DNA from: Opeltia flavorubescens
Taxonomy: Eukaryota > Ascomycota > Lecanoromycetes > Teloschistales > Teloschistaceae
Direction of reading: 5' to 3'
NCBI GenBank assembly: GCA_000442125.1
Contig: KE546965.1
Location: 1,178,001-1,242,000 of the forward strand
Length of the DNA stretch: 64,000 nucleotides
Below, piece after piece: positions 1-64,000 of the stretch. A model generated the notes under the pieces. That model was not told the DNA's origin and searched no databases. It saw nothing but the letters and a program-made list of their open reading frames with translations. A program made the translations under genes and the position numbers. Position 1 is the first letter of the stretch. Each line of letters opens with the position of its first letter.

Positions 1-1304
1 ACACATCACCTTGAATGAAATCCCTATCTGACCCCTTTTACCAGATGGGTTTTCCCTGATGTTCCTTTCCGTGATAGTCATCGCTCGAGACGGCAATTGG
101 ACCCCCTCCAATGGCGTGGTATACGCTACTTTCCTGGCTTGTGTCTTGTGCCACGCAACAGTGGCAAGTGTCATGTCAAAAATTATGGGCAAACTTCAGA
201 CGGTTTTTGTTGTCATGAATTTCATTCTTATTGCCGCCACTATTATCGCTTTGCCCATCGGTGCCAGACATCGCCGTAATGATGGCCACTACATCTTTGC
301 GCAGACTGGCAATCTGACTACCTGGCCGACCGGCTGGGCGTTCATGATCTCCTGGCTTTCTCCAATCTGGACAATCGGAGCATTCGATTCCTGTGTTGTA
401 AGTCACAGGTGAACTCTAAACTTAGGATGACGCTAAAAGCCAGTAGCACATGTCAGAAGAAAGTTCTAACGCAACTAAAGCCGTGCCCTTTGGTATTCTT
501 ATGAGTATCGGATCATGCTGGTTTTTCGGATTTATTATCATGATCGTCCTTGCCGCGACAATGAACCCCAACCTTGAGTCTCTCCTTGATTCTCCATACG
601 GACAACCGATGGCTCAGATATACTATGACGCTGTAGGCAAGCATTCAACAATGGCGCTTATGACAATCCTATTCTCTGTGCAATTTTTAATGGGCATTTC
701 AATTATCGTTGCCGCCAGTCGTCAGACTTGGGCCTTTTCACGGGATGGTGCTCTTCCATTCAGTAAATTTTTTCGCCCAATCTCACAACGTTTCGGCTGC
801 ATTCCCCTCCGCGCAATCTGGGGCTGTGGATTCGCCGCCGCTGTTCTTGGTCTCTTGACATTAATAGCCCCGGCGGCAGCACTCGCCCTATTCAGTCTCG
901 CAGTTGCTGGAAACAATCTTGCGTGGGGTGTCCCTATCTTCGCACGGGTGGTATGGGGCCAGAAGAAATTTGTACCTGGTCCATTCTATACTGGAGACCG
1001 TCTCTCAGTGCCTATTGCTTGGACAGCAATTGTATTTCTTGTTTTTGGCATTGTGTTGAGTATGTTTCCAGCTGGAGGCCCAAATCCAACACCTGATAGT
1101 ATGAATTATACTGTTGTCATCAACTGTGCGGTCTGGGGCGGGGCATTGACATACTATTATGTATATGCTAAGCATTGGTTCAAGGGACCGGTGATCACAA
1201 TTGCGGATGACGACCTCACGGAGGAGCAGCAGGTTGACATAAGAGAGAAAGCTCTAGAGGGCCGTGTGGAGGGAGACCGGAATACCAAGCATAGACACGA
1301 CTAG
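1..1304 (+). CDS. Amino-acid/choline (APC superfamily) permease, 5' end outside the window
   Basis: The window opens inside an intron of a 12-TM APC transporter of the fungal GABA/choline/amino-acid class (Uga4/Hnm1-like). Coding starts at 45 after a CAG acceptor at 42-44, is interrupted by a 49-nt intron (398-446, GTAAGT...TAG), and stops at 1302-1304. Splicing joins FDSCV to HMSEES, recreating the family motif FDSCVHxSEE. About 400 residues are present; the usual length is about 520, so the first two or three membrane segments lie upstream. Several hydrophobic segments and a short charged cytosolic tail are visible. It should import a nitrogenous solute at the plasma membrane. The substrate (GABA, choline or another amino acid) cannot be decided. 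Family assignment is sure, substrate is not. Confidence 0.9.
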
Positions 1305-1567
1305 GGTGTTGGCGTAGGTAGGAATACTGGAGGTTATTGTGTAGACGATGGGGCGGCTTTAGTGGCAAACGTAGGAATAACATGTCAAGGATTAAGACAA
1401 CCAGTGCAGCAAGTTGTTCGCATCCCAGGATATAATCTGACGTGTTGATGACTTGACCTACTGCTAAACGAAGAGGCCTTTTTTGCGTAAATCAAGCTGC
1501 GAAATCAGATGGTTGATTTTAAGGTTGCGTGGAGTCCATCCGGAGACCGGATGGTATGACCCCTTGG

Positions 1568-1605
1568 CATGGCGCCCGATTGCGCTTAGCGCGCTCGCTT
1601 CAGCT
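1568..1605 (-). repeat. Short GC-rich dispersed repeat, copy 1
   Basis: About 38 bp rich in GCGC and ending in GGCGCC. Read on the minus strand it matches 10011-10049 at roughly 32 of 38 positions, with one indel. The copy sits in the gap between the permease and the hairpin region. Family unknown. Confidence 0.5.
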
Positions 1606-1800
1606 AGAGTAGAAGGCACGTGACCCACATTGAAACTAAGGTACTGGATCCGTTCCTCGCTAGCTTTCAACCAACCATTGTTCACATGTTTACTACTTAC
1701 CTTTTAGCCACGATCTTTTTACCTCTGCATCAATGTCATTTTCAGTATACTCACTTCACTTTCCTAAGACGAACAACAGGACTGCTGTCCAGCACATCAG

Positions 1801-1840
1801 GTATCTTCACATGATTAGCGTTTTCTGCTGACTGTTGCAG
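1801..1840 (+). other. Probable 40-nt intron of a non-coding transcript
   Basis: GTATCT donor, a CTGAC branch-like motif, then a TTGCAG acceptor. No convincing reading frame flanks it, so it would belong to a non-coding or leader transcript running into the hairpin array at 1931-2225. It agrees with plus-strand transcription of that array. Confidence 0.4.
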
Positions 1841-1930
1841 TGAACATCTCGTTTGGGCATTCTGGGGGCTACATATCATTTATGATGATTTGACGTTGTG
1901 TCCTTTCATCGATGGGACTTTGTTCCTCAT

Positions 1931-2251
1931 ACTCTGTCTGGGGACAGAGTGATGGCTCAATTAACATCTTGAACTGGCCGATTGTGTCATGCGACGGATG
2001 GTCCTTGTTCTTTAACACTCAGTCTGGGGACTGAGCGTGGGAAGCGACTACTAGCCTGGGGGCTACTGTCACAAGGGTAACCCGATGGACTAGTCTGGGG
2101 ACTAGAACATTGGGGCAGGACGGCCTGGGGGCTGGATCTGAAACAGGGTACAATTCAGTCCTATGGGATTTGCAAGTGTATCTGCGTATCGTATCTGAGT
2201 TCTGGGGAATTCAGGTATGGTGCGTCATCGTACTTCTCGGCTTGTCCGAGA
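1931..2251 (+). ncRNA. Candidate structured RNA: array of CUGGGG-loop hairpins
   Basis: Six stem-loops share the exact hexaloop CTGGGG but have different, self-complementary arms: 1931-1950 (7 bp), 2018-2035 (6 bp), 2052-2065 (4 bp), 2090-2105 (5 bp), 2121-2134 (4 bp, one G-U) and 2184-2225 (18 uninterrupted pairs, six of them G-U). The loop-closing pair is always pyrimidine-purine. A seventh hairpin with another loop (CTTGT, 6-bp stem) lies at 2235-2251. The G-U pairs work only in plus-strand RNA, which gives the direction. No credible ORF covers the stretch. The loop fits the CNGG hairpin bound by SAM-domain proteins of the Smaug/Vts1 family (established for that family; the link here is inference). 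It could be a free lncRNA or part of a long UTR. Confidence 0.55.
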
Positions 2252-2885
2252 TTACGGAGGCGCGTTTGGCATGTTACTTTGTTGCCTACGGTTCTACATC
2301 ACTAAAGGGAGCTGGATATACTCTAGCAGTCGCTGGTAAACAGTCAGATTAGAACTTTTACACCAACCACCACATGATGGAGGATGAGAAGACTTTTGTC
2401 TCTACAAAGACAGTCAAAGCAATTGCAGGAAGTCCGACAGGTTTCTCGAGACTTATATAGAAGCCAACTCTTGCGAATTTACAGCGCTATTTTGGTGAGG
2501 ATTTGCAGAAGCTACTTCGACGTCTGTCGGACTAGACTATTGGCATCAACCCTCGACATTCGTGGTCAACTATCGGTGCTAAGCGTGATATGCAACAGCT
2601 TTAATCGCCTTGAAGAAAGCCTTTCAAGATTACAGATTTCGAAACATCGAGCTCCTTCGATGCGAGATCGTAGGGATCTTCCAATGAGTGATTAATCGCT
2701 TGTAAGATACAAATGCTGAACGAGCAGTATGCGTCTACGTAGTGGGGAAAGTCGAAAACAAAACATATTGCATAGCACGTCTATCAATGGGTATCATCTA
2801 TGCTGTAACCATAATGCCCGCTCCTCGTAAATCCAATGTCACAACCATTAGAAACCGCATTGTATGTACAACTCTCTTTATCAGA
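2252..2885. other. Intergenic, no convincing gene
   Basis: Only short frames without homology or splice support were seen. One possible long-range helix pairs 2431-2442 with 2522-2533 (10 Watson-Crick and 2 G-U pairs), so the structured RNA may extend here. The end of this stretch is the 3' side of the minus-strand histidine kinase gene. Confidence 0.4.
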
Positions 2886-5800
2886 TCATTTCTGGTCGTC
2901 CAAGCCTCCATGAGCTTTCCAGTTGTCTAACAGCCGACCTACTTGACGGAAAGACACAGGCTTGGTCATATACAAGTCTACTCCGCATGCGAACGCTTCA
3001 CTGTGATCGCGACCAGACGCGAGACCCGTCAAGGCAATGATCATTGCTGGATTAGATGGTTGATCGCGGTCACGGGTCTTTTCGAGCTCACGAATGGCGC
3101 GTGTGGCTTCGAAGCCGTTCATGACTGGCATTGATAGATCCTGGAAGTCTGTATTAGCTCATGTTCTAGAAAATAATGGTCATTGGTCCTGTGTTCGAAG
3201 CACCCTTACCATGAAGATGATATCGTAACCTTGTTCATGAATTCTGGCAGCTTCTACTGCTAGGCTTCCATCTTCAACAGAGTCAACGAATTCGTACTGA
3301 CGTTTATGCAGGAAAGTCTGGAGAAGTCGACGATTAATCTCGTTATCATCGACCACGAGTATCCTAGGTGATCGTTTCTCAACGTTATCGTCTGCTTGCG
3401 ATATTGGGGGCGCCCGCTCCGTTGTTTCGATATGAGTCGGCTCTTGTTTGGCAACTAGAGGAACATTCACAGCTACTTCCGCGTCATCTGGTGCAACTGA
3501 TGTTGCTAGCTGATCCTGTCTCGCCGCAGCGGGAGCGAATGGAAGGGTTGACCGGAAGATTGGCTCTGTTCTACGGCTACTGAGCTTTGGTCGAGCCGCG
3601 AAGGCCGAACGCGGCGTGTCAGCTCCAGATCCGCTGCTCCCCTGCGATGGGAAAGGAAAGTCCCCACGACTTTCAGTAGATGATCCTGATAGAGCAGTGC
3701 CTAAAGCCATCCGAGCATTACTCGACACGCTTGCCGTCACGGATCCATTTGTTCGAAGTTGTATTATCGGCGTTGTTTCATCGCCAGTATCCATGGTCAC
3801 TGGGCTGTATGCAGGATTGACTGCATCATGCTCAAACGTCCGAGGGCTCTGTATCGTCGACTGTGTTTGTGGCGTAGGATCGGCCGCAAGTTGATCTGCT
3901 TTCTCCAACGATAGTCTGATCGCTTTGGCCAATTTATATGGTCCAAATGGCGTTGACATTGATTCGACGGCTCCAGAATACAGCGTGTGGATAACCTGCG
4001 GAAGATGAGTCTTGCTGGATAGTACCAAAAGAGCCGGGCCAGGCTGTAAACGCTTGAGTAATTCTGGTAGGTCATATTCCTCTACTATTACGACATCACA
4101 TAGATGTTCCAGTGGATTTGGTTCATAGGGTAACATGAACCATTCCTTAACATAGTAACGAGCGGCTCGGCAGGTCTCGGTCTCTTCATTGGGATGAGAG
4201 ATATACATCGAGACCGTCCTTGAAGGATAATTGGTCTGCAGAATGCTGATGGAGTTCTCTTGCATCTTGTCAGGTGAACCCATGGAGCTTGGAGTTGATA
4301 CCTCGGTACCGCTAGCTGCCCGACTGAGAGGAATTTGGACATGAACTTTAGTGCCTTTATCAACTTCACTCTTGATGTCGATCGTGCCTTCAAGCATGGT
4401 GACGATACTGCGAACAATTGACAAGCCAAGTCCGGTTCCATTGGCAAGCGCATCCTCTTGTGAAAAGGCTGTGTATAGCCCTGTTCGTAAATAGTCGCTA
4501 GAGATACCTTTCCCGGTATCTGTGACTGAGATATCCAAGATGCTGTCCTTGCTATGCTCGCTCTCAACTAGGTCCAGCACAGAGCTCGGCAGTCGAAGCC
4601 TCAAGCTGACCACGATTTTGCCAGTGGTGGTATACTTTAATGAATTGCCGAAAATATTCATGATCACTCGTCTCAAAGCTCCAGGTTGGGTTGTGAACAA
4701 ATAGTCGCCATTGGCTATGTCAAGCACCACTTCAATATTCTTGAAACTCTTGAGGTGAAATGAACCTCCTAATTGTGATTGATGAGATAGGGAGAGCCCG
4801 CGTTCAGATGTCCTTCCTCTCTGGCCTGCAGAGACATCTGTGATATCGGCTGATGAAAGACCTCTGAACATTTGGCCGGCATAAACGCCTTCCACAACCT
4901 CCTCAACTATTGCTGCAACATCGGTAACAGCATATATGCTCATCATTGGGGGTGCCTCCTTGGCCACTGCTCTTTTGGCGGCCACGCTGATGACAGATCG
5001 ACTTCCCGATTTTGGTTTTCTTACCGCGTTCCGCCAGTTGCGTTCGAATGAGGCGATTTTGGAGTAATCGAGTATATGGTCGATCGTGTCAAGCAGTGTC
5101 CTGCCACAGCTCGATATTGTATCCACAAGGCTCTCCTGAAATGCATCGAACTTGGTTTCACAAAGAAATTCCGCACTGCCCAATATACCGTGTAGGGGAG
5201 ATCTCAGCTCATGAGAGATACTGCCAATGAAGTCACTCTTCTGTTTGCTTTCGTATATCGAAGACAAGCGTGAGATCTTGAATCGCTATCGTAAGCTCAG
5301 GTAGCTCCTTTGAATTTTCAGTCAAACTTACTTCTGCCATGATACTATTTCCAAAAGCAGTCACAAATTGTAATCCGGCCTCGATCGAATAGTTCCGATT
5401 TCCAGACCAACAGAAACAACCTGCGAACCACCTTGAGATGCTAGCATCCCATAGCGGGACGAAGATGAGCTCGTACGCTGAAAGAAGTCAGGTCATCCTA
5501 GCCAAGATGGTGTTGGTGGTTTACCATTGGGGAAGCATTTTCGTAGGGCTTCTTTCTCAATTTGCTTTCTAGACGGTCGCGTTCGCCGCTGCCCTCCGGA
5601 ATCGAGCGCGCGCATTTCATCCTCTTCTGATGTCGACATCTCGTCATCAAAGATCCATACTTTGCCTCGTGGATAATAATGAAGAAGGCTTTGGAGAAAT
5701 TGCTCGGCTGGAGGTGTGAAAAGGTCGGAAACCGTGATATCATCCCTGGGTAGTAGCGATGCCTTTGAGCATGATGAGCTTATGACTCCTGCACTCTTCG

Positions 5801-6952
5801 TATCTGCTCGATCGTCCAATCTTTGAGGTTCTCCACTAGAACCATCTGCTCCTAGGTCCTTTCTCGGAGGTTCTTTGGCGTCGCTCTCGCTTTCAGCCTC
5901 CGTTGTCTTCCTTTGCCCCGTTTGTACTATCATGCTTCGAAGTCCCGTAGTCGTGTCAAGGAAGCAAACGCCGCCGTGACTTTGGAGATTCATGGAGTCA
6001 TTTAGTAAGTGAGCCGCTCGAGAGAAAGTCCCTTTATGGGCGTGTTCGAGATTCTCACAAACAAGCTCAGTATCTTGAGGAGCTCGATCCAGTGGCTCGT
6101 TGATACTCGGTTCGTCGAGTGGATCATCTGAAAAAGAATCTTTCCCCTCGACAAAAGCATTCAGCCCTTTTGCCATCCTTAATACCTTTTTCCGCTCTTC
6201 AGCTTCCCGGTTGACCTCTAAATGACTCATGATAGTTGCAGCAATTGTTCCGAGAAATTTCTCTTGAGCAGGTAACAGCCGAGGACGTACCCTGTCATCA
6301 AGGATGAACAGACTCCCAATATTGATACCTTTCTTTGTGGTTAGAGGCGTACCAGCGTAGAAGCGGAAGTTAGGAGGTCCAGCGACGAAAGGAAGCTTGC
6401 TGAAACGCTCGTCTTGCGATAAATCCGTGACTGTAAAGCAAGGATAAGCGCCTGGACTGGCCGGAAGCTCAATGGTTTTCTAATCCCGTTATTGATGTGT
6501 CCATGCACAAAAGAAAAATAATTGGGGGGCATACCTCGCATAACCGTCCTGATTTGTCGACGCTGGTACAACCGACCCACAGTGCGTCTCCATCACAGTC
6601 ATAACCATTACTGCCCAGATCCAATGTCTTTGTGGCTTCGCAAATGAAGTACTGGGTGTCTTTCGAAATCAAGCTTCACCTATCGGCTCAGTATACCCCC
6701 CAACCAACATATCCGAACCTTGACTGACCTTGCCATCGCTCTTGATGCATTGAGCCGGAGGGCGCACAACTGGGCGAGGGCAGTCAAGGTGGTTTCGGGC
6801 GAAGAGGGGGCGCTCGCAGAGAGAGGGTCATCGTTCCCGATAGACAAGTCGTACTGAGAAGCTTTTGTTGACGTTTTTGTACTAGGTGGAGCGAAATAGC
6901 GCAGCAACTCCCTCTCACGAACAGCGTCTGTCTTCGACCATGGAACATCCAT
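2886..6952 (-). CDS. Hybrid sensor histidine kinase / response regulator (GAF-HisKA-HATPase-REC)
   Basis: Cytosolic two-component phosphorelay kinase of about 1261 residues in six exons: 6952-6729, 6673-6535, 6479-5525, 5477-5332, 5276-3210, 3140-2886. All five introns (47-69 nt) have GT..AG ends and keep frame. The N-terminal half is a GAF-like sensor in two blocks (around residues 95-215 and 435-490) separated by an acidic linker. The H-box SHELRSPLHG has its His near residue 510. ATPase G-boxes DTGKGIS and GTGLGLS follow. The C-terminal receiver has the DD pair (VVDDNE), Thr in ALTG and Lys in TKP. The phospho-acceptor Asp (MDLSMPVM) is the first codon of the last exon. Between ATPase and receiver a stretch resembles a degenerate second receiver. 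Signal and downstream phosphotransfer partner unknown. The start is the first ATG of the open exon. Confidence 0.93.
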
Positions 6953-7537
6953 TCATTCGATATTTCATTCCAGGCCGGACATGGGATAATCGCAATATAT
7001 CGTGGTGTAGGCCATAGACGACGGTACGTGAGAGCTCCGCCTTCTCCAAGCATGACATGAGAGGCATCCTCGTTGGTGACGTACATCGGACCCTTAATAC
7101 AGGCGAATGATGTCGCGTCTTGGCACGCAAGCAACACGCGAATTACCCCTGAGTGAGGTCTATGGGCCTTGGCCCCGTGTATCCGATTCCGCAACTTCCA
7201 TTGTACCCAGAACGATTAATTCTCCACTCATCGTAAGCGACAACGTTGATGCCTCACTCCGACCGTGGTTTAGATAAGGAAGGAGTGATCCTCAATCACT
7301 CGCCGCTAGTAAGGGCATAGATGATAATAAGCGGACGTTCTCCGCAAGTGGAAGGAGGTCGGCCCTTGCTGCAGGCACGTGGGCTGGAAACATGCTGGAT
7401 TGAATCAACGTCAGTCTTTTAACGGCGGCATGTGGAGATCTACAAGCATACTTCAAATAAGATCTGCCGTGTCCCTTGAATGCAAGGTACAATTTGAAAA
7501 GGTTTGCCGTCTGTAGGTCAGCACGATTTTTCTAATC
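6953..7537. other. Divergent promoter region
   Basis: 585 bp between the starts of the histidine kinase (-) and the phosphoesterase (+). It should hold both promoters. No gene or clear regulatory motif was recognised. Confidence 0.5.
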
Positions 7538-9672
7538 ATGTTTTTGGGTATCCCTTTTCTTGCTTCCTTGACTTTTCTTGTGTCGGCTTGTGACGACTGC
7601 TATGGTCCACACCTCGACTCAGCGCATATTCGCCATGTCCGCCGGATGCAGCCTGATGCCCGAGGTGCAACGGTTTCCCCTAAAGCGCCTTTGGAATGGG
7701 GCCAATTGAATTTTCTTCATACTACCGATACTCATGGCTGGTTAGAAGGACACGTAAAAGAAGAAAATTATGGGGCTGATTGGGGCGATTTCGTTTCATT
7801 TTCCCGCCATATGAAACACCGTGCAGGCAACCTAGGTGTTGATTTACTGTTGATTGACACTGGCGACCTACACGACGGCAATGGCTTGAGCGACGCTACA
7901 AGCCCCAATGGAGCAATCAGTAATCCAATCTTCGAGAACATCGATTACGATCTGCTCACCATTGGCAACCATGAACTCTATGTAACCGAAATTGCGTACG
8001 AAACCTTCAATCAATTTAGTAAGGTATATGGAGATCGGTATGTCACTAGTAATGTTCAAATCACAAATCCTGCCACTGGTCAACTGGAATACGTTGGGTC
8101 CAGATATCGGTACTTCGTAACGGATCATGGTATTCCCTCGGTCGCCCAAACCTCCTTGTTTAATGGCTGATATTGGAAGGTTTGCGTATTATGGCTTTTG
8201 GTGTCCTTTACGATTTCACGGGTAATTCCAATGCCTCCAAAGTCATCAAAGCCAAGGATCTCGTCAAGGAAAGTTGGTTCCTCGATGCTGTCAACTATCC
8301 CGAACCTATCGACATTTTCATCATTCTTGGGCATAACCCAATCAGAACGACCGTCAGCAGTTCGACGTTTGGAACCATCTACAGCACTATCCGTGGGCTC
8401 CGGCCGACAGTACCGATCCAAACCTTCGGGGGTCATACCCACATCAGGGACTTCGTGGTTTACGATGGGATTTCTACTGGCCTTGAATCGGGTATGTAAT
8501 ACTGAGGTCTTGGATTCACTTGATTCAACGTCTCACGAGATGTAGGCCGTTACTGTGAAACGCTCGGCTGGGCTTCCATGTCTGGTATCAATTCCAGCAC
8601 TTTCCATGGAAACCAGAAGCCGAGAGGAGTTCCCAATCCATCTCGAAAAGCCCTCAAAGTGAATGCCACAGTCCCGACTCCATCTTCTGACCTTGTCTAC
8701 TCAAGACGTTACCTTGACTGGAATCGATTGACGTTTGCATATCACGCGACCAATTCTCAAGACTCAACTTTTGATTACCACAGCGGCCAGCGTGTAACCG
8801 CAGAGATAACCCAAGCTCGAAAACAGCTAAATCTGACTGCCTTATACGGATGTGCACCTGAAACATACTGTCAGTCATGCGAGCCCTTCGGAGCGGATGG
8901 CAATATTTTCGGACTTCTTGAAACAGCGTTAGCAGCTACAGTAGTGAATCAATCACGCGCGGATATCCCTCGGCTTATCATAATCAACACCGGCAGCATC
9001 CGTTTCGACCTTGTTAAGGGCCCTTTTACGTTTGATGACAGCTTCATAGTTTCTCCCTTCCAGGATTCCTTCCAGTTCATTCCAGACGTCCCATACAAGC
9101 TCGCAAGTCAAGTACTCGGCATCTTGAATGCAGGTCCCTTTCAAAAACGCAATCTAGACGCCAGATCCCATGATCTCTCAACCCGAGACTTCGATTTTGA
9201 CACCCTTTTCATCCCCTCAGACGCCTGCACTTCTCTCGACGAGGAACAGGCTCATTTCCAGCCGCTGCGATCTCGCAGCGAGCCTCTGACACGTAACATC
9301 CGCGCCCGCCAATCCCCAGCTCTCACGCCCGGCTATGTAACCACGGACGACTTCGGCACGGATGGCGACGATACACCTCACTCTAAAATCCCCTTCTTTA
9401 AACAGCCCAACGACGTCCAGGCTAACGCCTCGTTCCCCGCCTCCGGTCTTCCAGAGACCGTGGACCTCGTGTTCCTGGATTTCATTGGAGCTGGCTATGT
9501 TATACCGGCGCTGAACTCAGTAGGAGGAGATTATTCGGTGAACGATGTGAGTTATTACGTAAATAAGAGCTTTACGACGAATAGCTATCTACCTGAATAT
9601 GCAAGGAGATTTTGGCAGGATGGAGTACCGAATTGTCCAGTCGGTGAGGGCGTGGGGTCAAACAGTAGATAG
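7538..9672 (+). CDS. Secreted metallophosphoesterase / 5'-nucleotidase-like protein (YHR202W type)
   Basis: About 676 residues in three exons (7538-8129, 8180-8491, 8546-9672), with 50- and 54-nt introns that restore frame (TDHG-LRIM and ESG-RYCET). A hydrophobic N-terminus predicts a signal peptide. The calcineurin-like metal-binding motifs appear in order: TTDTHGW, DTGDLHDG, GNHELY, LGHNP and GGHTH. This is followed by the 5'-nucleotidase C-terminal region, with INTGSIRFDL and DDSFIVSPF. The family hydrolyses phosphate mono/diesters using two metal ions; fungal YHR202W-like members have no settled substrate. Acidic and Ser-rich linkers lie near residues 540-620. All metal ligands look intact. 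Confidence 0.9.
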
Positions 9673-10010
9673 GATTTCGCAAAGTGCCTGTATCAACTCC
9701 AGCTGGTGTTGTGCTTACTGTCACCTTAGTAGGTACCAAATGGAATGTACATATGCATTAGATGTGCTAAGCTGAGCTGCACTGGCATCGATGGGTCCAT
9801 ATCCATTTATCAGATTTGGTGAAATTTGAAATTGCATACTCGTCTTATCAAAACATATTGTATATTACTATACCTAAAAATGTGGCTCTTGAAAGATGTG
9901 TATGGATACTTTAGACCAATCCGATCTATATCGATATCAATTTGGACTTTTTAACGAGTTTATATATGATATGTCGCATTTTCTATTCTATGTAAAGGGG
10001 TTTTAGCATC

Positions 10011-10049
10011 AGCTTAAAGCAAGCGCGCTACGCGCGATTGGGCGCCATG
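10011..10049 (+). repeat. Short GC-rich dispersed repeat, copy 2
   Basis: Inverted partner of 1568-1605. It lies about 70 bp upstream of the start codon of the small gene at 10120. Confidence 0.5.
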
Positions 10050-10119
10050 AATTCTGTGTTTAATTACCATCGTTCAGATTCTACCCAATTGTTGAATATG
10101 AATTCAATACCAAAGTGCA

Positions 10120-10583
10120 ATGCCGAAGCGACATTGGTCCGACGCATTCGCGGGTTCCCTAATCATTTGGGCTCCCAATTTTACGAACACTGTAAGCTAA
10201 CAGTGGATTATTCCGACGTATCCAGCTGCTGACAATCCTAGGCGCCTGCTATTGCAGCAGAAGCGGCCAAGAAGGCCAAGAAAGAAGAGGAGGAGGCTGT
10301 CGCTGCCGCAGGGCCCGTGAGTGACGCATCAACAGACTTTAGTAGAGCCGTAATAATGAGTGGATAGAATAAAAAACAGCGTGAGGATGCAGCCTGGAAG
10401 GCTGCTGTTGCAGATCTCCTCGAGGCTCTACCTCATCTCTTCGAGGAGAATTTCACCTCGACCTTGACAGAGGAGGAGAAGACCGCTCGTCGTAAAGAGC
10501 GAGAGGAGAAATTGCGGATTTTGGTTGGGCCTGAGGCTGAGAAGGATGCTGCCCTTGTTGCTGCGTGGCAGTCAAGGATTTGA
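10120..10583 (+). CDS. Small three-exon protein of unknown function
   Basis: Predicted 120 residues from exons 10120-10191, 10242-10316 and 10368-10583. The introns are 50 nt (GTAAGC, CTGAC branch, CCTAG) and 51 nt (GTGAGT...TAG), both phase 0. No single reading frame shows the gene; two phase-matched introns plus the Lys/Glu/Ala bias are the evidence. The first ATG follows an in-frame TGA. The middle is a charged Ala/Lys/Glu segment that would be helical. The C-terminal 70 residues contain ADLLEALPHLFEENF and end in AAWQSRI. No signal peptide or membrane span. I do not recognise the family. Confidence 0.55.
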
Positions 10584-12212
10584 ATCGGGGTTTGAAAGTT
10601 TTTACGGACGTTTGGCGTATTAGCTAGCATGCGAACAAAGAATTCCACTCTGTAAGTAAGCTTTACACTGTTCAATCTGGGCTGATTTTTAAGCATATTT
10701 TGAGTGCCAAGGATTGAGGATTGCACTTCATTGCATTGCATAGCATTTGCTGAGGGGTTTGGGGATCTGCCATTCATAGAATGGCTTTACTATGGAGAGA
10801 GTTGGGTTGGTGTGCAGCGTTGCGGCGGGACTTCAATGCTTAGAAAAAAGAATTTCGGCTAGAGGAAATAAAGTTTCACCCCGAAGATGATGTTATGCCT
10901 TATCATTATACCTGATCAGGATGAATAGTTCTATATGCTGCCCATGTGACGATTGTGATACAAGTACAAATAGGGGATACGGTAACGGACGGGGATCGAT
11001 TACAAAGTCCACAGACTATCAAGCTATATCAAGGCTGAATTGTACCAAAGATTCAAAGGATGCAGCTGGAGGAAGAGGTATTTGTATACCAAGCTTTAAA
11101 AGAGGACATGAAATCATTACACCCAGGCCTTCATCACACCCTACCGACCCTTCTTCGCTCCACCTTGAACCTTCGCATCTCCATCCCAACTCCCTCTTCA
11201 CCGTTCCGTAACCCTTTCCCTCATACTTCCCTTAAAGACCATGCGAAAATCCCATTTCATCCCTGTCACAGACAGACACGCCAGCTCGACGGCTCCGAAG
11301 CAGCGGAAAAGTCCTGCCGGTACCTATTGACTTGAAGAAGTTTTGTAAGAGCGCTAGACCTGCATAAGCTCAGGATCGTACGACGTTGACTACTAGTGTG
11401 AACGCGGTCGGAGGCTCTTGCTGGCCCATGTTGATAAGGAAAATCCCGACCAGTTGCAGAGGTGCGGTTGATCAAGTGATTTGATGGGTAAGTGCTGGGA
11501 TAAGAGTTGGGAATAGAGGGAGTAGAGGGAGTAGAGGGAGTAGAGGGNNNNNNNNNNNNNNNNNNNNNNNNNNNNNNNNNNNNNNNNNNNNNNNNNNNNN
11601 NNNNNNNNNNNNNNNNNNNNNNNNNNNNNNNNNNNNNNNNNNNNNNNNNNNNNNNNNNNNNNNNNNNTAGAGGGAGTAGAGGGAGTAGAGGGAGTAGAGG
11701 GGATACGTGGGATGAATTGAAAAATGAAAACCAGGATGAATTCTTGAAAGGGGGAAACTGAGGCTGTCTACAGACATGGGAGACGATACAGAGCAGAGAT
11801 GATCTAAAGATCAGATGTCATGGGGGTGGAGAAGCCAATGAAGAATTTCAGAAGGAGAGGAATAAATAGATGCTAAAGCATTCAGGGGTTCACAGCAAGT
11901 TATGCACCTTTCCGATATCTTGTAATTGACTGTACCTTTAGAGGGTCTGGGAATACATCTTCATGTGATTTTTAACGCTTGATTGAAAGCACTCGAAACC
12001 GATACCACGATTGTGGTTCATTAGCCTGAAGTTCCTGTGGACCCTCGAATGTTTGTAGTTTGACGCTAGTCCCAAAGCAAAAATGACGTTATGAGCATCA
12101 GCATGCTTTGTTCCTGCTTGCTAGCTGCACAACAGCCAAACAGCGCACCTCTCAACCACTGTTGATGCTCCTCAACTTCGCAGTGCTTTGAAGATTTGAA
12201 CGCATCAGAGCA
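10584..12212. other. Intergenic region with assembly gap
   Basis: No supported gene. It holds the 9-bp tandem repeat and the run of Ns, then the promoter of the elongase gene. Short frames around 10921-11335 lack homology and splice sites. Confidence 0.5.
11512..11700. repeat. 9-bp tandem repeat spanning a 120-base assembly gap
   Basis: The unit AGAGGGAGT is repeated on both sides of an N run at 11548-11667. About four copies are visible on each side. The gap is very probably an unresolved expansion of the same repeat, so its true length is unknown. Confidence 0.9.
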
Positions 12213-14570
12213 ATGGTAAGCCCTATTTGCAGAGCCTACCATTGCCGTGACTGACCATCTGATAACATCTGACAGGAAGCTCTCCAGATACGCCTTGAAG
12301 GGCTCAAATACTCATTGCAGTCCTTTCTGCATTCAAGTCACGCGCCTTCCGCCTATCCTACCTTCCCGCCATGGTCCCTAATATACCCTCTGTCATCGGA
12401 ACCCCAGGCACTTCCACCACCTGTTTCCGATGCGACCTTTGCAAGGCCCTTTAATATCACCTCACAAGTCTATAATGACGCGCTGCACATCTCAGTACCT
12501 ATCACCATCGCCGTTGTGTATGCTATCACTGCCAATTATCTCATTGGGGTGAACAAACGACGCGAAAACAAGCCATGGAGCTTCAGCAAAACAAATCTGT
12601 TTTACATTCTAGTGCTCCTACACAACATTTTGCTCACCGCTTTTTCCGCATGGACTTGTCTTGGAATGATCAATGCTATCAGACATACATGGCCCGGCTG
12701 GGAAGGCGAACATAAGCTAGCAAGAACTGCCGACGCTCTTTGTAAATTGCATGGCCCTCGTGGCTACGGCAGTGCTGCGACATTCAACAGCGGCGACAGT
12801 GCCTGGTCATTCACGGATCGTATCATGAAATTGGATCAAGGCCTACCAGATATCACAGATGTTGGACGCTTGTGGAATGAAGGACTTGCTTTCTACGGCT
12901 GGTTATTCTATCTATCAAAGTTTTACGAGGTTTTCGACACTCTCATAATATTTGCAAAAGGAAAGAATCCGGATTTCTTCCAGACATACCATCACTTTGG
13001 GGTCATGTTTTGTGTATGGGCGGGCATCCGATATATGTCTCCTCCGATATGGATGTTCGTCATTGTCAACTCTGGCATCCATACTTTCATGGTGACACTT
13101 TCACCATCTCCACTTTAGCGCGACTGACTGATGTTGATAGTACACTTATTACACACTCAACCATCTTGGCATCCACGTATCTCAAAAGCTGAAATCGATC
13201 TTGACAAGAGCACAAATAACGCAATTCGTATGGGGAGCTACATACGCCGCGGCACATCTGTTCGTATCGTACGACGTGCCGGTAGAAACACCCTATCGGT
13301 TTGTTCACAACCTCTCCACGGCTCTACCAAACGCGGCTTCCAGTGTCTCATCAGTAATCTCAAGCGCGACTGCTTCCGCAGACTTCGGTAGCTGGCTGAA
13401 GAAAGCTGCGCTTCGTGCTGCTGGAGAGGAAGGCTTAGCGGAGAACGTGCGGAATACTCAAGGGCAGACGTTCGGGATTGACGCTGTGCATGCTGCCCAG
13501 GTGGAAAGAGCGCAAGAAGAGGTCCGTTACAGGATGCAATATCAGAGAGTCAACTGTCTAGACACGTCGGGAGAAGCCTTCGCCATCTTGCTCAATGTCA
13601 TTTATCTACTGTTCTTGACGTGAGCAACTTCTTTACACTCCATATCTTCGGGGTTCGCTGACTTTGACTGAACAGTCTAATGTTCATCAGATTCTACAAT
13701 AGCAAATACTCGAAGAATGCTCAAAGCTCGACTTCAACCTCGACGACAGACGATGTCCAGCAGTCCAATAAAGGAAGTCCAAAGGATCTAACTAGGGAAT
13801 TGCTGGAAGCCATGTCCACTGAGCAAAAGGATCGGGAAACAAACGAATCTGACGTGCCACCCGAGATCGCTTCTAAGACCGAGAAAGTAAACAAGGGCAT
13901 TGAGAATCTTGGTGACACAACAAAGCATGCCACAGACCGTGCCAAAGAAGGCGCGAACCATGCGAATGACATCTTCCAGGATAAACTCCAAGCGGCAACC
14001 GATGCAGCAAGCGAGAAGGTTAATGAGCAAAACAAGAGATGGCATGAATATCAGAAGGAGCAAGTGGATGACTTGAAATCTACCAAGAAGGAAGAAAATG
14101 AGAAAGAAAATGCAAAGCAAGCTTCACCGAGGTCTCAAAACGGCAAGGACGGGTCGGTGGATACTCCGTCGGAGCCATCACAGGATGATGCAGCTAGCAA
14201 GCCAGAAGATAAGGTACCAAAGCTTGAGCCAACACCATCGCTTGGTGATGGCTCGAAGAAGAAATCGCAGAGCCGAAGCGTGAGTCCCCAAAAGAAGACG
14301 CAACTCCCTAGACCACGAAGCAAGAATCGTTCCGTCAGCCCCGAGAAGAAAACCCCTCTGTCGAAACCAGAGGAGAAGCCTCAAACGAACGGCAATATTT
14401 CGGAGGGACCAAAGGAGGGGGCGGAGCATGGAGACGAACCAAAGAGCGAGGAGGAAGATGACCCAAAGCCATCAAGCTTGGATGAGTCGGCTTACGAAGT
14501 AAATCCGGATGAACTGGAGAACGAAGATGAGAAGAAGGCAGAGGCGGAAATGCAGCCTAAGTCTAGCTGA
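12213..14570 (+). CDS. ELO-family fatty acid elongase with long charged C-terminal tail
   Basis: About 730 residues in four exons: 12213-12215 (the ATG alone), 12276-13091, 13141-13619, 13676-14570. Introns are 60, 49 and 56 nt. The ELO domain covers roughly residues 60-480 with multiple membrane segments in the ER. The histidine box is QTYHH near residue 239, that is QxxHH instead of HxxHH, followed by the conserved GIRYMSPPIWMF and YTYYTLNH. It would condense malonyl-CoA with a fatty acyl-CoA. The domain is interrupted by a 90-residue Ala/Ser insertion before its last membrane helices. The final 280 residues are a Lys/Glu/Ser-rich low-complexity cytosolic tail with repeated RSVSP motifs. 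No other in-frame ATG fits the start of exon 2, which supports the start-codon-only exon. Confidence 0.85.
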
Positions 14571-15249
14571 ATTTGCTGGCATGACTGGTTGAAGATATCA
14601 AGGGGCAGAGAATATGGTGCTTTGATTTCTATTTTGGCCAGATTCCCCAATATGCGATAGGTTTTAGGCTTTTTTTCTTATTCCTGCAGAGGTAGCTGCA
14701 GTATCTTAATAGATTGGCATATTCTACCGGTCATTCAATATCGTTACTGTGATTTCATATCAGATCACTCAATTATAGTGCGCTTCCCAAAGCGACATTA
14801 GACAGGGAGTAAATATGTCGTTGACTAATCTTGCCGGAGTCCAGGATATCCGGGCATCTAAGCCAACGGGATAATTATCCGAGGCATCATATTTGATCAC
14901 CACAGCCTCCCACGCCTCCCAAAATCCTAGATGCCGAATACGAGTAATGAATACATGACGCCCACAAGACGTCTCCTATAAACCCTTCAGCGCTGTGCGC
15001 TTCTTCTTTGCTCAGACTATATCCCTACCCTCCCATACTCATCACCTACACCATTGGTGCCATCACCACCTCCACCTCCACCCTCAGACCAAAACCGACA
15101 AACGCTCATCTTCCAACCCAACCGTCGCCACATACCTAATCCCGCTCTTGATTAAACTCCTGTCCCATTAATATCACCCAGCGCCAAACATCTAATTCCA
15201 CCAATCTCATTCACAACCACTCCCTCCCCCTCACAAATATAGTCAAGGA
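14571..15249. other. Intergenic, no gene seen
   Basis: 679 bp containing the elongase 3' UTR and the promoter of the next gene, with pyrimidine-rich stretches just before 15250. No feature supported. Confidence 0.5.
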
Positions 15250-15867
15250 ATGGCATCCCTAATCCTCGCGGGCGGCGTCCTCGCCTACGAAAAAGTCCAA
15301 GCTTCGCGCGCCAAACGCGCGGAGGAGAAAGCCCACAAAGCAGCCTGGTTTTCGGAGTTGGAGGCCGAGAATGCAGCACGATTAAAGAGGTTGCAGGAGA
15401 AGACTTGTTTTTGCGACAGTAGTGATTGGGATGCGAGAAGAGGGGGAGGATGTCCTTTACATGGGGGAGGGGTCGGTGGTAGTGGAAGAGAAGAGGAGGG
15501 GCGAAGGGATGTTGGAGATAATTTGATGAGAAGGGAGAGTGAAGTTGAGAGGGAGGGTGCGGGACCGATGAGAACCGACACCTTTGCCACGACAGGGGAG
15601 ACGGAGAATGAGATTTTGGACGGGTATGCTCGAGGGGACTATGGTAGGGATAGGGATGGAGATGCGGATAGTGAGAGGCCGTTGGTGGTGCCAGATGTGA
15701 GGGGTGTGATGCCTGTTTATCGGGATGAGATGGGCGGGAGAGAGATGGATAAGGGGTGTGGGAAGAGGACGTTGAAGGAACGAGTATTGAGGAGGAAGAA
15801 GAGGGACTGTGCGCAGGGAATGGGAACGGGGATGGGAACGGGGATGGAGGGCAGGATTGGCAGATGA
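15250..15867 (+). CDS. Conserved small fungal protein of unknown function
   Basis: Single-exon 205-residue protein. The N-terminus is short and hydrophobic (MASLILAGGVLAYEKV), followed by a basic helix and the pattern AAWFSELEAENAARLKRLQ, which resembles small N-terminally anchored proteins common in moulds (from memory, no search). The rest is Gly/Arg/Asp-rich and low in complexity, with a short Met-Gly-Thr repeat near the end. The anchor is too short for a sure transmembrane call. No catalytic motif. Function unknown. Confidence 0.6.
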   Translation: MASLILAGGVLAYEKVQASRAKRAEEKAHKAAWFSELEAENAARLKRLQEKTCFCDSSDWDARRGGGCPLHGGGVGGSGREEEGRRDVGDNLMRRESEVEREGAGPMRTDTFATTGETENEILDGYARGDYGRDRDGDADSERPLVVPDVRGVMPVYRDEMGGREMDKGCGKRTLKERVLRRKKRDCAQGMGTGMGTGMEGRIGR

Positions 15868-16078
15868 TTAGATGGTGGTGACGGAAGAAGGTATCGAATT
15901 GTTTGTTTTCTATTGTATATATATTTGGATGATTCACTTTTGGCAGCGCGGAGTGTTTCGTTGGTGATTTACCACGTCGGTGGGAAAGGACTAAGGATGA
16001 CACCATGCATGCTATTACTCATATCGTAGGTCATGACACTTCCACCAAAACCGTTTTCCAGTTTCCTCCCTCCTACTC

Positions 16079-16945
16079 TCATTCATCATCCCAATCAGCC
16101 ACCAGAGCTCCAACCCACTTCTCACCCACGACTCGAAATATCTCCACCTCCCCTCTCATCATCTCTCCAAGATTGTATTTCTCCAACCCTACCCCACCCG
16201 CCACGCACCCATTCTGCTCCACCACCTTCACTACATCCCCTTCCACCCCCGCAATCACCGCGGAATGGTGACTCAATCTGATATTCTTCTCCCCTGCCCC
16301 CTTCTGCCATTTCCCCCACTGGCCCGGTACCTTCTTCGGTGCCTCCTCAGTAATGATATGAAAGTGCGCACTCTTCAGTTCAATGATGTCTCCACGGCGG
16401 ACATCAGCGAGTTGCAGGAGTCCAGAATTGGAGCCTGCGGTGGGTGCGGTAAGTTGGAGGATAGGGTAGCCGTGAGATCTCCCCTGGGAGATCAAAGGTG
16501 CTTCTTTTCCATATTGGCGGTACGTATCCGCGAGGTCTAGGAGGGCCCGCTGGATAAGCGTCCAGCATTCGCCATCGCCAACGGTTGTGCCAATAGTTGA
16601 TTCTGCCCATGTGGCGATGTTTGCTCCATACAGCTTGTGCGCAGCATCTAGCTCTTCTTCGGAAAGAGGAGCAGGTGCAGGGTAGTGTTTTTGCTTAGCC
16701 GTGACACTGCCGAGAGGATCGGATTGCCGCCAGCTCACTCGCACCTTGGTGACGGCCTTCGTGTCAGTCCAGCGGACGGCACAAATGAGGGTTTTGGTTG
16801 TGTCGGCGAAATCCTGCTCCCAGAACCAATTATACGTTGAAGAGCAAGGGCCTAAGGCTTTCATGGCAGGGAGAGGAAAGGCGGGCGGTTGTTTGGTGAA
16901 CCATTTCGTGTTTAGCGCGAGGTCAAAATCTTTCTGTCTGGACAT
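16079..16945 (-). CDS. BBC1/AIM3 cysteine-proteinase-fold domain protein
   Basis: Single-exon 288-residue protein made almost entirely of the C-terminal domain found in yeast Bbc1 and Aim3. It has an N-terminal NTKWF, a central VGDGECWTLIQRALLDL with the papain-like Cys, and a later GDIIELKSAHFHIIT with His, then SHHSAVIAG. In yeast this domain sits at the end of long actin-patch proteins; enzymatic activity is not established. The neighbour 148 bp upstream on the same strand is the N-terminal Aim3-like protein, so the two could be halves of one Aim3 function or even one transcript. Confidence 0.8.
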   Translation of the reverse strand: MSRQKDFDLALNTKWFTKQPPAFPLPAMKALGPCSSTYNWFWEQDFADTTKTLICAVRWTDTKAVTKVRVSWRQSDPLGSVTAKQKHYPAPAPLSEEELDAAHKLYGANIATWAESTIGTTVGDGECWTLIQRALLDLADTYRQYGKEAPLISQGRSHGYPILQLTAPTAGSNSGLLQLADVRRGDIIELKSAHFHIITEEAPKKVPGQWGKWQKGAGEKNIRLSHHSAVIAGVEGDVVKVVEQNGCVAGGVGLEKYNLGEMMRGEVEIFRVVGEKWVGALVADWDDE

Positions 16946-17092
16946 TTTATTGATAGATCGTGGGTTCTTCGGAACTCAGTATAGGAGTAGAGAGGCCATG
17001 AGCAGCGTAATAAATACTTCGCTTTAGTGAATGTGTCATCGACGATTGACTTGTAATCAGTTATTAAAGAGTCATAGGTATCCAACATGAAT

Positions 17093-18331
17093 TCATGTTC
17101 TTGGTTTGCTAGAGATGGGTACAGGAGGTGGTGACTTCATTCCTCCGCTACTGAAACTCGGCTTCTGAGGGGGTGGAGGTGGTGCACGCTTGTGCAGGGG
17201 AAACGACGACGAAGACGCAGTCACAGGGCTGGAAGGATTCTGTGGTGTTTGAGATGTCGAAGGTGTCCCTTCTTCCGCGGTATACGAATTCAGCCGATTC
17301 GCAACATCATGTTTCTTACTGAAAGCATTCGCCGACTTCCAACCAGCGTTGACTTGATCGCCATGTCGTTCTCGGAAATTGTTGGCTGTAGCTGCAGTAT
17401 TTTTCGCATCAGACAAAGAGACTGATGACGGATCGTTACGAAAAGCTTGAGCCGTATTCACAGCAGCCTGCTTCTCAGCTAGAGTTGTCCCTTGACCTGG
17501 CGATTCTGGGTCCTGGCTTTTTGCGGAGAATCTCGAAAATCTCGACTGCAGTTCGCTTAGCTGAGCATTATCTGGCTTCGATCCTTGAATGCCACTGGGG
17601 GGGCCCGTAGCTACACCAGTGCCACGAGAAGCCTGAGGGTCGCTCCCAATGCCAAAACCTGGTACAGACACTCCAGCCGCCGCGAGCCTTCCAGCAGCTC
17701 CTTGATTGATCTGCCCATTCCGCGGAGAAGCCGCTTCGGGGGTTGCACTATAGGGAGGCGGAGGTGAGGGTAATTCGACTGTGAGTATGGATGCTTGACG
17801 GGGAGGGAGCCTTGGTGGCAACGACGGTTTTGGCTTTGGATTCGGCTTTGCAGCAGATACGGACGATTGTTCATCATATTCGAGACGACGTACTGGTGGC
17901 TTCGGAAGGTTGCTGGTTGTGAGACCACTTGTGTCGGCTCTGTACGGAACCGGAGGCGATGCTGGCTTCATGGCAGCCTCTTCCGCAGCGCGAGCCTCTC
18001 TCCTCTCAGCGTCTTCCTTAGCCCGAATCTCTTGGCTGCTCAGAGGTGCACCGAGTCCGCGCCGGTCGGGAGTAATAGCGTTCGGTACCGCTGCACCGCC
18101 GTGGTAATTGACATTTTTGGGAGGGGGACCAAATGCACTGGGGTCCTTCAAAGTGCCCAAGGGCCGTGAGACATGGTCTTTTGCTTGTGTATGGGGATCT
18201 TTTTCTCTCTTAACCTACTCATGAGAGGAGTCAGCACAGCCAATACTGACCAGCAAAGAACATACGATCTGCTTGAGGCTACGCTCCTTGGGGTGCCAAC
18301 CCTCTTTTACTATACCTTTGGCCTTGTCCAT
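17093..18331 (-). CDS. Aim3-like cortical actin patch-associated protein
   Basis: About 395 residues in two exons (18331-18266 and 18214-17093) with a 51-nt intron, phase 0. The first exon encodes the typical KEGWHPKE start. Exon 2 continues to LGTLKDPSAFGPPPK, matching the LKDPxxFxPPP signature of yeast Aim3. The middle is Pro-rich and disordered. A conserved block reads GTTLAEKQAAVNTAQAF, later NNFRERHGDQVNAGW, and the end is a polyproline SH3/WW-ligand-like tail (RAPPPPPQKPSF). Expected at cortical actin patches by analogy with yeast. It lacks the C-terminal cysteine-proteinase-fold domain, which is encoded by the next gene on the same strand. Confidence 0.8.
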
Positions 18332-18827
18332 GTCGCAGATTTCGGCTGAAGAGAAGAGTATCAAATTGCGCTCTAAATGATTACGATAAAGACGATGAGA
18401 AACGAAAATATGAGTGAACTGGAAGGAAGCGGCGGGTTGATAGCTGACGAACATCCACTCTCTATTGAATTTAACACATTCCACTAGCTGAATTCAACTA
18501 GTGCTCTCACCTCACATGAATGTATTCCCTCAGGATCATCCAGCTAGAGCATCGACACCTTGCTTTCTCATTAACCTTCTTTGCTAAGACATACCTCGAT
18601 CGCGTAAATTTCAACAGTTTCTGGATATTTGACTATTGTGTAGATCGAATGCTATGAACGATCGAAGTAGCTACACATTAGTACCTCCATATTCACCCTA
18701 TTCCTTGTTTGTGGAGCCTCCCATTTTCCAAAACATGTCCGACGCCCTGCTAATTTGATTGATGACACTTCCCCCCCTCCGAAAGATACTCCATCCAGTG
18801 CCCTTATAATGACACGACGCATACATA

Positions 18828-20063
18828 TTATATAATCTGGTAGGGTCTAGTTTGCTCCCTGTCGTCTTGATCGTCAATAGGACTCACGGTCGAATTTCGT
18901 CCATTCGTGGTTGTAGCCCAAAGTACTGGATCAAAACTTAAGCCGGAGATATCTGTCAACGCAGGGCTTGCAGGCGGTTGGAACGATGAGAATGGTCGTT
19001 GGAGAGTAGAGCGGTGATGAAGCGATTCTGCATTAGAACCTGTAGATCCTTGTCGAGTACGTGCAAGCTCCAGTGGTTCAATCCACGTGCCTATACTGCT
19101 ATTCCGCTGTTGTTGGTGAAGGTGCGATGAAGCTAACGAGGTTATTGATCTCGGATGCGCGTTGTTCACACAAAGCCGGCTGTTGCTTCTCTCTAAGCGT
19201 TGATGCTGCCCACTTATCGGTCGAATGTGGACCATTTGTGCTGTCTCAAGAAACGGAGATCCAGATATATCAGGTGTGCCGAGTCGAGGTGCAGTTGCTG
19301 AGGAGAAACGAGTGGTGGTTGGAGAAGCATAGGGTGGGGGCGCCCCCCAAGAAAACGTTGCAGACCGTCGGTTTTTGGGAATTCGCCGAAGGGGTGGCCG
19401 TGGGCTCGAAGATCGAGATGGTTCAACAGAAGTCGGTCTGGAGAGTTCGAAATTAAATTTGCTAAATGTGGGCGTCGGTACAGAGACTATGTGATGGGGT
19501 TTCCTTGCCTTTGGCGGCGGTAACGTGGAAGACTCTCGTGAGTAGTGAGGTCGTGAAGCGCCGGAATGTCCGTGATAGGGTTCCAAGAGAGGTTTTGGGA
19601 GATCATTAAACCGGTCAGAGCGCCTCTTCGCAGCCCGTCGTTTCCGTCGCCAACTAATGTACCAGACAATGGCAACAGGTGAGAGAATGGCAAGTAATAC
19701 AAGGGGGACAACGATGATAGCTGCCAATTTTGCCGTAGCTAGGCCATGTGAGGGAGTGGAGGTGGGAGAAGCACTCGAATCGGCTGACTGTACTGCTGTC
19801 GGGACTGAAGGGGTCAATGGTAAGGTGGTAGGTAGGCTTGGGATGGTGAACGTCCTCGAGTCAGTGAGAAGACTTGGATGACTCCCTCTATCCATTGATG
19901 GAGCAACAGTAACGATGGCCGCCTTGCCGGACTGGGTCGACACCACCATCAGACCTGGAGTTCTGCTCTCCGGAAGGGTTTGGCGTGGTGGTCCGACTTG
20001 GATGGGCGGTGAGTTCGGAGGAGAATCTCTGACATCCTGAGTGGCCGGTCGGCCATCTGCCAT
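18828..20063 (-). CDS. Single-pass membrane protein with Ser/Thr/Pro-rich ectodomain
   Basis: One exon, about 411 residues from the first in-frame ATG at 20063. The N-terminal 110 residues are Ser/Thr/Pro-rich, a likely O-glycosylated outer domain, and no clear cleaved signal peptide is seen. One transmembrane helix (LAAIIVVPLVLLAILSPVAI) is followed by a basic stop-transfer RRKRRAAKRR. The cytosolic part is long, disordered and Ser/Pro/Arg-rich. The plan resembles wall-stress-sensor-like or mid2-like fungal proteins, but no cysteine-rich WSC domain is present, so the role is unassigned. Confidence 0.6.
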   Translation of the reverse strand: MADGRPATQDVRDSPPNSPPIQVGPPRQTLPESRTPGLMVVSTQSGKAAIVTVAPSMDRGSHPSLLTDSRTFTIPSLPTTLPLTPSVPTAVQSADSSASPTSTPSHGLATAKLAAIIVVPLVLLAILSPVAIVWYISWRRKRRAAKRRSDRFNDLPKPLLEPYHGHSGASRPHYSRESSTLPPPKARKPHHIVSVPTPTFSKFNFELSRPTSVEPSRSSSPRPPLRRIPKNRRSATFSWGAPPPYASPTTTRFSSATAPRLGTPDISGSPFLETAQMVHIRPISGQHQRLERSNSRLCVNNAHPRSITSLASSHLHQQQRNSSIGTWIEPLELARTRQGSTGSNAESLHHRSTLQRPFSSFQPPASPALTDISGLSFDPVLWATTTNGRNSTVSPIDDQDDREQTRPYQII

Positions 20064-21693
20064 GGTAACCTTGGATACAGCGTGACGGATAGATGAAAGG
20101 GAATTTTCTGGGACGATGTTTGTAGGAAGGAGACAAGGAGACAAGGAGACAGAAAACGGAGCAAGCCTCTTCTGAAGGAGGAAGGAAAGTTACTGGCACA
20201 CGAAGTTGCTATATTGATCCAGAGATCTCAGATCAAACAAGAAGCGCAAACGACAGGTAGAGATGGCAACCTTACCAGATGCGCCAAACTTCGAGGTCCA
20301 AAGGTGTTTCTGTCTTGAAACGGGTGTGAACGGCAACGTATCATTTGTTTGTCTGCAGAACCATCTTCCAAAAATCGCGCAAGGCGCAGCAATAATCATC
20401 GTGGACTTAAGATGGGTATTCGAAAGTTCAAGAAGGTTTCGGACTCGTGGAATTGGAGCGGCAACCGCTACTATTGTAAGAGAGCCTAGGATTTTGCGAG
20501 GTAGTTGAATGGTGAAACAAATCTGAGGAAAAGATGAGACCCCGTACAATCCCAATGTCCCCACGCGGGAGTATACTTAGGCTCTGTCTATCAAACAGGA
20601 CTGCGCCGGTTAATAGAAGATCGCTTGGTTTGAGTGGATCATCTGGATCTCATGTTATAGCCGACGCAATGAGCGCCACCTGATATTATGAAAGTGTCCT
20701 TCCAAGCGCCCGGCTTGGGTTTAACGGTCTGACCACGAAGAAGAATGATTTCGTCGCACCCATTTTTAGCTACACGTCGGAGATTCTGCTACGGTTGATC
20801 CATCGTATAAAATGATTTAGCATCCACTGTTGTTCATGTGGCTTTTGGTACTCCCAACATCTCGTTGCATTAGGAACGAGGGTCGATGACAACAGTCTGG
20901 TCCGATAGAGGCTCTTGGCAAAAACTTCCACGCCACTAAGCACAATCACACGTCACAATCAACACAACGATTCCACTGGTACTCAAAAGCATTTAACTTA
21001 AGTGCATTCGATCAACGGATGTATATCCATGACTTGTTACATTTTGCAACGGCTTATTTCGGACTCCGCCTGGCATAAAGGTCAGAGTGGCTGCCAAGCC
21101 AAGATACCCTTCTGGGACAAGACTTTTGCTCTTGCGGAACGCTCTCCGCTATGCTACTCTCCCGCGGCCTGGGATTTTTTCCCCAACTTTCTCTTTCGAT
21201 CCTTACCTAGAAAGAGCATTGTGGAGAAGGTATAATAAAAACCTGAATAAAATTGTATGCCGACCGATTTCAGTCATTCACGGTATCTGGGTGTTTTCCT
21301 GCAATTCCTTTAATTTTCCAATGGTGCAAGTCGATGAGTACCTATTCCTTCCATACCAGTAACTCTTTTATCTATTATGAAGATCTTCCTGACTTGTCTT
21401 CGAACAACATCTCAAAACTAAAAGAAAAAGAAGTCGTGCCCATTGTATTTTCAGGAAGCCTCCATGGTATTGCAATCTTACAAGTAAAGTCCCGGTCTTT
21501 CATCCCAATAGATATGTTGTAGTCTTGCCAAGGCTACGATAAATTCATTCCTCACTCCGATTCTTGTGTCAGCGGGAAGGTTCAGCCACCTGGAATGTTC
21601 CTAATGCATTTATGACGACAGCGTACCATCCTCTATTGAAAACGATTTCTACTTCCTGATTCATAATCATCTGTGTGTCAAGTATCGGCTGTA
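20064..21693. other. Intergenic, no gene seen
   Basis: 1.6 kb between a minus-strand membrane protein and a plus-strand oxidase, both reading away from it. Small frames at 20263-20564 and 21002-21522 have no recognisable similarity, splice logic or coding bias. Confidence 0.5.
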
Positions 21694-23747
21694 ATGTTTA
21701 ATATCATCCAGCTCTTCTCCATTGTAATCTTCCGTCTCCTGGTAGAGGCAAGCGCAGATTGTAAATGCGTTCGCATGCCCACACTTGATATGAAGACCTA
21801 TCTTGTCTGACATATGCATAGACTCCAACTGACAGCTGCTGGCCAAGCTTGGAACAATGGCAAATACTAAATTACGGTTTTGCTGGTCAGGTGATCCGGA
21901 ACGAGCAACCAGCAGCGCCATGCTATCCAGGACCCAGGCAGAACACACAGTTGTGCGAATACGTTGATTCTCAATGGACCAATGAAACTTTCCAAGCAAG
22001 CACACCAATCGGCTTGTCCTATCCCACCGAATCATGCCCTGTTTTGAACCTCACGGCTGGACAGAAACCTACCCAGAATTGCACCTTAGGCGATCAACCA
22101 GTATACACGCTTAATGCCACCGAGGTTGAGGCAGTCTCAGATATTATATTTTGGGCGACAGATCGAAATTTGAGAATCGTGATAAGGGACACCGGCCACG
22201 ACCTGCTTCGAAGGTGAAGACTATCATGCTCTAGCATGGGAACTTGAGATTGGCAATGACAGGCTTACAATTGGCGGCAGATCAACCGGCTATGGTAGCT
22301 TACAGATATGGATCAAATACCTCAGATCTGGGATTACATTCCAAGAAACTTATACTCCAACCGAGGCTTGCCCAAAAACGAAGTGGAAAGGTAGTGCGTT
22401 CACCATCAACGGTGGATATACATGGAGTGATGTCCTTGACGAAGCTGCGAAGAGAGGTGTCATTGTTGTTGGAGGTGGTACTCCCGTAAGTTCTGCAGCC
22501 TGGGTTTTGATTTCCCATCGAAGTCCACTCATGGTCTCAAGTCGGTAGGTTGTCTCGGCGGCTGGATGCAAGGTGGTGGCCATGGTCCAGCAGCCCATGA
22601 CTTCGGTCTAGGTGCCGACCAGGTCCTGGAAGCAACAGTCGTACTTGCAAACGGTGATATCGTCACCGCCAGCCCATGCCAGCATTCAGACCTTTTTTTC
22701 GCGATTCGCGGAGGAGGTGGCGGCACTTATGGCATCGTCGTATCGACTGTCGTGAAAGCCTATCCTACCACTAACGTCGTTGCACAACAACTATCATTTG
22801 CACCGTTGAACTCGACATATATGCCAGATTTCATGAAGGCAGTCCAACTTCTCCACAATGCATACCCTTACCTGCTAGACAAAGGATATTCCGGCTATGG
22901 GTCTTGGTCAATTGCTTCTCCTACTCCTTTGGTGTACAACTACAACTACACGCTTGGTGGGGACGTTGATGCAAACTTCACCACAGGATTTACGCACACA
23001 ATTGCTGTCTTCCGGCAGACGTCAGAAAAAGCTCAGTCGATCTTCGCCCCGGTCTTGCGTCAACTGGAGCCTTTCAACNGACGCAGCTTATTCATGAACA
23101 TCACGTACTCATCCTTTCCGACATATGCAGCCTACTACACAGCCCTTTCAGGCGTCCAGCCTCCGGTCGGCTCATCTGCTGCACTTGGATCTCGACTGCT
23201 GGACCGCACAGCATTGACCTCCCCTAAGTTGAATCAAACGCTGCAAATCCTTGCAGGGACCCCGGAACAATTCACTTCTGTAAATCTTGTTCTTGTCGGA
23301 GGAGGTCAAATTGCTCGAGACGGCGCCGATCCCTTTTCCGGCGTCAACCCAGCATGGCGAAGGAGCTATGTGCACAACATCGTTGCCAGAGGTTGGGCCC
23401 CTGATGCGGATGAAGCGACCAAGGAGGCCGTGTATAGTGATATCACGAATGTCAAAGTGCGAGCTATGAAAGACCTGGCACCTGATACTGGTGCTTATAT
23501 GAATGAGGTGGGTTCATTGTATCACTATTATATGTTTTCAATCCCTCATCATGATGACATGAGCTGACTTCTGCAGGGCGATCGATTCGATCCCGATTAC
23601 ATTGCAGACTTCTATGGGCGCAATGCTGCCAAACTTTCAGCCATCAAGCGCAAGTACGATCCCAATGGAATTTTCTACTGTCCTACATGCATCGGCAGCG
23701 ATCAGTGGCAAGAAGATCCGATTGGTCGCTTGTGCAGGGTAGGATAA
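21694..23747 (+). CDS. Secreted FAD-linked oxidase, berberine-bridge-enzyme (BBE) type
   Basis: About 602 residues in five exons: 21694-21768, 21822-22213, 22281-22485, 22542-23507, 23577-23747. Exon 1 is a signal peptide ending in DCKC. A rare GTTCGC donor then joins it to TPTDSCWPS, completing the CxCxPxDxCWP start of the family. The FAD domain has IRDTGHD (His for flavin attachment), RSTGYGSLQIW and VGCLGGWMQGGGHGP (Cys for the second covalent bond), so FAD is probably bicovalent. The BBE C-terminus has DPDYIADFYG and KYDPNGIFYCPTC. Several N-glycosylation sites. Such oxidases act on sugars or secondary metabolites; the substrate is unknown. One ambiguous base (23079) falls in a codon after ProPheAsn. 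Confidence 0.92.
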
Positions 23748-24521
23748 TTATGGGGTGGTGAGGTGGTCAGATGGCAGAAGCTGCTCGTGCTAATACATTT
23801 CTAAACAACGATATTGGTATGGATTTTTGCTTGTATACCGCTAAAAGCAGCGCTCAGAATAAACAGCCTAGATAGATACATATTGCTTCCTAATACATTC
23901 AATCTACCACCTACCTTGGGCGTTATAATCTTTCGAAAGTATCTCGTGATCCTGGTAGCGGATGTTCTGCCCACCCAGGGGTACAACATGATTGATTATA
24001 GGCTTGGACTCTATTCTCATGCCCCCGAGCCAGATTATAAAGACTAATTCTCGACCTTCACGAGCGCAGTAACTCATCTTCTTATTTCCTCCGTGTTCTC
24101 CATGAAAGGTATCTCAAATGTTGGGATGAAGTTCTCCGGTAGGTCAGGTTTACGCTTCAGAACCGATTGGTCTCCCCATCATCATAACAAGAAATAGACG
24201 AGGAATAATACGGGTCCGTGAATCTCGTAATGATGATCCAATCGATGTCTCGATGGCTTGAGACATATGATGTATATTAGTGTCATAAGCTTTCCTCCAA
24301 GGATACCTCCAAGGATATTGTACAGATCACAGGATTTGAATCATAGGCGTAGTATAGGAGTCGTTGAAGGGCAACAAAAGGAAGCCGATTTCGGAGAAGG
24401 CCACTCCATTTTCGAGAACAGACGCCCCACCATCAGCCACTCTAGCCTCACGATTTGCAGTAATATCCAAGTCGCACAACATTTTTACCCCTCGAACTTT
24501 TTCCCAGTCGCATATCCCGTC
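23748..24521. other. Intergenic, promoter of the LEU2-type gene
   Basis: 774 bp. No gene found. It probably carries the oxidase terminator and the isopropylmalate dehydrogenase promoter. I see no clear Leu3-type CCGG-N-CCGG element. Confidence 0.45.
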
Positions 24522-25865
24522 ATGCCAACATTTAACATTGTCGTATTCGCCGGCGATCACTGCGGGCCAGAGGTTACCGCTGAGGCTCTGAAGGTAAAAT
24601 AACTCGAATGCTTGACAGCCAAGACTAACGTTATTCAGGTCCTTCGAGTTGTCGAAAAACATAGATCCGAGATCAAGTTCAATTTCCAGGAACATCTCCT
24701 CGGCGGCGTGAGTACGAAAGCCTCCTCTCCCCGAGTCTTGACGAAGTACACAAAGCTGAAACGTCTGCAAAGTGCTCAATCGATGCAACCGGCACCCCTC
24801 TCAGCGATGAAGCTCTCACCGCAGCCAAGAATGCAGATGCGGTGATTCTGGGAGCAATTGGCGGACCTGTACGTCTCTAGCCTTCTATAATCACCATCAC
24901 TATCCCACTATACCCTTCTGACCACCCACAGAAATGGGGCACTGGCTCCGTCCGCCCCGAACAAGGCCTCCTCTCCCTCCGCAAATCCCTCTCCACATTC
25001 GGAAACCTCCGCCCCTGCTCCTTCGCCTCCCCAAGCCTAGTCTCAATCTCCCCCCTCAAAGAATCCGTCTGCACAGGTGTGAACTTCACCATAGTCCGCG
25101 AATTAACCGGAGGAATATATTTCGGCGACAGGAAAGAAGACACCGGTGACGGCTACGCCTATGACACAGAACCTTATTCCCGTGCGGAGATAGAACGCAT
25201 AACGCGTCTTGCGGCGCATTTGGCACTCAGCACGACTCCGCCGCAGAAAGTATGGAGTCTGGATAAAGCGAATGTGCTTGCCACGAGCCGGTTGTGGAGG
25301 AAAGTTGTTAGTGAGGTCATGACGAAGGAGTTCCCGACACTGGAGGTGGGGCATCAGTTGATTGATAGTGCGGCTATGTTGATGGTGAAGGATCCAAGGG
25401 CTCTGAACGGGGTGGTGGTGACGAGCAATTTGTTTGGGGATATTATCAGTGATGAGGCGAGTGTGATTCCAGGGAGTCTGGGCCTGTTGCCGAGTGCGAG
25501 TTTGAGTGGGGTGCCGGATGGGAAGGGGAAAGTGAATGGCATTTATGAACCGATACATGGTAAGTGTGCAGAAATGGATTTCTCACGCTCGGTGGAGAAT
25601 TCTTGAATGCTGATGGAGGGGTGCAGGTTCTGCGCCGGACATTTCAGGAAAGGGTATCGTGAATCCAGTCGCAGCGATATTATCGACGGCGATGCTGCTA
25701 CAGTATTCATTAAATCTACCGGAGGAGGCGAAGGCGGTTGAGGAAGCTGTGAAGAGAACAATCGAGAGTGGTGTGCGGACTGGAGATATAGGCGGGAAGT
25801 CAAGTACCAAAGAAGTAGGAGATGCTACAGCGAAAGAGTTAGAGAAGATATTGTCTGCGTCATGA
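24522..25865 (+). CDS. LEU2: 3-isopropylmalate dehydrogenase
   Basis: Third enzyme of leucine synthesis: NAD+-dependent oxidation and decarboxylation of 3-isopropylmalate. It has 367 residues, as usual for fungi, in five exons: 24522-24593, 24639-24707, 24773-24868, 24932-25559, 25627-25865 (introns 45, 65, 63, 67 nt). The sequence begins [15 protein letters not shown] and has LLGG-CSIDATG across an intron, [35 protein letters not shown] (catalytic Lys region), [29 protein letters not shown] and [13 protein letters not shown]. All substrate and metal ligands look intact. Location (cytosol or mitochondria) is not obvious; no strong presequence. Confidence 0.96.
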
Positions 25866-26072
25866 AAATTCAAATGGAATACCCGATAGAAAAGTTTAAG
25901 ATACTATGATTTTGGATAAAAGTATATACCACTCTCAACCCTTTCTCGTAGATAAACGTATGTGTTAAACTCCTACCCAGGACAGAAAGTCATGGACCCA
26001 AATGACATATCAGCACTTGATAGCCATCTATCATCCTGTTCTCGAACGCCAGCGCACCCAAAGAATAAGCAG

Positions 26073-27139
26073 TTACCGAATAACCGGATCTTTCATCCAA
26101 TCCGGCTCATCCACACCCCCAATCCCCTTCAAATCGAAAACCCCTCTCCCTTTCCCCCTCCTCTTCTTCTTCTCCCCACCCACCAAATCCCTATCAGCCA
26201 ACCGCACCTGTTCCTCATCCTCATCCTCCCTTCCTGCCTGAACCCTCTCATCCCTCCCAAAAACCTGCACCCCCCGAACATGCGTATCCTTTCCATTCTG
26301 ATGATTCTCCAACACCCTCACCACAACCACCATAGCCCTTACCCCGTTACCCCCATTGACTCCCTGCCCACTTAACGGTACATCAACCCAACCCCTCGGC
26401 CTCTCCCCCTCCCAATGCCCAAATTCTACCAAATCGTGATGGCCCGTTCCAGCTAGAAACTGCATGCGGGTAGGAGTGTAGCTCTCATCGCGCTTCCAGT
26501 CTAATAAAAGGCGGAACTTTAGGATGTGGACGAGCTTGAAGAAGTGTATGGTGAGTGTATGTGGTTGCGGGCCGTCGGATTGCCAGAATGTGGACGAGGT
26601 GGGGGCAAGGAGAGCGGGGGTGCCGCAGGTTGGTTTGTGGGTGGAGACGTGGAAGGAGGCGAGCGCGTTGATGTTGCGAAGGCCGTGTAGGGTAGGGTCA
26701 TCGTCGCGGACTGTGGAGAAAATGCTGTTATCAGCGGTCTGTTTGTGGGCCACGGGAGAACGGCGGTAGAGCTGGGGGGAGGGAATGGCGAGGGGAATTG
26801 GGAGCAAAAACTGGTCTAGAAAAAGTTAAGAAAGGGAGAATTACATGGATCTAACTCCTCCTCCTCTTCGTCCTCTTCATCTTCTTCCTCGCCTTCTTCG
26901 AGACCTCCTACCTCCTCGGGGCGATGTTCGTCGCTGACAGCCTCCTCGCTAAATTCAGGGGTGATGGGACCGCCTTGTGCATCTGGACGATCAGGTGCGG
27001 GGGGCATGTGTTCCAATTCTGTATGAAGCTGCTCCAAAGGATCAGGCAATTGTTGTAGTCGCCGGATCTCATCCGCTAGAGTGCTTCCTGGGGTATTGCG
27101 CATGGAAGCCTCGGAAGGAATATTTGACCTCCTCGACAT
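26073..27139 (-). CDS. APC10: Anaphase-promoting complex subunit 10 (DOC domain)
   Basis: About 345 residues in two exons (27139-26845 and 26815-26073). The DOC domain gives substrate and D-box recognition in the APC/C ubiquitin ligase in mitosis. Visible blocks are INALASFHVSTHKP, TFWQSDGPQPHTLTIHFFK, RDESYTPTRMQFLAGTG, GWVDVPL, and VRVLENHQNGKDTHVRGVQVF, the most conserved Apc10 segment. The N-terminal 100 residues are disordered and end in an acidic run. Only a 29-nt intron (26816-26844, GTAATT..CTTAAC..CTAG) keeps frame between the exons; without it the reading frame hits a TAG. The tail is basic and ends GVDEPDWMKDPVIR. Confidence 0.93.
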
Positions 27140-27401
27140 CTTGGCGTGCCAAGCGCAGACCCTAATAATTGCCGAGCTTCTACCGACAAAGACACCATGG
27201 ACAGCACTCTCTCACTCTCCAAATATTGATGGATATAAAGAATGATGATGAATTATGCTTTACAGTTGAGAAATCTATTTTCTACCGATAATTGTGAGCT
27301 TCAGAATTAGCTCCTGCCAAATGCTACTGATCATCGCAAGCTCCTTCCTGTGCCCTAGTGAAATTAATGCCGAAGTCAAAGAACAATCGTACCTTCCCCC
27401 T

Positions 27402-29646
27402 CTAGGTGGATCTCAATTGTGTGACAAGCCATCCCAACAGTCGATAGACCACAATGATCGCTAACATGATGCCTACCCACTCTCCCGTCTTGTTAGTAGC
27501 ATACCCATACTCTGCCAGCACACCTTTGCCGTCGATGAGGCACTGGGACGCCAGGTCTGTCTGATACATGCAATGGCAACCTTTGCCGCAGCTGTAAGTA
27601 CGATGCGCGAACTCGTTGACCATCAGGCCCTGGAAGGCGTATGATTGCTGGTAATGTGTCAGTACCACTTCCCTTGAGAAGACGCGTTCGAAACTCACGT
27701 AGTCTATGTAATGGAAAACGTATTTCCAGAACACATTCAGAATCTCCGGGCTGACCAGGAATCCACCAACGCTCATCCACAGCCCATTTGCGAATGCGGT
27801 CAAGGCAAGCGAAATGACGAAGTTGGGGAAGATCGAAGACATGAGAACAACAAGCGATTCGGCTGCGAGGAGATCGAGGAAAAGCCACATCACCCAGGTG
27901 AAAAATGCCACACCTGAATGACGGAAGTTGTTGAGCCAATAAGCAATGATGGAGAAGATCAGGGAGATGAGAACTATTTCAAGTTAGCATGGGTAAGTCA
28001 CGGTCGTCGAAGGTTTTGACCTACAAAGGTATGGGATCCCAATCAGGAAGTTCGAGATCATGAATGGCGTGGCACCATACAGTCCGTTCGCTCGCTCCTT
28101 GATGAATGTAGCACGATCCTCAAGGAAAGCAGGGACGTAGGCTACCGCCATAAAGGACATGAACGCCGAGCCGAAGAACTGGTGGCTTTGTCAGCTATCT
28201 CATGTCTCTCCTGGACTGCTTATCCGACTTACGATAGCATTAGTGAAAGGTCCAATTGATGATTGAGTCTCGGGCAACCGTAGCCACACAGTTCCCATCA
28301 TGATTGCAAGTCCACAGTACATGGCGAATCGGATGCCGTAAGCCACGACATCTCTGTAACTCTTGATGAAGGCCCTATGCAGAAGGGCTAGGTTGATGGC
28401 GAAGAAGCTGGCGTGCGGCTTCTCCTCCAGATGGAATTTTGAGCCGCCTTTGTCGCTTAGAGAAGGATCTGCCGAAGCACGCAGGGCTTCTGCATTAGGG
28501 GATTCTGACCAATCGCTGTGAAGTTTCTCCAGATCAGCGCCGGCTTCGACGCTGTTCTTTGCGAAATCCGAACTCGAAATATCAAGCAGGAATTCTGCGG
28601 GATTAACGTAGTGAGGTATTGGGCTTCCGCGAGTTTCCATGTATGTCCGGATGGCTGGAATTGGACCGAAGTAGCATGTTCGACCAGCTGACAGAAGGAG
28701 GAGCTTGTCGAATTGTTCGAAGGTAGTGGTACTAGGCTGATGAATGCTAGCAATGACAATCAACTGCATCTCGTGTCAGAGTTGGAAATAGCCAGTGCAC
28801 TAGTAAGACCTACTTGGTGCTGCTGTGCAACGTTCTTCAGATACTTGATGACTTCGAAACTGGCAGTGGAGTCCAGACCACTGGTAGGTTCATCGAGGAA
28901 AAGAATCTTTGGTCCAGTGATCAAGAGACTGGCAATACTCAACCGACGCTTTTGACCACCACTGATGCCCTTTCTTATCGGAGTACCGACAATCAGGTTG
29001 GCTTGGTCACGAAGACCGAATGAGGAAAGAAGCTCGTCCACCCTCGCCGCTCTCTCCTTGCTCGACACGGAACTAGGAAAAATAAGCTCAAAAACGAGTG
29101 AGACTTAGATGGGCTGTCCTTACCTTGGTAAAGACAGTCGACCGGCAAAGTCGATTGTTTCACGGACAGTCAGGGATCCGATCAGGGCATCTTCTTGTTC
29201 GACATAGGAGCTTATGGCACGGAAATCGTTCGTAGAGACTGAAGCACTGTTGACATTGAGAGCACCGTGCACCTCAAGATTACTCGCGTTTGAACGCCGT
29301 GCTAGAACATTGAGCAGCGTGGTTTTACTGTTCACACTCATTAGTATGCGAGACAGGCTTGGATCCAGGTTGACTGTACCCGCTGCCTGACGGGCCCATG
29401 ATAGCCATGACTTCGCCTATTCCCCGATTAATTCTCTGTGGTGTGAACTGGTGATGCTGCCGACTCACCAGCCTTGGCGATGCCGTCGACACCTGCAATG
29501 ATGGATGTAGGTTTTGCATCACGAAGTCCAGTTTTGGTCGTAACGGTGACATCGCTCCAAGTAAATTTCATAGCTCCATAACTACCCAATTCACCATTCA
29601 GGCCAGCGTGATGCTCGACGTCCATGTCGCCATTCTGTTTCTCCAT
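27402..29646 (-). CDS. ABCG-type (White/half-size) ABC transporter
   Basis: About 627 residues in eight exons: 29646-29469, 29416-29380, 29327-29124, 29072-28814, 28763-28233, 28178-28025, 27973-27699, 27647-27402. The seven introns are all 50-54 nt. One of them splits the Walker A motif GPSGSG-KTTLLN. Other ATPase motifs are YVEQED (Q-loop), KGISGGQKRRLSIA (signature), ILFLDEPTSGLDS (Walker B and D-loop) and SIHQPSTTTF (His switch). The NBD-TMD order and one ABC cassette fit a half-transporter working as a dimer. The C-terminal half carries six membrane segments and a cysteine-containing outer loop (SCGKGCHC), as in ABCG proteins. Export of a lipid or small metabolite is likely; the cargo is unknown. 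Confidence 0.94.
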
Positions 29647-31854
29647 TGCGGAATGAGTACAGCCTACGGGACAGAAAGACGGGAGATTGATGTTATTAGC
29701 GTATTTTTCTCAGTGAGATCGAGCTTCCAGTCTCGACAGCGAAAAGTGAATGGGATCAGTCCAGAGCTTGTGCTGGATGGTTCAGTGTAGGTTATAGCAG
29801 AATCTACTGTAGGCACACGACGAGCACAGTTATCGTGGCTTGTGAGAATAGTAACCGTGTAAGCTGACAAGATGAAGAGCAAGAGGAAAAGAAGAGAAGG
29901 TGGTGAAAAGGATTATTGATGGCGACGGAAGTGGCAGTCAGATCAGCAGATGAAGATAGATCAGGGTGCGGCTGAGCCGCCGACGGAGGGTTTTAGGCAA
30001 GTCATACAAAGGAAATCTCTCGGTCGGCAGAACTCTTGATAGGATCTTAATATTGTGAGGTTACGCCGGGAGGGCTCCTTCTGGAAAGCCGCGGAAGGTA
30101 AGGAGCGTTGGTGATGGTTTGCAGTTCGTGACGGGTAAGCGTACCTTCCCGGCTGACACCCAGCCGAGCCAGCCTCCCCATCGCGGCGGCGCCGTATGAC
30201 AGCGTCGGTGCAATAGACCGCCCGTACCCGTACAATCTTTTTTTCAACTTCATTCCATGTCAATATACACAAACTCGCCCTCAACACTTCCCATAATCAT
30301 ATCCATAACCCAGCAAGAGTCGATCCTGCATAGATAACACGTGCGCATTAAGTAAAATCCCCGATAGGTGTCAGTCCCACGACTCCCACGAAACCGCTGC
30401 ACCTGGATGCACGCGTCTGCAGGGTCCCGCATCCCTGCCACATACTGACTGACNACAAGCTGTTTCGTGAAACGTGGGAAAGATGTGAAATCAGAGGATG
30501 GGATTCCGAATAGCTCTAACTTTAGAGTTTGCGATTTCATCTCCGCTTCAATCTGATTTTCTTCAGCCTTGTATGATAATAGTTTAGCCGTCAGCAGAGC
30601 CCTCGTTGCAGCTGAGGTGCTTGGTGGCTGGTGCCGACAATGCGCATAGTAATAATGAGACCTGGAACCGGACTTCCAACATCTTGTCAGATCTCTAGAA
30701 AGTATCCTCTAGCGTTTTCCCTGAAATGAATTCCAGTGGAGTCCTTTGCTCTCGGTATCTTCCGCCCTAAATTGATAATACCCAGCGAGACTTGGGGTAC
30801 AGTGGCCGGGAAGATGCAGCTGACAGGCTCCACTTGGCTCCATGTTGTGGTAACCTGACACGCTGACCTTTGCCGTTGGGGCATGTGTCTCGTCCGAGTC
30901 AGAAAAGCATTCAACCTTCCAATCGACGACGGCCCTGATGTGGCGATACCCTGCTATCTCTCGGCCGCTCGCTTGACTCGCTTCTGTATGCTCCTTCGCT
31001 CTTCGATCTTTCGGTTTCAGCATTGGCCGATTTGGTCTGTACATCGTGCAAATGAGAACGCCTGAACACCTGAGTAAGCAAGGGCGTCCAGTGGTTGAGC
31101 GTGCGTGTTAGCTGTCTAGAACTCTTGTCATACTATCTTGTAGGACCCTGGCTTTTCCCATTTATAGTATCTGCGTAGCTCAAGCCATAGGTCTGGCTGA
31201 CGCTGAAGGCATGGCCATGTTACGAAGAGAGCATCCAAAATAAGCGTAAAACGTGGTTTGACAGCCCCCAACCGAGGTCGCTCGTTGTGTGCATTTGCTG
31301 TAGAGGATCCCAATCCTCGAAACACAACCTGTCAGAGAGGCATGGACAAGAGCGGTTCCTGGAATGACAGCGTTGAACGAAATTAAGCGATCTACACTCC
31401 ATACGGTAGCTCGGCACAAGCTCCGAATGATGCCCTGTACCTGACTTATGTCAACGACACGTTATCAAAGATGTTGGGCATCTCGTGGCGCTTGCTGCCT
31501 TCATTCGCTGCCTCGGGTAGTGGTCCGAGGTATTCGTAGGATGCCGACTCCACACAACAATACACGAGCCGTTGATGCAGTCAGCCTTTGAGCTAGAGGG
31601 TGTTGTATGCTACGCCTCCTATATCCATGAAGGCTGACCACACAGGAATATTCGACGAAGTATCAGCCTGTGATGACCAAAAGGTGACCCGGTTTCTCGC
31701 GGCTCGTGGCCGTGGCTCTCTCCATATAAAGAAGAAACTTGTCGCAGAGTATGCACTCATAGCATCTCAAGAAACTCAAACGCGATCCTCGACAAACCTT
31801 TGTCTCTTTGTGTATTGAAATACCGTACCAAGAAGTGCAGCTGCCTCAGTCAAT
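29647..31854. other. Long intergenic region, no gene seen
   Basis: 2.2 kb between divergently transcribed genes. Several 60-110 codon frames exist on both strands, but none has recognisable motifs or phase-matched introns. A TATAAA box at 31725-31730 lies about 125 bp upstream of the next start. One ambiguous base at 30454. Confidence 0.5.
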
Positions 31855-33567
31855 ATGTCTCTAGCCGATCTGGAACATGAGTTTTACCCTACGCCCATCA
31901 GCCAAATCAGGAAGAAGGAATATCCTCTGCTCAACAGTCAGTGTCCTTCCCTGGGCATTTGCACGTCAGGCTTTTGCTAAACCCATACAACAGAAACGAC
32001 GTACCTTGATCATGCAGGCACAACAATCTATTCGAGGTCATTAGTAAACGAATTCTCCAACCTCATGAAAGAGAACCTCCTCGGCAACCCACACTCAAAG
32101 TCGCCCTCGTCATCGTTAGCAACACATTATGTCGAGACAGCCCGGCACCGCATGCTACGCTTCTTCCGCGCAGACCCTGAACATTTCGATCTTATATTTG
32201 TTGCCAATGCGACTGCAGCAATAAAAATGGTGGCGGAAGGTGTACGTGACGAGCCGTTATGGTACGGTTACCATGCGGATGCCCATACATCCTTGGTCGG
32301 GATCCGACAGCTCGCAAATGCAGGGTCCAGGTGCTTCAAGACCGACGCCGAAGTTGAGCAATGGCTCTCCCAAGGTCCACAGCTCCCAACGCTAGAAAAG
32401 TCGAAGAAGTCCCAGGTGACAGGGCTCTTCGCTTATCCAGGGCAGAGCAACATGAATGGTCGACGTTTGCCGTTGGACTGGCCTGGTCGGCTACGTAGGG
32501 TGGCGGCGAGGACCAATAGCAAGATATACACCTTGTTCGACGCGGCTGCATTGGTGAGCAGTACGCAATTAGACCTGAGTGACTATGTCAATGCACCAGA
32601 CTTCACTGCCCTCAGCTTCTACAAGATCTTCGGCTTCCCTGACCTTGGCTGTTTGATCGTTCGTAAGGATTCAGGCCACGTTCTCCTGAAACGTTCGTAC
32701 TTCGGAGGTGGTACCGTCGAGATGGTGATTAACGGTAAAGGAGAGGCCGAGGCCTGGCATTCGACAAGAACTAGCTCGCTGCATGAAGCGTTGGAAGATG
32801 GAACAGGAGCCTTTCACAACATCGCTGCTCTCCACTGCGCGGTAGACGTCCACGAAAGACTTTACGGTTCCATGACCCAGGTATCACAGCATGCCAACCA
32901 CCTGGCATCAGTGCTGTACGATCAGATGTGCGCCATCTCGCATTCCAACGGCCGATCAATGGTCGTAACGTACAACGACCGGACTGCCAATTATCGCGAC
33001 CGAAAAAGCCAGGGGCCGACAATAGCTTTCAACGTTCGAGACATGAATGGAAAATATATCGGAAAGAACGCTTTCGAACAGGTAGCAATCGAGCATGGCA
33101 TCCAGTTACGTACCGGCGGAGTGTGCAACCCTGGCGGCATCGCACGCTATCTGGACTTGACCCCAGAGGAAATGCGAGTCGGCTACAAGGCGGGACTCCG
33201 CTGCGGCAACGAAATGGACGAATTTGGAGGAAGACCCACCGGTATCGTTCGCGTCAGTTTTGGAGCAATGAGCAGTATGAGAGATGTAGAGAATTTCATG
33301 AATCTGTTGCAAATACTCGTCGACAAGGAAAAAACATGGGCCCCTCTTCAGGTCGAACCAACCGAATGTGTCTTGGATCAACATTCGGGGCATTCATCAG
33401 AAATGACACCTACAATGTCGGAGAAACGTGACTTTGGCAGCAACAGCAGTCATTCACGATCAAACTTTTCACCGAAAGAATATGCGCAGACCAATTTCAT
33501 GATGCAGATGCAAAAGCAAGCACCGGGCAAGAAGCACGGTACATTCAGGCGACTCATGTGCTTTTAA
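31855..33567 (+). CDS. Molybdenum-cofactor-sulfurase-like class V aminotransferase (no MOSC domain)
   Basis: About 551 residues in two exons (31855-31936 and 31994-33567; 57-nt intron). PLP enzyme of the NifS-like class. Splicing makes NKTTYLDHAGTT, the conserved start of MoCo sulfurases. Downstream are NPHSKSPSS, NATAAIKMV, LSFYKIFGFPDLGCLIV (PLP Lys near residue 240), the substrate loop RTGGVCNPGG with the catalytic Cys near residue 404, and VRVSFGAMSS. Full MoCo sulfurases (HxB, ABA3) carry a C-terminal MOSC domain and reach about 800 residues. This protein ends instead in a Ser/His-rich tail finishing RRLMCF, and no MOSC frame follows. It may transfer sulfur to a partner protein; whether it acts on molybdenum cofactor is open. 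Confidence 0.85.
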
Positions 33568-34214
33568 ACTTGCGGGGTGTGGGTTGTTCTGATATTGCAA
33601 TTTGGGTTTAAAAACTTGGGTTTGGTTTGCGCGTTAGACTATTTAAATTGCCATGTTATTGTTTGTTGGTGACTGGGAGATACCATTAGCAGGCGATTAG
33701 AGAAAAGTCGGAGGCTGTATGTAAATTTACTAGACTTACATATTATTTGTATAGACTAATGATCTGCTTTCCATCGATTCTGTGATGAAAGTAAATGAAA
33801 ATTTCTACAAAATAACCGTGAGGATGCAAAATGCAGAAAGAGAAGCGAAAAACGCAAGAGTTGAGCACAGATGATGGTGCGGAGTATTTAATATGCCTCG
33901 CATGCTGCAGGATGGAAGATGCAATGCGACTAAAAAGTTGCGTGATCTGTGGCGTTCAGGGGTCCAGGCCTTCAGCTCTCCTCTCGATCCTTTGAAGAAC
34001 ATCAATCATAGTTCGCTTACTTGCGATAGCAATGATCAATATAATCGATGTGTCGACTACATAACTTTCCATATCTGATACAATTTGAAAAGGAACAGAA
34101 CGATTAACATGCCACTTTAGTACGCCATCAACGCAGAAATGCCCAACTGATTCCAACACAGCCATAAACAATGTTGTACATGCTGCTCACTCATTCACAG
34201 CGACTCTGAAATAC
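33568..34214. other. Convergent intergenic region, no gene seen
   Basis: 647 bp between the 3' ends of two genes. AT-rich just after 33568. Frames at 33805-34171 lack support. Confidence 0.5.
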
Positions 34215-35718
34215 TCATATATCGCTTTGACGTCGCGAGATAGGGTCAGGGTCTGGATTCGGTAAGCCATCTGGTATCTCATCACGAGGTTCTGGCGCTG
34301 TGTTTGTCATCTCCCCAACATCGCTGTCACTGCTATCGGAAGATTCTGCCGTGTGTAATACATGATCTGGGGCAAGGTCCGGGATATTGCGGTTTTGCAA
34401 TGCCTCAATCACTTGTGGCCGTAAAGCCTCTGCAGGCCGCTGCGATGGACCAGCATTTGAACGCCTGAGGGATGAAGGTACCCTGCTGATCAACGAGATC
34501 GAGCTTCCGTTACTCCTCAAATACGCCGTCGACGCTTGACTCAGTCGATCGTCGAAGAAGTGCTGGTTTTCATTCGTCACGCTCGTTGGGTCATCCAAGT
34601 TACGATCGCCTTGATTGAAATGGACGTGGCTGCCAATACCTGTGAAAGCTTGAGCTCTTACTATGCTGCTGGAAGATCGGCCAGTGCTACTCTCTGTGCT
34701 CTCGCTGAGTATGCGATGCAGATGGTGCTCTGGGATATTGATACTTCGCTCCGAGCTCTCAGGGCCATAGCTCGCAGCATCGGAACGGAAGCTGCCGATG
34801 CGGCATTGGCAATCTGATTGACACTCGCATCTGGCTATCATCCCTGCTTTCCGCTTTAACGTTGCTTCCCTTCTCCTTACACGGATTCGTTCATGTTTAT
34901 CGTCGTGGGTCGACGTGCGGTCAATGGGGCGGTCGGGGTGAGCTGGCTCCGGTGGCAGAATTGATTCTGTTATCTGAGTATTGGTGAGATCCCCTTGAGC
35001 GGCAGACGGGCTGTCCGAAACTGGTGGTGTGTTAAAAGCAGTTCCAGGCCCGCTCGTAGGCGGATGGCCTGTGTCTTCAGCGCGCTCATTTCGTTGTCCA
35101 GCGGCACCTGTAGAGATTGGGGGCAGAGCTGGAGCCAAAGGAGTATGTGACACCTGTATATTTATTCCCAATCGCTGTATTGTGAAAATTCTAGGCTTCC
35201 GGATATGCCTCCGAAGTTTGTTGCGGAAGCTGCTTTCTGACCTTGATGGGCCATTTTCCAATGCGAGATAATTAGACTGAGCAGCTCCTTGCCTTTTCAA
35301 GTCATGGGCTTGGTCACGCCCATGCTGAGTGCTATCAGTCCAATGGTGCGTTACTGATCTCTCTGAGGCGGGGTCATCAGACCGCGGTGAGACGAGGCCT
35401 GTGGAGGATTGCCGCGCTGGAGAGATACCTTCTGCAATTGTACTCAAATGAGCCGAGTTGACAGAAGTATCCACTCGCAAAGGGCGTAATTGAGTAAGGT
35501 AATTGACACCTTGGTTGTCTGCGTCCGTCTCTTCGCCGCCCTCCCTTTGCTGCGATTCATGTTCCGCAATGTCGGTTTCGACTGATGCAAGTGTAGTTTG
35601 CGTTGATGTCCGTCCAATGCCCACTATGGGATGTTGACAATACTCACAGTTGAATCGAGTATGTTTCTGGGTGTCGTAAGGCAGGTGCAATGATTTGTTG
35701 GTATGAAGATGATGGCAT
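34215..35718 (-). CDS. Unrecognised fungal protein with Cys/His N-terminal motif, 5' exon not found
   Basis: The open exon encodes about 500 residues. It has no in-frame ATG near its 5' end and is preceded by a good acceptor (AAACAG, 35719-35720), so at least one upstream exon is missing from this call. The exon starts CHHLHTNKSLHLPYDTQKH and continues NCEYCQHPIVGIGRTSTQTT. The spaced Cys and His pairs look like a small zinc-binding module, and the block feels conserved among moulds (no search). A second Cys cluster, CECQSDCQC, lies near residue 290. The rest is Ser-rich and disordered with an acidic C-terminus. No function can be assigned. Confidence 0.6.
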
Positions 35719-37146
35719 CTGTTTAATTACCGAGGACAATTAGCTAGAACAGCAACAGAGCTAAAAAAAATTATCTTGGACAACGGAAACAGCAAGATAC
35801 TGAATCGGTACGTCGGATGGAAGCACGCAGATCATACCGAGAACAAGTTCCGTGGAAGGGTACCTCGAAAGACCAATCGAGGTTGGAATTGGTTGAGCCA
35901 GCAACTCCACTGTGCCGATCATTCGGGCGCCCAGAGCCAAGTAGTGACTGTTGACCAAGACCAAGGCTTTGGACCAATGCCATGTGTATCTGGCTGTCTA
36001 TGGACAGCAAAGATGAGTCCGAGTCTCCCAGCTCCCGGGGCTAATAGTGGCAATTGCAGAGCACGGACTCTTGGACAGGTATTCTGATCTGTTAGGCTGA
36101 TCACGGAATCGGCTACGTTGGTTGGAAAAGAAGTAGATGGAAGTGGATCGCCGTGAGCTGTGATGTGAGAAAGTCTTGCGGTCAGCGGCCGAAGGCTCAA
36201 GTTATAGGCAAACAAGCAGGCCGCTTCCATGGCCCAAGCGCAACTCCATCTCTTCGAAATTAGTGAAGCAACATAGCACTCATCATGGAGTTTCCGGTAA
36301 GCGTGACCCTAAACGCCTCATCTATCCTTCCCAAAGCGAGGGGTCTCTGGCCAGTGTAGAGACGATTGGCCGCTCGAGGGCGACGGTGCGTCGGAAGGAT
36401 CTCGGTGAGCCGCAGAGTGACATCATGGCGCAATTGTATGCCTCGTCTCTTCCAGATTGGTGGAGAGGGTGCCAACATAGGCGAGCTCGAGGTCAGTCAC
36501 GCTGTTCGCTGAGGTTGATAGATGAGCCCCAAACCAAAGGCGAACCCCTCTCCCCCTCTGTAGGAGCCGCAATAAGCCTGGCTTGCGCTAGCTGCCGCCT
36601 AGGGCTTGACGGGAACTAACCCTTTCAATCCTGACATTTTGGTGGGATCTGTGGACTGACCGAGCTGCTAAGATTACATTTCTCTCCGGACAAGCTGAAG
36701 TTTTGTCATTATCAATGAGCCATGATGCGCTCTCTGGTAACAAACGTCAAATGGTCTGTCCAATTCGAATGCATGTAATATCCTTGGCGGCTCACTTCGT
36801 ACCCAGACTGCGGCTATTTACTGGGGTGTGGCCTAGGCCTGCTGCAGAGGGGCTGTGCGACGAACAAGCCTTGCCTGCCGAGCCTTCGTGCTGCAAACCA
36901 ATGCCTGCATCTTGCATCGTTGGGTGGAGCTACAGGGTCATCTTTGATGCTGCTGCTGGTCAGTTGAATTGACACATTGTGCGCTTCCTCACGGTTCGCA
37001 CCTTGCGAGAGAAGCAAAATACCGCACCACTGTTGTATCGATTTGACGTGGCGTATCAATTGTTGCAACAGCAACACGAGGAGTGGAATCGTTAAACCTT
37101 CACGATCAATGATTCGCCCACCTGATCTAGTAATACAAGTACATGC
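35719..37146. other. Intergenic, probably holds a missing 5' exon
   Basis: The upstream exon of the 34215-35718 gene must lie here or nearby. Candidate frames on the minus strand at 35761-36230 could not be joined with a phase-2 donor. No other gene was seen. Confidence 0.35.
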
Positions 37147-40100
37147 TCATTGAGAAGAAGTTACTGCCGAACTTGCTGGCTGTGGCTCAGGATCTTGTAC
37201 TGGTAGCAAGGACCCTCTTCTATCAAGATGTGGTTTGCTTGCCTGTCGTGCTTTCTCGATTCTCGCCAGTTTCTGCGCTTCTTTAATCTCTTGGTTCTTG
37301 GCTATTTCCTGTCTCTTTTTCTCCTTCGCTATTTCCTTTTTCCTCCTTGCAACCTCGCTAGGGTGATCCTTTGCTTTCGCTTTCTCTTCTGCGTCTAGCA
37401 TTTCGAACATGCGTTGTAGGACCGGTGTATAATACTCGAGTTGTTCGATCTCACCCGCACGGACACGCAGAAAGTCGAACGCTATCGCGACTTTGAGTTC
37501 TTCGGGAGGAGCGAGAGACATGGAAGAAGACCGAGAGGAATTTGGGGAGTCCAGGAGAGCCTTCGGTGGTGGAGTCGGCGCTCGTTGTTCAGACAATAGA
37601 TCGTCGGGATCATTTGAAGTATCAATCGTCTCTGTGTCCATCAACGGAACAGCGGCTTCGGCTCCATTGGATACGTTTTCTGTGTCTTCGAACCTGATCT
37701 TGATTTTATCCAAGGCCCCTAATTGCGGAATCTTTTGATATCTTTGGCTGAAATGTGTTAAGACGAGTCGTTTTGCCCCCATAGCTTGAGCAACGCCAAT
37801 TGCTTCGCTCATGGTGCTGTGCTTCTTCGCTTCAGCATCGTCTTGCATGTCGTCATCAAATGTGGCTTCATGCACAACAACTGTGCTACCTTTGCCAATA
37901 CGAGCAAAGTGACGTGACGGACGACAATCGCCACTGTAGGAGAATTTGAAGCCTGTAGGAAAGGTGACAGCGACTGCTTGTGCGTCATGGCAATGAGCAA
38001 CACCGCAGGTCACCAAGTTCGTCATTCCTGTTGCGTCCTTCGTTGCCTTATTTCTATACTGGAAGTCAGCACGATTTTTCTATACATTTGGTGATCCTGT
38101 AGGGCCTGCAGGGAAGGGATAACCAACAAGCCAGCATTGTTCGTCCGAAATCCAATTGGCATACCATTCCAGTCCATCCTAGAAGCACCAGGTGCATTCG
38201 GATCGAAAATATGGGTAGTGACTGCAACAAGATGGTTGTATCCAAAATCTTCAACCGACGAATATTCCTTGAGCCAACGGATCATCTGTTGTCCAGCAAA
38301 GAAAACCAGCTTTTTAGTACTCTGAAGAATCTTGATTAGATCTTTTTGCTCCCCATCAGGTGGCGATTCTTTCATATGTGCATCACCAACGCCATGAACA
38401 GCTTCATACCAAGCTCTGATGACAGATGCTGTTCCAAGGTGGTGATCCGCGTGCAAGTGACTGATCCACATTGCTTTTAGATCACGAAGAACTTCCCTCA
38501 GTTCCGTTGGCTTATAAAGCCTCTTTAATTGCCCAAGTGTACCTTCACCACAATCAAATAAATACGAGCCGCTTCCTGGGACGCGTAGGAGTGTCGCCGA
38601 CACATTGCGATACTTGGACGGCGCTGACGAACCTGTCCCGAGACAAATGATCTCTGCGTCTTGGCTTGGAAGGGCCTGACTGGTATGCTTCTCTGCTAGG
38701 TTTGCTGATGTGATCCCAGACTTCGTATCACGCGCAAGCTCAAGAATCTCTTTGGGGGTGCTCTCTAATACACGCCTTGTGTCTAGAAAGCGCTGTGTTT
38801 CCGGGGCTTCTTGAACTTTGAAACATGGTTCGAATTGGATCTGCAAATCTCGAGTGGCTACATCTGGCGCCGTAAGGTTAGAGTTACCCGGCCAATTTGG
38901 CAACGTATCCGACGGTACCAGGTTGGAGTGGATGGGTATGGGATATCTTCGCGAATCGATTTGATTGAGGCGTATCACCAGAGCAGAAGAAGAATCAAAA
39001 GCAAGGTAGTTTGGCGAAATATCTGGGGATGATACAATATGTCTGAGGGTGGTATGCTGCGCAAGAAACGACCGTAATGCCGGGTCTCCTGCAACTCCAC
39101 GGCCAAGATTCCACACCATAGCTTGCAGTCCATCCATGATTCGAGGCATTTTCCACTCTGGTCTGCTCACAAGATCTTGAACATGGTCCACCGAGGGGAG
39201 ATCTATCAGGGCAAAGCCTCCGCCTATTCTTGACGGTTCAAGAACCATGTCTGGAGTCACCGTAGTGCCATCCCGAGACTTTACTGTAAAACCTCGCTGC
39301 AATGCTTGAAAAACATACTGGTGAACATTCAGCTCTTTCGCCTTCGCAGGTATGAATTTGCCTTTTTGAGGATAATGACGAATGATATACGACATGGCGG
39401 CCTGCGATGGCTTTGTTGGCGGTAGCTCGTCAACAAGAGCCCCCGGCCATGGATGGCGAATCAAAACATTGATGTTCGGCAACTGTTCGTTTTCAGTAGG
39501 ATAATAACGCTTTACTTTGTTCGTCTCTTTACAGCGAATCCACATTGGAGTGTTGTTGCGAACCTCTGAGATCGGAGTTTCGAAAAGAGCGTCGAGTCTC
39601 CATTCAGAGTTAAACATGTTAGAAACCACGGACTTCCGTAATTCTTCACTGTTCTGGGGATTCTGAGGGGCTCCGGTATTTCGTTGCGAAGGTAGATCGC
39701 CTGCAGCAAAATCGTCAAAGGCCCTTTTTCGATGAAGCTCCTGAGTGACCTCTGTGGTCCGATTATCACCGCACGGTTCAATGGAGATTTTCCACACTTG
39801 GATGGAGTCATCTACCCAGTCGGGATCCCTTCCGTCAGACATTGGATCATAATCTTGAACATCAGTATGCTCGCTGACCTGTACTGGCATCCCTTTCCTA
39901 AAAATAAAGCGACGCCCGGTGGCGACGGTATGGGTTAAATTCTTAGCACCATGAATCGTCAAAGAAGGCAACGCTGCTTGCGCTTTCTCAACGTTTTCAG
40001 CGGCAGCCAGATGTTCCTCTGGAACTAGACCGGCTTCTATAAAGATTTTTGCCCTCTCTTCGTCAAATTTAGCCCTTTTCTCCGCTCTAGCAGCGACTTG

Positions 40101-40598
40101 CTTCGAATTTTCCTCGGCCTTTTTGTTTTCGGCGTTTTCGAGTTCTGACCTTGCGGCAGAAGCATTCGCGTCGGCCAGAGTTAGGATAACACCAAAGAGC
40201 CCCCCAATATTGTCCCATTCAGTCTTGCCGGTTATAAAGACGTCAGTAGTCTTTGCCAGTCTCGCGGTGCGCTGAATGCACGCCCTCTGCAATCCCTCGT
40301 GAATATTACCAAGAAGATAACGCTTCTTACCAACATCCAATAACATCGCCGTCCCTGCAGTATCGGCTGTTGGTGTGGTAATAAACTGAATATAAGAATG
40401 CATGTTGCGGACTCCGCAAGTGCGCCAGATTGGAACAAGAGTTGTGCGGAGCCTATTAGAGATGATAGGAAGCGATTGAACTTGTCGGGCCTGCCCCAAG
40501 GGATGATACTGGAAGACAACGTAAGGAATTGCTATGGAAGCTGGCTTGGAGATGCTGCTGCCATTCGGAAAGCGTCGTGGGTGATAGACATGACTCAT
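37147..40598 (-). CDS. TRZ1: tRNase Z, long form (tRNA 3'-processing endonuclease)
   Basis: Removes 3' trailers from pre-tRNAs in nucleus and mitochondria. About 1139 residues in two exons (40598-38086 and 38053-37147). The 32-nt intron (38054-38085) has a CTGAC branch; without it the frame ends at a stop. The inactive N-terminal half-domain starts MHSYIQFITTPTADTAG. The active C-terminal half has LGTGSSAPSKYRN (the PxKxRN loop), LFDCGEGT, SHLHADHHLG (HxHxDH zinc site near residue 709), SYSGDCRPS, VVHEATFDDDM and LTHFSQRY. All catalytic residues are present. A basic, acid-poor stretch of about 70 residues precedes the internal MHSYIQF Met and looks like a mitochondrial presequence, so two starts may give two locations. 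The C-terminus is a Lys/Glu coiled-coil tail. Confidence 0.95.
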
Positions 40599-41744
40599 TA
40601 ATGACGTATCGAATAAATCGGATTCGAAGCACAATCAAGAAGCAGCTATACGCATACTATTGTACAAGCCTATCACTTGGAAAGTTCTCGTATCGATTCG
40701 AACCGTCACAGCAACAATCAGTGATGGTGTCCGCTATCACGAACGTACTAACAACGAAATCTACCCTAATGGATCGACAGAACAGGAGAGATCAAAATTG
40801 AATAACAAGAAACTCCAGCCATGCAAATCGCAGAGAATCACCACAATTGGACATTTCCTGAATATGTATGTGGTGACGGCGTCCTTAAAATCCAATATGA
40901 ATGACTCAGCAAGAGCCAAGCCTGGCCCACGTGATTTCAGTCTGCAAAATCCTGTCAACAAACAGTAAAATTACGTAATCTAAACTATCCATCATCAGGT
41001 GAGTATTTTCTCAGCCTTGCGAAGTCCTCTCCCGCAATGGTTTCTGTGATTACGAGCCAACGCTCATCGACTGTCCAACAGACACACACATTAGGTTCGC
41101 CCCTGATGGTCCCAAGGCATGCATCATTTCCGAAGAAGTCGGGAAATTACGACTGTGATCCTCAGGGATACCGTCGGGCAATCCCCTGTCCTTGGCTCGG
41201 ATGAACCTTGTCATCGGCTTTCGCCAGCGCTCACGAGCTACTTGGGTTGCATCCGCTAACAGGACGCCTTTGGAACATCTGAGCCCTACCATTCGTGCAT
41301 CCGCGATACGGTAACGATGAACAGGCTAGCTTCCCCTTTTTGGGGCTCTTTTTCGTCACCCAGCTCTCCGCCATTTCCAAACGACCAATAATTGCACCCG
41401 GTGTAGTCGCTAACCTGCTCCTTCCCCGAATTGGCTATGCCCAGCGTCAATACGAGCGTTGACGAAGATCATTTGACTCCTTCCGCCCATGGCTGAGGCT
41501 GGGCAACAAAACAAAAGGAGAGCTCTTTCCCTGCTCTCCGCCTTGCCCTCCCAATCGACTTCCTCCGCTATTACTTCTATCCTATAGCCGTTGCTTCACA
41601 CGCTCGTTTTGATTATTTACTCTCGTTGCCTTCTTGCTCAATTGCATCCAGATTCAAGGAAGCAACATATCCAGTATTCATAATAATTCTATTCATTAAT
41701 TCTCAACGTCTCTGCTTCAATAAATCCAGCCTTCGTTTTCAAAA
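40599..41744. other. Divergent intergenic region, no gene seen
   Basis: 1.1 kb. Promoters of tRNase Z (-) and the CBM18 gene (+). The stretch before 41745 is pyrimidine-rich. No regulatory motif called. Confidence 0.5.
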
Positions 41745-42844
41745 ATGCGTGCCTCAATCCTCATCTCCGCGTGCTTTGCCGCTATAGCTCTGGCCCAAAA
41801 TTGTGGTCCTGCTTATGGCAATCAAAAATGTGCTGCTGGAAAATGCTGTACGTCACAAATTTCCCTTGCCAATACCTATATCTTTTCCTAGCACTACGAT
41901 CTGAGAGCTAATCTGTGAAATTTCCTTTGAACAGGCAGTCAGTATGGATGGGTAAGCACAACCTGGAATACATAAATCAAACATCCTAGAGCAATCTCGC
42001 TTTCTTTCAAGGGATTCAATCAAAATAAGCTGAAACAATTGCTAACCCTCACTCGTCTACTGCCAACAGTGTGATGTAACACCCGCCCACTGCGATCCCA
42101 AGACCTGCCAGAAGTCCTTTTCAGGCGCCGGCTCAAGCTGTGCTGTTCGTATACCATCTCCTTCGATGACCACTTCGAGAAACCCCGTGGAACCCGTGGA
42201 ACCCATGGAACCCGTGGAACCCATGGAACCCGTGGCCGATAATCCTCTTTTCCCTCCTCCGCCTCCTGGTTCTAATGGAGTACTCTTTCCACTCCATTTG
42301 CCGAAGGCGGGTTCTCATATTCCTCTTACTGACTACTGGCGTCTTCTAGGCTGGTACTACTCCCACAAGCCCCACTGGACCTTATACGTCTTCAATCCCG
42401 AACATCGATGTTTGCGGACATGCTCAGGGTGGCGTGAAGTGCCCTGGCGCTGGGTCTAATGGTTACTTCTACCGCTGCTGCAGCTCTGCCGGACACTGTG
42501 GTCCCAAGAATGATGTATGTCTTTCGCAAACTTCACATCGATAAATTAGCTTTACTGATCCTGTTTCCTCATTACAGATTCAAGACCAAGCCCTCTATTG
42601 CGGAACCGGTTGCCAGGGCGGCTATGGCGATTGCTCTCTCACCAAGAAGCCCCCGACTTCTCCTGCAACACCCCCCAAGATTGTTGGCGCAGGTGATACT
42701 TGCGGTCCTATTGTCAACGCCAAGTGTGGTTCCGGGCTATGCTGTAGCGGCAGCAACTTCTGCGGTACTGGAGCGGACTTCTGTGGTGCTGCCAACTGGT
42801 GCCAGCCTAAATGGGGTACTTGCTCTGGCGCGAAATTGTTGTAG
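41745..42844 (+). CDS. Secreted protein with three chitin-binding (CBM18, hevein-type) domains
   Basis: Predicted 253 residues in five exons: 41745-41847, 41935-41951, 42070-42279, 42350-42514, 42578-42844. The signal peptide ends near ALAQ. Domain 1 starts NCGPAYGNQKCAAGKCC, continues SQYGWC across two introns, and ends GAGSSC. Domain 2 spans VCGHAQGGVKC, RCCSSAGHCG and YCGTGCQGGYGDC. Domain 3 spans DTCGPIVNAKCGSGLCC and NFCGTGADFCG. The eight-Cys hevein spacing is clear in 1 and 3. Domains 1 and 2 are joined by a Pro/Glu-rich linker encoded by a 9-bp minisatellite. Such proteins bind chitin in the wall and may shield hyphae from chitinases. No catalytic domain. The donor of intron 3 (GTACTC at 42280) was chosen for length and branch site. 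Confidence 0.82.
42184..42235 (+). repeat. 9-bp coding minisatellite (Pro-Val/Met-Glu repeats)
   Basis: Units CCCGTGGAA and CCCATGGAA alternate, about 5.8 copies. In the frame of the CBM18 protein they encode Pro-Val-Glu and Pro-Met-Glu in the linker after domain 1. Confidence 0.9.
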
Positions 42845-43235
42845 ACACAAATCGTATGGTGGATAGGAGTGATTATACTTCGTTTGGAGGACATGATTTT
42901 GCATAAGCGTGGGAGGAAGACCAAAAGTGCATCGTGGCATTGTTGATGAGGTGATGGGAACATCAAGTAATTGGGTTCGGAACATGCAAGCATCGCTTGG
43001 CAGTGTGTAGAGGGTGGACGACTTGTGTAGATACGCTTCGCTGTATATAAATTTATAATCATTGGAGCATGCATTGACCAAAAGTTCTATAATCTGAAAC
43101 GAACGACCCTGCTGAAGACTAGATGAATCTTGTCTGAAATCCTTCCAGATGAGTGAAGTCAGTTAATTGCACTCGTGTGAGTACATGGTATTTCAACTTT
43201 CTCTCCCATGTACATTCCACTACCTCTCCATTCAC

Positions 43236-45120
43236 TCACCCACAGACCATTGCCTCCTTGGGTATCTCCTCCCTCGGCATCCCATCCCTCTCATCCCGTT
43301 CCTCCCTCACTATCCCAGCCCCCTCCACTTCTTGTGCTTTTCTCTTTCGTTCTCGCTCCTTTTCTTCCTCTTCCGCTTTCCTCTTCGCCTTCTTCCCCAG
43401 ACTCAGACTACCCTTCTCCAAAGCCTCTTTTGGCAACGGCCGCACATAAGCTTGGCAGACCCACCACGGCCGGTGGCATCGGCGTACTGCGTTTAGGGAG
43501 CTCTCTTCTTCTGGCTCTTCTTCTTGAGATGCTTCATGAGATGCTTCTTGCCCTCTCCTCTCCTTCTGCTCCTGATTTTCTCCGTTTATGGACTGTGGAG
43601 GAAGTCGAAATTCAAACTGCGTCGGATCACGTTCATATTCCCGGATCCCCTGTGCCGTTACGTCTTCTACCATCGTCAGGATTTCTTCATAAGCTTGCAT
43701 GTTGCCCGGGCGGGCTCGGGCGAGCTTGTCGCGGATTTGGGTGTGTTTTGAGACTAAGGGACGGAGGAGGTGGAAGAGATGGGCTTGGATGGCGATGAGG
43801 TTTGGGGATGTGGGCCGGGAGGATGACCGGTTGGATTTATTTTTTTTAGCTGGTGGGGGTTCGTCGGTGGGTTCTTGGATGTGGTTATTGGTGGGGCGAG
43901 TGCCGGTGGTGATGGGCTCGGAGGCGGGTGGAGGAGGTGGTGGATCTGACGATAATGGACCGGTAGAGCTGATGTTGGTGCTGTCTTTCAAGAGACCAGA
44001 AGCCGAGAGCGGCTTTCGCGCTGGGGGCTCCGTTCCCAAGACATATTTGTACAGGATATCGAGATATCTCCTCATCACTGCATCCATTCTCCAGCCACCT
44101 TTTCCGTCCTCTCCGGTCCAATATTCGCCTGTTTCTCGACCGATACTCCTCCCTTCTTCCCCAGCAAAGATGCCAGGATCGCATAGGTTTCCCTCGGCGC
44201 TCATAACGCCATCCACTCCCGTTGCTTCTATGCATCGCTCTATATCCTCATACCCGAGGATATTGCCATTTGCAAAAATAACAGTTTCTTTTGGTAGCAT
44301 TTTCCTTAGATAACGTATCATCTTCCAATCCGCCAATCCCGTCTCATGTCCCTTTTGCTCCCTTCTCCGTCCATGAACGGCAATCCAACTCGCCCCTGCA
44401 TCTAGCAATAACCTCGCATACTGTAACGTGTCGTCCTTGGTGTCGAGAACCCGCATCTTCGCTGTCACTGGTACATCGAGATTCTTGGCGAGCCTTGAGA
44501 TGAGAGAATGGATCAGGTTAGGTGATTCCTGCAGAAAGCTCCCATAATGCCCCTTCCTTGCAATGCCCTGAGGACAGCCGAGATTCAGGTCTACCGCATC
44601 GCAGTAAGGTGTTACATACTGCGCCGCTTGTAAGAGGTCATTGGGATCGTTGGCGCAAAACTGGACGACAAGAGGGCGATCGTTGGTGGGATGGCCATCG
44701 AGGTAGGGAAGCTGTTCCCCATCAGATGGTACCTCTAAGGTCTGCTGATGAGGAGGCGGAAGACCAGTACGTGTAGGCTGGAAATGGTGATCGCGGAAGG
44801 ATTGCGTTTCTTTGAATAAACGAGCATGGAGCATGGGAGTGTAAGCTAGGATGGAGGCTTGCTCGGAAGGTGGGAGAAAGGATCGGGTGAGTAGACGCCA
44901 TGCCTGATGAGCGCTATCAGCAAACCTGGAGAGGATAGAAAAGAGTAGGCAATCGTACGAACTCTGATTGATCAACCATGGGCGCAAGGATATACTTGGG
45001 GCTACCCAGGGATTTATAGAAGGCGCGGCCAGTCAATTTCTGCCGTTTGGACGTAAATTCCATAGCTCCCGGATCGAGCAGACATTCGTCCCTCTCGATT
45101 TGATGGCAAGGTCTGGCCAT
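43236..45120 (-). CDS. DUS1: tRNA-dihydrouridine synthase, Dus1 type
   Basis: FMN enzyme reducing U16/U17 of tRNA to dihydrouridine. About 609 residues in two exons (45120-44959 and 44903-43236; 55-nt intron). Visible blocks are YILAPMVDQSEF-AWRLLTR across the splice, YTPMLHARLF, VVQFCANDP, DLNLGCPQGIARKGHYG with the catalytic Cys near residue 163, VTAKMRV, VHGRRREQKG, FANGNILGYED and DGVMSAEGNL. The C-terminal 250 residues are a low-complexity Pro/Ser then Glu/Lys-rich extension ending in a short RRCHRPWWVCQAYVRP motif. An in-frame ATG at 45297 would add a hydrophobic/basic N-terminus of 59 residues; I chose the start at 45120 because homology begins just after it. Confidence 0.93.
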
Positions 45121-45635
45121 TGCTGATGAAGAGGTATACCTTATAGACCCGAACGGTGAACGGAGCGTATGGAGCGTACGAAGCAGCCGCAAAGGCCGCA
45201 GCCAGAGTTCGTCCAGGGTAGCACGGTAAGTAACAATGAGGAAGAAAATCGCTGCGGTTAAAGTGTAGCAACGTGGACTTTTGAAACCAAATTCCATGCC
45301 GAGACAAAATCTCAGATTTAAGCTATCGACAAAAGTCTTAGTCTGATATTGGCTTGGCAGCAGCTATCACCCCCTTTATTGCCAGGCGAATCTAAGACAA
45401 GCTATCAGAGAATGTGGAAAACAAGCAACGTGAAAGTAGCAGTAGAATCGTTGTATTGATTAAAAGATACATCTGCGTTCAGTAATATGTAGTATGGAAG
45501 GGTTTATTCTACAGATTAGTGAGTACTTCGTAATTCGTAACTATTCGTCATATGAAGATAACCTGAAGAGCTCCCTCGAAGCCCTGTTGAGCGTGCCACC
45601 ACCAGGTCTGTGCTGCTCTGCTAACAAAATATTTA
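45121..45635. other. Intergenic, no separate gene seen
   Basis: 515 bp between the Dus1 start and the 3' end of the SRA-domain gene on the same strand. The first 177 bp could instead be a 5' extension of Dus1. Confidence 0.4.
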
Positions 45636-47016
45636 TCATGGACTGTGCACCTCCTCCGTAAAAGTTGTCAGATGTGGGCTGAAGTACCCACTGTCGATGC
45701 TTTCAAGTCTCTCAGCATCCACCGCTTTTGCGTCTGCCCATTGACCACCGCTCAGGTCTCCTTCGTACAACTCCTCTTCCATAACCTCATCCTCAGCTAC
45801 GTGCTGTGATCCATTTATGTAATCATCCCAGTCATCGAGCTGCTCTGAGTTAGGAAACATCAGCGCTTTGTCCATGCTATCTTGGCCTGGCTCTCGCTTG
45901 AGATGGAATGTGTAGCGCCATCTATCCCCTTCGAGGTCATGGTCTAACTTGACACTGTAGCCGGTGACTCGGTACCTAATGCCATGAGCTTGTCGATCTT
46001 GGTGTGATTCTCGTACCCTAGTAATACGCACAATCCATCATATCTGATTCCAGCTGTAGGGGCCGAGGGCGAGTGAAGCGTCCAACATCGAATAACCCGG
46101 ACGGGGTTGCGTTGCTCGCCATTGATCGTGGCCATAAGCTTGAAGACACCAGGATCTGATGCATCTGGTGTGTATGAGCAGCCTTTATCTCTTAGAGTAT
46201 TACTCTCCGAATGCTCTGCCATGGCGATCGCGTAGGCAATATCGTCATCAGCAGTTATTCGATTGTATAGATTGTCAATCACTCCGTCCCGACAAGCTGC
46301 TGCATCGTTAAGCCACCAGCTGAAGCATCAAAGTCAGTAAGATCGGCAAGTGAATTACGGGACTGAAAGACCGACTCTCCAACAGTGAATCCCGAATGTC
46401 CATACACGTGTGCTCTGCCGAGGTTGGCTTTTTGTTCTGCTGTCCGGACGGCTATCCCAGGTACCTTTTGCTATTGAGTGAAGTTTTGGCTTGTAAAGCT
46501 CAAGTCCATGCACACCTTTTGATCTATTCCGTCAGGGTCTGGCTGTAGTCCCTCCAGCCTACCGCCAGTCCCCCAGAGGTCCGTACGCACTCGCTGCAAA
46601 GGACCTAATGAATCTTCCCATCGTGCAATTAGATTCTTGGCTTTAATGACGATATCTGGCGGCCAGCCACCTCCATGTGACTCGACTATCTTCTGCAGAG
46701 CCTTTTCGATGCGTGAAAAGCTGAGGATCTCGATAGTCATTGGACTATCATGAAGCTCGTCAAGAGCCGATCGTAGCAGGGTAAGATCAAAGGTGTACTT
46801 CTTGGAGACAACGTTCTTGTCTTTCGCTATCCTCGGTACCAGCGTGTCACGGATATAACGGGAATGCGCAAGCAGATCCTCCTTAGTGAGACCCATGGTG
46901 GTAGAGTCCAGCTGGTAGAAATGATACTCGCCTAGAAGCCAGAGCTGCTTGGGAGAAAAATGTCGAGGAGGTTGCTGACCCCTGACGTGGAGCGAAGGCG
47001 ATTGGTGGGTATCCAT
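45636..47016 (-). CDS. SRA-YDG domain protein
   Basis: Predicted 406 residues in four exons: 47016-46516, 46470-46359, 46299-46032, 45975-45636. The N-terminal 165 residues are helical and unrecognised. Exon 2 gives RAHVYGHSGFTVGESVF, the start of an SRA domain. Exon 3 has the core RNPVRVIRCWTLHSPSAP and RYDGL. A 56-nt intron with a GTGCGT donor then joins YRVTGY, and REPGQDSM closes the domain. SRA domains flip out and bind modified cytosine (UHRF1 and plant KYP use it to read DNA methylation). No RING, SET or nuclease domain is attached; the acidic tail is unstructured. The acceptor of intron 2 is uncertain by 3 nt (46299 or 46296). Role may be in methyl-DNA reading, if the host methylates DNA. 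Confidence 0.82.
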
Positions 47017-48708
47017 TCTCGATTATCCTTCGCAGCTGCCTTGTAAACAAGCACCTAGGATACATGACGGAACAGGAACAGAAAGTGCAGTAGTAAAGAC
47101 AGAGATATTGGAGCGTCCAACGAACTTCTCATCAGAGTATTCGAGCTTTGGGTTGCCGTCGCGGAACCAAACTTGGTATGATGATTTGTGGGGGGGAGAG
47201 GTGACAGATTAAGTCATCCTCGATGAACTCGAGACGTCGATTTGAGCACATTGGATTTCCGCCATGGCTTAGCCACAACCTTTTTACATTCCTACGGTAA
47301 CATTCTCGTCCCATCCGCCCAGCAAAGGAATTGGGGCTTTTGAGGTCCGGAGGCTTATCTCAATGCTTACGTCTGTCATCTTCCAGATCATATACGCCAA
47401 CAGGCCGACTGGTTCCTATTTCCACCAGTCAGACTTGAAAAATAGTCTTAGCCATGGATTGCGATACGGCTTTGATGGATCATACCCTTTAGCAAGTAGA
47501 GTACCCCTACCTCGTTCAGTTGACTTTCGTCGCAACCAGCAGGCTGTGTTTCGACCGACTGGTCACCCTCTACTGTTCAAGAACATAGGATTGCGGTAGG
47601 ACTGAGATGCCAGTATAACGGCCTGTCTTCTTGTCTCTGTGGAATATTTCACTTTGGGTGAATCTCGTAAATGATGTTCCCCGCCCGGTGCGTAGAGGCA
47701 AAAATCGACGCTCCCCGACATTACCCAGGACAAAATTTTCAGTGTGCCTTCATGAGGTCTTGGAGGTGGATAAGGCAATGGACTCAGTTCTGCGAGATGA
47801 CCGCATTTGGAAGACGTGTGAATGGAGTGAGATGTATAACAGCACCGTTGTTGAATAGCATTGCCACGTCGGTTATCGGACGCTGTCCTGCAGATGATGT
47901 TAACGCAAAGTCAAGGATATTATCCTCCACTTATCGCTGGTTTGGGTGTTCGTACATGGCACAAGTATGTTTTGGCGCGGTCCAATCTCGACACCTCGGT
48001 GATTGCAGATCTTTGTGCTTCAGTCACGAAGCAATAAATAGCACTCGGCGGCATCCATCATACATTGGAGATGATCGAGTAAGCCACATCCTGTGTCTAT
48101 CTCTTGCAGCCAATAGTAGAATCCGGCGATCAAAGGAAGTCCACAGGTTACCCTTCCGTGGATGGTGACTGCCTGATGAGAGTAATAACTTCGTCTTTTT
48201 CCCCACAACTGGTGAAGTCAATGAGCAGGTAGCGACAAGCATGGCGATTTGAGTGCCCAAAAGCTGAACACTTCTAAAGATGAAGCATGATGAATGATTC
48301 TATTTGATACCAAAATGCTACTCACTCTTCTCCATTTGGTTGCATGAAGCAGCCAAGATGATGAAAAGAAGCCTTCAAGAGAAGGGCAGCTAACAAAAAT
48401 TTCGCAGACGGCGATGCCGAAACATAGCCGATAACTTTCGTCGCCGCGCTGTGCAATGCAGGACTCAAGTTATAGTAGCCCGACTTCTTGATCTCGGGTA
48501 CTCCCACAAGGTAAGTATGAAGAAGAAAAAAAGTCTGAGTAAGGGAGGTTCACTTCAATATATAGCATCTGTGAGTGCCGGGTAATCTGACGTGATTTCT
48601 GCTAGCGTGGTGGACTTTACCGTGAAAATCTTGAGTAGCCGAGAGGCTGCTGGACTGCACTACAGGCGAATGAAGTGAATGAGTTTCAACAGCCAATAAA
48701 TCAACACA
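47017..48708. other. Long intergenic region, no gene supported
   Basis: 1.7 kb between divergent genes. A 165-codon plus frame (47671-48168) and several minus frames (for example 48020-48507) overlap each other and show no family signature. No phase-matched exon set was found. Promoter of Pus7 at the right end. Confidence 0.4.
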
Positions 48709-51690
48709 ATGGAAGTTGACGAACTTCCAACATCTCCTCGAAAAAAGCGTAAAGCCCATCATGATTCACAGCTGAACATGGATGAGGATCTGAAAGCAAC
48801 CTCTTCCAATGCAGTGCCGGATCAACGGTCTATCAATGCTTTCGGCAACGATGACCGACTTGACAAAGAAGCACAGTGCGGCATCACAGAATATGTCAGT
48901 CCAGATCTACCTGGTTTCCGAGGCGTCCTCAAAAAGCGATACACGGATTTCCTTGTCAATGAAATCCTTCCCAATGGCAAGGTAATCCATCTTGAAAATC
49001 TGAAGAAACCATCAGACCAGCAACCACTGAGCCAAGTAGCTTCGAAAGCCTCTCAACATCGAAATGAGAATTCCGCTCAGGCTTCACCGAAACGTCGAGG
49101 GCTAAGCACATCAAATGAAAATGTCTCGCCTCAATTCGAGTCAACCAACCTAAACAAGGTTGAGCACACTACCCGCAAGAAAGAGACTGTGTTCATGCAA
49201 CATGGAGCTGGGAACTTGAGTCTGTTCGAAGAGCAATCCAAAACCGGCACCGAGAGCTCAGAACCAGGCTCAATATTTACGGATAAAGAGAAACCCATAC
49301 ATGACAAAGCCCTGCAGCCAGCAGAAATTGATCACGATGACACAGAGGAGGCAGCTCCAGCTGCAAATGGAGAGTCGGGAGGTGGAGCACCTGATAAGCC
49401 AAGGGTTTCGACCAATGGAGCAGCTGAGAATACTAGGACTTCGAGCTCCAATGGTCCGAGTACCCCCGGAGGCTGGCAAGCGTATGCTCACTCGAATACA
49501 GATAGACCAGCCTTCACAGTCAGTTTAGCTTAAACCAGCAACCCACCATCATATTATACCCCAGAAATTCACGCGGAAATCTGATTTATGATATAGTTAT
49601 CTGACGAGGACAAAGACCTTCTGATCTCATTCTTCGACCCCAAAATTGTGGACGCTATACTTGATCTTTTCCACCGTATCTTAGCATCTCCCCTAAGGAA
49701 GGCCAAAGATTTCGGCAGTATTACTACAAATCCCATAGAAAGAAGTGTCCGTACAGAGATCCATCAAGCCATACGCCGAATATTTTCTTCTCGGTTGGAA
49801 ACTATGACGGATGATGCCGGGGCTATGGTTGTGTTCGGTGCCAACCCATCATCGAGTCGAGGTGCACAGAGAAATGAATGGCGCAACGATAGAAAGCCAC
49901 AACAACCGAAGGGCAAACTTAGTTGGGCTCAACTTGGCGGAGACTATTTGCACTTCACTATCTACAAGGAGAACAGAGATACGATGGAGGCCATCGCACA
50001 TCTTGCCCGGATCTTAAAACTCAGACCCCAGCTTTTCCAATTTGCTGGCACAAAAGACCGACGTGGTATAACTGTCCAGCGAGCCAGTGTTTTCCGCGTG
50101 CAAGGCAATAAGCTCTTTGATGCGGGAAAAACCCTCAAGCAATCGAAAATAGGCGACTTCGAGTATCATCCTCATGGCCTTCAACTCGGCGACTTGCTGG
50201 GAAACGAATTCGTCATCACCCTTCGTGACTGCCATTTCCAGTCGGATGGAGACGTAGATTTCGAGACAAAGGTTGAGCGCACATCATCTGTCCTCAACAC
50301 TGTGATCGAGAACTTCTGCTCCCATGGTTTTATCAACTATTTCGGTCTCCAACGCTTTGGATCCTTCTCCGCTGGTACCCACGCTATCGGAAGGTCAATG
50401 CTTCAGGGCGATTTCAAGTCCGCTTGCGATGATATACTGTCGTTCCAGCCGTCCGCACTTGCAGCAGCAACGCAACAAGATCATAGTCTCCATGACACCA
50501 GCATCTCTCGCGATGACATTGCTCGCGCCTCTGCTCTCCACTTATTCGCAACGAGTGGTCATTCCAAAGAGGCCCTGGAACAGCTTCCTCGCAAGTTTTC
50601 AGCCGAAGCGTGTTTGATCCGTCATCTCTCCCGCGCAGACCACCGCAATGATTACCTCGGCGCCCTGCAGACTATCAGCCGCAACCTTCGCTTGATGTAC
50701 GTCCATGCCTATCAGTCCCTTGTCTGGAACGTTGCCGCTACCACTCGATGGAAAGCGCATGGGGATAAAGTCCTCCCGGGCGACCTCGTTCTTGTCAATG
50801 AACATCCCGATCCCTTCATTCCACAAAACGGCGATGCCTCAACTGTAGATCAAGACGGCGAGCCCATCGTTACCGCCGAAGCTTCGGACCGAGCTTATAC
50901 CTCAGACGAAATCTTCACTCGTGCCCGCGCTCTCACAGAGTCCGAACTCTCAACTCCTAACTACAAGATCTCGATCTTCGACATCGTGCTCCCCCTTCCG
51001 GGTTACGATATACTGTACCCCGCGAACTCCTCCGCAGACATTTACAAAGAATTCATGGCCAGTGACGAAGGTGGAAATCTAGATCCGTATGACATGAGGC
51101 GCAAGTGGAAAGATATAAGTCTCAGTGGGAGCTACAGAAAGCTGCTAGCGAAGCCATTGGGGAAAGTGGAATGGGAGGTCCGGGCCTACGGGGCGAAGGG
51201 AGAAGACGAGCAATTTGTGGAGACAGATTTAGAGAAACTGGAGAAAATGGGCGCAGTGCGAGGGAAGGGAGGCGCGCGAGGACAAGGGGCTGGGAAAAAG
51301 CCGTTAGCGCAGCCTACGGAAGATGTTGGTCTTGAGCAAGATGATCCTGGCATATTCAAGGAGGTGGCAGCGGCCGAGAACACCGACCCTAAGGATAAAG
51401 ACACCAGCAATATCCAAATCGTCAACGCACCAACAGAGCCATCGTCGGTTGCCGTCAACAAGGATTCTGATCTCCCCATGACGAACACTGAGCAGGCGGC
51501 TGCTGCTGACGAAGATACAAGCGCAACGAGCACTGCGCAACGCACCGCTGCAGAACCAAAGAACGACAAACTCGCCGTCATCCTCAAGATGCAGCTCGGC
51601 AGCAGCACCTATGCTACCATGGCGCTGCGGGAGTTGATGAAAGAAGGCGGCGTGAAGACTTGGAAGATGGAGTTTAGTGGCGGGAGATAG
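48709..51690 (+). CDS. PUS7: Pus7-type multisubstrate pseudouridine synthase (TruD family)
   Basis: Converts U to pseudouridine in tRNA, U2 snRNA and mRNA in yeast. Two exons (48709-49518 and 49597-51690; 78-nt intron GTCAGT...ATAG), about 967 residues. N-terminal conserved part: CGITEYVSPDLPGFRGVLKKRYTDF (in two overlapping blocks), NEILPNGKVIHL. TruD core: LHFTIYKENRDTMEAI, FAGTKDRRGITVQ with the catalytic Asp near residue 424, GNEFVITLRDC, INYFGLQRFGS, YQSLVWN and LPLPGYDILYP. A 140-residue disordered acidic/Ser-rich insert sits between the first block and the core, and a second near residues 840-930. Ends with the usual LALREL-like MALRELMK and a C-terminal MEF. No missing key residue. 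Confidence 0.95.
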
Positions 51691-52111
51691 AAAATGATGG
51701 CTCAATTCCGTGGCTGGGCAGATTGGACAAGCTTTCAATCGAAGGAAGAAAGGTATTGCACTTGCTCTTGGTGGTCGCGTTTGAAAAAAGACCAAGTGAA
51801 TGAGAGAATATGGAAGGAGTGCTTTTGATGACTGACATGTATGGCGAAAAAGACGAATGCTGAAATCGAAGGCAGATAAATAGATGAATCAGAGCAAGGA
51901 AGACAGATTAAATAAGCTTTATACGCAAGGGGTCGCTTTCCTCTTTCGCCAGCCAACCAATCAACGAGTGAGGGTATCTGTAGCTACAGTGATCATCGTT
52001 TTATTACAACTCTTGTCCTGCCTGTCAACAGCCAAGTCAATGTCATTCCTTCTCGCCGTCATATCGTGAGCAATGTAAGCACATGACCAGTCAGACTCGA
52101 CTCAATTCAAT
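51691..52111. other. Convergent intergenic region
   Basis: 421 bp between the Pus7 and ferroxidase 3' ends. Nothing seen beyond likely 3' UTRs. Confidence 0.5.
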
Positions 52112-54204
52112 TCAAGTGCCTCCAGACTTCACGCCTTTAACCTCTAGCCCACCATACCACCCAATAACGCCCATACCCACGAACGCAGCAATGACGCTGA
52201 ACACCAGCGCCACAATGCCCTTTGCCTCGAAGCCCGCGGGCAGCGGTCCAGGAGGTGCGTTTTCGCCTTGTAGATCCAAGAAATCGTCCTATTAACAGCG
52301 CGTACCCAAGTCAGCCAATCCTCATTCCCCACAAGCGGAGATCAATTCCAGAGACGAGGGGATGCATACCGTATTTCCCGCCGCGTTACCCGCAATAGGT
52401 ATATTCTGCTTCGTGCAAGCTTCGATATGGCTTGTCGGAATCATCAGGGCGGATGAATTTGGGGATTTGTACGGTGAAGAGGCGAGGGAGAGGGTTTGTT
52501 GGAGATCAAGGGGTGCTTCGATGATGGTGACAGTGAGGCCGGATGCGACATGCCATTCGATGTGACAGTGGAAGAGCCAAATGCCTTGATTAAGGGTTTA
52601 GCGTGTAGAGTAATGAGACGAAGGTTTGAATGCTAGAGGAAGAATGGAGACTGTATGGGGGAGAAGGCATATTTGAATTTAGAGAAATTGGAACATACCA
52701 GGGTTATCAGCTTTATATCTAAGGACAATATTCCCATTTGGATTGACCATCAAAGTATCCCGCCGCATCGGAATCTCTGAAAGTGTGCCATTGTATGCGT
52801 ACATACCTGCTTCTTCTTCGCTGCGATAGACGGCCTGGAAAGCGTGACCGTGAAGGTGGAAAGGATGCTTGCCGGGATCCATGTTATTCACTACGATCTC
52901 GACGACTTGATCCTTTTCAAGCACGAACGGATTGGTATTCCTGCCATATATGGCAGGGTTTGTCGCAAGATTGCCAGATGTGAGTGCAGAGTACAGAGTC
53001 GGTACTTTTGGGGCAACGTAGGTGAGATCGTTGAAAAAAGCGTAATTGGCACCGTCGCCAAGATTATCCATCTTCAAATCGAGATTGAATGAATAGTCAA
53101 CTTTGTCGAGCAAAGCTTGTCGGTCATACGGGACGAGGGTAAAGTCATCGAACGGATCAAAGGAGTCGACCAGAGCAGGTGTGGGAAGAGCAGCGGCTTT
53201 ATCGTAGACGAGCCAGCCTGTGACGTTAGGATTCAGCGTTGCTGGAATTGCATCGAAGAGGTCCTGGATATATGTCAGCCGGTGATACCCAATATCCAGG
53301 ATCGGGAAACGTACTTGATCCATGCTTCCCACAATAGCGAAATTTGAAGAAGTGTCGTTCTTAGTTGTGATGAGAACGCTGTAACGCTGAGCGGCAGTGA
53401 GATAGATCCTCTCGGCCTCGGCAGGCTCTGTGTAGATACCGTCCACTTCGACAATGCGCATGGTGTGACCCTCGAACCAAAGGTATTGCCCGGCAAATGC
53501 CGCCATATTGATAATACGGAACAGATATGTTCTCCCCGGTTCGACATTGATATTCAGGTTTTGGGTCTCGTTCATCAAGGCAGAATCGGGCACAGGCTCG
53601 GCACCCGTTGGATTGGCGTAGCTGATGAAATGCTTCAACAGACTAGGCATTTGATCGTGGTACCAGTCCGAGAGGGTCAGCACCAACTCTTCATCGTATT
53701 GATCCTTGTACGGAGATTCAGGATCATTGATGATCAGCGGACCACGCAAGCCATCCGGGTATTGGCCAGACACATGTGAATGGTACCAATAGGTGCCAGG
53801 TTGATCGATCTGATCACTATGAGACTCGGCTTATGTAGCATCAAGTTGATCGTGCTTACTTTGAAATCATAAACAAATGAACCTCCTGGAGGAATTGCGC
53901 ACTGGGACACGCCGGCCTGCCCATCCATATGAGCGGTACCATTCATGTAGAGGCCATGAAAGTGTAGACTTGTCGTCTGGTTCCCGAGTTGGTTCTGGAC
54001 ATTGACTATAACCCTATCTCCGACGTTTGCGGTGATGGGAGGTATCGGCCACTGCCCATTGATACCAATGGTTGGGCGAGAAAAGCCATCGGGCTGAGCC
54101 GTTACCCAGGTAATATCAAAATCGTACGTCACGGTAGCAGCGATCGATGAAGATACAAGAGCGAAGAGCGCCAACATCGTCGAAGTAGCTGAAAGAGGTG
54201 CCAT
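52112..54204 (-). CDS. FET3: Plasma-membrane multicopper ferroxidase, Fet3 type
   Basis: Oxidises Fe2+ outside the cell and hands Fe3+ to the Ftr1 permease. About 598 residues in five exons: 54204-53860, 53809-53315, 53263-52699, 52584-52370, 52288-52112. It has a signal peptide, three cupredoxin domains and all four copper motifs: [19 protein letters not shown], and HCHIEWH formed after an intron that joins DNPG to IWLF. Fet3-typical blocks are MVDQ-like [11 protein letters not shown] (across a 51-nt in-frame intron) and [14 protein letters not shown]-terminal helix ([21 protein letters not shown]) is the membrane anchor, typical of Fet3 and absent from laccases. Divergent from FTR1 with four SreA-type sites between. 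Confidence 0.95.
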
Positions 54205-54395
54205 CTTCTCAACCAGGGAGACAAGAGTGGACGCCAGCGATGAATGCGCCTAAGGAGAGAGATTCAGGAAAGCAAAGGGAAACAAGCGAGCCTTCCCTTC
54301 GCAGCAGACAATATTTGAACCTCTGCAAGGGATCACTGCTGATCGTATACGACGAGTTGGCAAGGGAAGGCGGAAGCGAGTAGGGGGAAAGGAGG

Positions 54396-54404
54396 ATCTG
54401 ATAA
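54396..54404 (+). promoter_or_regulatory. SreA/Sre1-type GATA site (ATCTGATAA)
   Basis: Exact match to ATCWGATAA, the site bound by fungal iron-repressor GATA factors, 192 bp upstream of the FET3 start. Confidence 0.7.
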
Positions 54405-54532
54405 GATGGAGCTTGTCTAATCTGATTTGTAACTCCTGAAATGAATGACACCCTGAAGCAAGACCAGTGACAAGTCTGATGGCTTAGTAGCGTAATGGCG
54501 CTGATCAGTCGACACAGTAAGCGTTCTGGATT

Positions 54533-54541
54533 TTATCAGAT
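54533..54541 (-). promoter_or_regulatory. SreA/Sre1-type GATA site (ATCTGATAA)
   Basis: Minus-strand exact match to ATCWGATAA, 329 bp upstream of the FET3 start. Confidence 0.7.
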
Positions 54542-55126
54542 CCCGAGATAATGGGCGCCAGTCTGTCAATCGACCAATGATGTGTGTAAGCGACAAGCTA
54601 GCCTCTTCATCCCAAACGGTCAGGAGGTGCCAGAGATTCGGGTGGATGATGGGTCGCGTCCGAATACACCAAGCTCCTTCCAATTGACAGAGGACGAATT
54701 TGTCGCCTGAGACGGAGGCTCAAACGGAGGATCCTAGATCTCAGTGCTGGAGGCTGGTAGGGACAGGAGCCTTTGGAAAAGCATAGAAGGATCAATGATG
54801 CTCAAAAGGCCAAGAATTGAAGAGAAGGTAGTACAGCGCCAAGAGGATTAAACAAGAAGACGACTGAAAGCTTACTGCTCTCTAAGCCAAGAATAAGCGA
54901 GGGTGGGATGTGCTGAGGCCCTTGGCCGACGGAAAACCCACTCATTTTCAACTGCCGATATCGGTCATCATTCACTAGCAGAATTCTCGCCTGCTTTTGA
55001 GTCCATAGGTGGTAGAATAGACCGTACTTTCCCTGTCGATCTGTGCTTATGCGTGGATTCTGCCGTAAGAAAAAGTCGTGTAACTTTGGGGTCCCTCCAA
55101 GGTTTCAGCGCTAGGTCGTTAGCTCG

Positions 55127-55135
55127 ATCTGATAA
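55127..55135 (+). promoter_or_regulatory. SreA/Sre1-type GATA site (ATCTGATAA)
   Basis: Exact match, 161 bp upstream of the FTR1 start. Together with 55160-55168 it forms a close pair, and a further plain TTATC lies between them. Confidence 0.7.
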
Positions 55136-55159
55136 AATTTCCACTTATCAAATCAATCC

Positions 55160-55168
55160 ATCTGATAA
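55160..55168 (+). promoter_or_regulatory. SreA/Sre1-type GATA site (ATCTGATAA)
   Basis: Exact match, 128 bp upstream of the FTR1 start. Confidence 0.7.
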
Positions 55169-55295
55169 ACCCTTTGATATCCCCAACACTTTGAATAGTC
55201 GACTCTCCTCCTAGCCTGTCTGCATTGCATCAGGCCTTGCAGCGCATTTTTCAATTGCCACGAGCTGGCAGGACCAATTTCGACAATTGACCAAA

Positions 55296-56690
55296 ATNCC
55301 CGACGTCTTTGCGGTGCCCAGTCAGTTTTTGACCCCAGGCATTCTCATCAAAACGATAGATCTAACCCTTTCCAGTCTTCTTCATCGTTTTCAGGGAGAC
55401 TGTCGAAGTCAGCATCATCGTCTCGGTGTTATTGTCCTGGCAAAAGAAAACTCTGGGACCGAATGAAAACCTAAAGATCCACAAGAAGCTCCAACGCCAG
55501 GTAAGATCTTTCGAGGACCTATTGTCGTGCATGGTTTCAAGATTAACTTTGTGAATTAGGTATGGTATGGCGTCCTTCTAGGCTTATTCGTCTGTCTCGC
55601 TGTCGGTGGCGGTATGATCGGAGCCTTTTACGGCTTACATGCCGACCATTGGGCTGCCACCGAGCCCTACTGGGAAGGAGCTTTTAGCATCTTGGCCTCC
55701 CTCATCATTGCAATAATGGGTGCTGCCTTGCTCCGTATCTCTAAACTTCAAGCCGGATGGCGTGTCAAGCTCAATCGATCCTTCGAGGAACACGACGTGA
55801 TCAAGGCCAGCTCTCTTTGGACTAGAACTAAAGCCTGGACGCGTAAATACTTCATGTTCTGGTTGCCCTTTGTTACTGTTCTCCGCGAAGGCGCCGAAGC
55901 AATTGTCTTCATCGCGGGCGTCGGCCTTGGTTTACCTGGTGGTTCGATTCCCTTGCCAGTCATTGTCGGCCTGGCAGCAGGCACTCTCGTGGGTTTCGTC
56001 ATGTACAAGTATGTAGCTTCCCACGTCTCTGGAAAACAGCATTGTATTGACTAGACTCGGCAGAGGAGGCAACTTTGCGCCAATCCAACTTTTCTTGGTT
56101 GTCTCGACTTGCTTTCTCTATNTCGTCGCTGCAGGGCTGTTCTCGAAGGGTGTATGGTTCCTTGAAAGTGGAGCAGTGAGTGCATCGGCATTGGCGCTCA
56201 AGCATCCTGGCTAACGTTCTGTAGTGGAACAAGATTATCGGCGGAGACGCAGCCGAGACCGGCTCAGGTCCGGGCTCTTATGATATTCGCAAGAGCGTAT
56301 GGCACGTCAATGTAAGCAAGAGATATCACCGGACTGCGAATGTTCTAAATTCGATTTCCGATCTAACTTGATCAGGGATGCAACCCATACATCAATGGAG
56401 GTGGTGGATGGGGAATCTTTAACGCCATCTTCGGCTGGCAGAATTCGGCCACATACGGATCCGTCATTTCGTACAATATCTTCTGGCTCGTTGTAATCGT
56501 CGTCTTCCTGGCCATGGGTTACAATGAAAAAAATGGCCATTGGCCCATGATGAAGGCGAGCAGAAAGCAACCAAGGGGAAACAAAAGCAGCAGCTCCAGC
56601 GCGGAGATAGATGAAGAAGTTATTGAGTACCCAAAGAAAAGTGGAAATAATAGAGATGTTACGACAGAGGTAAGAAGCGTAAGCTCGTGA
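55296..56690 (+). CDS. FTR1: High-affinity iron permease, Ftr1 type
   Basis: Seven-TM partner of Fet3 for reductive iron uptake. Six exons: 55296-55320, 55376-55500, 55560-56022 (ending with the first two bases of the TAC-AA|A Lys codon), an exon from about 56056 to 56172, then 56225-56310 and about 56377-56690. The start codon reads ATN because its third base (55298) is ambiguous; the following [18 protein letters not shown] fits the family start exactly. Two REXXE iron motifs: RETVE near residue 14 and REGAE near residue 158. Also [39 protein letters not shown] and [19 protein letters not shown]. The C-terminal tail is cytosolic and Ser/Lys-rich. A GTAAGA at 56671 could be a further donor, changing the last residues. 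A second ambiguous base is at 56122. Confidence 0.92.
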
Positions 56691-57649
56691 TTTGATTGAA
56701 CTCATTTGTGGTTACAAACTACCAAGAGCGCGGACAAACGGCGAAAACCAACAATGGCCTGCAAGCCATACTCACCTGGTATTTGATAGCTGTTGCGGTA
56801 CTATAGGTTGTTTCGTCTTCTGAACTCCCGCTATCTTTCTCCTATGCTCACCTTTCTCTATTCCTTGGATGGATTACGGCTGGGTCGTCGTGTCAGACGT
56901 TGAGAAAGCGCTACAGGAAGCCTGTATGTTCTAGAGTTACTGCCTGGTGCTGCCTTCAAAGGTTACATCATAGCTAAGGACAAAAACCCATTTGACATGT
57001 ATCAACAGTGAAGCTCGAAGTCTGAGGTTACAGTCAGATCGAGTACTGAAAGCGCAAAGTAAGATTGGTGTTGAACGGCGAGAAAGGTTCACGAAAACCT
57101 CATATCGCGCAAGCGGTCCTTAATCGGCGGGAATCCGATTCGAAGCTCCGCAGGAGCTTAGTCATCAGCTCGCGCAGAGGACTCAATCAAAAAAACTGAA
57201 TAGAGGCGGCCGCATTGACACACGGCCATCGGAGGAACTGCTAGTGGAACCACGCATGACATCTCTCGACTACTTTGAATAGAGGGAGATAGTTCATTAA
57301 TTTGTACCACCAGGAGTGTTCACATACGAATTCCGGTATGCTTTGACTGGAAATCGTTGTATCGTTTTCGCCTCCATTGCTAACCGATGGACTTTTTAGT
57401 CTTGTGATATATATCTAAGATTCTGTGTTTTCTCATCATTGAAATTATTCTGTTGGCGTCTCCATACCCACGATCGTCCCTTAAATACCATGGCTTGGCC
57501 ATATCCATGAAGTTTGACGGACTGGTCTTAACCTGCCGTTAAGAGCCATCAAACTCTATTACCACGACATAAGCTGTTCCTAATATTGCGGCTGTCGAGC
57601 ACAGATATTTGAGACCTTGGTCTTCGAAGAAGGGTATCAAGGTCCCAGT
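56691..57649. other. Intergenic, no gene seen
   Basis: 959 bp between two plus-strand genes. Contains the FTR1 3' region and the promoter of the BTB-like gene. No tRNA or ORF supported. Confidence 0.5.
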
Positions 57650-58996
57650 ATGTCCTTGTCTGGGAGAGATACCAGTCTGTTGGGACCTACCAATGTGGCA
57701 TCTTCATCTATCAAGGCTGTGATCATTTATCCCCAGGGCGACCTTTTGCTCCATGTCAAGTTCGATGATGATTCTTCTACGGACTACAGGGTCTCTATGT
57801 CGGCCTTGCGCGGAGAATCCGATTACTTCAGTACTCTGCTGGACAGCAGTAAGTTCAGTGAAGGCATCGCAATCAAGTCGAGATTGGCAGGATTCCGTAG
57901 GACCCGTACCGACATTGCGTCGTTGCCTATTTCTGAACTTCCAAGGGTCACTTTATCAGAAGTTGGAGTCGGGCCAAATGCCGTCCATTCCGTTGTGGAG
58001 ACTGCTTTCGAGCTATTCCTGGGGATACTCCACAGCTCTTCTCCATCCAAGCCCGAAGGAAGCAAAGCACGTGTCCGGCTGCTTTATTCATTCGTTGTCT
58101 ACTTTGCAGATAGGTTTGCCGCTGTCGATGCTGTACGTTCATACATGCTCGAGCATTGCTCTGACGTACTTTGCATGAAATTCGACAAAGTCGGCAAAAG
58201 CTCTACTTCGACCTCGAAAGAGGCCACCAGGCGTCAGATGCTATATATCGGCTTGATTCTTGGCTGTCCTGACATAGTAGAACATTACAGTGCTTCACTT
58301 GTGATATGGGGATCCTCTAGATGGCTAGATGTGCATGAAGAAGGGAATACAGCGAGCGGGGAGGAGCTTCCATGGAATCCACTTGGTGGGGGCATTGAAG
58401 GTTCTTTTTTGGTGGCAGTTCCCTGTTGTTCTCGCTAAAATGCAATAGAGGAGCTTGAATTTCGCCGAACTTGTGTGCTGCAGCATATAGCATCTCTCCA
58501 AAACCACTTCTTGCAGTTGTACACTTCTCGAGAAATACAGTGTAAACTCAACTATGATTCATCCCCTCAGTGTGATTCATTCCAACTAGGTGAGATGATC
58601 CGATTCTTCACACGCAAGGGAACACTAAGTCTCCGAAATACATTTGTCGGGTCATACGAAGGAACATCATCCTTCGACGGAAATATCGGTGAATTAATCA
58701 AAGCACTGAAGGAATGTCCGAGCTATCAAATCGACCGGAACCATGCTCATTGTGGCTTGAGGACGAGATTAATCCCTAGACTTGCGCGTCTGCAACTATG
58801 GACAGATGTACGCATCTGCTTGTCATGCTGGAAGAAGGCTCGAGCCAATTACAGCTGGCTTGAGAATCCGTACAAGGAGCAATGGCACTTCAATGAAGAT
58901 TTGAAAAATTCTGAAGAGTCGTCATGTGCTGTTCACCACAAGAGGTCGAGGATGGCTTATACATCTCTTAGCAAAGAATGGACACGAGCATACTAG
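57650..58996 (+). CDS. BTB/POZ-like fungal protein
   Basis: About 432 residues in two exons (57650-58400 and 58449-58996). The 48-nt intron has a weak GTTCTT donor but joins GGIE to EELEFRRTC in frame. The N-terminal part has KAVIIYPQGDLLLHVKFDD then SALRGESDYFSTLLDSSKF, the usual BTB start (state, then dimer helix). A helical middle follows, and the C-terminus has RNHAHCGLRTRLIPRL, a pattern I know from fungal BTB-type proteins of unknown role. No Kelch, zinc-finger or other partner domain. Possibly an adaptor of Cul3-type ligases, but this is inference. Start is the first ATG of the open frame. Confidence 0.75.
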
Positions 58997-60361
58997 CAAA
59001 GACGCCGACATGGTACGTGGCAGCAGCAGCGAAGAGGACCGTCAACTGAGCTGTAAGCTGACATGTTGGATCATCTAGATTCATTGCGCATTTCCTGCCG
59101 ACCGCGCCGTGGGTGTCTAACTGTATTCCATCCCTTCATCCAACATACAGGCTGTGTCACACATGTATCATAGGCTACGAGAAACTCGATGTATCGATAT
59201 TGTCAACTTGGGAGCTCTCTGAATGAAAGACACGGTAGATGTACGCCAAGCCTATTGCTGCCATGAGTCGCAGGGGATGGGATAGCTTGGAAGCAGATGA
59301 TCACGATCTTAACTTTTGTTGTGATGTTGGTGGTTAGTATCCTTAACCACTATTGTCATGTCCTCCGAGGACTTGATGACGGCCTGGCTTCCATAGTGCG
59401 ATCTACAGCAGCCAAGAAGGCGTGGCGTGCTAGAAGGGACCGTGAAAGAGGCCGACGCGATACTATGTCATGCGTATGAAAAGCACTAGCAGGTGCTTGT
59501 TGCATGGCCCGGGGATGGGACCGCCAATTGAAGTATCGTATGACCTTATTTCCGCTGGTATGTTGTACTGTTGGAGAAAGCGCGATGGCGGGCTTGCCCT
59601 TTGTGTGATAGGTAGAGATTGGATTGGATAAGCAAACGAGCACGAGCGAGCTGCAGGCACAGCCGCCTGTCGCCTCGTGCTGTATGCAGAGAAGCCAAAG
59701 GAGCCAAACAAGCCCCCCCATGCCCAAGTCATTTGTCGCTAACCTCCGCCTTTAAGCCAAGCCTCCATAGATGTTGGGGGCAGTGCTTGAGGGAGCACCA
59801 CCGTCCATTATCAATAATGCAGAATGTCAAAGGACTCCTTCCTCATAGAGAGCGCTTGTCAGACATTCGAGGCGGCGCAGTTTTATGTTCCCATGGGATG
59901 TTCTGATGTAAAACTCCCTTCATTGCCTGGTCATTTAACATTGCTCAGTAGGCTGTTGTCCAGGCAGAATCTCAGTATGCGCTCGCCATTTGAGCCGCCA
60001 CTGCGGCCGCAACTCCTCTGATGGTGGTCGACAGCACTGATATATAAATTGTGATCCAAGGGAATGACAAGTAAGAGCTCGTTTCTTTTCGCTGTAGACT
60101 TGCAATCCAGCGATCCACCTTCATCACGATCCAGTGGTCCTCAGCACAGCACAATCTGCTCATTCTTGACCCACTGTTTGCAGTAAAGAATTCAACCACT
60201 CTTTGTCTTGTGGCATTGCTCATTACCATTACATTCACACGCTTGCTCTTTGTATAACGTCACAAAGAATCACAAATCACGGTCGTGACTGCCGAGCCCC
60301 GGCCAATCACTTGACTTGAATTTGTTGAGTTTTATCTATCGCTTGTGCAACATCAAATATC
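58997..60361. other. Intergenic, one doubtful 60-codon frame
   Basis: 1.4 kb. The frame 59297-59479 starts with ATG and would encode a hydrophobic helix (ITILTFVVMLVVSIL) followed by a basic tail. It could be a small membrane protein, but there is no other support. Nothing else seen. Confidence 0.35.
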
Positions 60362-61351
60362 ATGCCCTTTATAATCGATTCGTCTACCGCCTTTCACCCA
60401 CCATCTTCTAATCTCTTTCCAAAGAAATCCAAAAGCTCAAATCTGACCAGGATGCCTTCCCTCAACCTTTTCCGGCGCAAGAGCAGCCGCAAGGACAGAG
60501 GTCTAAAGAACGAGGAATTACTATCAGCTGCACCATCGTCATCACGAGCACGCAGCACATCCAGCTCTAGATCAAACCCTTTCAAAGCCACCACTCCAAC
60601 CCGTCGTCCCTCGCCTGGTCTAGCTCCTTCCACCGAGCTTCCTCCGCCCTACACTCCGGCCGAGCACAACACGGTCATTACAGGGAACATGTCCACGAAC
60701 CCCGACAACCAATTCTCTTTCCTTTCGAAATTCGATACGAAATTCGTCATTGACGATTCCGGCAGCATGGCTGGCCGCTCCTGGCGCGAAACAGCCGAAG
60801 CCCTTGCTGCCATCGCCGGCATCTGCACAACCTACGACTCCGATGGCATAGACATCTACTTCTTGAACGAGCGTCACTCGCCACAATACGAGAACGTCAC
60901 TACCAAGGAGCGGGTGCAGCAGATCTTCAACTCCGTGCGCCCGAGAGGAGGCACACCGACAGGTTGCCGCCTAGATGCCATCCTTCGCCCCTATTTGAGA
61001 GACTGCGAGCAAAAAGGGCACGAGAACTGCAAACCTATCAATATCATTGTCATCACGGACGGCGTACCCACTGACGACGTCGAATCTCCAATCATCGCCG
61101 CAGCGAAAAAGCTAGACAGGATCGATGCGCCAGCGTGGCAAGTCGGTATTCAGTTTTTCCAGATCGGAGATGAGAGAGGCGCAGCGGAGGCGTTGAGGGA
61201 ACTCGACGACCAACTCGCGGAGACTGGCGGGATTAGAGATATGGTTGATACGGTGCCGTGGAATGGTGGTGAGGGATTGACAGCGGATAAGATATTGAAA
61301 TGTGTGCTTGGTGCAGTGCACAGAAGATGGGATCGGAAGACGCATGTCTAG
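60362..61351 (+). CDS. Von Willebrand factor type A (VWA) domain protein
   Basis: Single exon, 329 residues. The N-terminal 110 residues are basic and disordered with a PPPYTP motif, a possible WW/arrestin ligand. The VWA domain starts KFVIDDSGSMAG (the DxSxS metal site near residue 131), has Thr in RGGTPTGCRLD and Asp in IVITDGVPTDD, completing the MIDAS, and ends near the C-terminus. This stand-alone VWA type with a PPxY-bearing N-terminus is common in moulds; its role is not established. An upstream start is possible, but the first ATG fits. Cytosolic, no signal peptide. Confidence 0.88.
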   Translation: MPFIIDSSTAFHPPSSNLFPKKSKSSNLTRMPSLNLFRRKSSRKDRGLKNEELLSAAPSSSRARSTSSSRSNPFKATTPTRRPSPGLAPSTELPPPYTPAEHNTVITGNMSTNPDNQFSFLSKFDTKFVIDDSGSMAGRSWRETAEALAAIAGICTTYDSDGIDIYFLNERHSPQYENVTTKERVQQIFNSVRPRGGTPTGCRLDAILRPYLRDCEQKGHENCKPINIIVITDGVPTDDVESPIIAAAKKLDRIDAPAWQVGIQFFQIGDERGAAEALRELDDQLAETGGIRDMVDTVPWNGGEGLTADKILKCVLGAVHRRWDRKTHV

Positions 61352-61848
61352 GTCGAAAGCAGGAGATAGGAAAAGGACAAGATGGATTCAGGACTTGCGA
61401 TTCCACTACTAGATTTCCTCCGTGATTTCGGCTTTTGCTCGCGTTCTCTCTTTGGTCTGCAGGATACCAGTGATCAGGTCAGTATTACTGCACATTAGGG
61501 GTTTTCTTAAGATTACCGACAATTCTTAAATTCTTCAAGTATCAGGTATTTGTAGTCTCGCCAACATGACGGCCATTAGCAATAGCAGTACTCTTTCTTC
61601 TTTTTTCTTATCATTCGTCTCTACCGATGTGATAATTCTCATCAGATCATGTTGAAAAATTGTAGCAGATTACCAATAACGAGCTTACTTAAATCTATCA
61701 CAATTTCAGGTTCAGCTTCGTCATGTTTTAGTTACCCCGATGATTTGATCTACACTTCTCCGCTCAATAAGATGTACATCAACGAGAAGCATGTATTTTC
61801 CATACAGAGTTTCTTTTTTGAACAAACTCTCCCCCAAATCACAAAATT
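61352..61848. other. Convergent intergenic region
   Basis: 497 bp between the 3' ends of the VWA gene and the secreted-protein gene. AT-rich; nothing seen. Confidence 0.5.
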
Positions 61849-62322
61849 CTATACCTCAGCCGTTCCAGCAGGCGCAGCATTCGGAGCTTTCCTCATCGTG
61901 ACCCTCAATCCCCGCCCCGTCCCAACCTGCATGAACCCCCCGGTATACCACACAGTCAGATCCTTCGTCGAAGCACAAGCCGTCATCATCGTATTCGCCA
62001 TCGCGAAGACATCCGTCCAGGAACCCTCCACAGGCAACGCTCCCGCCAAAAGGTCCACTACAACTTCGCAGTCGCCCTCGATCGAGGAGCGTGGCAGTCG
62101 GAAATCGTTGTCCGGAGCGTAGTAGTGGAATTCGCCGGGTGCCAGGGGGTCGTTGCTGCTGGTGGGGAGGAAGCTGGATGCGAGGGCTTTGGCACAGTTC
62201 TGAGTGCTGCCGGTGGTGCGGGAGGAGAAGCGGGATACGGAGGGAGCGCATTGGAGTTGCGCGGTCGTGAGAGTGAGGAAGGGGAGTAGGAGGAGAAAAG
62301 CTGGTAAGGAAGAGGATTTCAT
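61849..62322 (-). CDS. Small secreted protein of unknown function
   Basis: Single exon, 157 residues from the ATG at 62322. A strong signal peptide (MKSSSLPAFLLLLPFLTLTTAQ) with cleavage after Ala-Gln or near it. The mature part has four cysteines (QCAPS, NCAKAL, GDCEVVV and ACASTK) and the pattern FRLPRSSIEGDCEVVV, which resembles a class of small fungal secreted proteins of about 150 residues (from memory). An earlier in-frame ATG would add 11 basic residues. Effector-like size, but no evidence of a host-interaction role. Confidence 0.7.
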   Translation of the reverse strand: MKSSSLPAFLLLLPFLTLTTAQLQCAPSVSRFSSRTTGSTQNCAKALASSFLPTSSNDPLAPGEFHYYAPDNDFRLPRSSIEGDCEVVVDLLAGALPVEGSWTDVFAMANTMMTACASTKDLTVWYTGGFMQVGTGRGLRVTMRKAPNAAPAGTAEV

Positions 62323-64000
62323 ATTCTTTTTCTCACGTTTAGCTGAGTGATTCAACCTCGCTGTTTCGCCGTTTCCCTACCTTTTCCTATTTTTATTCTC
62401 CTTCCCTAATGATTTCTACTTTTTCTCTTCTTCCTCCAATATCTTTCTCGCTCTTGCAACCTTGATTCGTCCCATTCACCCTTGAGATGCAACGTAAAAG
62501 GACGTCTAGTATCCTATATCACGAACTTATAGGATTCCTTTACGAGTGTGCGCCAATCGCTTTTATCTTCGTCTTCGGGTGCACCACGCGTGTTTCTGAC
62601 CCGCCCATGCGGTGCATGCGCCATTCGCTTACAACATTTCTCATTCCTCATCCACGGATGTCATCTCAATAGCCTAGAGCCGGGTCAGAGAAATTGTTAT
62701 TTAGCGGGGGTTTCTTTGAAAAGCCCAAAGCATGGGTTCCTTGTCAGAAGGTTTGACATTCTCGTGATCCTCTCTCTGCTAGAGTTTTACGGTTGCTCGC
62801 GGCGAGGGAAACCAAGGACCGGCTATTCAAATAATTGCTTCTGGCGTTGGTGAAAGAATGTGAAGTTGGAGCATAGGGGAGGAACTTACCCTTAAGGTGG
62901 TCACAGCTGATGAGGAAAGAACTGGTTGCAAGCGTCCGGGCGTGATATTGCGTGCTGCTGGTACAGCAGGCAAGGGCTAGTCTGATCATTCACTGACATG
63001 CTTTTTCCTTTCCAACAGATCAGTACCATCTCCGTGAATGAACCAGCGGGACAAGATACAGATAGAGAAGGATCCTGCAAACGCTCAGAAGAAAGGGCAA
63101 ACGAGAAAAGACCGGTGTCTGTAACAACAAAATCTTGCGAGGAAATAATTAGATACGGCTGTCTTTTCGATGTACAAGTCCCATCTTTCTGTCTGGAGTT
63201 CTTGATCTGTGAAGCTATGAAAAGGGTTCGGGCTCAAGATGAGCAACATTAAGATGCGGCATTAAGGAAGAAACCAGCCATCATAACGTGCTTCTACTCA
63301 ATGCGGATAATTCAAAACTTTGTCGCGAGTACAAAATAACACCACGATATATGCTGGCGATTCGCATCAACTTAATGCAAATTGCGGTGCAAGGAGGCAG
63401 ATAAAAAATCTACTCGAAAGATAGGAACAGTCGTCACTGGACATCATAGAACATGAATCCGAGCTCACAAGCTCCACAAATGCAATTTTCATTTCATAGT
63501 ACCATTAATGCCTCCCCCTTTTAGTAAACCGCATGCCAGCCATCCTCCTTATCGCAGCAACGAAAAGATCCCCACATACCGTACCGTAATTATGCAAAGG
63601 AGGCCTTATCCCCATCGCAATCGAGGGAAAAAGCCGGAAATCGCTCAAACGCATTGGACTGGCACCGAATTTGCAAACACTGACAAGTAAAGAAATGCCG
63701 CAAAAAGACCAATGCTGAATAAATATTTATCCCTTCCTAGCACGTGGCTTTTAACAGCATCTTTCCGAAGAGAAGAGGTTGGATGATGAGAAGGCGTTCG
63801 TAAGTTGGGCGATTCAAAGCTGTCGCCACACGAAAGCCAGAGCAGGCCATATAATCATCAAAAGGCCGTTTATTAGATGTGTATCCGTGCCACGGGCGAG
63901 CCAGGAGCTGGATCTGCTGAAAATGGCGGTGAATTTGAGACACTACGATCGTGAAGCCCAAACGCAAGGACGTGTACCGAGGTGCTCGGCGTGTGATACC
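62323..64000. other. Intergenic to the window edge, no gene supported
   Basis: 1.7 kb. Frames at 62487-62989 and 62998-63252 lack family motifs, splice support or coding bias. No repeats or RNA genes seen. Confidence 0.45.

What the first reader, a model, noticed from the sequence alone, without database searches (positions are those of the whole stretch)
1931..2225. Six hairpins with an identical CUGGGG loop and covarying stems
Within 295 nt, six stem-loops keep the loop CTGGGG exactly while the arms differ and compensate: ACTCTGT/ACAGAGT, CTCAGT/ACTGAG, TAGC/GCTA, CTAGT/ACTAG, CGGC/GCTG, and an 18-pair stem with six G-U pairs. Different arms with the same loop rule out a simple DNA motif or tandem repeat and point to RNA structure. 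The G-U pairs work only in plus-strand RNA. The loop fits CNGG(N), the hairpin read by SAM-domain Smaug/Vts1 proteins, so this may be a dense Vts1 target, a decoy (sponge) RNA or a strongly regulated UTR. I know of no described fungal RNA of this form.
Basis: partly seen in the sequence, partly recalled or inferred. Interest (0 to 1): 0.8.

Follow-up and report, generated by a model that had tools for sequence, protein, structure and literature searches.

The report
Six fungal hairpins, one shared loop
Between two fungal genes lies a 295-base stretch that can fold into six hairpins with different stems but exactly the same loop, which looks like a docking array for an RNA-binding protein, although neither the partner nor even the transcribed strand is known.

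Summary
Six CTGGGG words (1938, 2024, 2056, 2095, 2125, 2202) each sit between pairing arms of different sequence. Random-sequence controls give at most 3 hairpins sharing a hexamer loop, against 6 observed. Aligned on the loop, each of the four inner pairs changes on both sides in at least one copy, and 24 of 24 cells pair. The array lies in a 1.6-kb noncoding-looking spacer between convergent amino-acid permease and histidine-kinase genes. No Rfam match.

First, the strand is not settled: hairpins 5 and 6 favour plus, but hairpins 1-3 stand out more from shuffles on minus, which closes all six loops at probability 0.85 or more. Second, Smaug/Vts1 fits by letters only: the computed fold is C(UGGG)G, the free hexaloop has probability 0.008 or less, and loop positions its consensus leaves free are also invariant.

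Best explanation: a structured RNA presenting six copies of one loop to a loop-binding partner. No fungal relatives were reachable; cross-species covariation and expression are untested. Multivalent hairpin arrays are a known kind; this one matched nothing I could search.

The parts
1930..1951 (+). Hairpin 1: 7 Watson-Crick pairs (8 with a terminal U-G) around CTGGGG 1938-1943
2018..2035 (+). Hairpin 2: 6 pairs around CTGGGG 2024-2029; beyond an A-C opposition two more pairs, so that the stem is longer and unbroken if read on the minus strand
2052..2065 (+). Hairpin 3: 4 pairs around CTGGGG 2056-2061; weak on plus (loop-closing probability 0.06-0.65 by context), closed at 0.99 or more on minus
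2083..2112 (+). Hairpin 4: 5 pairs around CTGGGG 2095-2100, a 2x2 internal loop, then 5 further pairs (one G-U)
2121..2134 (+). Hairpin 5: 4 pairs (one G-U) around CTGGGG 2125-2130; forms only partly in context on plus (0.07-0.65)
2184..2225 (+). Hairpin 6: 18-pair stem with six G-U pairs around CTGGGG 2202-2207; with the inner C-G pair (19 pairs) the longest uninterrupted stem with a 3-8 nt loop found in the window, both strands scanned
1305..2885 (.). Spacer holding the array, between the permease ORF (447-1304, +) and the histidine-kinase gene (-; its last ORF, 2886-3158, is assigned to it by reading order, an inference); over the array no frame reaches the codon score of the neighbouring genes

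Best explanation
The stretch 1930-2225 is a structured module of a transcript, most likely a plus-strand noncoding RNA or a long 3' UTR in the spacer. It presents six copies of one apical loop, C(UGGG)G, on stems whose sequence is free but whose pairing is kept. The constant loop is the recognition surface for one partner, most likely a loop-binding protein, and the six copies give multivalent binding: a platform, an mRNA-control element or a decoy. Shown here: the hairpins, their non-chance clustering, covariation among copies, and a noncoding-looking context. Inferred: transcription, strand, a protein partner, and its effect.
For: Six same-loop hairpins against at most 3 in random controls. 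Four of four inner pairs change on both sides in at least one copy, 24 of 24 cells pair, covariation score 1.067 against 0.335 shuffled (0 of 500 shuffles reach it) and 0.05-0.20 in the six slid controls. With six pairs: 88.9% paired, six of six pairs changed on both sides, score 0.933 against 0.298 shuffled and 0.06-0.27 slid. A covariance model of the six finds no seventh copy in the window: next best 12.8 bits, E 1.2, against 22.0-27.1 bits for the six, which match it by construction. The stretch folds better than all 100 shuffles on either strand (z -3.41 plus, -5.51 minus). An 18-pair stem with six G-U and no other mismatch leans to plus-strand RNA. No frame over the array scores like the neighbouring genes.
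Against: No transcription data and no relatives. Some covariation measures are less extreme: 'further pair types' is reached by 60 of 500 and 26 of 500 shuffles, and one slid control has four pairs changed on both sides. Hairpins 3 and 5 compete poorly with other folds on plus; hairpin 3 is no better than shuffles there (z +1.0). The minus strand closes all six loops at 0.85 or more. The G-U excess has P 0.009 with hairpin 6 extended to its full length, but 0.056 over 12 fixed positions and 0.25 for hairpins 1-5 alone. The six copies may share ancestry, so they are not independent. Only exact promoter and poly(A) words were looked for: no TATAWAW or AATAAA on plus in the spacer, one CACGTG at 1617.
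Confidence: 0.5

Rival explanations
1. Same array, but read on the minus strand: part of a long 3' UTR or downstream RNA of the histidine-kinase gene, presenting C(CCCA)G loops, for example to a poly(C)-binding KH-type protein (partner guessed from general knowledge).
For: Minus-strand closing probability 0.85-1.00 for all six loops in four contexts, pair span limited to 120 nt; at the same limit plus hairpins 3 and 5 reach 0.25-0.65 and 0.07-0.65. Region z -5.51 against -3.41; hairpins 1, 2 and 3 have lower z on minus.
Against: Hairpins 5 and 6 are weak on minus (-4.4 and -4.9 against -13.4 and -25.6 kcal/mol); the six G-U pairs of hairpin 6 become A-C mismatches.
Confidence: 0.22
2. Dense Smaug/Vts1 (SAM-domain) target or decoy. 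This overlaps the best explanation: it names the partner.
For: Loop letters fit CNGGN(0-4); CUGG performed better than the other three variants for Smaug; bound mRNAs had a median summed SRE score of 25.9 against 2.4 for unbound ones, so many sites per transcript are usual (PMC4053848, section 9).
Against: The published search needs CNGG at the 5' end of a loop of 4-8 nt; here the open hexaloop has probability 0.001-0.008 because C1 pairs with G6. G before the loop 0 of 6 (a preference only). Positions 2, 5 and 6 are invariant without need. Caveat: the energy model has no cross-loop C1-G4 pair and no bound state.
Confidence: 0.15
3. DNA element: a cluster of CreA/Mig1-type carbon-repressor sites (SYGGRG includes CTGGGG).
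For: CTGGGG is listed as a CreA motif in aflatoxin gene promoters (PMC6071284, passages); the spacer holds 11 SYGGRG words, all on plus, against a window mean of 3.6 per kb on both strands.
Against: Does not explain the pairing arms: 3 of 224 other SYGGRG words in the window have arms of 4 or more pairs, against 6 of 6 here. The site lies downstream of two convergent genes, not in an evident promoter. The six use only one of the eight permitted words.
Confidence: 0.1
4. Not a functional RNA: remnant of a duplicated palindrome, with arms re-matched by template-switch repair or gene conversion.
For: Four of six stems have 4 to 7 unbroken Watson-Crick pairs next to the loop; such repair can perfect palindromes (general knowledge).
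Against: Would give Watson-Crick stems, not an 18-pair stem with six G-U. Spacing is irregular (86, 32, 39, 30, 77). In the repeat search the array shows only a 12-nt recurring core, besides one 19-nt, 74% match between 1849 and 2189.
Confidence: 0.08
5. Six G-tracts forming a G-quadruplex, with hairpins incidental.
For: Every loop carries GGGG; 10 runs of four or more G on plus in the spacer, against one run of C.
Against: Does not require the invariant C and U, nor pairing arms.
Confidence: 0.03

Closest known systems
Smaug recognition elements (SRE; CNGGN0-4 loops bound by Smaug/Vts1 SAM domains)
   Same: Several hairpins per RNA, constant loop letters on non-specific stems, CUGG preferred
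   Different: Invariance extends to all six loop bases; the loop is computed closed as C(UGGG)G; no G before the loop
Lentiviral TAR hexaloop (CUGGGA in HIV-1)
   Same: First five of six loop letters, CUGGG; a known protein-docking loop (loop letters seen in PMC11885821 passages; cyclin T1 contact recalled)
   Different: A viral leader element with a bulge for Tat (recalled); no homology claimed; here six copies in a fungal spacer
Multivalent hairpin RNAs: bacterial CsrB/RsmZ (recalled) and Drosophila roX tandem stem-loops (only the reference title seen, in PMC10926079)
   Same: Repeated hairpins on one RNA presenting a common motif
   Different: Different motif and host, and no evidence here of the partner
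17 conserved structural RNAs of fungi (PMC8216456; abstract, outline and passages)
   Same: Covariation-supported fungal structures, four of them intergenic
   Different: In the abstract and passages seen these are H/ACA snoRNAs, single-hairpin intergenic structures and UTR or intron structures; the string UGGG does not occur in the main text (figures and supplements not seen) and no same-loop array is mentioned

Membership tests
Smaug/Vts1 SRE | Loop letters CNGGN0-4 | tested here: met
   CUGGGG in 6 of 6
Smaug/Vts1 SRE | CNGG exposed at the 5' end of an open 4-8 nt loop in the ensemble | tested here: not met
   Hexaloop probability 0.001-0.008 in all six, 3000 sampled structures each at 25 and 37 C over 1860-2300; the energy model knows no bound state
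Smaug/Vts1 SRE | Preferred G just 5' of the loop (preference, not requirement) | tested here: not met
   T or C in 6 of 6; preference
Smaug/Vts1 SRE | Bound by a SAM-domain protein in the same organism | not testable with these tools
   No genome held for the window; no binding data
CreA/Mig1 DNA site cluster | SYGGRG words | tested here: met
   11 in the spacer
CreA/Mig1 DNA site cluster | Lies in a promoter of a regulated gene | tested here: inconclusive
   Both neighbours converge on the spacer; an unannotated promoter is not excluded
Any Rfam 15 family | Score at or above gathering | tested here: not met
   0 matches in the window; best of 3 weak spacer matches E 5.7
Conserved structural RNA | Covariation across species | not testable with these tools
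   No related fungal locus found in the collections searched, which are not fungal; covariation among the six copies only

The most novel reading that the evidence does not exclude
A fungal noncoding RNA that works as a multivalent platform or sponge built from six covarying hairpins with an invariant C(UGGG)G loop, read by a partner protein whose specificity is not yet described.
Probability: 0.3. Interest if true: 0.8.

Novelty: new variant of a known kind. Interest (0 to 1): 0.55.

Why it matters
If expressed, it would be a eukaryotic counterpart of bacterial hairpin-sponge RNAs and a ready-made bait for finding the loop's reader. Arms that change in pairs around a fixed hexamer are what selection on RNA shape would leave, and here the pattern can be seen inside one locus.

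Tried and rejected
Known RNA families: none. Protein-coding array: a codon score trained on nine ORFs of the window (both neighbours included) gives a best frame of -0.02 to 0.09 in the four 300-nt windows touching the array, against 0.12-0.18 for 450-1349 (+) and 2850-4049 (-). The one stop-to-stop ORF of 80 aa or more overlapping the array, 2035-2352 (+), has no methionine in its translation. Telomerase template and Pol III B-box: no exact words in the spacer. A simple tandem repeat: the recurring core is 12 nt.

Of these 120, two (L117, L079) had four or more armed CTGGGG within 300 nt; both are tandem repeats with near-identical arms in each copy, so not the same thing. Loci with three (for example L036, L007) were not looked at further. 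In all 120 loci about 2.5% of 1397 CTGGGG words had arms of 4 or more pairs. A stricter pattern in genome contigs gave 0; a second scan there was allowed and not used. Distant blastn of the spacer in phages and plasmids gave no match. None of these collections is fungal, so absence there says little.

Papers: searches showed no described fungal RNA of this form in the rows listed. Searches matched over 3000 papers each and only the top 20 and 10 were listed; the library lacks most subscription journals. Searches were for CreA and TAR.

Full report
What is there. Six CTGGGG words at 1938, 2024, 2056, 2095, 2125 and 2202 are each flanked by complementary arms of different sequence. None of the other 23 CTGGGG words in the window (13 plus, 10 minus) has an arm of more than 3 pairs. 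CTGGGG itself is not over-represented in the window: 29 against 30.9 expected.

Is it chance? No. With any hexamer allowed as the shared loop, the most same-loop hairpins (4 or more pairs) within 300 nt was 2 in 27 and 1 in 3 of 30 Markov copies of the window (one strand scanned), against 6 here. In 2000 Markov copies of the 1581-nt spacer the maximum was 1, 2 or 3 (1641, 358 and 1 copies).

Covariation among copies. Aligned without gaps on the loop, the four inner pairs are formed in 24 of 24 cells and each changes on both sides at least once; the covariation score is 1.067 against 0.335 in shuffles (0 of 500 reach it) and at most 0.20 with the partner slid. At six pairs, 88.9% of 36 cells pair and the score is 0.933 against at most 0.267 slid. 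Less extreme measures: the number of pair types is reached by 60 of 500 and 26 of 500 shuffles, and the number of pairs changed on both sides by 5 of 500 and 3 of 500. This is covariation between copies at one locus, not between species, and the copies may be related. A covariance model built from them finds no further copy in the window: next best 12.8 bits, E 1.2.

Shape of the loop. The fold closes the invariant C and the last invariant G into a pair, leaving a UGGG tetraloop. In 3000 sampled structures at each of 25 and 37 C this state has probability 0.93-0.995 for hairpins 1, 2, 4 and 6, 0.69-0.76 for hairpin 5 and 0.23-0.35 for hairpin 3; the open hexaloop has 0.001-0.008. The recognition surface is therefore better written C(UGGG)G.

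Which strand? Unsettled. For plus: hairpins 5 and 6 are much more stable there (-13.4 against -4.4, -25.6 against -4.9 kcal/mol), and no shuffle of 300 folds as well as hairpin 6 (z -6.9). G-U makes up 14 of 33 non-Watson-Crick positions when hairpin 6 is counted to its full 18 pairs (P about 0.009 from local composition), 11 of 30 over 12 fixed positions per hairpin (P 0.056), and 8 of 27 in hairpins 1-5 alone (P 0.25, counts); so this evidence is essentially hairpin 6. For minus: hairpins 1, 2 and 3 have lower z there, all six loops close at 0.85 or more in four contexts, whereas hairpins 3 and 5 range from 0.06 to 0.65 on plus (minus was run only with pair span limited to 120 nt), and the region's z is -5.51 against -3.41. 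I put plus at roughly two to one, a judgement.

Context. The array lies in a spacer of about 1.6 kb. To the left a plus-strand amino-acid permease ORF ends at 1304; to the right a minus-strand gene with HisKA, HATPase and receiver domains reads towards it. A codon-usage score trained on nine ORFs of the window, both neighbours among them, gives a best frame of -0.02 to 0.09 in windows touching the array, against 0.12-0.18 inside the neighbouring genes. Transcription was not tested. The organism is a fungus by its genes (for example the AIM3/BBC1 domain; the inference is mine); the species is not known.

Mechanism. Arms that may vary as long as they pair, around a loop that may not vary, is the signature expected of a hairpin recognised through its loop. 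Six copies in 295 nt point to multivalency: a protein platform, an mRNA-control element or a decoy. The partner is unknown. Smaug/Vts1 fits the consensus letters and the preferred U2, but the published search procedure (PMC4053848, section 9 and passages), which counts open CNGG loops, would on these computed folds score the six near zero (inferred; their pipeline was not run), and the invariance of U2, G5 and G6 exceeds what that consensus asks. The CUGGG core also recalls the HIV-1 TAR loop CUGGGA (PMC11885821, passages), an analogy of loop letters only. CTGGGG is also a CreA DNA site (PMC6071284, passages), but only 3 of 224 other SYGGRG words in the window have pairing arms, so a DNA-site cluster does not explain the stems.

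Known or new. No Rfam family matches. The listed rows of six paper searches showed no such fungal RNA. The seen parts of a screen of five fungal genomes (PMC8216456: abstract, outline, passages) describe no such array. Multivalent hairpin RNAs are a known kind, so I rate this a new variant of a known kind, with expression and conservation as the open tests.

Noticed in passing
2213-2235 (+): Part of the 3' arm of hairpin 6 (2213-2222) can instead pair with 2226-2235 as a 10-pair hairpin with a 3-nt loop, so the two are mutually exclusive; in a 101-nt fold hairpin 6 wins.
   Followed up: partly
1536-1554: A perfect 8-pair inverted repeat with a 3-nt loop, unrelated to the CTGGGG set.
   Followed up: no
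1617-1622: A CACGTG E-box in the spacer upstream of the array; a possible promoter element of an unannotated transcript.
   Followed up: no
42184-42236: A 9-bp tandem repeat gives a second 'same-loop' signal (GAACC); in one frame it reads as a Pro-Val/Met-Glu repeat, so it looks like a repeat and not an RNA array.
   Followed up: partly
12226 (-): The second-longest uninterrupted hairpin stem found in the window, 17 pairs with a 4-nt loop.
   Followed up: no
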